Below, piece after piece: positions 1-32,091 of a stretch of DNA of 32,091 nt. The notes beneath the pieces are model-generated. The model did not search any database, was not told the origin of the DNA, and worked only from the letters and a program-made list of their open reading frames with translations. Source of the stretch: Prevotella sp. (GTDB taxonomy: Bacteria > Bacteroidota > Bacteroidia > Bacteroidales > Bacteroidaceae). The stretch is from positions 1-32,091 of the forward strand of contig JAFVGS010000055.1 of assembly GCA_017474845.1 (NCBI GenBank), written 5' to 3'. The position numbers and the translations under genes are program-made. Positions within the stretch are counted from its first letter, which is position 1; every line of letters begins with the position of its first letter.

Positions 1-536
1 GTGCCCGCTTCGTTCGCTTCTGCGACGCCTTCAACATTCCCATCGTCGGCCTGGTCGACGTTCCCGGCTTCCTGCCCGGTACTGGTCAGGAGTACAACGC
101 CGTCATCCTGCACGGTGCCCAGCTGCTCTATGCCTACGGCGAGGCCACGGTGCCCAAGATCACCGTCACCCTGCGTAAGTCGTATGGTGGTTCGCACATC
201 GTGATGGGTTCGAAGCAGCTCCACACCGACCTGAACTACGCATGGCCCTCTGCAGAGATCGCCGTGATGGGTGCCTCGGGTGCCGCTGCCGTGCTCTATG
301 CCAAGGAGGCCAAGGCCAAGAAGGAGGCCGGTGAGGACGTGAAAGCCTTCATCGCCGAGAAGGAGGACGAGTACAACGAGCTCTTCGCCAACCCGTACCA
401 GGCCGCCAAGTACGGCTACATCGACGACGTGATCGAGCCTCGCAACACCCGCTTCCGCATCTGCCGCGGACTGGCCCAGCTCGCCACCAAGCGCGACGCC
501 CTGCCCGCCAAGAAGCATGGTAACATACCTATGTAA
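1..536 (+). CDS. mmdA: Methylmalonyl-CoA decarboxylase / propionyl-CoA carboxylase carboxyltransferase subunit, 3' part
   Basis: This is the C-terminal ~177 residues of an acyl-CoA carboxyltransferase. The 5' end lies outside the window and the frame begins at base 3. The family moves a carboxyl group between biotin and propionyl-CoA/methylmalonyl-CoA, joining the succinate-propionate pathway to biotin chemistry in the cytoplasm. Visible signatures are the crotonase-fold stretch [14 protein letters not shown], a glycine-rich [13 protein letters not shown] segment, [10 protein letters not shown], and the usual C-terminal [14 protein letters not shown] followed by a short tail. The next two genes (49-codon accessory protein and biotin carrier) form the usual operon for this complex. 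Mutase genes for the same pathway lie 25-30 kb away. The direction of the reaction (decarboxylase or carboxylase) cannot be read from this fragment. Confidence 0.93.
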
Positions 537-543
537 TTGACGA

Positions 544-566
544 TTGATAATTGATAATTGATAATT
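544..566. repeat. Tandem TTGATAA repeat (three 7-bp units)
   Basis: Three exact copies of TTGATAA fill the gap between the carboxyltransferase stop and the next ATG. The word TTGATAAT recurs in other leaders of this window (near 3598 and 3740), so it is probably a short intergenic word common in this genome and not a specific binding site. Confidence 0.6.
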
Positions 567-716
567 ATGAACAACGAGATTTATGCAGCAATTGCCCTTG
601 CGCTACATGAGCACTTCGGCAATAACGTTCACGACGCAGAGCCGGGCATCATAACCATCAGTGCACACCCCACTCAGTGGAACGGCTATGCGCAGACATT
701 CACACAACATCCGTAA
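567..716 (+). CDS. Small accessory protein of the methylmalonyl-CoA decarboxylase/carboxylase operon (49 aa)
   Basis: A 49-residue ORF starts at an ATG 30 nt after the carboxyltransferase stop and ends 14 nt before the biotin carrier ATG. It begins NNEIYAAIALALHEHFGNN and contains an ...ITISAHPTQWNGYA... segment. Bacteroidetes operons of this type commonly carry a short protein at this position with an 'E-AAIA-AL' helix followed by a 'WN' strand. It may be a structural or assembly subunit of the biotin-dependent complex; that role is inferred from context only. It has no membrane segment, so it is not a typical OadG-type gamma subunit. Spacing and the conserved-looking pattern support it as a real gene despite its size. 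Confidence 0.65.
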   Translation: MNNEIYAAIALALHEHFGNNVHDAEPGIITISAHPTQWNGYAQTFTQHP

Positions 717-730
717 CACAAGTTTTGAGT

Positions 731-1159
731 ATGAAAGAATATAAGTATACTATCAACGGTAATAAGTATGAGGTTGTGGTCGGTGACATCACGGATAACA
801 TCGCCACGCTGACCGTCAACGGTGAAGAATATACTGTAGAGATGGAGAAGCAGGCAGAGCCTGAGAAGAAAAAGCCTGTGGTGAAAGCCGCCACAGCCGC
901 CGCTTCCGACGACGCACCTGCAGCCAACAAGGCCGCCGTCAACAAGGCCAACGCTATCAAGGCTCCGCTGCCTGGTGTCATCACCGACATTCTGGTGGCC
1001 GAGGGCGACGAGGTGAAGGCCGGCGACACGGTGATCGTACTCGAAGCCATGAAGATGGCCAATAACCTCGCTGCCGAGAAAGACGGCAAGGTGACAGCCG
1101 TCTGCGTGAAGATCGGCGAGAGTGTCATGGAAGACGATGCACTGGTTGTGATCGAATAA
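731..1159 (+). CDS. Biotin carboxyl carrier protein of the methylmalonyl-CoA decarboxylase/carboxylase
   Basis: This 142-aa protein carries the biotin that shuttles CO2 for the carboxyltransferase encoded upstream. Residues 1-40 form a small beta domain (MKEYKYTINGNKYEVVV...). Residues ~41-75 are an Ala/Pro/Lys-rich flexible linker. Residues 76-142 are the biotinyl/lipoyl attachment domain with the classic EAMKM motif, biotinylated Lys at residue 108. The ATG at 731 is chosen over an upstream in-frame ATG at 677. The upstream extension would overlap the 49-aa gene and adds residues unlike the family, whereas MKEYKYTING is a standard N-terminus. It is the last gene before a terminator; no membrane beta subunit follows. 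Confidence 0.93.
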   Translation: MKEYKYTINGNKYEVVVGDITDNIATLTVNGEEYTVEMEKQAEPEKKKPVVKAATAAASDDAPAANKAAVNKANAIKAPLPGVITDILVAEGDEVKAGDTVIVLEAMKMANNLAAEKDGKVTAVCVKIGESVMEDDALVVIE

Positions 1160-1178
1160 CCTTTGCCCTCTATAATTG

Positions 1179-1213
1179 AACAGCCACGCGACTTTTTGTT
1201 GCGTGGCTGTTTC
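1179..1213. terminator. Hairpin terminator between convergent genes
   Basis: An 11-bp perfect stem (1179-1189 with 1201-1211, AACAGCCACGC) encloses an 11-nt loop and sits just after the biotin carrier gene and just before the 3' end of the HU-like gene. The T-run is short on both sides, but the position between converging genes fits a bidirectional terminator. Confidence 0.7.
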
Positions 1214-1248
1214 CATAAATGGGACCCGCATTGCGAGCCCCATCTTCA

Positions 1249-2058
1249 TCAGTTAACGTCGTTGCCGCCGCCGTTGCTGCCACCGCCGCCGCTACCCTTG
1301 GTGAAGCTCTTGGAGCTCACCTCGCTCGACACACCGCCAATGGTGGCGATAGCCTTCACGGTAGCCGAGTCACTCAGGGTGAAGGGCTCACTGTAGAGCG
1401 TGCTCTCAGCCGTAGGCATGCTGCCGTCGGTGGTGTAGCTGACCTCCGCACCCTGCTCAGCCTGGATGCTCACCGAGGTAGTCTCGGTAAACGGGGTCGT
1501 GCCGGTGATCTCTGGGGCCATCACGGTCTGCGTCTGACTGCCGCCGTTCTGACTGGAACCGCCTTGGTTCTGCGAACCGCCCTGCTCGCCGTTCTCCTCG
1601 TCATCACCGTCTTCCTCGTCGGACTTGCCTGACAGCAGGCTCTTGATGTTGACAAAGCCGGCCTTCTTGATGAACTCGCGGCTCGAGAGGTTGTCCTCCT
1701 CCGTCTGGTCGGGCAAGAAGCGGATGTGAAGCGCCTTCAGGTGCTGGTTCACGTTGAACTCCGACTCCTTGTCGGCACCGCCCTTGGTACACTCACAGGT
1801 CAGATAGAAGGTGCCCAGTCCGGCAATCTTCACCTTCTTCGACTCCAGCAGCATCTCGAGCAGACAGGTCTTGAACTTCTTCATCACACCCTCCACCACG
1901 TCCTCAGTAAATACCGAGCCGTGCTCAGATATGTGCTTCGCAAGCTTAGACATGTTCAAAGTTTCGATACTCTTCAGTCGAGCGTACCACTTCCCATACA
2001 TCACGGACTCTGAGTCCTTGATGTCATTCTGATAAACTTCGTAAAGAATCTTACTCAT
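1249..2058 (-). CDS. HU/HIG-type DNA-binding protein with C-terminal chitobiase-like Ig domain
   Basis: 269 aa. Residues 1 to ~130 resemble the Bacteroidetes HU-related fold: an N-terminal extension, then an HU-like helical part (TLNMSKLAKHISEHGSVF...VVEGVMKKF) and a beta arm containing KKVKIAGLGTFYL. A linker of Glu/Asp, then Gly/Gln/Ser (~155-185), follows. Residues ~186-255 (PEITGTTPFTETTSVSI...VSYTTDGSMPT...ATVKAIA) match the CHB_HEX_C-type Ig-like domain. A Gly/Ser/Asn tail ends the protein. No signal peptide is seen, so it should act on DNA in the cytoplasm; the role of the Ig-like domain is unknown. The start is the only ATG well placed behind a clear promoter at 2119-2150. Confidence 0.8.
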   Translation of the reverse strand: MSKILYEVYQNDIKDSESVMYGKWYARLKSIETLNMSKLAKHISEHGSVFTEDVVEGVMKKFKTCLLEMLLESKKVKIAGLGTFYLTCECTKGGADKESEFNVNQHLKALHIRFLPDQTEEDNLSSREFIKKAGFVNIKSLLSGKSDEEDGDDEENGEQGGSQNQGGSSQNGGSQTQTVMAPEITGTTPFTETTSVSIQAEQGAEVSYTTDGSMPTAESTLYSEPFTLSDSATVKAIATIGGVSSEVSSKSFTKGSGGGGSNGGGNDVN

Positions 2059-2118
2059 GGTATAAGATTATTAAGTAAAACATAATCCAGGTCAGGATTT
2101 TCTTGCCTTTCTTGGGTA

Positions 2119-2150
2119 CAAAGATACAAAAATTATTCGAAACCTCCAAA
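2119..2150 (-). promoter_or_regulatory. Bacteroidetes-type promoter of the HU-like gene
   Basis: Read on the minus strand: TTTG (2150-2147), a 20-nt spacer, then TATCTTTG (2126-2119). This matches the -33 TTTG / -7 TAnnTTTG promoter of Bacteroidetes and predicts a leader of roughly 55 nt before the HU-like start at 2058. Confidence 0.7.
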
Positions 2151-2200
2151 CTTTTCAGACATTATTTTACTAAATATTGTTAACTATTTTGGCCTGTTTT

Positions 2201-2266
2201 GACGAGATTACGGCTCGTCGATGGTGAGATTACGGCTCACTGCCAATGAGATTACGGCTCACTAAC
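2201..2266. repeat. Three tandem 22-nt hairpin repeats sharing an ATTACGG loop
   Basis: Units begin at 2201, 2223 and 2245. Each has the loop ATTACGG (2207, 2229, 2251: an exact 22-nt period) enclosed by short complementary arms. The arms are GACGAG/CTCGTC, GTGAG/CTCAC and TGAG/CTCA. The arms of unit 1 differ from units 2-3 but remain paired. A degraded fourth partial copy (GGCTCACTGCC) follows. Confidence 0.75.
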
Positions 2267-2319
2267 CAGGCTCACTGCCACTGATTGTCGATGATGTATT
2301 TGTCATGTAGAATGTCAAG

Positions 2320-2428
2320 AGCCCCGGTTGCTCCGGCAAGCGACTTATGAAAATAGAAGCACTTTTAAGCTCCGCTTCAGATGGATAGCCCCGGTTGGTC
2401 CGGCAAGCAAGGCCACAAAAGCGGAGCT
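2320..2428. repeat. Direct repeat pair with 67-nt period plus 10-bp inverted repeat
   Basis: A ~20-nt word beginning GCCCCGGTTG occurs at 2321-2340 and again at 2388-2407 with one mismatch. AGCTCCGCTT (2368-2377) and its perfect reverse complement (2419-2428) flank the second copy and could form a stem. No reading frame explains this; it is non-coding repeat material. Confidence 0.6.
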
Positions 2429-2432
2429 CCTT

Positions 2433-2498
2433 TGTAACAGAGGGACGGTTCTTTTGTTACACCGGCCGATATAACAAAAGAACCGTCCCTCTGTTACA
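2433..2498. repeat. 27-bp perfect palindrome (REP/MITE-like hairpin)
   Basis: Bases 2433-2459 are the exact reverse complement of 2472-2498, with a 12-nt loop. The arm contains AGGGACGGTTCTTTTGTTA. Short palindromes with a GGGAC core occur as dispersed repeats in many bacterial genomes and some such families are moved by REP-associated tyrosine transposases; that link is inference here. No poly-T run follows, so a terminator role is not obvious, although it lies 62 nt beyond the 3' end of the LacI gene. Confidence 0.8.
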
Positions 2499-2559
2499 GG
2501 TTCTCTCCCAATCCACGATCTTTACATCGGATTCCTTTGACGGGTGGATGTCGAATTAA

Positions 2560-3579
2560 TCAATGTCGGGCAGAGGACTCACGGATAATGACCTTCTGGG
2601 AAACAATCTCCCGGTAGATCTTGCGATCGCCGCCAATGTTCTTCAGCAGCAGGCGGCAGGCGGTCTGTCCCATCAGCCGTGACTGGTCTTCGATGGCAGA
2701 GAGCTTGGGGGTGACGTACTGGGCATGGACATCATCGGTGAAGCCTATCAGCGCGACATCGTCGGGGATGCGCAGGCCTAACTGCTTGATGGCGGTAAAG
2801 GCGGCGAAGGTGATGATGTCATTGAAGGCGAGGATGGCATCCGGACGGTGATCACTCTGTAACAGGCGGAGCGTAGCGTCGAGAGCCCAGTCGTAGTCGA
2901 TACGCTCGCAGACGACGAGCTCACGGTCAATAGGGATACGGTTCTCACGCAATGCCTCCAGATAGCCATGCTTACGACGGCGCACCATATCGAGGTGGTT
3001 CGGTCCCCCTATGAAAGCGATGCGACGGCTGCCCGTATCGATAAGATGCTGGGTGGCCTCCTGGGCAGCGACATCGCCATTGGCAGTAACGCTGGAGAAT
3101 TTCTCCGGCAAGCAAGTACGTCCCAGAAACACCAGGGGGATATCCATCTGTGAAATCTCCTCAAAGTGGCTGTAGTCTGTAGTGTTCTGCGACAGGCAGG
3201 CGACGATGCCCTCGACATGGAGGCCGATAAAGTTGTCGATAACGCGTACTTCGGCTTCACTCTGCTCGTGAGTATTGGCACTGATGATGGAATAGCCGCT
3301 CTTGGCCGCCTCATCCTCAATACCATCAAGAACAGAGGAATAGTAGTGGCTCACGAGGTTTGGCACAACGACACCAATCACCCTCGGCGCTTCTTTGCGC
3401 AGACTCTGGGCAAAGGGATTGGGACGGTAGTTCAGCTTACGCGCCAGCGCCTTTACGCGCTCCTGCATCTCCTGACCGATCTCAGGTGAACTGCGCAGGG
3501 CCCTGCTCACTGTGGCGATACTCACGCCCAACTCCAGGGCGAGATCCTTCAAAGATATACGACGTTTTCCGTTAGCCAT
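2560..3579 (-). CDS. LacI/GalR-family transcriptional regulator
   Basis: 339 aa. The N-terminal helix-turn-helix and hinge (ISLKDLALELGVSIATVSRALRSS, residues ~8-31, then NYRPNPFAQSLR) are typical LacI. From about residue 65 a periplasmic-binding-protein-like sensor domain follows (VIGVVVPNLVSHYYSSVLDGIEDEA, then DAILAFNDIITFAAFTAIKQLG and DVALIGFTDD). The length is normal for the family. It should bind a sugar or sugar-derived effector and release or bind an operator near AAACGTTT. Its own promoter contains such a site over the -33 element, and an identical 11-mer lies at 24270, after the GH3 beta-glucosidase gene. The effector cannot be predicted. Confidence 0.93.
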   Translation of the reverse strand: MANGKRRISLKDLALELGVSIATVSRALRSSPEIGQEMQERVKALARKLNYRPNPFAQSLRKEAPRVIGVVVPNLVSHYYSSVLDGIEDEAAKSGYSIISANTHEQSEAEVRVIDNFIGLHVEGIVACLSQNTTDYSHFEEISQMDIPLVFLGRTCLPEKFSSVTANGDVAAQEATQHLIDTGSRRIAFIGGPNHLDMVRRRKHGYLEALRENRIPIDRELVVCERIDYDWALDATLRLLQSDHRPDAILAFNDIITFAAFTAIKQLGLRIPDDVALIGFTDDVHAQYVTPKLSAIEDQSRLMGQTACRLLLKNIGGDRKIYREIVSQKVIIRESSARH

Positions 3580-3610
3580 GATTTATGAATGTATAGTTGA
3601 TAATCGGTTG

Positions 3611-3642
3611 CAAAGGTACATAATTTATCTGAATATCGCAAA
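3611..3642 (-). promoter_or_regulatory. Promoter of the LacI-type gene
   Basis: On the minus strand: TTTG (3642-3639), a 20-nt spacer, then TACCTTTG (3618-3611). Spacing and both boxes match the Bacteroidetes consensus. The predicted leader is about 25 nt. Confidence 0.75.
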
Positions 3643-3650
3643 CGTTTACG
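3637..3650. promoter_or_regulatory. LacI-type operator overlapping the -33 box
   Basis: CGCAAACGTTTACG is a 14-bp palindrome with one mismatched pair, centred on CG as in LacI/GalR-family operators. The -33 TTTG of the LacI promoter lies inside it, so binding would block the promoter and give autoregulation. Confidence 0.6.
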
Positions 3651-3704
3651 TGGTTTTTTGCATTTTTTCTTGCCTCTCACCCCCTACCTGTCACCTCTTT
3701 TTTG

Positions 3705-3712
3705 TACCTTTG
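3705..3712 (+). promoter_or_regulatory. -7 box TACCTTTG on the plus strand
   Basis: TACCTTTG matches TAnnTTTG and points away from the LacI gene. No good TTTG box lies at the expected distance, so support is partial. The only thing downstream on this strand before a terminator is an ~86-nt AT-rich stretch. Confidence 0.4.
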
Positions 3713-3716
3713 CAGC

Positions 3717-3803
3717 AGAATTCAGAATGAGTAATGAATAGTTGATAATAAGTTAGTTAGAAAATGCGCCAAGACTGTCGTGATGACACTCTTGGCTTTT
3801 TTT
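3717..3803 (+). ncRNA. Candidate small RNA between promoter-like box and intrinsic terminator
   Basis: From the predicted start after TACCTTTG to the terminator T-run there are about 86 nt with no plausible gene (only a 4-codon ATG ORF). The terminator faces this strand and no plus-strand gene precedes it, so a short non-coding transcript would explain both signals. It matches no RNA family I recognise. Confidence 0.3.
3768..3803 (+). terminator. Intrinsic terminator, strong on the plus strand
   Basis: A 12-nt arm (3768-3779, GCCAAGACTGTC) pairs with 3785-3796 with one mismatch around a 5-nt loop, followed by seven Ts. On the minus strand it lies just past the LuxR-type gene, where it is followed only by GCGCATTTTC, so it may also stop that operon less efficiently. 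Confidence 0.8.
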
Positions 3804-3815
3804 ATAGTTTTGCCC

Positions 3816-4460
3816 TTAAATATAGTACTCTGCTGAATCGACAAGTCCGGCCCTGAGGGCGTACTTCGTGGCCTCATGGACGGTATTCACGCCCAATTTC
3901 CTGAAAATGTTCTTCCTGTGCGTATTGACGGTATGGAAACTGGAGAAACGCCGCTCGGCAATCTCCCTGGTGGTCATGCCCTGGGCAATGTCTTTCAGGA
4001 TCTCTGTCTCGGTACGGGTGAGACGGATGTCCTCAGCCATACGGTCCTGAGCCGGTGCCAGCAGGATCTCTGCCATACGCTGACAGATATACCGCTGACC
4101 ACGTGCAGCATAGCGGAGACATTCGCGGATCTCCGAGAGTGGCGAGTCTTTGAGCAGCACACTAAACAGGGAAGACATGGCGATGGCGCGACGAACGAAG
4201 TCTGACGACAGGTCAAAACTGAAAAGAATCCACTTTGCCAGCGGGAAACGCTCGTGCAGGATTTCCAGCTCCTCAATATCATTGATGTCGAAGAGCGTGT
4301 AGTCGAGCACCACGATGGCATCGCCGTGCTGCTTCAGTTGCTCTATCAGTTCTGTCTTGTCGGCAGCACGGCACACCTCAGCAACCGGCTCCTGATGCTC
4401 ACAGATGTACATCATGCCAGCACGGGTAATATCCTGATTATCAGCTAAAATGATATTCAA
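3816..4460 (-). CDS. LuxR/NarL-type response regulator
   Basis: 214 aa with an N-terminal receiver domain: acidic residue Asp7, probable phospho-Asp53 in VVLDYTLF, Ser81 and Lys104 at the conserved switch positions. A C-terminal LuxR helix-turn-helix (LTRTETEILKDIAQGMTTREIAERRFSSFHTVNTHRKNIFRKLGV, residues ~148-192) follows. It starts 16 nt after the inositol-3-phosphate synthase stop, in the same direction, so it is probably the last gene of the inositol-lipid operon. No partner kinase is adjacent; the nearest histidine kinase is at 10005-11255. Whether it controls the operon is unknown. Confidence 0.9.
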   Translation of the reverse strand: MNIILADNQDITRAGMMYICEHQEPVAEVCRAADKTELIEQLKQHGDAIVVLDYTLFDINDIEELEILHERFPLAKWILFSFDLSSDFVRRAIAMSSLFSVLLKDSPLSEIRECLRYAARGQRYICQRMAEILLAPAQDRMAEDIRLTRTETEILKDIAQGMTTREIAERRFSSFHTVNTHRKNIFRKLGVNTVHEATKYALRAGLVDSAEYYI

Positions 4461-4476
4461 TGCTCAACGTTCAATT

Positions 4477-5829
4477 TCAATCAATCTCTTCGTCGGCCTC
4501 GTAGCCTCCCATCTCACGGATGGCGTTCTTCAGCATGGTATACTGCTGGTAGAGGTTGTTCACGGCCTCCTCACCCTGCGTATAGTCGTACATCGGCGAC
4601 TTGAGGAAGAAACTGAGGAAGCGCTGGATGCCGTAGCGCCCGGCACGGGCAGCCAGATCTGAGAGCAGACATAGGTCGAGACAGAGGGGGGCAGCGAGGA
4701 TGGAATCGCGACAGAGGAAATTGATCTTCACCTGCATCGGATAACCCATCCACCCGAAGATGTCGATATTGTCCCAGCCTTCCTTGTTGTCGTTGCGAGG
4801 CGGATAGTAGTTGATACGCACCTTGTGGTAGTACTGCGTGTCTTCATCGTTACCATGACCGTAGAGGTCGGGCTGCACGTCAGGCTTGAGGATGGTCTCC
4901 AGGGTGGAGAGCTTCGACACTTCCTTGGTACGGAAGTTCTCCGGCTCATCAAGCACAAGGCCGTCGCGATTGCCGAGGATATTGGTGGAGAACCAGCCCG
5001 AGAGTCCGAGACAGCGGGTACCTATGATGGGCGCAAAGCCCGACTTGACGAGTGTCTGACCAGTCTTGAAGTCCTTGCCGGCAATGGGCTGGTGCATCTT
5101 CTCTGCCAGTTCCCACATAGCGGGAATGTCTACCGTCGTATTGGGGGCTCCCATGATGAAAGGCGCACCCTCGGAGAGTGCCGCATAGGCATAGCACATC
5201 GACGGAGCCACATGCAGACGGTCATCGGCCTTCATGGCTGCCTCAAGATCCGTCAGATGGTAATGGACGCTCTTCTCGACAGGTACATAGATCTCCGTGG
5301 AGGCAGCCCAGAGCACGACCAGACGGCTACAGCCCTTCTCCGTGCGGAAACGGCGGATGTCGTCGCGCAACTGCTCGACCATCTCCCAACGGGTTGGGAT
5401 CTGACGTTGACCATTGTACATTGAACATTTCATGTTGTCACCATTGAGCCGTTTGGCATAGTTATGATCGAAGGCGGCCTTCATCGGTACAATCTGTTCC
5501 AACTCGTCTCGCACAGGTTCGATGTCCTTTTCCTTCAACACCTCTGCATAGACGGCAGCCTGATAGGCATTCTGCGGATAGACATCCCAACAGCCGAACA
5601 CGATATCGTCGAGGCTGGCCAACGGAACAATATCGCTATATTTCAGATACTGTTTCGACGCTCCACGCCCCACACGGATCTTGTCATACTGTGTCATAGA
5701 GCCCACAGGCTTCGTCAGTCCCTTGCGGGTCATCAGCACGCCTGTCATGAATGTCGTGGCAACGGCACCGTTGCCAACTACCAGAATCCCCAGCTTTCCT
5801 TCTGCCGGTTTTACGTTTGTTTGATTCAT
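4477..5829 (-). CDS. ino1: Inositol-3-phosphate synthase (myo-inositol-1-phosphate synthase)
   Basis: 450 aa. It converts glucose-6-phosphate to inositol-3-phosphate with NAD in the cytoplasm, the entry step of inositol lipid synthesis. Seen are the Rossmann start ILVVGNGAVATTFMTGV (residues ~15-31), GCWDVYP, VVLWAASTEIYVP, GAPFIMGAPNTTVDIPA, the Lys-rich GKDFKTGQT active-site segment, and the C-terminal GMGYP-like part (FGWMGYPMQVKINFLCRDSILAAPL). The start is 5 nt after the HAD stop and the stop 16 nt before the LuxR gene. The stretch near residues 130-150 (MKCSMYNGQRQIPTRWE) is encoded by DNA rich in 'TTCAATGTACAATG' words typical of intergenic repeats and may be an insertion. Confidence 0.95.
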   Translation of the reverse strand: MNQTNVKPAEGKLGILVVGNGAVATTFMTGVLMTRKGLTKPVGSMTQYDKIRVGRGASKQYLKYSDIVPLASLDDIVFGCWDVYPQNAYQAAVYAEVLKEKDIEPVRDELEQIVPMKAAFDHNYAKRLNGDNMKCSMYNGQRQIPTRWEMVEQLRDDIRRFRTEKGCSRLVVLWAASTEIYVPVEKSVHYHLTDLEAAMKADDRLHVAPSMCYAYAALSEGAPFIMGAPNTTVDIPAMWELAEKMHQPIAGKDFKTGQTLVKSGFAPIIGTRCLGLSGWFSTNILGNRDGLVLDEPENFRTKEVSKLSTLETILKPDVQPDLYGHGNDEDTQYYHKVRINYYPPRNDNKEGWDNIDIFGWMGYPMQVKINFLCRDSILAAPLCLDLCLLSDLAARAGRYGIQRFLSFFLKSPMYDYTQGEEAVNNLYQQYTMLKNAIREMGGYEADEEID

Positions 5830-5834
5830 GTCGT

Positions 5835-6542
5835 TTATTTCTTTTTAATCATTTCCAATAATTCATCGAGCGAGTCGATTATCTCACAATGGGGACTGTC
5901 CCCGTTGTGAGAAACGGGTGTCCAGCCCTCGCCCCGGAGCCATACGGCCTGACAACCTGCCTCAAGGGCAGGAGCGATATCCTTATCCAGGCTGTCGCCT
6001 ACTACAGTCACCTGTTCGGGTTTCAGTCCAAGGGCCTTCACACCTAAGAGGAAGATGCGCGGATCAGGCTTGCGGATGCCCACCACGGCCGACTCGATGA
6101 CCTTGAGGAAGAGTCCGTCGAAACCGAACTCCCGCAACACCACAGGCATATTGCCGTAGAAGTTGCTCACCAGCACCATCGGCACATCTTGGTCCTTCAA
6201 GGCCTGCAGGACCCTGCGGCTCTTCGACGTCTGTTCGACCGTCCTTTCATAGAGGTCATCTGCAATTTGTGGAATCTCATTCCACATTCCACATTCCACA
6301 TTCCTCTCCAAATACGCCAGTTGCAACTGGATTTTCGTTTCCAAGGTCTGACGGAAGGTGAAGTCCGGGCGTATAACAGGATTCCGCCCCAGCGTACGCT
6401 CCACATGGACATACGCCTCACGGAACTGAGTCTCGGTGACAGGCACCTGATGACGCTCATAGGCATGCCACAGCGCCTGTCCCCAGTGCTGTCCTCCCGT
6501 ATCGAGGGTTCCTCCGTAGTCAAAGATATATCCTCTCGTCAT
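5835..6542 (-). CDS. HAD-superfamily hydrolase, probable phosphatidylinositol-phosphate phosphatase of the inositol-lipid operon
   Basis: 235 aa. HAD motifs are FDYGGTLD (motif I, nucleophile Asp8), VLVSNFYG (II), GIRKPDPRIF (III) and VVGDSLDKDIAPA (IV), with a helical cap between I and II. In Bacteroides thetaiotaomicron a HAD gene in the inositol-lipid cluster removes phosphate from phosphatidylinositol phosphate; position and order suggest the same job here. Motif I lacks the usual second Asp (Gly10 instead). Two repeat-like stretches sit in frame: a 7-bp tandem repeat (residues ~80-89) and a 31-bp palindrome (residues 211-220). The ATG overlaps the stop of the upstream gene by 4 nt, so translation is probably coupled. 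Confidence 0.85.
   Translation of the reverse strand: MTRGYIFDYGGTLDTGGQHWGQALWHAYERHQVPVTETQFREAYVHVERTLGRNPVIRPDFTFRQTLETKIQLQLAYLERNVECGMWNEIPQIADDLYERTVEQTSKSRRVLQALKDQDVPMVLVSNFYGNMPVVLREFGFDGLFLKVIESAVVGIRKPDPRIFLLGVKALGLKPEQVTVVGDSLDKDIAPALEAGCQAVWLRGEGWTPVSHNGDSPHCEIIDSLDELLEMIKKK
5882..5912. repeat. 31-bp palindrome inside the HAD gene
   Basis: The 15-nt arms 5882-5896 and 5898-5912 pair with one mismatch (G-T in RNA) around a single base; the centre reads GGGGACTGTCCCC. It encodes SHNGDSPHCE in the HAD protein. The GGGAC core resembles that of the palindrome at 2433-2498. Confidence 0.8.
6268..6304. repeat. ATTCCAC tandem repeat inside the HAD gene
   Basis: Three full ATTCCAC units and one partial unit (6279-6304) follow a reverse-complement copy (TGTGGAAT, 6268-6275), giving an 8-bp hairpin. 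It is in frame and encodes about residues 80-91 of the HAD cap region (RNVECGMWNE). Confidence 0.7.
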
Positions 6543-7474
6543 GCCTTCAGATATTGACGGTACAAGTCATCACACAGCCGTTCATGGGTGCGGTGCATAT
6601 ACGCGTACATTATATTTAATATAACAACCTCCACCAAGAGATAAACCCACGGACAATCGAGCAAACACGTCACATAGATAGTGATGGCGCGGACATTGAA
6701 CGTAAGCATGTTGGTGTATTTCATCAGCGGGAGACTACCTGCCCGGAACGCATCCCGCAATTCCTGCGGCATATCTGCTGCATCAGGCCAGCGAGACTTC
6801 ACCTCACGGAAAAATGCCTGAAACCGAGGCGTACGATGCTCCTGGCTTTGGCAGTAGCTGGCATAATTATATCGGAACAGACGCTCAAACCACTTCTCTT
6901 TCGGAAGATTCGAGAGTATCTGCCGCTGCTGGGCGCTGCTATCAAGTTCGCTGCCTTCCCTACCCAAGAGGAAATACAAATGTATCTGACGGTAGTAGTC
7001 GGCCAATGAACTCTGCGGAGCATGACAAAGGAATCCGGCAACGGCTGCCAGCATGAATCCCCATACGCCCCACTGCGTGGAAGTGCCAGGAATCGGCTGG
7101 GACCACAGACGTACCACGATAGCCACATAGATACAGAAGAACCATACATCGCCAGAGAAGCCGTCGAGCACACGCCCCAGGAGTGTCTTCTTCCCTGAGA
7201 GACGGGCCATCTGGCCATCGGTAGAGTCACAGAAGTTAGCGAACATCAGCAGAACGACACCATAGAGGTTATGCAGAAGGTCGGTATAATGGAACATCCA
7301 CCCTGCGGCCGCTCCAAAGAAGAAGGACACGATGGTAATGACATTCGGATGGATGCCGAGCTTGTTCCATAACAAGGCGAAGACCAAGCCAATGGGACGC
7401 GTGAACCACACGTCGAGCCATTCCTCTGTGTCCGCAGACTTAAATGAAACCATCAATAATTCCTTAAATGACAT
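6539..7474 (-). CDS. CDP-alcohol phosphatidyltransferase, probable phosphatidylinositol-phosphate synthase
   Basis: 311 aa, integral membrane. The signature DSTDGQMAR followed by LSGKKTLLGRVLDGFSGD is the CDP-alcohol phosphatidyltransferase motif, placed after two N-terminal hydrophobic segments; further hydrophobic segments lie at ~120-165 and near the C-terminus. It should join a CDP-activated lipid or alcohol to inositol phosphate; in Bacteroides the cluster homologue makes phosphatidylinositol phosphate. The third Asp is followed by GFSGD instead of the usual xxxD, so the last Asp is shifted by one. It starts 2 nt after the ATP-grasp stop and overlaps the HAD start by 4 nt. Confidence 0.88.
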   Translation of the reverse strand: MSFKELLMVSFKSADTEEWLDVWFTRPIGLVFALLWNKLGIHPNVITIVSFFFGAAAGWMFHYTDLLHNLYGVVLLMFANFCDSTDGQMARLSGKKTLLGRVLDGFSGDVWFFCIYVAIVVRLWSQPIPGTSTQWGVWGFMLAAVAGFLCHAPQSSLADYYRQIHLYFLLGREGSELDSSAQQRQILSNLPKEKWFERLFRYNYASYCQSQEHRTPRFQAFFREVKSRWPDAADMPQELRDAFRAGSLPLMKYTNMLTFNVRAITIYVTCLLDCPWVYLLVEVVILNIMYAYMHRTHERLCDDLYRQYLKA

Positions 7475-7476
7475 TA

Positions 7477-8295
7477 TTATATACGATTTACATATTTACT
7501 ATTAATTACCAATGAGGCGATGGCATCGGCAGCCTCTTCCCGGCAGCGCGAGAAACTCGGCCAGTCGTTGAAGTCGATCAGACAGAAGGATCCGTCGGCC
7601 CTGACAATGGCATCACCGCCATAGACACTGATGCCGACCGCTGCAGCCAACCGCAGCACTTCCTGCTGCAATGCTTCCACCTGAAACCGATAGTGACAGG
7701 CCACGCCATTACGGCATTCATCACCGAACTTCGTCTGACCGTCATCCGTGGGATAGTACCAGCGGAAGAAATCGCCCTGCCCCACCCCGTAGAACTTCAC
7801 CAGATCGCCCTGCACATGGGCACTCACCGTATAGTCGGTGACACCCCGCTGGCGCATGGTCTGTATGGCTGCAGCAAGTTGTTCACGGTCGGGGACATAG
7901 ACCACATCCTCAGCCGTCTGTGCGGCACTATCGCCACGTTTCAGCCAATAACCGTCAGCGCCCTCTTTCGGAGGAACGGGTATGCCGATGTGCTGCATGA
8001 TATCCTGCAGACGACTTCTGGAACAACGCCCGATACCCTCCGGTGAATTGATGCAGGCGACACCCAAGGACTTCAGCCAAGTGAGCGTCTCTGGCCGACG
8101 TGCCATCGTGAGGATGAGATCCGGAGATCCCGGATAGTCCAGAGATTCCGGAGCACTCAGACGGTCTTCACTGACGAGGCAGACCTCATCGCCTTGTCGC
8201 TGCAGCCTGTCGACGACTGACTGGAAGATCGCCCTGTCCCGTTCCACGGAGTTGGGCGAAAACCGCTCTGCCCTGCTGACTGCCAGTATCCTCAT
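7477..8295 (-). CDS. ATP-grasp-fold protein of the inositol-lipid operon, function unknown
   Basis: 272 aa. ATP-grasp hallmarks: INSPEGIGRCSRSRLQDIM (83-100, central loop), GYWLKRGD (115-122, ATP-binding Lys119), VSAHVQGDLVKFYGVG (157-172), and metal-binding VYGGDAIVRADGSFCLIDFNDWPSF (224-248, Asp241 and Asn243). The C-terminal layout resembles inositol-phosphate kinases of the ITPK type as well as RimK-like ligases; no close functional match is recognised. The start is set at 8295 and not the longer 8322 because its ATGA overlaps the nucleotidyltransferase stop, and MRILAVSR is a natural first strand. In this operon it could phosphorylate an inositol compound or ligate a headgroup; both ideas are inference. 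Confidence 0.75.
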   Translation of the reverse strand: MRILAVSRAERFSPNSVERDRAIFQSVVDRLQRQGDEVCLVSEDRLSAPESLDYPGSPDLILTMARRPETLTWLKSLGVACINSPEGIGRCSRSRLQDIMQHIGIPVPPKEGADGYWLKRGDSAAQTAEDVVYVPDREQLAAAIQTMRQRGVTDYTVSAHVQGDLVKFYGVGQGDFFRWYYPTDDGQTKFGDECRNGVACHYRFQVEALQQEVLRLAAAVGISVYGGDAIVRADGSFCLIDFNDWPSFSRCREEAADAIASLVINSKYVNRI

Positions 8296-9032
8296 TTTTC
8301 TCTCTTCATTTTCACTCCGCACTCTTCACGCAAGAAGGCCTCCGCTTTTTGAATATCACTGACATGGTCTACGTCGAGAACCTTCGAGAACGGCCAAGCT
8401 TTCAGTTTGAAACCATCCCGCAAGAGTGCCCTCTGGAAGTTCCGCATGCGCTGTTCCCCACGCGCCACACAGTCATGTAGCGTATTCAGCGAACGGGGTG
8501 TCAGGGCGTAGATACCCGCACTGACATAACGCGGATGGTCACAATGGTCCAGAAATGCGGTAATCCACAGATCGTCATCTGTACTGACAAAGAGGGGCTT
8601 CTCGTCATCGATATAGTCCGTGACGCCCATCAGACCGTCAGCCTCACCTGTTTCGAGGAGACTGATGAATGTCTGCACGAAGGCACTAAACTCTTCCTCC
8701 CGGAAGATCGTGTCGACGGTAGTCAACACAAAAGGGCCGTCGTCAAGCCACCTGCCCAGTTCCCACATGCTGTGCATGGAACTGGGTGTGGACTTCACGA
8801 CCAGCCTCAGCGGCAGTCCATAAGTCTGCTGTACGGCAAGGAGGTGTTCCTTCACCTCAGTCATCTGCTCGTTACAGATGACAGCCACTTCAGAAGCTGC
8901 TTGAGTCTCGAAGATTCTCAGCAGTCTGTCGACCAGCTTTTCACCGTTCACCTCGATCAGAGGCTTAGGTATCGTATTGCCTTCTTTTGTCAGCCGCGAG
9001 CCTTCGCCCGCGGCTATCACTGCATATTTCAT
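8292..9032 (-). CDS. Sugar-phosphate-type nucleotidyltransferase of the inositol-lipid operon
   Basis: 246 aa. It starts MKYAVIAAGEGSRLTKEGNTIPKPLIEVNG, the nucleotide-binding GxGxR...PKPL signature, with VLTTVDTIFREEEF as the metal-binding Asp region and VDHVSDIQKAEAFL near the end, as in sugar-1-phosphate nucleotidyltransferases. Such an enzyme next to a CDP-alcohol transferase and inositol-phosphate synthase may activate inositol-1-phosphate or a related alcohol with CTP, as IPCT enzymes do in other organisms; the substrate is not visible from sequence. It is the first gene of the operon, 4-nt overlap with the ATP-grasp gene, and has a TACTTTTG box about 35 nt upstream. Confidence 0.88.
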   Translation of the reverse strand: MKYAVIAAGEGSRLTKEGNTIPKPLIEVNGEKLVDRLLRIFETQAASEVAVICNEQMTEVKEHLLAVQQTYGLPLRLVVKSTPSSMHSMWELGRWLDDGPFVLTTVDTIFREEEFSAFVQTFISLLETGEADGLMGVTDYIDDEKPLFVSTDDDLWITAFLDHCDHPRYVSAGIYALTPRSLNTLHDCVARGEQRMRNFQRALLRDGFKLKAWPFSKVLDVDHVSDIQKAEAFLREECGVKMKREK

Positions 9033-9066
9033 CCGGTTTCCCTAAGGGTTTGCCTCAATAATTCGG

Positions 9067-9074
9067 CAAAAGTA
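9067..9074 (-). promoter_or_regulatory. -7 box of the inositol-lipid operon
   Basis: TACTTTTG on the minus strand fits TAnnTTTG and predicts a leader of ~28 nt before the nucleotidyltransferase ATG at 9032. The -33 box is not clear. Confidence 0.5.
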
Positions 9075-9122
9075 ATCATTTATTATGAGAAACCGAAACA
9101 TTTTAATATATTTTATCGATTA

Positions 9123-9926
9123 TTATTTCACAGTCAGCCGGTCGATGTCAATATCGCCCGAGCCAATTTTGCGCTGATTGAACTTCTTAACCCCACCTTT
9201 CAGGGAGATGTCACCCGAACCGCGCAACTCACAATCGACGGCGACACAGCCTTCTCTGAAGTCGGCCTGAATATCTCCGGAACCCTTCAATGACAGATGC
9301 GTGTCCTTCACCCGCAACAGTCCTAACTTGATGTCACCAGACCCGACAAGCGCGGCAGAGGCATCCAAGGCTTCCAGATTTCCCAAAGAGATATCGCCAG
9401 AGCCAATCAGCTCCACATCACAACGGTCACAGATGATATCCTTCATGTCGATGTCACCCGAACCACGGAGGACGATATCCATCCGGTCCGTGTCCACCTG
9501 GCCATTGGCCTCGAAGTCGCCTGAGCCGCTCAGACGGATGCTGGTCAGATCGGGAGAGGTCACGTAAACAGTCAGGCTGTTATTATCGTCGAATGAGATG
9601 TTGATCAGGTTGATCTTCCCACGGTTACGGATACTCAGCGTCTTACCATCCACATCGGTCAGGAGATTGTCAACAGCCTCACGTGTGCCCTTGACACGGA
9701 CGGAGAAACTGTCTGTCTGAGTATAACATACCCGTGGACTGCCACTGATCTCAATCTCATCGAAGCCCTTCAACTGTCTGACATCCGTCACTTGCGGTCC
9801 GTTGGAGAAGACGGTGGTTCCTTTCCATTCACCCATACAAGAAGAACAAGAAGTCATTCCCATCGACATGGCCAGCACGGTTGCACTTGCCATCATCACT
9901 CGCTTTGCATTCATCATCTGTTTCAT
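9123..9926 (-). CDS. DUF2807 'head GIN domain' lipoprotein
   Basis: 267 aa. The N-terminus has a hydrophobic segment and a Cys (residue 27 in SMGMTSC) consistent with a lipoprotein signal, so it is probably anchored in the envelope. Residues ~50-120 are the head region (GFDEIEISGSPRVCYTQ). The rest is a right-handed beta-helix-like repeat with seven GSGD turns spaced about 20 residues apart (SGSGDF, RGSGDI, IGSGDI, VGSGDI, KGSGDI, RGSGDI, IGSGDI), the defining pattern of DUF2807. The biochemical role of this family is unknown. In Bacteroidetes these genes often follow ECF sigma genes; here an ECF-like promoter is present but no sigma gene is. Confidence 0.9.
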   Translation of the reverse strand: MKQMMNAKRVMMASATVLAMSMGMTSCSSCMGEWKGTTVFSNGPQVTDVRQLKGFDEIEISGSPRVCYTQTDSFSVRVKGTREAVDNLLTDVDGKTLSIRNRGKINLINISFDDNNSLTVYVTSPDLTSIRLSGSGDFEANGQVDTDRMDIVLRGSGDIDMKDIICDRCDVELIGSGDISLGNLEALDASAALVGSGDIKLGLLRVKDTHLSLKGSGDIQADFREGCVAVDCELRGSGDISLKGGVKKFNQRKIGSGDIDIDRLTVK

Positions 9927-9959
9927 TTTATATCCTTATTTGATTAACTTTTCTGCCTG

Positions 9960-9989
9960 TTAGACGTACCTGAAAGGAGAAAAGTTGCA
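9960..9989 (-). promoter_or_regulatory. ECF-sigma-like promoter of the DUF2807 gene
   Basis: On the minus strand TGCAACTTTT (9989-9980), a 13-nt spacer, then CGTCTAA (9966-9960). This resembles the AAC...CGTC arrangement of ECF-sigma promoters and differs from the TAnnTTTG boxes elsewhere in the window. The leader would be ~27 nt. Confidence 0.55.
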
Positions 9990-10004
9990 GGGGAGACAAA
10001 AAAA

Positions 10005-11255
10005 CTATACCAATGGCAGATCTACCCAGAAAGTGGAGCCCTTGCCCACCTCTGACTCTACACCCATCTTGCCGCCCAGACTCTGTACATGAGACTTGGC
10101 CACAGAGAGTCCTAATCCTGTACCGGGGATGTATTCATCCAGCTTGATGAAACGTTCAAAGATACGCTGCTGGTCAGCCACGGCAATGCCCTTACCCGTA
10201 TCACTCACCCAGATATGGACATGGTTATCATCCATAAGATTATAGCCGATACGAATACTACCCTCGGTAGTAAACTTCACAGCATTCTGTATCAGATTGT
10301 CGATAATCTCAAACAGCTTATCACGGTCACTCTCAATCGTCAACTTGTCCAAGGCACACTGGAGCGTGATGGGTACGTCGGTGGTTGGCTGATAAGTGTC
10401 TATCATCTGCTGGAGCAACTGATTCAGGTCGACACGGGCCATCAACAGGCTCTTGGCACCGGCTTCAATCTTCGACATGCTCACAAGTCCGTCGATGATG
10501 TGCAACAGCTTTTGGTTATTGCTCTGGATCTCAGAGATCAGCTGGTTACGCTCCTCCTCCCCCTGTACGACCGGCAACAGGTCGGCAAAACCGACAATGG
10601 CATTCAGCGGAGTACGTATCTCATGACCCATATTGGCCAGGAAGGCCGTTTTCAGGCGGTCGCTTTCCTCTGCCTTATTCCTGGCCGCCACGAGCGAAGC
10701 CATCAACTCTTTGCGCTCATCGACACGCTGGGAGGTGCCGACAATCTTTGTCGGTTTACCATCCTGGTCACGGTCGACGATGGTGGCATAGCTCTCCTCC
10801 CAATAGGACATGCCTGACACCTTGTCCTGCACTTGGTACTCCTGATGATAAAAGTCCGTCTTTCCATCCCTGATATCGCAGAAAGCCCTGTTCACATGAT
10901 CCACATCGGCAGGGGCGATACTGGTCAGGGATTCCTGAAAGGTTTCATTCATGGCAGGCACATAGTTATTCCGTCCGTCACGGTAATCCTTCTCGAAAGC
11001 AAGATGATTGTTCTCCACATCATATCGCCACACGGCAATCTTCATGGCCTTGAGGATGAAATCGTACTCTACGTTGCCTTTCCTGATCTTGTCAAGTTCC
11101 TCCAGTTCACCCTTCAACCGCTTCCCTGTGCGTCGCTGGACAAAAATCGAGACGAACAGGAACACCAGCAGCAACAGACCGATACCCCACTCGAGGGCAA
11201 TCAGCCATGTACTTTCCGTATGGGCATATAACAACAGACTGGTCATAACCGACAT
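10005..11255 (-). CDS. PAS-domain sensor histidine kinase
   Basis: About 416 aa. One N-terminal membrane segment (LIALEWGIGLLLLVFLFVSIFV), then a PAS-like domain (~70-180, ending TKIVGTSQRVDERKE), a coiled linker, HisKA with phospho-His in NMGHEIRTPLNAIVGFADLL (His ~211), and HATPase with N box NLIQNAVKFT, G1 DTGKGI, F box IFERFIKLD and G2 GTGLGLSVAK. No receiver domain, so it needs a separate regulator. The longest frame opens with GTG at 11264, but that codon overlaps the TACTTTTG promoter box; ATG at 11255 or 11246 is more likely. Its partner is not adjacent; the LuxR-type regulator at 3816 is only a guess. Confidence 0.9.
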   Translation of the reverse strand: MSVMTSLLLYAHTESTWLIALEWGIGLLLLVFLFVSIFVQRRTGKRLKGELEELDKIRKGNVEYDFILKAMKIAVWRYDVENNHLAFEKDYRDGRNNYVPAMNETFQESLTSIAPADVDHVNRAFCDIRDGKTDFYHQEYQVQDKVSGMSYWEESYATIVDRDQDGKPTKIVGTSQRVDERKELMASLVAARNKAEESDRLKTAFLANMGHEIRTPLNAIVGFADLLPVVQGEEERNQLISEIQSNNQKLLHIIDGLVSMSKIEAGAKSLLMARVDLNQLLQQMIDTYQPTTDVPITLQCALDKLTIESDRDKLFEIIDNLIQNAVKFTTEGSIRIGYNLMDDNHVHIWVSDTGKGIAVADQQRIFERFIKLDEYIPGTGLGLSVAKSHVQSLGGKMGVESEVGKGSTFWVDLPLV

Positions 11256-11263
11256 ATTGGGCA

Positions 11264-11271
11264 CAAAAGTA
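11264..11271 (-). promoter_or_regulatory. -7 box of the histidine kinase gene
   Basis: TACTTTTG on the minus strand. Its position places the transcript start near 11258, downstream of the GTG at 11264, which decides against that start codon. Confidence 0.5.
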
Positions 11272-11377
11272 CGAAATAAATTTGAAATGCATCATAATTT
11301 CATGATGAATTTTAGCAAAATACCATGATTTTTATTTGATTAACAGTCGAAAGCGCTGTTTTTTGTTCAACTTATAT

Positions 11378-11385
11378 TATCTTTG
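11378..11385 (+). promoter_or_regulatory. -7 box upstream of the RNA methyltransferase operon
   Basis: TATCTTTG fits TAnnTTTG, 54 nt before the ATG at 11440. The only TTTG upstream (11362-11365) is 12 nt away, shorter than usual. Confidence 0.5.
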
Positions 11386-11439
11386 CAGGCAGAATTCCAC
11401 ACATTGCCCGTCTGTGCGGGCATGCAAGAAACACTATCA

Positions 11440-12960
11440 ATGGAACAGAATTTTGAATTGATCGCCAAAACGTTTATGGGACTGGAACCTGTACTGGCGA
11501 AAGAGCTGACCCAACTGGGGGCTAATGATGTGAAGATCGGTAGACGAATGGTATCGTTTACAGGTGACAAGGAGATGATGTACCGTGCCAACTTCCAGTT
11601 GCACACCGCCATCAGGATCCTAAAACCCATCCGACATTTCAAGGCACAATGTGCGGATGATGTCTACGAGGAAATCAAGAAGATAGACTGGACTACATAT
11701 CTGGATGACGACAAGACCTTTGCCGTCGACTCGGTGGTATTCTCTGAGGAGTTCCGCCACTCGAAGTTCGTCTCATACAAAGTCAAGGATGCCATCGTCG
11801 ACCAGTTCCGGGAGAAGACGGGCAAACGTCCTAACATCTCTGTGGCCAATCCGGATCTCCGTCTGAATATGCATATCGCAGAAGACCAGTGCACGCTGAG
11901 TCTTGACTCCAGTGGAGAGTCCTTGCATCGTCGCGGCTACCGTCAGGAGAGTGTCGAGGCTCCCCTCAACGAGGTACTGGCAGCAGGTATGATCCTCCTT
12001 TCCGGCTGGAAGGGCGACACCGACTTCATCGACCCCATGTGCGGCTCAGGCACGATTCTCATCGAGGCAGCCCTCATTGCCAAGAACATGGCTCCAGGCC
12101 TGTTCCGTAAGGAATATGCCTTTGAGAAATGGCCTGACTTCGATGCTGACCTATTCGATGAAATCTATAACGACGAGAGCCAAGAGCGTGAGTTTCAGCA
12201 TCATATCTATGGTTACGACATCGATGTCAAAGCCGTCAACACGGCCCTTCTCAATGTGAAGGCCGCAGGTATGACCAAAGACATCACCGTCATGCAACAA
12301 GACTTCAAAGACTTCACCCAGCCTGTCAACAAGAGCATTATGATCACCAATCCCCCGTATGGCGAGCGTATCTCCACACCTGACCTTCTGGGCACCTACA
12401 AGATGATTGGCGAACGACTGAAACATGAGTTCAAAGGCAATGATGCCTGGATCCTCTCCTACCGTGAAGAGTGCTTTGAGCAGATCGGCCTGAAACCCAG
12501 CATCAAGATTCCCCTCTATAACGGCAGTCTGGAATGCGAGTTCCGCAGATACCAGATGTTTGACGGAAGACTGAAGGATTTCCGTCATGACGGTGGCATC
12601 GTGAAGACCGACGAGGAAAAACGGCAGATGGCCCAGAAGCATCGTTTCAAGAAAGAGCGTGAGTTCAAGCAGCGCCTTGAGGAGACCGAACAGAACGAAG
12701 AGGCCGACATCCGCAGTTTCACCTTCCACCGCCATGAACTGAACCCAATTGACCGGAATGTCCGTAAAGACCGGAATATCCGGAAAAGCCGCGAAGAACA
12801 GAACGACCGCGATGACAGGAAAGACCGTAAAGGCCGTGACGACCGGAAATTCAAGAGAGACCGCAAGGACCGCTTCGACAGAGGCGGTAAGAAAACAAGG
12901 CCAGGAAGAGGGAAAGGGTTTGACAATAAAGACAGGAGGTTCGACGATGATGAAGATTAA
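11440..12960 (+). CDS. rlmL: THUMP-domain class I SAM-dependent RNA methyltransferase (RlmL-like) with charged tail
   Basis: 506 aa. It begins ELIAKTFMGLEPVLAKELTQLGANDVKIGRRMV, the RlmL/YpsC N-terminal ferredoxin-like part, then a THUMP region (~45-165). The catalytic domain has SAM-binding DPMCGSGTILIEAA (from residue 198) and NPPYGER (Asn304), the N2-guanine methyltransferase motif. In E. coli the homologue methylates 23S rRNA G2445; the exact target here is inferred. The last ~70 residues are a Lys/Arg/Asp repeat (DRKDRKGRDDRKFKRDRKDR), unlike the core family and probably disordered and RNA-binding. The ATG at 11440 is chosen because the upstream in-frame extension overlaps the promoter box. 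It overlaps the next gene by 14 nt. Confidence 0.9.
   Translation: MEQNFELIAKTFMGLEPVLAKELTQLGANDVKIGRRMVSFTGDKEMMYRANFQLHTAIRILKPIRHFKAQCADDVYEEIKKIDWTTYLDDDKTFAVDSVVFSEEFRHSKFVSYKVKDAIVDQFREKTGKRPNISVANPDLRLNMHIAEDQCTLSLDSSGESLHRRGYRQESVEAPLNEVLAAGMILLSGWKGDTDFIDPMCGSGTILIEAALIAKNMAPGLFRKEYAFEKWPDFDADLFDEIYNDESQEREFQHHIYGYDIDVKAVNTALLNVKAAGMTKDITVMQQDFKDFTQPVNKSIMITNPPYGERISTPDLLGTYKMIGERLKHEFKGNDAWILSYREECFEQIGLKPSIKIPLYNGSLECEFRRYQMFDGRLKDFRHDGGIVKTDEEKRQMAQKHRFKKEREFKQRLEETEQNEEADIRSFTFHRHELNPIDRNVRKDRNIRKSREEQNDRDDRKDRKGRDDRKFKRDRKDRFDRGGKKTRPGRGKGFDNKDRRFDDDED
12934..12939 (+). promoter_or_regulatory. Perfect Shine-Dalgarno AGGAGG for the DPP IV gene
   Basis: AGGAGG lies 7 nt before the ATG at 12947, inside the 3' end of the methyltransferase gene. 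Such strong sites are uncommon in Bacteroidetes and this one fixes the start of the peptidase. Confidence 0.65.
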
Positions 12961-15109
12961 GTACCTGTTCATATCCCTGATAATGGCTACCCTCTGCAAT
13001 ACATCGTCTGCTCAAGACAAACGCTTCACCCTCGAAGATCTCAACTTTGGCGGCACCAACTACCACAACATGCAGCCCAAGAACATGTGGCTGACGTGGT
13101 GGGGCGACCAACTGATACAGACCGACGTGGAGGCGTGCTACACCATCGATGCCAAGACTGGCAAGAAGGTAACCCTTTTCACCCTTGAGGAAGTCAACCA
13201 ATGGGCAGGAAGCGATGACGAGCGCTATGTGCGTCACCTGATGAACGCCACCTTTCCTTATCCGGACAAGCCCTTCGTACAGGTAGGCAACCGCCATGCT
13301 GTCATCCTCGTGGACTTCAAAGAGAAGAGGATCGTCTGGCAGGACAGTATCTCCGGGCAGATAGCCAACGATTGGAATGCGGTCTCCAAGGCAACAGCCT
13401 ATGTGGAAGACCACCAACTCTTCGTAGCGGATGCCAATGGACAGAAGCACCAGCTCTCCACCGATGGCTCAAGGGAGATTGTCTATGGGCAGTCCGTACA
13501 CCGCAATGAGTTCGGCATCGAGAAAGGCACGTTCTGGAGTCCTGATGGTCAGCGGCTGGCCTTCTATCGCATGGACCAGAGCATGGTGACTGACTATCCT
13601 CAGGTGGATATCTTCCCCCGGGAGGCCACCTATGAGCCGGACAAATACCCGATGGCAGGTATGACGAGCCACAAGGTGACGGTTGGCGTCTATGACATCG
13701 CCACCGACAAGACCGTTTATCTGCAGGCAGGCGATCCCACAGACCGCTATTTCACCAATATCGCCTGGAGTCCGGACAGCAAGGTCGTCTATATGTTCGA
13801 GTTGAACAGAGGCCAGAACGACTGTCGGCTGGTGTCCTACGATGCCGTGACGGGTGAGAAACTCACAGAACTGTACCGTGAGACCAGCGACAAATACGTG
13901 GAGCCCCTGCATCCCATTCAGTTCCTGCCCTGGGATGATACGAAATTCATCATGCAAAGCCAGAAAGACGGATACAATCACCTATATTTATTTAATAATG
14001 GCGAGTGTATCCGACAACTCACCAGCGGGTCATGGGTGGTCATGGAGGTTCTTGGCTTCAACAAGAAACAAAAGACCGTCATCTTCAAGGCCAACAAGGA
14101 GCATCCCCTGCACCATCGTCTCTATAGCGTCAGCATGACAGGAAAGATCCAACAGCTGGAGACGGTGGATGGCGTACATACGGGTGACTTATCTCCTTCC
14201 GGCAATTTCCTCATCGACAGGTTCTCTACACCTACGAGGCCACGGGTCATCGACGTGGTGGACATCAACCAGAAGCCCCCGCGTCACACCACCCTCTTGG
14301 AGGCTGAAGACCCATGGGCCGGTTACCAATATCCCATCTTCGAATGTGGCAGCATCAAGGCTGCAGACGGCATCACAGACCTCTATTACCGGATGGTGAA
14401 GCCCGCAGACTTCAATCCCGACAAGAAATACCCGACGATCATCTATGTCTATGGCGGGCCGCATGCCAACAACGTACAGGCCTCCTGGCACTGGGCCTCC
14501 CGCAGCTGGGAGACCTACATGGCCCAGAAAGGCTATATCGTCTTTATCCTCGACAATCGGGGCAGCCAGTATCGGGGTCGGGACTTTGAGCAGGCCACTT
14601 TCCACCAGCTGGGACAAATCGAGATGCAGGACCAGATGAAGGGCGTGGACTATCTGCGCAGCCTGCCTTATATAGACATGCAGCGCCTGGGCGTACACGG
14701 CTGGAGCTTTGGCGGATTCATGACCATCTCGCTGATGACCAACTATCCCGACGTGTTCAAGGTTGGTGTAGCCGGAGGACCTGTCATCGACTGGAAATGG
14801 TACGAAGTGATGTACGGTGAGCGCTATATGGGCACCCCTGAGACGAATCCCGAAGGCTATGCCAAGACCAGCCTCATCGACAAGGCAAAGAATCTGAAGG
14901 GAAGGCTCCAGATCATCACGGGCTACAACGACAACACCGTCGTCCCCCAGCATTGCCTGTCGTTCCTCGACGCCTGTATCAAGGCCGGCACACAGCCTGA
15001 TTTCTTCGCCTACCCTGGTGAGGAGCACAACATGCGCGGACATGCCAGTGTCCATCTGCATGAACGCATCACCCAATATTTCGAGGACTTTTTAAAGGTA
15101 AAAAGGTAA
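12947..15109 (+). CDS. Dipeptidyl peptidase IV-like S9 serine peptidase, secreted
   Basis: 720 aa. Signal peptide MMKIKYLFISLIMATLCNTSSAQ, so it is exported to the periplasm or surface. Residues ~80-430 form the DPP IV beta-propeller (PF00930 type: WSPDGQRLAFYRMDQSMV, YPMAGMTSHKVTVGVYDI). The C-terminal alpha/beta hydrolase has GWSFGGFM with nucleophile Ser587, Asp662 in GYNDNT and His694 in EEHNMRGH. DPP IV releases Xaa-Pro dipeptides and helps asaccharolytic or proteolytic Bacteroidales use peptides. Length matches the ~720-aa family size. The upstream in-frame extension (to 12749) is rejected since it lies inside the methyltransferase tail; the signal peptide and AGGAGG fix the start. Confidence 0.93.
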   Translation: MMKIKYLFISLIMATLCNTSSAQDKRFTLEDLNFGGTNYHNMQPKNMWLTWWGDQLIQTDVEACYTIDAKTGKKVTLFTLEEVNQWAGSDDERYVRHLMNATFPYPDKPFVQVGNRHAVILVDFKEKRIVWQDSISGQIANDWNAVSKATAYVEDHQLFVADANGQKHQLSTDGSREIVYGQSVHRNEFGIEKGTFWSPDGQRLAFYRMDQSMVTDYPQVDIFPREATYEPDKYPMAGMTSHKVTVGVYDIATDKTVYLQAGDPTDRYFTNIAWSPDSKVVYMFELNRGQNDCRLVSYDAVTGEKLTELYRETSDKYVEPLHPIQFLPWDDTKFIMQSQKDGYNHLYLFNNGECIRQLTSGSWVVMEVLGFNKKQKTVIFKANKEHPLHHRLYSVSMTGKIQQLETVDGVHTGDLSPSGNFLIDRFSTPTRPRVIDVVDINQKPPRHTTLLEAEDPWAGYQYPIFECGSIKAADGITDLYYRMVKPADFNPDKKYPTIIYVYGGPHANNVQASWHWASRSWETYMAQKGYIVFILDNRGSQYRGRDFEQATFHQLGQIEMQDQMKGVDYLRSLPYIDMQRLGVHGWSFGGFMTISLMTNYPDVFKVGVAGGPVIDWKWYEVMYGERYMGTPETNPEGYAKTSLIDKAKNLKGRLQIITGYNDNTVVPQHCLSFLDACIKAGTQPDFFAYPGEEHNMRGHASVHLHERITQYFEDFLKVKR

Positions 15110-15132
15110 AAAAGTAAAATGGTAAAAAAAAT

Positions 15133-16419
15133 ATGAAGATACTTTTGTTAGGCAGTGGCGGCCGTGAGCACGCCTTAGCATGGAAGATCGCTCAGAGCAG
15201 CAAGTGTGAGAAACTCTTTATCGCCCCGGGCAATGCCGGAACGAGCAACTGTGGCGAGAACGTGGCTATGAAGGCCGATGACTTCGACGCCATCAAGGAC
15301 TTTGTCGTCGGGAAGGGCATCAATATGGTGGTTGTCGGTCCCGAAGACCCGTTGGTGAAGGGTATCTATGACAACCTGAAGGCCGACCCCCGCACTAAGG
15401 ATGTGCCTGTGATCGGTCCCTCAAAGGCCGGTGCCGTGCTTGAAGGCTCCAAGGACTTTGCCAAGAGCTTCATGATGCGCCATCACATCCCCACAGCCCG
15501 TTACCAGACTTTCGACGGTGAGCACCTGGAGGAAGGACTGCAGTTCCTCGAGACCCTTGAGGCGCCCTACGTGCTGAAGGCCGACGGTCTCTGTGCAGGC
15601 AAGGGCGTGCTGATCCTCCCCACCCTCGACGAGGCAAAGAAGGAGCTGAAGGAGATGCTGGGTGGTATGTTCGGCAACGCCTCCTCACAGGTGGTCATCG
15701 AGGAATTCATGAGTGGCATCGAGTGCTCTGTCTTCGTCTTGACAGACGGCAAGAACTACAAGATCCTCCCTGAGGCCAAGGACTACAAGCGCATCGGTGA
15801 GCACGACACGGGTCTGAACACAGGCGGCATGGGCAGCGTCACCCCTGTTTCCTTCGCCACAAAGGAGTGGATGCAGAAGGTGGAGGACCGCATCATCCGT
15901 CCTACGGTAGAAGGTCTCGCTGCTGAAGGCATTGACTATAAGGGATTTATCTTCTTCGGACTCATCAACCGCACCAATACGCCAAGCGGAGAGCCCGAAC
16001 CGTTCGTCATCGAATACAACTGCCGTATGGGCGACCCTGAGACGGAGAGCGTCATGCTGCGCCTGAAGAGTGACATCGTCGATCTCTTCGAGGGTGTGGC
16101 AGCAGGCAACCTCGACAAGCGCACGATTGAATTCGATCCCCGTGCGGCCGTCTGCGTGATGCTCGTCAGCGGCGGCTACCCGCAGGCTTACAAGAAAGGC
16201 TATCCCATCAGCGGCATCAACGACGTCGAGGGCTCTATCGTCTTCCACAGCGGTACGGCTCTGAAAGACGGAGAGGTGGTCACAGCCGGTGGACGCGTCA
16301 TTGCGGTCTCTTCTTATGGCAAGGACAAGGCCGAGGCCCTGCAGAAGTCCTTCGAGGAGGCTCAGAAGATCCAGTTTACCGACAAATACTTCCGTCGTGA
16401 CATCGGTGCAGACCTGTAA
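15133..16419 (+). CDS. purD: Phosphoribosylamine-glycine ligase (GAR synthetase)
   Basis: 428 aa, normal length. It joins glycine to phosphoribosylamine with ATP in de novo purine synthesis. Seen are the N-terminal [28 protein letters not shown], the ATP-grasp parts [18 protein letters not shown] and [17 protein letters not shown], the [15 protein letters not shown] segment, [17 protein letters not shown] and the C-terminal [12 protein letters not shown]...[23 protein letters not shown]. It follows DPP IV by 23 nt of A/G-rich sequence and precedes a membrane protein by 10 nt, so it is probably co-transcribed although the functions are unrelated. Confidence 0.97.
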
Positions 16420-16429
16420 AAGGTGAAAA

Positions 16430-17368
16430 GTGAAACGGATTCAGAACAAGACCGCTGAGAGTCGTCTCACGCTCCCCATAGCCATACTCTACGGCACGGC
16501 AATGTGGGTGTTGGCAGGACTGTTCAAAGAACAATGGTGGGTGCAGTTCGCCTGCTTCATCCTGTCCGTGATGCTGGTCATGCGGATCAACAGCAAGAAC
16601 CTGCTGATCCGCATTTACAGCCGTTCCGTCTCCGTCACCTTCATCTTCTTGTCTTGTGCGGCCGTCTTCCTGTTCCCTTCATCGACGGGCGGCATCGTAC
16701 AACTCTGCTGCATCATTGCCCTGATGCTCCTCTATGACAGTTATCAGGACCCGACGACCGTAGGCAAGGCCTATTACGCCTTCCTCATCTTAGGCATCGG
16801 CAGCATGCTCGACGCCCACGTCATCTTCTACCTGCCCTTGCTGTGGATCATGATGAAGATCATCGTCTATGCCCTCTCCTGGCGCACGTTCTTCGCCTCG
16901 CTGTTAGGTCTGGCGACACCCTACTGGTTCATGTGCGGATGGCTGATGTGGCAGAAGAACGGTGATCTCAATGCCATCGTCAGCCTGTTTGCCGTACAGG
17001 ACATCCTCCAGTTCCCCTTCGACTTTGAGACGGTCCCGCTGACCTACCAGCTCGTCATGGCCTTCGCCACCCTGCTGCTCCTCATCGGCAGCAGCCATTT
17101 CATCCACAGCAGCTTCCGCGACAAGATACGCGTCCGCCAGATCTACTACGGATTCATCACCCTCGACCTTTTCTCGCTGGCACTATGGGTCTTACAGCCG
17201 CACAACGAACTGGCCATGCGGATGTTCATCCTCTCCACCAGTCCGCTGGCAGGTCATTACTGGGCACTCACACACTCCCGCTTCTCCAACATCATCTTCA
17301 TCATCCTGACTGTGGCCCTGATAGCCCTCACTGCCTTTAACCTATGGATTTCATCATCAGTTTCCTGA
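16430..17368 (+). CDS. Multi-pass membrane protein, function unknown
   Basis: 312 aa with about eight to nine hydrophobic segments (ILYGTAMWVLAGLF, FACFILSVMLVM, VSVTFIFLSCAAVFLF, and so on to FSNIIFIILTVALIALTAF), so it is an inner-membrane protein. No catalytic motif is recognised. The start is a GTG at 16430 with an AGGTG-like sequence just upstream; the next in-frame ATG (codon 25) would cut the first membrane segment. It lies between purD and a YqaA-type gene and overlaps the latter by 25 nt. Confidence 0.8.
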   Translation: MKRIQNKTAESRLTLPIAILYGTAMWVLAGLFKEQWWVQFACFILSVMLVMRINSKNLLIRIYSRSVSVTFIFLSCAAVFLFPSSTGGIVQLCCIIALMLLYDSYQDPTTVGKAYYAFLILGIGSMLDAHVIFYLPLLWIMMKIIVYALSWRTFFASLLGLATPYWFMCGWLMWQKNGDLNAIVSLFAVQDILQFPFDFETVPLTYQLVMAFATLLLLIGSSHFIHSSFRDKIRVRQIYYGFITLDLFSLALWVLQPHNELAMRMFILSTSPLAGHYWALTHSRFSNIIFIILTVALIALTAFNLWISSSVS

Positions 17369-17796
17369 CGCAATACGGCTACTGGGGCATGCTGCTGGCA
17401 GCCTTTCTGGCAGGCAGTTTCTTCCCATTTTCCAGTGAAGCCGTGATGATCGGACTGATGGCTACGGGACTCGACCCGTGGGTGCTGATGATTTATGGCA
17501 CGATAGGCAACGTGCTGGGCAGCATCGTGAACTACTGCGTGGGACGGATGGGACGGATGGAATGGATTGAGAAATACTTCCATGTGAAGAAGGAGGACCT
17601 CGACAAGGCCCACCGATTCATGGCCGGACACGGTTCGTGGATGGGATTCTTCGCCTTCCTCCCTGTGCTCGGCAGTGCCATCACCATCGCCCTCGGACTG
17701 ATGCGATCGAACATCGTCATCACCTTCATCGCCATCACATTGGGCAAAATCTTCCGGTACGTCGTCCTCATCTATGGTGCCGGACTCTTCCTTTAA
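17344..17796 (+). CDS. YqaA/DedA-family membrane protein
   Basis: 150 aa. It starts MDFIISFLTQYGYWGMLLAAFLAGSFFPFSSEAVMIGLMATG, a typical SNARE-associated/DedA-like opening with a re-entrant segment containing a conserved Glu. GNVLGSIVNYCVGRMGR and FFAFLPVLGSAITIALGLMR follow. DedA-superfamily proteins act in lipid transport or membrane homeostasis; the short YqaA branch is less studied. The ATG lies inside the preceding gene, suggesting translational coupling. Confidence 0.88.
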   Translation: MDFIISFLTQYGYWGMLLAAFLAGSFFPFSSEAVMIGLMATGLDPWVLMIYGTIGNVLGSIVNYCVGRMGRMEWIEKYFHVKKEDLDKAHRFMAGHGSWMGFFAFLPVLGSAITIALGLMRSNIVITFIAITLGKIFRYVVLIYGAGLFL

Positions 17797-17839
17797 CTCC
17801 TTTTAACTCCCTTATCTTCTTTAACTCCTCAAAAGTTCG

Positions 17840-17847
17840 TACCTTTG
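17840..17847 (+). promoter_or_regulatory. -7 box of the GT117 glycosyltransferase gene
   Basis: TACCTTTG, 43 nt before the ATG at 17890; no clear TTTG box at the right distance. Confidence 0.5.
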
Positions 17848-17889
17848 CACCATATTTAAGCATTTAACGTTAAAAAGCATATTGATTCA

Positions 17890-20800
17890 ATGAAACAATT
17901 CAAGTTGGTGGACAATGTCCTCGGGTGGCTCTCGTTCCTGATTGCCGCCTTCGTCTATTGCTCCACAATCGAGCCGACAGCCTCATTCTGGGACTGTCCG
18001 GAGTTTATCACCACAGGTTACAAGATGGAGATCGGTCACCCGCCAGGGGCACCGTTCTTCATGCTGACGGCCAATCTCTTCTCGCAGTTTGCCAGCGACC
18101 CCACACAGGTGGCGAAGATGGTGAACACGATGAGTGCCCTGCTGTCGGCAACGTGTATCCTGTTCCTGTTCTGGAGTATCACCCATCTGGTGCGCCGTCT
18201 GGTCATCTCCGACTGGAGTGAACTGACGCTGCCGAAGCTCATCACCATCGAGGCATCCGGTCTGGTGGGTGCGCTGATATACACGTTCAGCGACACATTC
18301 TGGTTCTCTGCCGTCGAGGGTGAGGTCTATGCCTACTCCTCGGCCCTGACGGCCATCGTGTTCTGGCTCATCCTGAAATGGGAGGATGTGGCCGACGAGC
18401 CGCACAGCGACCGCTGGCTCGTGCTCATCATGTATATCACCGGATTGTCTATCGGTGTCCACCTGCTGAACCTGCTTTGCGTGCCGGCCATTGGTCTGGT
18501 GTATTACTATCGCCGCTTCCCCGATGCCAACCTGAAGGGTTCGCTGGTGGCCTTGGGACTCTCTGTCGCCATCCTCACAGCGGTGCTCTATGGTGTCGTA
18601 CCTGGCATCATCACCGTCGGAGGCTGGTTTGAGCTCTTCTTCGTCAACACCCTCGGCTGTCCGTTCAACACGGGTGAGATCATCTATATCATCCTGCTCA
18701 TCGCCATCGTCATCTGGGCCGTCTATGAGACACAGACACAGAAGCACAGTGAGAAGGTTCAGAACATCGCATTCCTTCTCTCGCTGGGCATGTTGGGTGT
18801 GCCGTTCTATGGCTGGGGATGGTCAGCCTTCTTTATTGGCATCATCGTGCTGGCAGCCGTCTGGTTTGGTCTTAACTATAAGAAGGACAAGCAGCTGTTC
18901 GTCACGGCCCGTGCCAAGAACACCATCCTGCTCTGTATGCTGATGCTGATGGTGGGCTATTCGACTTATGCCGTCATCGTGATCCGTTCATCCGCCAACC
19001 CGCCCATGGACCAGAACTCTCCTGAGGACATCTTTACCCTGGGCGACTATCTCGGACGTGAGCAGTACGGCCAGCGCCCGCTGTTCTACGGTCAGGCCTA
19101 CACCTCACAGGTGGCCCTCGAGAGCGACGGTAAATATTGCCGTCCCGTGATGACCAAGGGTAAGCCCGTCTACCAGCGCAAGGAGAAGGCCTCTGCCGAT
19201 GAGAAGGACTCCTACTTCGTAGTCCGTACGAAGGATGAATACAAGTATGCACAGAACATGCTGTTCCCGCGCATGTACGATGCCGGCCATGCTGCCGCCT
19301 ACGAGTCGTGGATGGGTGGTGTCGACGGTACGGAGGTGCCATACGACCGCTGTGGAGAGGCCATCACCGTCAAGGTACCCTCACAGTTGGAGAACATCCG
19401 TTTCTTCCTCTCCTACCAGTGTAACTTCATGTACTGGCGCTACTTCATGTGGAACTTTGCCGGCCGTCAGAACGACATTCAGGGTAACGGAGAGATGGAG
19501 CACGGCAACTGGCTCACGGGTATCCCCTTCATCGACAACGCCCGTCTGGGAAATCAGGATCTGCTGCCCGACGACCTGAAGGAGAACAAGGGTCATAACG
19601 TCTTCTATTGTCTGCCGCTGATCCTGGGTCTGATGGGTCTCTTCTGGCAGGCATGGTACACCCGTAAGAAGAAGGTGATGGCAAATGGCACGGAGAAGAC
19701 CATCGACGACCCCATCGGCATCCGCCAGTTCTGGGTGGTATTCTTCCTCTTCTTCATGACCGGTCTGGCCATCGTCATCTATCTGAACCAGACCCCCATG
19801 CAACCCCGTGAGCGTGACTACGCCTATGCCGGTTCATTCTATGCCTTCGCCATCTGGTGCGGCATGGGTGTGGCGGCCATCATCGACTGGCTGCAGCAGA
19901 AGCTGAAGAAGGAGAACCTCATCCTGACCTCCCTCATCGCCCTTATCACCCTGCTCATCCCTATCCAGATGGCCTCTCAGACCTGGGACGATCACGACCG
20001 TTCCGGCCGTTACACCTGTCGTGACTTCGGACAGAACTACCTGATGACACTCCAGGAGAAGGGCAACCCCATCATCTTTACGAATGGTGACAACGACACC
20101 TTCCCCCTCTGGTACAATCAGGATACGGAAGGCGTGCGTACCGATGCCCGCGTATGTAACCTCTCTTATCTCCAGACCGACTGGTACATCGACCAGATGG
20201 TGCGTCCGGCCTACGACTCCCCGTCGCTGCCCATCACCTGGAAGCGTCTGGAATACTGTGCCGGCACGAATGAGTATGTGCAGGTCGACCCCTCACTGAA
20301 GGAACAGGTCGTACAGCTCTATCAGGAACATCCGGAGGAAGCCGCCACACAGTTCGGTGAGGAGCCCTTCGAGTTGAAGAACATCCTGAAATACTGGGTG
20401 CGCTCCACCGTGAAGGACTTCCACGTCATCCCCACGGACACCGTCTATGTCACCATCGACAAAGAGGCGGTCCGCAAGAGCGGCATGATGATGGCTGCCG
20501 ACTCCATCCCCGACCGTATGGTCATCTCACTCAAAGGCAAGAGTGCCCTCTATAAGGGCGACCTGATGATGCTCGAGATGATTGCCAACGCCAACTGGAC
20601 ACGACCGATCTACGTGGCGCTGACCGTAGGCTCCGAGAACTACATGAACCTGGGCGACAACTTCGTGCAGGAGGGTCTTGCCAACCGCATCACCCCGTTC
20701 ACCACAAAGGCGGCCGGTGCCAAGAACTTCGACACGGAGAAGACCTACGACAACGTGATGAACAAGTTCAAGTTCGGTGGTGTCGACCGGAAGGGTATCT

Positions 20801-21252
20801 ATCTCGACGAGACGGTCATGCGCATGTGCTACACCCACCGTCGCCTCTTCGCCTCTCTGGCCATGAACCTCATCTCCGAGGGAAAGACCGACAAGGCCAA
20901 GGAAGTGCTCGACAGATGTGAGAAGGAACTGCCGGACTATAACATCCCGCACGACTACCAGAGCGGATCCGTCGATCTGGCACGTTGCTATGCCAATACG
21001 GAACAGACTCAGAAGGCACAGAACCTCATCGAACAGCTGTGGCTGAAGTCCTGCCAGTATCTGGTATGGTACCTCTCCTTCGACGGCACACGCTTCGATA
21101 TCTCCAAGCACGACTGCCTCATCCACTTCTATATCCTCGAGCAGCTGCTCAACGTACAGGATATCGTCAGCAAGGAAGAGGCCGACAAGAAGGAACAGCA
21201 GTTGCAGAGCCTGATGGGCATCTATCAGACAAAAGGTGGCGACATAGAATAA
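17890..21252 (+). CDS. DUF2723 (GT117) membrane glycosyltransferase, protein O-mannosyltransferase-like
   Basis: 1120 aa. The N-terminal DUF2723 domain has the acidic loop motif FWDCPEFITTGYKMEIGHPPGAPFF (~37-61), the counterpart of the catalytic Asp/Glu of PMT-type enzymes. About a dozen membrane segments extend to ~residue 690 (including LIALITLLIPIQM). A soluble part (~700-1120) follows, with a DGTRFD region and TPR-like helices (KAKEVLDRCEKELPDYN, ARCYANTEQTQKAQNLIEQ). The family is typical of Bacteroidetes and probably transfers a lipid-linked sugar to exported proteins or glycans at the inner membrane; substrate unknown. The stop overlaps the next ATG by 1 nt (TAATG), so it is coupled with a polysaccharide deacetylase. 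Confidence 0.92.
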   Translation: MKQFKLVDNVLGWLSFLIAAFVYCSTIEPTASFWDCPEFITTGYKMEIGHPPGAPFFMLTANLFSQFASDPTQVAKMVNTMSALLSATCILFLFWSITHLVRRLVISDWSELTLPKLITIEASGLVGALIYTFSDTFWFSAVEGEVYAYSSALTAIVFWLILKWEDVADEPHSDRWLVLIMYITGLSIGVHLLNLLCVPAIGLVYYYRRFPDANLKGSLVALGLSVAILTAVLYGVVPGIITVGGWFELFFVNTLGCPFNTGEIIYIILLIAIVIWAVYETQTQKHSEKVQNIAFLLSLGMLGVPFYGWGWSAFFIGIIVLAAVWFGLNYKKDKQLFVTARAKNTILLCMLMLMVGYSTYAVIVIRSSANPPMDQNSPEDIFTLGDYLGREQYGQRPLFYGQAYTSQVALESDGKYCRPVMTKGKPVYQRKEKASADEKDSYFVVRTKDEYKYAQNMLFPRMYDAGHAAAYESWMGGVDGTEVPYDRCGEAITVKVPSQLENIRFFLSYQCNFMYWRYFMWNFAGRQNDIQGNGEMEHGNWLTGIPFIDNARLGNQDLLPDDLKENKGHNVFYCLPLILGLMGLFWQAWYTRKKKVMANGTEKTIDDPIGIRQFWVVFFLFFMTGLAIVIYLNQTPMQPRERDYAYAGSFYAFAIWCGMGVAAIIDWLQQKLKKENLILTSLIALITLLIPIQMASQTWDDHDRSGRYTCRDFGQNYLMTLQEKGNPIIFTNGDNDTFPLWYNQDTEGVRTDARVCNLSYLQTDWYIDQMVRPAYDSPSLPITWKRLEYCAGTNEYVQVDPSLKEQVVQLYQEHPEEAATQFGEEPFELKNILKYWVRSTVKDFHVIPTDTVYVTIDKEAVRKSGMMMAADSIPDRMVISLKGKSALYKGDLMMLEMIANANWTRPIYVALTVGSENYMNLGDNFVQEGLANRITPFTTKAAGAKNFDTEKTYDNVMNKFKFGGVDRKGIYLDETVMRMCYTHRRLFASLAMNLISEGKTDKAKEVLDRCEKELPDYNIPHDYQSGSVDLARCYANTEQTQKAQNLIEQLWLKSCQYLVWYLSFDGTRFDISKHDCLIHFYILEQLLNVQDIVSKEEADKKEQQLQSLMGIYQTKGGDIE

Positions 21253-21875
21253 TGTTTATAGAGCAACCGGCAATCTACCTCCGCTGGCTCTATCCGAAAG
21301 CCTATTGGAGAATGGACCGTCACGAGAAGGCAGTCTACCTGACCTTCGACGACGGTCCTATCCCCGAGGCTACCCCCTTCATCCTCGACACCCTTAAGGC
21401 GTTCGGCATCAAGGCGACGTTCTTCATGGTGGGCGACAACGTGCGCAAGCACCCTGAGCTCTATCAGCGCATCGTCGACGAAGGCCATCAGGTGGGCAAC
21501 CACACCCACAACCACATGGTCGGTCTCACCCACACCATCAAGGAATACAGTTACAACGTGGAGAAGGCCAACGCCTACATCCACAGCCATTATGTGCGTC
21601 CGCCCCACGGTTGGATGCGTCTGGCACAATACGCCTGGCTTAGCAGGAAATACAAGATCGTCATGTGGGACCTTGTCACCCGCGACTATTCCAAGTGGAT
21701 GACGGCCGAAGATGTGCTTAATAATATAAAGAGGTACGCGCGTAATGGTTCCATCATCACCTTCCACGACTCCCTGAAGTCCATCGACAAGCTCCACACC
21801 GCTCTCCCCGCCTCTATCCAATGGCTGCGCGACCAGGGCTATGCCTTCAAGATCTTCGACCAGCCCGCGCCCTGA
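21252..21875 (+). CDS. Polysaccharide deacetylase (NodB domain, CE4)
   Basis: 207 aa. NodB signatures: TFDDGP (31-36, with catalytic Asp33 and metal-ligand Asp34), metal-binding HTHNH (His84, His88), and the RPPHGW turn where most members have RPPYG. WDLVTRDY and ITFHDSLKS follow as the later conserved motifs. The family removes N- or O-acetyl groups from glycans. No signal peptide is seen. The start is the TAATG overlapping the GT117 stop; the longer frame upstream is out-of-frame sequence of that gene. Co-translation suggests it modifies a glycan connected with the GT117 enzyme. Confidence 0.9.
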   Translation: MFIEQPAIYLRWLYPKAYWRMDRHEKAVYLTFDDGPIPEATPFILDTLKAFGIKATFFMVGDNVRKHPELYQRIVDEGHQVGNHTHNHMVGLTHTIKEYSYNVEKANAYIHSHYVRPPHGWMRLAQYAWLSRKYKIVMWDLVTRDYSKWMTAEDVLNNIKRYARNGSIITFHDSLKSIDKLHTALPASIQWLRDQGYAFKIFDQPAP

Positions 21876-21915
21876 CACCTCCACCCTCTGACAAACAAAC
21901 CCTAAACATTTTTAT

Positions 21916-24258
21916 ATGAAACGATTACTTATTAGCAGCTTACTCACAGCAACATTCGCTATGACAACAAATGCCCAACCACAGCTCCGCGCCGATAACA
22001 TCGACGAGGTGCTCAAGGCTATGACCCTTGAAGAGAAAGCCCAGATTCTCGTGGGCGGTGGTAACGACAGCTTCGTCGGCAGCGGTGCTATGCTCGGACA
22101 TCAGGCAAAACTGGTGGCCGGAGCAGCAGGCATCACTGTAGAGATCCCACGACTCGGCATCCCCGCCACTGTGCTCACCGACGGCCCTGCCGGCGTCCAC
22201 ATCGACCCCACCAGGAAGAACGACACCAACACCTACTATGCTACGGGCTTCCCCGTAGGCACCTGTCTGGCCTCCACCTGGAACACAGAACTCGTCGAGG
22301 CCGTCGGCAAGGCTATCGGCAACGAGACCCTCGAGTATGGTTGCGATGTCATCCTCGGCCCTGGCCTCAACATCCACCGCAGTCCCCTCTGCGGCCGTAA
22401 CTTCGAATACTATTCAGAAGACCCCTTCTTGACGGGTAAGATTGGCACCGCCATGACCCTCGGCATCCAGAGCCAGGGCGTGGGCGTCTCCGCCAAACAC
22501 TATGCCGTCAACTCCCAGGAAAGCGACCGTACGCGCGTCGATGAGCGCGTCAGCCAGCGTGCCCTTCGCGAGATCTATCTCCGCGGCTTCGAGCGCGTCG
22601 TGCGCGAGAGCGATCCCTGGACCGTCATGTCAGCCTACAATCTGGTGAACGGAGAGTTCGCACAGGGCAGCAAAGGTCTGCTCACAGATATCCTCCGCAC
22701 CGACTGGGGCTTCCGCGGCATCGTGATGACCGACTGGATCAACAAGCGCGAAGGACAAGGTCTCTACACCGTCGACCAGGTAGAGGCAGGCAACGACCTG
22801 ATGACGCCAGGCTATCCCACTCAGGCAGAAGACATCGTCAAAGGTGTGAAGAGCGGCAAGCTCGACATCAAGTATGTCGATCAGAACGTGCGACGCATGC
22901 TCGAGTACATCGTCAAGACCCCACGCTTCCGCGGCTATCAGTTCAGCAACAAACCCGATCTGCAGGCTCACGCCCAGATCACCCGCCAGTCGAGCACCGA
23001 GGGCATGGTACTGCTCAAGAACGACGGCGTGCTCCCCATTCGCGACCTTAAGACCGTTGCCCTCTTCGGTGTCAACTCCTACGACTTCCTCGCAGGTGGT
23101 CTCGGCTCTGGAGCCGTCAACGTGCCCTATAGCGTCGATATGGTCACTGGTCTGAAGAACATCGGCATCAAGACCACCCCGCAACTGACAGAGATCTACC
23201 AGAACTACATCAAATACGCCCGAGCCAAGCTGAAGGCCGACAAGAACCCCATCATGTGGTTCCTCGACACAGGCCAGCCCAAGTTCGACGAAATCGACAT
23301 CACCGAGCGCTGCGTACAGCATGAGGTGAAGGAAGCCGATGCCGCCATCATCACCATCGGACGTCAGGCCGGTGAAGGCATGGATCGCGCCATCGAAGGC
23401 GAGTTCAACCTGACACAGGCTGAGCGCGACATGATCTTCCGCGTCAGCGACACCTTCCGTCCTGCAGGCAAGCCCGTCATTGTCATCCTCAACTCTGGCA
23501 GCGTCATGGAGACAGCCTCCTGGCGCAACCGCGTCGATGCCATCCTCTGCGCTTGGCAGCCCGGTGAGGAAGGTGGCAACAGCGTCGCCGACGTGCTCAC
23601 GGGCAAGGCCAACCCCTCTGGCAAGCTTACGATGACATGGCCCATCGCCGCCACCGACCACCCCTCTACGAAGAATTTCCCGCAGGAAATGGATGCCTAC
23701 ACCTTCCGTGAGATGATTGGCTGGGGCGCACAGATCCCCGGACGCGACTATACCAACCACGACGAGGACATCTACGTCGGCTACCGCTACTTCGACACCT
23801 TCCAGAAGGATGTCGCCTACCCCTTCGGCTTCGGTCTCAGCTACACCACCTTCGAACTGACAAAGCCCGTGGTCAAGGCCAAGGGCAATACCGTCGAGGT
23901 GAGCATCACTGTCAAGAACACAGGCGCTGTCAGCGGTAAGGAGGTGGCACAGGTTTATGTTCAGGCACCTGCAGGTCGTCTGGAGAAGCCTGCACAGGAA
24001 CTGAAGGCCTTCGCCAAGACGCGTGAGCTGCAGCCTGGTGAGAGCCAGACGCTCACGATGACCATCCCCGTACGCGACCTGGCCTCTTTCGACGAGGCTG
24101 GCAGTCAGTGGCTCACCGAGGCAGGCACCTACACCTTCTGCATCGGCAACAACAGCCGCAACATCGCTGCTACTGCCCAGTTGAAGCTCGCTGAATATAC
24201 GGAGCAGACCACTAACGCCCTCGCCCCGAAACAGAAGCTCAACCTGATGCATCAGTAG
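21916..24258 (+). CDS. GH3-family beta-glucosidase, secreted
   Basis: 780 aa. Signal peptide MKRLLISSLLTATFAMTTNAQ, so it acts in the periplasm or at the surface. The N-terminal GH3 barrel includes VLTDGPAGVHIDP, GRNFEYYSEDPFLTGK, VSAKHYAVNSQESDR and the nucleophile in IVMTDW (Asp273). The C-terminal GH3 domain has VLLKNDGVLPI and ILCAWQPGEEGGNSVADVLTGKANPSGKL. A fibronectin-III-like domain ends the protein (YPFGFGLSYTTFE...VTVKNTGAVSGKEVAQVYV). It hydrolyses beta-glucosides from plant or microbial glycans; exact linkage is not predictable. A LacI-type operator-like site lies just after the stop. Confidence 0.94.
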   Translation: MKRLLISSLLTATFAMTTNAQPQLRADNIDEVLKAMTLEEKAQILVGGGNDSFVGSGAMLGHQAKLVAGAAGITVEIPRLGIPATVLTDGPAGVHIDPTRKNDTNTYYATGFPVGTCLASTWNTELVEAVGKAIGNETLEYGCDVILGPGLNIHRSPLCGRNFEYYSEDPFLTGKIGTAMTLGIQSQGVGVSAKHYAVNSQESDRTRVDERVSQRALREIYLRGFERVVRESDPWTVMSAYNLVNGEFAQGSKGLLTDILRTDWGFRGIVMTDWINKREGQGLYTVDQVEAGNDLMTPGYPTQAEDIVKGVKSGKLDIKYVDQNVRRMLEYIVKTPRFRGYQFSNKPDLQAHAQITRQSSTEGMVLLKNDGVLPIRDLKTVALFGVNSYDFLAGGLGSGAVNVPYSVDMVTGLKNIGIKTTPQLTEIYQNYIKYARAKLKADKNPIMWFLDTGQPKFDEIDITERCVQHEVKEADAAIITIGRQAGEGMDRAIEGEFNLTQAERDMIFRVSDTFRPAGKPVIVILNSGSVMETASWRNRVDAILCAWQPGEEGGNSVADVLTGKANPSGKLTMTWPIAATDHPSTKNFPQEMDAYTFREMIGWGAQIPGRDYTNHDEDIYVGYRYFDTFQKDVAYPFGFGLSYTTFELTKPVVKAKGNTVEVSITVKNTGAVSGKEVAQVYVQAPAGRLEKPAQELKAFAKTRELQPGESQTLTMTIPVRDLASFDEAGSQWLTEAGTYTFCIGNNSRNIAATAQLKLAEYTEQTTNALAPKQKLNLMHQ

Positions 24259-24267
24259 TCCGTTTTA

Positions 24268-24281
24268 CTCAAACGTTTACA
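24268..24281. promoter_or_regulatory. Second LacI-type operator-like site
   Basis: CAAACGTTTAC at 24270-24280 is identical to the 11-nt core of the operator in the LacI promoter. It lies 45 nt upstream of the -7 box of the small gene at 24374 and 10 nt after the GH3 stop. Symmetry outside the core AAACGTTT is poor. Confidence 0.4.
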
Positions 24282-24325
24282 CGAAATATTCAGGGTAAAG
24301 ATACTCATAGTCTAACAAAAGTTTG

Positions 24326-24333
24326 TAACTTTG
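24326..24333 (+). promoter_or_regulatory. -7 box of the 81-aa gene
   Basis: TAACTTTG fits TAnnTTTG, 40 nt upstream of the ATG; the -33 box is not clear. Confidence 0.55.
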
Positions 24334-24373
24334 CACCATCAAACAAAAAACAAAAATTAAAATTTAAACAGCT

Positions 24374-24619
24374 ATGAGTAAGAAATTTGTAATCGGAGAC
24401 CGTTTGAAGGATGAGTGGATTTCAGTATTGGACACAGAGAAGAAGAAGCTCGAGTTTACCAACCATCTGGCCAGTGCCAAGGAGTATCTGCTTGAGGAAG
24501 ATGCCCAGCTAAACCTCCAGAAGATTCAGGAGACAGGCTATTTCTCAGACCTGCAGATCTACATGAAGGAAGACAACAAGGCCTACAAGATTGATGAAAA
24601 CGACTCCTTCCAGTCATAA
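24374..24619 (+). CDS. Small conserved-type protein of unknown function (81 aa)
   Basis: 81 aa, highly charged, no signal peptide or membrane segment: MSKKFVIGDRLKDEWISVL, then a helical middle (TNHLASAKEYLLEEDAQLNLQKIQE) and a C-terminal YMKEDNKAYKIDEND. No family is recognised. It has its own promoter-like box, an AT-rich leader and a strong terminator right behind it, which is the pattern of a well-expressed monocistronic gene. A LacI-type site upstream may regulate it. Confidence 0.85.
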   Translation: MSKKFVIGDRLKDEWISVLDTEKKKLEFTNHLASAKEYLLEEDAQLNLQKIQETGYFSDLQIYMKEDNKAYKIDENDSFQS

Positions 24620-24622
24620 AAC

Positions 24623-24660
24623 AACCCCGTCTGAGTCAGTCAGGCGGGGTTTGTTTTTTT
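24623..24660. terminator. Strong intrinsic terminator
   Basis: A 12-bp stem (24623-24634 with 24640-24651, one G-T pair, AACCCCG core) with a 5-nt loop and a T-run. It terminates the 81-aa gene and, with GTTTTATG on the other strand, may also serve the converging methyltransferase. Confidence 0.9.
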
Positions 24661-24687
24661 AGGTCTGATGGCATGGTCGAAACACCA

Positions 24688-25596
24688 TCACACTTTTTTG
24701 AGCACCCACTCCGGATAGGCGCCTATTCCCGACTTGCATGCGTCATAACCAAGATAGCCAAGGATGATGTTTGACACGTACTGATCAGGCAGAAGCGCGA
24801 ACTCGAGCCTGGCCAGCCACGGACGGGTCATAGCCCTGTTGGCATGACGCTCCAGTTTCTTGAGGTCGGGCAGAAGATTCTCCGCATAGTCGGTAAACCG
24901 CACAGTCTCAAATCCACAGTTAGTAAAATGGTCATTCCACTCTCCAAGTGATTCTATCATGGCAGCAGCTCCACCCTTTGAAAGCAGGGCTATCACCTGT
25001 TGGATATGAGGGTCATAAGTTTCAAGACGCTCTTTCGATGCATAGTCGTAGACAATCATCACTGCACCTGGTTTCATCACACGCCAGACCTCACGGAATA
25101 CTTTTTCCTTATCGCTACAATAGACGAGTGTTTCGATGGCATAGACCACATCGACCGACTGGTCTGGGATCTGTGGAAGACTGCTATAGTCCTGCTCGTA
25201 AATGGTGACATTCTCCGGGTAGTCAACCTTCTTACGAGGTTGCAGATCGACCCCCACAAACTGAGACTTTGGATGGCAATGGGCGAGATAGATGAGATTG
25301 GCTCCCTGCCCGCAACCGAGTTCCATCACGGTGTCACCGTCCTTAATGAACTCTGAGATAGAGTCGGGCTGATGGTAGATGTCCTCATCGCTGAAACAAC
25401 CGTTCTTTGATATCCGGAAGTGCATGAAACCATCCTGTGAATGGTAATGCCTATAGGCCCAGTGATTGATCCTGAAATAAGAGCGTATCTGGTCTATGGA
25501 ATTTTTTTCCCCCTCAATGAATTTCTTCAGATTGATGTACTTCGACATCTCATCAATCTTAGCATGAAGCCGATAATTGCTATATCTCTTGTTCAT
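24688..25596 (-). CDS. Class I SAM-dependent methyltransferase
   Basis: 302 aa. Motif I VMELGCGQGANLIYLA (90-105), acidic loop VGVDLQPR, motif IV-like SVDVVYAIETLVYCSDKEKVFREVWRVMKPGAVMIVYDY. The domain layout resembles UbiE/ERG6-type small-molecule or lipid methyltransferases, with a C-terminal helical region (PWLARLEFALLPDQYVSNIILGYLG). The substrate is unknown. It lies downstream of mutB in the same direction, but a terminator intervenes and no clear promoter is visible, so it may depend on read-through. Confidence 0.85.
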   Translation of the reverse strand: MNKRYSNYRLHAKIDEMSKYINLKKFIEGEKNSIDQIRSYFRINHWAYRHYHSQDGFMHFRISKNGCFSDEDIYHQPDSISEFIKDGDTVMELGCGQGANLIYLAHCHPKSQFVGVDLQPRKKVDYPENVTIYEQDYSSLPQIPDQSVDVVYAIETLVYCSDKEKVFREVWRVMKPGAVMIVYDYASKERLETYDPHIQQVIALLSKGGAAAMIESLGEWNDHFTNCGFETVRFTDYAENLLPDLKKLERHANRAMTRPWLARLEFALLPDQYVSNIILGYLGYDACKSGIGAYPEWVLKKV

Positions 25597-25611
25597 ATTT
25601 GATTTATGGCT

Positions 25612-25644
25612 AAAAAAAGGTTACCCGCATTGCTGCAGGTAACC
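25612..25644 (-). terminator. Intrinsic terminator of the mutA-GxxExxY-mutB operon
   Basis: On the minus strand GGTTACC (25644-25638) pairs with GGTAACC (25625-25619), with an additional inner GC pair region, followed by seven Ts. It lies 8 nt after the mutB stop. Confidence 0.85.
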
Positions 25645-25652
25645 ATTTCACA

Positions 25653-27818
25653 TTACTCCTTGTCCAGCAGGATCTTCATCATCTGGATGGCCGAATACGG
25701 AATCGGGGTTCCAGGTCCGAAGATACAGGCGACACCAGCCTTGTAGAGGAAGTCGTAGTCCTGTGCGGGAATCACACCACCGGCAGTCACCATAATATCC
25801 TCACGCCCAAGCTTTTTCAGTTCTTCAATCAACTGAGGGATGAGTGTCTTGTGACCGGCAGCCAGTGACGAGGCACCGACGATGTGCACGTCGTTCTCCA
25901 CAGCCATACGGGCAGCCTCCTCCGGTGTCTGGAACAGCGGTCCCATATCCACGTCGAAGCCACAGTCGGCATAACCTGTTGCCACCACTTTCGCACCACG
26001 GTCGTGACCGTCCTGACCCATCTTGGCAACGAAGATACGCGGACGACGACCCTCCTTCTGAGCAAACTCGTCGGTAAGGCGCTTGGCCTCCTCGAAGTCC
26101 TTGTCGTTCTTTGATTCTGAACTATACACGCCTGAAATTGTTCTGATTACTGCTTTATAACGGCCTACGATTTCTTCGCAGGCATCTGAAATCTCACCAA
26201 GGGTACAACGCAGCTGAGCAGCCTTCACAGCGAGGTCGAGCAGGTTGTTCTCGCTCTTACGGCCTTCCTTGAAGTCACGCACGCACTCTGTGATAGCCTT
26301 CAAAGCCTCCTGACAAGCAGCCTCGTCGCGTGATCCACGCACCTGAGCCAGACTCTCCTCCTGCTGCTTGCGCACAGCGGTGTTGTCCACCTCAAGGATG
26401 TCGATGGGATCCTCGTGCTCCAGACGGTACTTGTTGATACCGACAATCGTCTGTGAACCGGAGTCGATACGTGCCTGCGTACGGGCGGCTGCCTCTTCGA
26501 TACGCATCTTGGGCAGACCGGTCTCGATAGCCTTGGCCATACCACCTAACTTTTCAATCTCCTGGATGTGCTCCCAAGCCTTATGCACCAGCTCGTTAGT
26601 CAGGGTCTCCACGTAGTAAGAACCTGCCCACGGGTCGATCTGCTTGCAGACCTTCGTCTCGTTCTGGATATAGATCTGGGTGTTACGGGCGATACGGGCC
26701 GAGAAGTCCGTCGGCAGGGCGATGGCCTCGTCGAGGGCGTTGGTATGCAGCGACTGAGTGTGACCCAGCACGGCAGCCATAGCCTCAATACAGGTACGGC
26801 CTACGTTGTTGAAGGGATCCTGTTCGGTCAGCGACCAACCAGAGGTCTGAGAGTGAGTACGAAGTGCGAGAGACTTCGGATTCTTGGCACCAAAGCTCTT
26901 CACAATCTTCGCCCACAACAGACGACCTGCACGCATCTTGGCAATCTCCATGAAGTGGTTCATACCGATGGCCCAGAAGAAGCTCAGACGAGGAGCAAAG
27001 GCATCCACATCGATACCGGCATTCACACCCGTACGCAGGTAGTCCATACCATCAGCCAAGGTGTAAGCCAGCTCGATGTCAGCGGTCGCACCAGCCTCCT
27101 GCATGTGATAGCCTGAGATAGAAATCGAGTTGAACTTCGGCATCTTCTGTGAGGTATACTCGAAGATATCAGCGATGATCTTCATCGAGAAGGCAGGGGG
27201 ATAGATATAGGTGTTACGCACCATGAACTCCTTCAGGATATCATTCTGGATGGTTCCAGCCATCTCCTCCAACTGAGCGCCCTGCTCCAGACCAGCCACG
27301 ATGTAGAACGCTAAGATAGGCAGCACGGCACCGTTCATGGTCATCGAGACAGACATCTTGTTCAAGGGGATACCAGAGAAGAGCACCTTCATGTTCTCCT
27401 CATTACAGATACTCACACCAGCCTTACCCACATCACCCACAACTCGGGCGTTGTCAGGGTCGTAACCACGGTGGGTAGGCAGGTCGAAGGCCACAGACAG
27501 ACCCTTCTGACCCGAAGCCAGATTACGACGATAAAATGCATTCGACTCCTCAGCGGTAGAGAATCCGGCATACTGACGGATGGTCCACGGGCGGAACGGA
27601 TACATCATCGAATACGGACCTCTCAGATACGGCGGAATACCAGCCGTAAAGTCCAGGTGTTCCATCCCTTCCAGGTCTTCTTTCGTATACACCGGCCTTA
27701 CCTCGATATGCTCCGGGGTCTTCCAGTTAGGCTCAATATGATTCTCTTTCAGCCAGGCTGTTCCATCACTCTGATGAATCCCAGCATAAATATCGATATT
27801 TCTAAAATCTTTTCTCAT
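25653..27818 (-). CDS. mutB: Methylmalonyl-CoA mutase, large (catalytic) subunit
   Basis: 721 aa. With B12 it interconverts succinyl-CoA and (R)-methylmalonyl-CoA in propionate production. The N-terminal part has [43 protein letters not shown] and [13 protein letters not shown]. The barrel includes [24 protein letters not shown]. The C-terminal cobalamin domain has DGHDRG with the Co-ligand His605, then [14 protein letters not shown] and GPGT. The ATG at 27818 is chosen over the longer frame from 27875, because that extension runs backwards through an ACACAAAG repeat and [13 protein letters not shown] is a natural N-terminus. Normally mutA and mutB are adjacent; here a GxxExxY gene lies between them. 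Confidence 0.97.
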
Positions 27819-27834
27819 CTTTCTGAATTTTTTA

Positions 27835-27863
27835 ATGAAACACAAAGACACAAAGACACAAAG
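27835..27863 (+). repeat. Left inverted repeat of the GxxExxY unit
   Basis: ATGAA followed by three tandem ACACAAAG units on the plus strand, facing the right repeat at 28342-28370. Confidence 0.8.
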
Positions 27864-27873
27864 TCTTTCCCAC

Positions 27874-27890
27874 AAAGATTACCAATCTTT
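27874..27890. repeat. 7-bp hairpin over the GxxExxY stop codon
   Basis: AAAGATT (27874-27880) and AATCTTT (27884-27890) pair around a 3-nt loop that overlaps the stop codon. It could slow ribosomes or protect the 3' end; no T-run follows. Confidence 0.4.
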
Positions 27891-28370
27891 GATGTAAATG
27901 ATATTTGCGTTTTCAAGTCTTCCATTTATTTTTCTTTTAATACCTTCTTTAAGAACTGAAACATTAAAGTTGATCAATAAACCCATGTGAATATCTGCTA
28001 ACTTCATGTATGTCAGCAACTGAACTTCGTGCAAGGACTTCATCATCTCAACAGCTTTTAATTCCACAATAAAGATATCTTCTACAAGCATATCAATACG
28101 GAAATCTTTACCTGTATCTATACCTTTATAAGTTAATGGAAGATCGACCTGGGTTTTTACCTTCAGACCCATCGATTCCAATTCAACCCGAAGACACTCC
28201 TCATAAACAGACTCCAAAAGACCAGGGCCCAATTCCCGATGCACCTCTATCGCAGCACCAATAATAGTGTTGCTCAATTGTTGCAAACGGTCATATTCCT
28301 CTTGAGGAATAACGCTTTGTGTCTTAACACTCAGCGCAGCCCTTTGTGTCTTCGTGTCTTTGTGTTCCAT
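27879..28370 (-). CDS. GxxExxY protein (PD-(D/E)XK nuclease-like fold)
   Basis: 163 aa. The family motif is G50-LLE-SV-Y56 in ELGPGLLESVYEE. The nuclease-like core is DFRIDMLVEDIFIVELKAVE (Asp93, Glu103, Lys105), followed by HEVQLLTYMKLADIHMGLLINF, matching the GxxExxY family (PF13366 type), whose function is unknown. The ATG lies inside the right inverted repeat, so MEHKDTKTQR is encoded by the repeat. It is in line with mutA (5-nt gap) and mutB and would be co-transcribed. Nothing connects it to mutase chemistry. Confidence 0.85.
   Translation of the reverse strand: MEHKDTKTQRAALSVKTQSVIPQEEYDRLQQLSNTIIGAAIEVHRELGPGLLESVYEECLRVELESMGLKVKTQVDLPLTYKGIDTGKDFRIDMLVEDIFIVELKAVEMMKSLHEVQLLTYMKLADIHMGLLINFNVSVLKEGIKRKINGRLENANIIYIKDW
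28341..28370 (-). repeat. Right inverted repeat of the GxxExxY unit
   Basis: Read on the minus strand: ATGGA, then ACACAAAG, ACACGAAG, ACACAAAG and a further G. It carries the start codon of the GxxExxY gene. Confidence 0.8.
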
Positions 28371-28375
28371 ACAAA

Positions 28376-30238
28376 TTATATACCTAACTTCTGATTATAC
28401 TCCTTAAGGGTTTCTAACACATTGCACTTCACATGAACATAGTTCTCGATGCCGGCAGCCTTCAGGTCCTCCATACAGGCCGGGGCACCAGCTACGACGA
28501 ACATCGCACGACCATTCAAGTACTTGAAGGCGGGAATCGCATACTCAGCATACTCATCGTCAGAAGAGCAGATCACCACGATATCAGCCTTAGCCTCCAA
28601 AGCAGCATCCACACCCTCCTCAACGGTCTTGAAGCCGAGGTTGTCAATCACCTTATAGCCAGCGCAGGCCAGGAAGTTGCAAGAGAACTGTGCACGGGCC
28701 TGACGCATCGCCAGATTACCGATGGTGAGCATGAAGGCGGTTGGCACTTTCGTTTCCTCGGTATGAATCCTCAGATCCTCGAAATCAGCCGCCAATCTCG
28801 TACTCTCAATCTTCTTAAATGCAGCCTCTTCACAGCATCCATCCTTTGAGTCTTTGTGTCTTTGTGTTCCATTAAGAGCCTTCTTGCCCTCACTCTTCTC
28901 GGTGAAGTTCGGAAACTGGTTGGTGCCCAACAGGAACTCCTTGCGCTTCGCAGCATCGCCATGACGCTTCACATTCGTGGCATTGATATCATCCTGGATC
29001 GTTCCAGCCTTCACAGCAGCGAGGAAGCCTCCCTCCTCTTCTACCTTCAGGAAGATCTTCCAAGCCTCCTGAGCCAAAGCATCGGTCAGGTGCTCAATAT
29101 AATAGGAACCGGCACCTGGGTCGACGATACGGTCGAAATGGCTCTCTTCCTTGATAATCAACTGCTGGTTACGGGCGATACGCTCTGAGAAATCTGTCGA
29201 CGCCTCATAGGGGGCATCAAACGGGGTCACCACCATCGAGTGCACACTACCTAAGGCAGCACTCATGGCCTCAGTCTGCGAACGTAACAGGTTCACATAC
29301 GAGTCAAACAGGGTCTGATTATAGGTCGACGTCGTGGCGTTGATGATCATCTTACAGGCACAGTCGCACTTGGGCTCGTACTGCTTCACAATCTGGGCCC
29401 ACAACAGTCTGGCGGCACGGAACTTCGCGATCTCCATGAAATAGTTCTCGCTCACACCCATGTCAAACTTGATGTTCTTCGCTGCAAGGTCTACATCGAC
29501 ACCGGCATCCGTCAACTGCTGCAGATACTCGTTACCCCAAGCCAGGGCATAACCCAACTCCTGCACGATATAGGCACCGGCATTGTTGAGCGCATCAGAG
29601 CTGACAGCGATACAACGGAACTGCGGATACTCCTTCAACACCTCGATGAGCTTCGGAGCCGTCTCAAGCAGTGAGGTAGCGTCCTTGCCCTTCATCACCA
29701 TAGCCTTCAACGGGTCAAAGGCGATAGAGCCGACCACTTTCTCCTTGTCATAACCCTTCTTGGCGAAGAAGGCGACGAGGATCTCAGCCAGTTCGAGTGC
29801 ATGCTTCGGACAGGTGGCGAAATTCACCTCGATACAATCGCAGTAGATACCCTCAAGCAGTGTCTCGATGGTCTCTGCCGACACCAGCTTACCAGAAATC
29901 ATAAAGCCCAGTGAGTCGACACCCTTGTTCAGGATGTCCAACGCCTTGGCATTGGCCTCCTTGGCATCATTCACTTCGATGTTCTGACGAACATACCACA
30001 CATTCGAGTCCTTCTTGTTGCCACGCACGAACGGGAACTCTCCGGGGAGAGCGTCGGGTGTCTTCAGGTTCGCCAGGTCTTCGCGGCGATAGAAGGGCTG
30101 CACATTAAAACCTTCGTTTGTTCTCCATACCAAGCGCTTCTGGAAGTCCGCACCTTTCAGGTCGACCTCGATCTTGTCCAGCCATTCCTGAGTGGTCGGA
30201 GCCGTGAACTCGGTAAAGAGTTTCTCTTTGTTTGCCAT
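28376..30238 (-). CDS. mutA: Methylmalonyl-CoA mutase, small subunit
   Basis: 620 aa. The small subunit has the same fold as MutB but lacks the Co-ligand motif; it stabilises the heterodimer. Seen: EFTAPTTQEWLDKIEVDLKGADFQKRLVWRTNEGFNVQPFYRREDL at the N-terminus, the barrel segments with GAYIVQELGYALAWGNEYL, and a C-terminal B12-domain-like part (FLACAGYKVIDNLGFKTVEEGVDAAL) without DxHxxG. Residues 456-467 (NGTQRHKDSKDG) lie in the linker between domains and are encoded by a 30-nt copy of the ACACAAAG repeat. The start follows a TATCTTTG box at 30309-30316. Confidence 0.95.
   Translation of the reverse strand: MANKEKLFTEFTAPTTQEWLDKIEVDLKGADFQKRLVWRTNEGFNVQPFYRREDLANLKTPDALPGEFPFVRGNKKDSNVWYVRQNIEVNDAKEANAKALDILNKGVDSLGFMISGKLVSAETIETLLEGIYCDCIEVNFATCPKHALELAEILVAFFAKKGYDKEKVVGSIAFDPLKAMVMKGKDATSLLETAPKLIEVLKEYPQFRCIAVSSDALNNAGAYIVQELGYALAWGNEYLQQLTDAGVDVDLAAKNIKFDMGVSENYFMEIAKFRAARLLWAQIVKQYEPKCDCACKMIINATTSTYNQTLFDSYVNLLRSQTEAMSAALGSVHSMVVTPFDAPYEASTDFSERIARNQQLIIKEESHFDRIVDPGAGSYYIEHLTDALAQEAWKIFLKVEEEGGFLAAVKAGTIQDDINATNVKRHGDAAKRKEFLLGTNQFPNFTEKSEGKKALNGTQRHKDSKDGCCEEAAFKKIESTRLAADFEDLRIHTEETKVPTAFMLTIGNLAMRQARAQFSCNFLACAGYKVIDNLGFKTVEEGVDAALEAKADIVVICSSDDEYAEYAIPAFKYLNGRAMFVVAGAPACMEDLKAAGIENYVHVKCNVLETLKEYNQKLGI
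28843..28872 (-). repeat. Solo copy of the GxxExxY terminal repeat inside mutA
   Basis: 30 nt, 28 of 30 identical to 28341-28370 and in the same orientation. It is in frame with mutA and encodes most of residues 456-467 of the linker. Confidence 0.8.
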
Positions 30239-30308
30239 AAAATAAAGTTATACGTTAATTGAATAATTATATAAGTTGTCTTTTCTCAACCTTTTTGCAT
30301 ATTTTCTG

Positions 30309-30316
30309 CAAAGATA
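30309..30316 (-). promoter_or_regulatory. -7 box of the mutA operon
   Basis: TATCTTTG on the minus strand, ~71 nt upstream of the mutA ATG; no clear -33 box. Confidence 0.55.
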
Positions 30317-30551
30317 CAAAATTATAAGCATACGAATAATACAACTGCGTATAATTTATTCTTTTTTAAGAGAAATCTTACCAGCCAAGTCTCCACAATT
30401 CCACAAATAATTTGTGGATCAGATTATGTTAATTATTCAAATTCGTTCCACCAACTGCCATATAGGTTTCTATAATATGCTGGCGCGATAAATCAAAGCC
30501 TGCCCACTATGATGTTTTTATTTTCCATATTCGATGTGCTTATTTTTGGTG

Positions 30552-30581
30552 CAAAGATAGCATTTTTTATTGGAACTCAAA
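30552..30581 (-). promoter_or_regulatory. Second minus-strand promoter upstream of mutA
   Basis: TTTG (30581-30578), an 18-nt spacer, then TATCTTTG (30559-30552). Both boxes and spacing fit the consensus better than the box at 30309. The only downstream gene on this strand is mutA, which would get a ~300-nt leader. Apart from this promoter and the hairpin at 30600, I see nothing in 30320-30907. Confidence 0.55.
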
Positions 30582-30599
30582 ACAAATAGTGCGTTATTT

Positions 30600-30638
30600 T
30601 ACTGCGGTAACCCACTTTTTTTTTGCGTTACCGCAGTA
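30600..30638. repeat. 12-bp perfect inverted repeat
   Basis: Bases 30600-30611 and 30627-30638 (TACTGCGGTAAC and its complement) pair perfectly around a 15-nt loop rich in T. It lies alone in the intergenic region just upstream of the minus-strand promoter at 30552-30581. Confidence 0.7.
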
Positions 30639-30882
30639 TTATAGACTTCTGCGCTGTAAATACCATACTAGAAAAAAGCATCTATCAGAAATCATAGTTC
30701 CCCATTCTTCCTCCTATTCAAATAAAGGTATAGAGTTGGACGCTTTACACCTGTACTGCATTGCGTACAATCTGTACAATATCGTCAAGATGGGTACAGT
30801 TCTCGTAAAAGGTAATTATTTGAGTTAATAAGGTACGTTGGTAAGCACTTTTATGAAGAAAAAAGCAAAAAAATAACGAAAT

Positions 30883-30900
30883 GTTTCGTAATCTCGAAAC
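30883..30900. promoter_or_regulatory. Possible operator of the toxin-antitoxin operon
   Basis: GTTTCG TAATCT CGAAAC: 6-bp perfect arms around 6 nt, 8 nt upstream of the TAACTTTG box. The position suits autoregulation by the HTH antitoxin. Confidence 0.5.
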
Positions 30901-30907
30901 AAATTAT

Positions 30908-30915
30908 TAACTTTG
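30908..30915 (+). promoter_or_regulatory. -7 box of the toxin-antitoxin operon
   Basis: TAACTTTG, 18 nt before the ATG at 30933. Confidence 0.6.
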
Positions 30916-30932
30916 CACCCACAAAAGACAAT

Positions 30933-31277
30933 ATGATGGCAAGAAACAACCCGAAAGTCGCATATCTGGAAGAAGCTCTTTCGTTTATTGAGAGCATACC
31001 AAAGTCCGCAGGTGACAAACTGCTGGAAATAGTACACCGTGTGGAGTGTGGCGAAAGGAATCCCGTTATATTCTCTAAGCTGGAGGGTACGGAAATCTGG
31101 GAGTTCAGAACGCTCTACAATAAAGTCAAGTACAGATTGTTTGCATTCTGGGATACGCAGACCGATACATTAGTTATTGCCACGCATGGTATTATTAAGA
31201 AGACTCAGAAAACGCCGAAGAAAGAAATTTCCAAGGCTGAGAGAATAAGACAAGAATATTTTAACGCTAAAAAATAA
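30933..31277 (+). CDS. HigB/Gp49-type toxin (RelE superfamily)
   Basis: 114 aa. The pattern YLEEALSFIESIPKSAGDKLLEIVHRVECGERNPVIFSKLEG-EIWEFRTLYNKVKYRLFAFWDT and the basic end IIKKTQKTPKKEISKAERIRQEYF match phage-derived Gp49-like/HigB toxins, which are ribosome-dependent mRNA interferases. It precedes an HTH gene by 5 nt, the usual toxin-first order of HigBA. Two ATGs (30933, 30936) are adjacent; either may be used. Confidence 0.9.
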   Translation: MMARNNPKVAYLEEALSFIESIPKSAGDKLLEIVHRVECGERNPVIFSKLEGTEIWEFRTLYNKVKYRLFAFWDTQTDTLVIATHGIIKKTQKTPKKEISKAERIRQEYFNAKK

Positions 31278-31282
31278 GAGGT

Positions 31283-31624
31283 ATGGAACAGGTAGGAAAA
31301 TTCAAATTGTACAGCTCAGAAGAAGTGCTTGACAAGCATTTCGGAAAAGTTGGCACACCACGCCGTGACGAGTTTGAGAGGAGCGTTGCCGAATCGGTAC
31401 ATGCCTATGAGTTAGGAGAGGCTATCAAGAAAGCACGTCTGCAGCAGAACCTCACACAGGAACAGCTGGGCCAGCGGATAGGTGTACAAAGAGCACAGAT
31501 CTCTCGATTGGAGAAAGGTTATAGCATCAGCATTCCAACTATGAGCCGTGTTTTTCAGGCTCTCGGAGTGACTAGCGCTACACTTGATCTCGGTGATGCA
31601 ATAGGCAAAGTTGCCCTTTGGTAA
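31283..31624 (+). CDS. XRE-family HTH antitoxin (HigA-type)
   Basis: 113 aa. The N-terminal ~45 residues (FKLYSSEEVLDKHFGKVGTPRRDEFE) probably hold the toxin-contacting part. The Cro/C1 helix-turn-helix lies at ~50-100 (GEAIKKARLQQNLTQEQLGQRIGVQRAQISRLEKGYSI). It should neutralise the upstream toxin and repress the shared promoter, whose palindrome lies at 30883-30900. Confidence 0.9.
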   Translation: MEQVGKFKLYSSEEVLDKHFGKVGTPRRDEFERSVAESVHAYELGEAIKKARLQQNLTQEQLGQRIGVQRAQISRLEKGYSISIPTMSRVFQALGVTSATLDLGDAIGKVALW

Positions 31625-31658
31625 CAATAAGCCAATTCATGCGATTGTGCATAATCAC

Positions 31659-31703
31659 AAAAAAAGCCATAAAGCACATTCTTTGGAATCTGCTCTATGG
31701 CTT
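31659..31703 (-). terminator. Intrinsic terminator facing the minus strand
   Basis: AAGCCATAGAGCA (31703-31691) pairs with TGCTTTATGGCTT (31676-31664) with one G-T pair around 14 nt, followed by seven Ts on the minus strand. It lies past the end of the antitoxin gene but faces the other way, so it ends a transcript coming from the right. Confidence 0.8.
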
Positions 31704-31723
31704 GCACAAGTTTGGAAGCTAAA

Positions 31724-31852
31724 TCAGATATCATAATAATCCTTTGGTCTCTTCTGTGGCCAGAAAAGATAGGAGCAAAATTGCCAGAGCAGCGAGAGCA
31801 AACCAAACTTGTTTGAAGTTTGCCGAGTCGTGATGGCATTCGACGAAGTCAT
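31724..31852 (-). CDS. Small hypothetical ORF (42 aa)
   Basis: The frame beginning MTSSNAITTRQTSNKFG and ending FWPQKRPKDYYDI starts at a TAATG overlapping the stop of the ORF upstream and ends 20 nt before the minus-strand terminator. It contains a short hydrophobic stretch (LLSLLWQFCSYLFW). The overlap and the terminator are the only support; no family is recognised. Confidence 0.35.
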   Translation of the reverse strand: MTSSNAITTRQTSNKFGLLSLLWQFCSYLFWPQKRPKDYYDI

Positions 31853-31959
31853 TACAAATCCCGGATATTCACAAACTCAAAACCTGGATCTTCCAATAGT
31901 TCATATACTTTCTTTGCTTCTGCATCTGCAGAAACAAAAGCAAATATATCGTAAGCCAT
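31852..31959 (-). CDS. Small hypothetical ORF or gene fragment (35 aa or longer)
   Basis: The frame MAYDIFAFVSADAEAKKVYELLEDPGFEFVNIRDL has protein-like composition. It stays open upstream of the ATG (…RYGQNLSLEIRGSL) to a stop near 32014, and no -7 box was found on this strand. It may be the 3' end of a gene cut off by the element starting near 32000, or a genuine small gene. No family is recognised. Confidence 0.35.
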   Translation of the reverse strand: MAYDIFAFVSADAEAKKVYELLEDPGFEFVNIRDL

Positions 31960-31996
31960 CAGTGAACCCCGTATTTCCAGACTGAGATTTTGTCCG

Positions 31997-32004
31997 TACC
32001 TTTG
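31997..32004 (+). promoter_or_regulatory. -7 box for the gene at the right edge
   Basis: TACCTTTG, 24 nt before the ATG at 32028. Confidence 0.45.
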
Positions 32005-32027
32005 CGCGGTATTTTAATCTATCGCGT

Positions 32028-32091
32028 ATGACATACATGACAATTGAACAGTTCCGCCAGATCCATGAGGACTGGAAACAGAGTGGACTCA
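32028..32091 (+). CDS. Start of a probable IS66-type accessory transposase gene, cut by the window edge
   Basis: Only 21 codons are visible: MTYMTIEQFRQIHEDWKQSGL (a second ATG lies three codons in). The 'T-EQFR-I-EDWK-SGL' pattern resembles the N-terminus of the short HTH protein (TnpA-type) at the head of IS66 elements in Bacteroidetes. The assignment rests on memory of that pattern and is tentative. Confidence 0.4.
   Translation, partial: MTYMTIEQFRQIHEDWKQSGL

What the first reader, a model, noticed from the sequence alone, without database searches (positions are those of the whole stretch)
27835..28370. A GxxExxY nuclease-fold gene framed by inverted repeats and placed exactly between mutA and mutB
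Seen: the gene lies in the gap of a two-gene operon, same orientation, bounded by 29-nt inverted repeats (27 of 29 identical) made of 8-bp ACACAAAG units, with its start codon inside one repeat. Known: GxxExxY proteins are widespread, have a PD-(D/E)XK-like core and no assigned function. Inference: the gene plus its ends is a minimal mobile unit that inserts in intergenic gaps, keeps the operon transcribed and borrows its promoter. I know of no description of such an element.
Basis: partly seen in the sequence, partly recalled or inferred. Interest (0 to 1): 0.8.

Follow-up and report, generated by a model that had tools for sequence, protein, structure and literature searches.

The report
Hairpin-ended nuclease-like gene in operons
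A small nuclease-like gene found in very many bacteria is bracketed by its own matching pair of inverted repeats, sits between genes that related species keep side by side, and has gene-free copies of its ends elsewhere in the genome, so it looks like an undescribed kind of tiny selfish element.

Summary
In detail: a GxxExxY gene (PD-(D/E)XK family) lies between mutA and mutB inside inverted repeats of three 8-nt units. It is a general pattern. In 26 of 32 congeneric loci and 53 of 72 loci from many phyla the gene is bracketed by inverted arrays (shifted positions 3 of 119 and 4 of 444; an unrelated toxin family 0 of 29). Arm sequence differs from gene to gene and follows the protein. Nine species carry the gene at this locus and their two arms differ together; in 19 of 19 congeners first examined mutA and mutB are adjacent. 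Gene-free hairpins with the same arms occur elsewhere, six of them in one complete congener genome. Gene-bearing copies of the genus lie in sense between co-directional genes. In four large sets arm mismatches show no G-U bias, suggesting matching as DNA, though this one locus does lean to G-U. Two other small-ORF families, DUF559 and the rRNA-intervening-sequence protein S23, share the layout with family-specific arms. Best reading: a REPIN-like selfish element whose small protein acts on its own arms. Copying and protein activity are inferred. My searches found no description in print.

The parts
27879..28370 (-). GxxExxY gene, 163 aa, PD-(D/E)XK family; GxxExxY motif at residues 50-56; conserved D93, E103-x-K105, Q117 (own count from alignment A1, whose first residue is Q31)
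28342..28375 (-). upstream arm (GAACACAAAGACACGAAGACACAAAG core), contains the gene's start codon
27830..27863 (-). downstream arm, inverted copy of the upstream arm
28843..28872 (-). solo copy of the arm inside the mutA reading frame, in a variable linker (peptide NGTQRHKDSKDG)
28376..30238 (-). mutA, methylmalonyl-CoA mutase small subunit; host operon gene upstream of the insert
25653..27818 (-). mutB, methylmalonyl-CoA mutase large subunit, taken to start at the ATG of MRKDF
27819..28375 (-). whole stretch between the mutA stop and the mutB ATG, 557 nt; measured from the last aligned mutA codon it is 560 nt here and 1-23 nt in congeners

Best explanation
This is one copy of a tiny selfish DNA element made of two inverted arms (each about three units of 8-10 nt) and one small gene, GxxExxY. 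The GxxExxY protein acts on its own arm sequence as DNA: I think it binds or cuts at the arms, and host repair then copies arm-bounded DNA, which spreads the element, spreads gene-free hairpins made of the two arms, and keeps the two arms alike. Copies carrying the gene survive when they land in sense between co-directional genes, where the host operon expresses them. Shown here: bracketing by gene-specific arms across phyla, arms that differ together between species, arm-protein association, gene-free copies, empty sites, sense orientation, low dN/dS, conserved catalytic residues. Inferred: that the protein itself recognises and cuts the arms, that cutting drives the copying, and that the operon promoter is used.
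For: Bracketing: 26/32 congeneric loci against 3/119 shifted positions and 0/29 Gp49 toxin controls; 53/72 loci of many phyla against 4/444 shifted. The two arms differ together among nine species at this locus, 1 of 20,000 permutations as good, p = 5e-5. Arm similarity follows protein identity, Mantel r 0.42 (genus), 0.28 (other genomes), 0.45 (all 79), 0 of 5000 permutations each. Nearest arm belongs to the same protein family in 67 of 73 loci, shuffled mean 0.325. Gene-free hairpins with the gene's arm type: six, plus two solo arms, beside one such gene among the pattern hits in G045; three of ACACAAAG type in the window's own genome. Empty sites: mutA/mutB and two gene-free hairpin sites. 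Sense orientation in the genus: upstream 25+/0-, downstream 27+/0- of 33, rest undecided. D, E-x-K, Q invariant in 20 of 20 aligned proteins. dN/dS 0.05-0.21 in the six pairs printed. No G-U bias of arm mismatches in four sets.
Against: No copying event was caught: no near-identical strains were available, so exact ends and any target duplication are unresolved. At this very locus the mismatches between arms do lean to G-U (11 wobble-type against 2 other transitions over nine species), as an RNA stem would. S23 elements share the architecture although S23 is not known as a nuclease. Flank data hint that recombination, not transposition, brought the element into this species. One genome (G048) has 19 arm-pattern hits and no PF13366 match. 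6 of 32 and 19 of 72 loci score below the threshold. Arm matching at this locus is not strictly one to one: the L208 upstream arm scores 26.5 with the L213 downstream arm and 24 with its own, and that of L209 scores higher with L211, L212 and L214 than with its own. The permutation ignores shared ancestry.
Confidence: 0.56

Rival explanations
1. RNA-level element like the intervening sequences (IVS) of 23S rRNA: the arms pair in the transcript, RNase III cuts the gene out of the operon mRNA, and the stem is what selection keeps.
For: The arms pair with each other in the predicted RNA, z = -6.57, with the AUG inside the stem. Sense orientation between co-directional genes. Arm mismatches at the mutA/mutB locus lean to G-U, 11 against 2. 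The S23 protein of rRNA IVSs is one of the three ORF families with this layout, and a published IVS has an S23 ORF inside a 28-bp terminal-repeat stem with tandem heptamers before the ATG and is excised by RNase III (PMC4990558, passages read).
Against: In the larger sets arm mismatches are not biased towards G-U: 17 against 20, 51 against 47, 23 against 37 and 16 against 22. Pairing alone does not explain why arm sequence follows the protein. No Rfam family matched window 25500-31500.
Confidence: 0.22
2. The hairpins are moved by another enzyme and the small ORFs are passengers that add a selectable function to a hairpin.
For: Three unrelated ORF families occupy the same layout and S23 has no known function. 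Gene-free hairpins exist. G048 has arms without a PF13366 match.
Against: Passengers should be shuffled among arm types, but arms follow the protein family in 67 of 73 loci and the protein within GxxExxY. I did not search for another enzyme linked to the arms.
Confidence: 0.15
3. A resident regulatory structure: the arms are binding sites or a processing stem that control a host gene, inherited vertically, not mobile.
For: Low dN/dS; with one query protein, 0 of 50,697 phage records and 8 of 72,556 plasmids match.
Against: Adjacent mutA and mutB in 19 of 19 congeners first examined; presence of the gene on the mutA tree needs at least three changes; GxxExxY of L214 is 88% identical to that of L211 while their mutA are 72% identical; gene-free copies.
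Confidence: 0.05

Closest known systems
REPIN-RAYT systems (repetitive extragenic palindromes with a REP-associated tyrosine transposase)
   Same: Enzyme-family gene bracketed by the repeats that occur elsewhere as short gene-free inverted pairs; repeat type follows the protein; rarely found in phage and plasmid records (RAYT features recalled; only listings and abstract starts seen)
   Different: The gene is a PD-(D/E)XK family protein, not a Y1/HUH transposase; the arms are tandem 8-10-nt units, not GTAG- or CGTC-tagged palindromes
23S rRNA intervening sequences (IVS) with the S23 ORF
   Same: Small ORF inside a terminal inverted repeat, tandem short units before the ATG, sense to the host transcript (PMC4990558, passages read)
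   Different: Not in rRNA; GxxExxY instead of S23; no RNA-pairing bias of arm mismatches in four sets, though a lean to it at this locus; gene-free hairpins in intergenic gaps
MITEs / minimal IS elements, e.g. BrickBuilt of Porphyromonas gingivalis
   Same: Short terminal inverted repeats, gene-free copies in intergenic gaps (PMC4596501, passages read)
   Different: No transposase domain in the insert; an IS sharing these ends was not looked for; target duplication unresolved
Free-standing homing endonuclease genes (recalled)
   Same: Lone nuclease-family gene in an intergenic gap; presence scattered on the host-gene tree; a hint of flank replacement in mutA
   Different: Bracketed by its own repeats and accompanied by gene-free copies at unrelated sites

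Membership tests
GxxExxY protein family (TIGR04256 / PF13366) | score over the curated cut-off | tested here: met
   147.5 bits against 35; 144.6 against 22
GxxExxY protein family (TIGR04256 / PF13366) | PD-(D/E)XK residues D, E-x-K (and Q) kept | tested here: met
   invariant in 20 of 20 aligned proteins
REPIN-RAYT | Y1/HUH transposase gene | tested here: not met
   only PF13366 matched in the gene
REPIN-RAYT | enzyme gene bracketed by the repeats | tested here: met
   26/32 and 53/72 loci
REPIN-RAYT | gene-free inverted repeat pairs in the same genome | tested here: met
REPIN-RAYT | GTAG/CGTC tag at the palindrome foot (tag named in a title listed) | tested here: not met
   by eye only: no such tag at the arm ends of the nine pairs printed or of the G045 copies printed
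23S rRNA intervening sequence | lies in a 23S rRNA gene | tested here: not met
   lies between mutA and mutB; no Rfam match in window 25500-31500
23S rRNA intervening sequence | ORF inside a terminal inverted repeat | tested here: met
23S rRNA intervening sequence | S23 ORF | tested here: not met
   the ORF is PF13366
23S rRNA intervening sequence | excision by RNase III | not testable with these tools
   needs RNA work
IS element / MITE | transposase gene in the element | tested here: not met
   the sense ORF of the insert matches only PF13366
IS element / MITE | ends shared with a transposase-bearing element of the genome | not tested
   no IS search of the genome was made
IS element / MITE | target-site duplication | tested here: inconclusive
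   no near-identical empty site available
Homing endonuclease gene | nuclease cuts the empty site | not testable with these tools
   needs biochemistry
Homing endonuclease gene | flank co-conversion | tested here: inconclusive
   window mutA is 88-99% identical to the empty sister L215 in the bins up to codon 570, 85% at codons 570-595 and 76% in the last 26; in that last bin the eight carriers range 72-89% (L212 89, L213 88) and the eight loci without the gene 73-84%; no clear signal in mutB

The most novel reading that the evidence does not exclude
GxxExxY, DUF559 and S23 genes are the protein parts of one superclass of transposase-free selfish elements, 'inverted-array small-ORF elements'; the GxxExxY branch alone spans many bacterial phyla and one archaeal MAG. 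Each protein is matched to its own rapidly changing arm DNA and keeps a population of gene-free hairpins in operon gaps and even in coding linkers; the long-known 23S rRNA intervening sequences are merely the members that landed in rRNA. This would give a function to protein families that have none.
Probability: 0.42. Interest if true: 0.92.

Novelty: categorically new. Interest (0 to 1): 0.85.

Why it matters
GxxExxY is a widespread family named only by a motif; of the three papers whose full text holds 'GxxExxY' or 'PF13366' I saw one passage, which mentions it in passing. If the reading is right it is the agent of a selfish element with no transposase, and the co-varying arms make its DNA specificity directly testable. 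It would also explain families of short dispersed repeats and offer an origin for the rRNA intervening sequences, whose functionality and origin are called unclear in PMC4990558 (passages).

Tried and rejected
RNA-stem selection: tested by comparing G-U-preserving with G-U-breaking arm mismatches; no bias in the four large sets, but 11 against 2 at the mutA/mutB locus; demoted, not excluded. On rereading I had understated that last count, so I lowered the best explanation from 0.58 to 0.56 and raised this rival from 0.20 to 0.22.

A defence-system reading: PADLOC gave only weak hits across the family (Cas4 in 8 of 20 members, best E 4.7e-4; Cas4b in 5, best E 3.8e-5); not pursued.

Spread by phage or plasmid: with L045 as query, 0 of 50,697 phage records and 8 of 72,556 plasmids; one viral contig by a scan limited to one peptide pattern. 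Disfavoured as the main route, for relatives within reach of that query.

Solved relatives: none convincing by sequence (best E 0.34).

Exact ends and target duplication: sought in congeners; the relatives found are too far for base-exact ends. Gene-free hairpins also lie mostly between co-directional genes (11 of 14 decided; 4 more undecided), so orientation does not settle DNA against RNA level. In one search a hairpin was located in 18 of 24 regions (the other 6 gave no pair under my pattern); several regions repeat sites already read in L038-L040 and L328-L335.

Rows dropped: 1 of 33 and 8 of 80 for short flanks; 1 of 30 in each (Gp49). The loci are the best-scoring matches that the tool laid out (29 new ones plus the window genome's 4 of about 100 GxxExxY rows; 30 each of the DUF559, S23 and Gp49 rows), not a random sample. 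L093, a weak partial mutase match in a twentieth congener, was not examined. Orientation rests on a longest-ORF rule; undecided in the genus: upstream 8 of 33, downstream 6 of 33; the Gp49 control used 24 of 30 loci. The mutA tree had an unsettled bootstrap and long branches (L216, L211); the mutB tree was not shown because the script stopped with an error. One search prints 6 of 36 pairs (the rest exceed my limit on synonymous difference) and dS is near saturation. L336 was fetched and not analysed. Paper listings were capped: 20 of 28,968, 15 of 64, 11 of 12.

Full report
1. The 163-aa ORF at 27879-28370 (minus) is a GxxExxY protein (TIGR04256, 147.5 bits; PF13366, 144.6 bits). It lies between the small and large subunit genes of methylmalonyl-CoA mutase, all on the minus strand. 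Its inverted repeats (27830-27863 and 28342-28375) are 88% complementary over 34 nt, and the start codon lies in the upstream arm. A further arm copy (28843-28872) lies in frame inside mutA, in a linker that varies strongly among congeners. The linker is not clearly longer than in relatives, so this copy may have replaced linker sequence.

2. The site is empty in relatives. In 19 of 19 other congeners examined first (17 located by tblastn, 2 read from the printed sequence; a twentieth, weak match was not examined) mutA and mutB are 1-23 nt apart, against 560 nt here by the same measure. A wider search (398 congeners, 261 with a match) laid out its 30 best loci; nine, the window included, hold a GxxExxY gene in the gap, and the listing suggests at least one more (G153, partial match). 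Among the other 21, three (L222, L233, L235) hold a gene-free GC-rich palindrome in the same gap. On the mutA tree presence of the gene needs at least three changes and the window's sister (L215, support 100/99) is empty; the tree's bootstrap had not settled. GxxExxY of L214 is 88% identical to that of L211 while their mutA proteins are 72% identical. The window's mutA is 88-99% identical to empty L215 in the bins up to codon 570, 85% at codons 570-595 and 76% over the last 26 codons, where carriers L212 and L213 reach 89 and 88%; but other carriers range down to 72% and other loci without the gene up to 84%. This hints that the window's species received the element together with some flanking DNA; mutB gives no clear signal.

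3. The arms are a property of the gene family. I scored the best ungapped match between the 300 nt upstream and the reverse complement of the 300 nt downstream. In the genus, 28 of 32 loci beat all 31 cross-locus pairings and 26 of 32 score 14 or more, against 3 of 119 shifted positions in the same loci and 0 of 29 loci of a control family, the Gp49-like toxins. Of 80 loci from named genomes of many phyla, 72 were usable; 53 score 14 or more, against 4 of 444 shifted positions and 113 of 1440 cross-locus pairs; 42 of 72 beat all 20 of their sampled cross-locus pairs. The cross-locus control is inflated because arms of this protein clade share a motif (tandem CRCRRAG units, for example CACAGAG or CACGAAG) in loci from a cyanobacterium (L106), planctomycetes (L115, L145) and an archaeal MAG (L117). 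In other clades the units differ (CACGGATTA, CGGACT, AAAGATT).

4. Arms and protein change together. At the mutA/mutB locus nine species have arms of clearly different sequence (ACACAAAG, ACACGAAG, ACACAGAG, ACGC types), and within each species the two arms, about 480 nt apart, agree at 22-25 of 26 hand-picked positions; sum of own-pair scores beaten or equalled by 1 of 20,000 permutations. Shared ancestry among the nine lowers the number of independent changes to a few, and some upstream arms match a sister species' downstream arm better than their own (L208 with L213; L209 with L211, L212, L214). Over 79 GxxExxY loci arm similarity follows protein identity (Mantel r = 0.45; genus alone 0.42, other genomes alone 0.28; 0 of 5000 permutations each).

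5. Gene-free copies exist. The window's own genome (59% complete) holds three inverted pairs of ACACAAAG type without a gene and one of ACACAGAG type. In a complete congener genome (G045) the pattern CACGGATTNCACGGATT occurs 18 times at nine places: one is a GxxExxY gene with both arms, six are gene-free hairpins, two are solo arms, as read from the printed sequence; a later search found one more place. The reversed pattern occurs 0 times in the 60 genomes. Fourteen of the 15 genomes with the pattern have a PF13366 match (one of them, G008, weak), against 27 of the 45 without it; the exception is G048. Two of the window genome's hairpin sites lack the hairpin in the congeners compared (site 1: G018, G025, G013, G031, with an unrelated 0.9-kb stretch in G020; site 2: G022, G025, G033, G034). 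Eighteen hairpins located in 24 fetched regions are 61-137 nt long with no GxxExxY gene in the stretch of up to 3 kb around them.

6. Orientation. By a longest-ORF rule, GxxExxY genes of the genus lie in sense with the upstream gene in 25 of 25 decided cases and with the downstream gene in 27 of 27 (33 loci); in the wider set 55 of 64 and 53 of 62 (80 loci); S23 24 of 24 and 22 of 22, DUF559 23 of 24 and 24 of 25 (29 loci each); the Gp49 control 11 of 18 and 10 of 16 (24 loci). Gene-free hairpins: 11 of 14 decided cases between co-directional genes.

7. DNA or RNA? The whole element folds with its arms paired (z = -6.57), as in the rRNA intervening sequences. If selection kept the RNA stem, mismatches between arms should favour G-U pairs on the sense strand. 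In the large sets they do not: 17 wobble-type against 20 other transitions (genus), 51 against 47 (wider set), 23 against 37 (S23), 16 against 22 (DUF559). In the nine mutA/mutB arm pairs they do: 11 against 2; four of the ten G/A cases are the same position in four related carriers. I favour matching at the DNA level, with this locus as a point for the RNA rival.

8. Two more families. In the same 60 genomes DUF559 genes (another PD-(D/E)XK family, recalled) are bracketed in 22 of 29 usable loci (0 of 114 shifted) by GC-rich arms, one type of which (L267) resembles the gene-free palindrome in the mutA/mutB gap of L222. S23 genes, known from 23S rRNA intervening sequences, are bracketed in 25 of 29 (0 of 110 shifted) by arms mostly of 7-10-nt units. 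The nearest arm of a locus belongs to the same protein family in 67 of 73 cases (22/26 GxxExxY, 21/22 DUF559, 24/25 S23; shuffled mean 0.325, maximum 0.603). A published IVS (PMC4990558, passages read) has the same plan: S23 ORF, 28-bp terminal repeats, tandem heptamers before the ATG.

9. The protein. D, E-x-K and Q are invariant among 20 diverse members. dN/dS is 0.05-0.21 in the six pairs printed, with dS near saturation. No convincing solved relative was found by sequence.

10. Literature. Searches for GxxExxY (2 papers: one passage of one read, the other seen only as a listing), six repeat strings (0 papers), PF13366 (1 paper, listing only), DUF559 with palindromic/repeat (20 of 28,968 listed), and combinations with REPIN/RAYT (11 listed), IVS (20 listed; 11 of 12), small-ORF family names (3 listed) and MITE terms (15 of 64) showed no title or abstract start describing repeats around these genes. 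A term search in a MITE review found no REPIN, RAYT, nuclease or Bacteroid-. The library holds open-licence papers only, so absence in print is not shown.

11. Judgement. The finding is real and general. 'Dispersing element' is well supported; 'GxxExxY is its agent, acting on its own arms as DNA' is the best reading but rests on association. It works like REPIN-RAYT but is not a member (no HUH transposase), and it shares its plan with IVS but neither their location nor their ORF.

Noticed in passing
L238-L267 (DUF559 loci of 60 congener genomes): DUF559 genes are bracketed by GC-rich inverted repeats in 22 of 29 usable loci; many DUF559 frames listed are open over 300-1300 codons, as if repeat and gene read through into neighbours.
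   Followed up: partly
L298-L327 (S23/PF05635 loci): S23 four-helix-bundle genes are bracketed by inverted arrays of short units in 25 of 29 usable loci, several ending in GACAATA or GACAA.
   Followed up: partly
L222, L233, L235 (mutA/mutB gap of other species): Gene-free GC-rich palindromes sit in the same operon gap, as if it were a hotspot; that of L222 resembles the DUF559 arms of L267.
   Followed up: partly
L213 and L214, mutA linker: GC-rich repeats lie in frame in the same variable mutA linker that holds the ACACAAAG copy in the window.
   Followed up: no
L035 (G000:C18, about 95000-95650): A GxxExxY gene flanked on each side by a small hairpin of its own (AACATCTAAAGACACGAAA type) instead of one arm per side.
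   Followed up: no
G048:C9:2127-2411 and C5:51958-51992: Tandem runs of CACGGATTA-type arms in a genome with no PF13366 match (85% complete).
   Followed up: no
L328 and L335 (G045): Hairpins carry extra partial end repeats outside the main arms, as if copies had landed in or beside older ends.
   Followed up: no
window 30933-31624: Gp49-like (PF05973) gene followed by an HTH (PF01381) gene, the layout of a toxin-antitoxin pair (function recalled).
   Followed up: no
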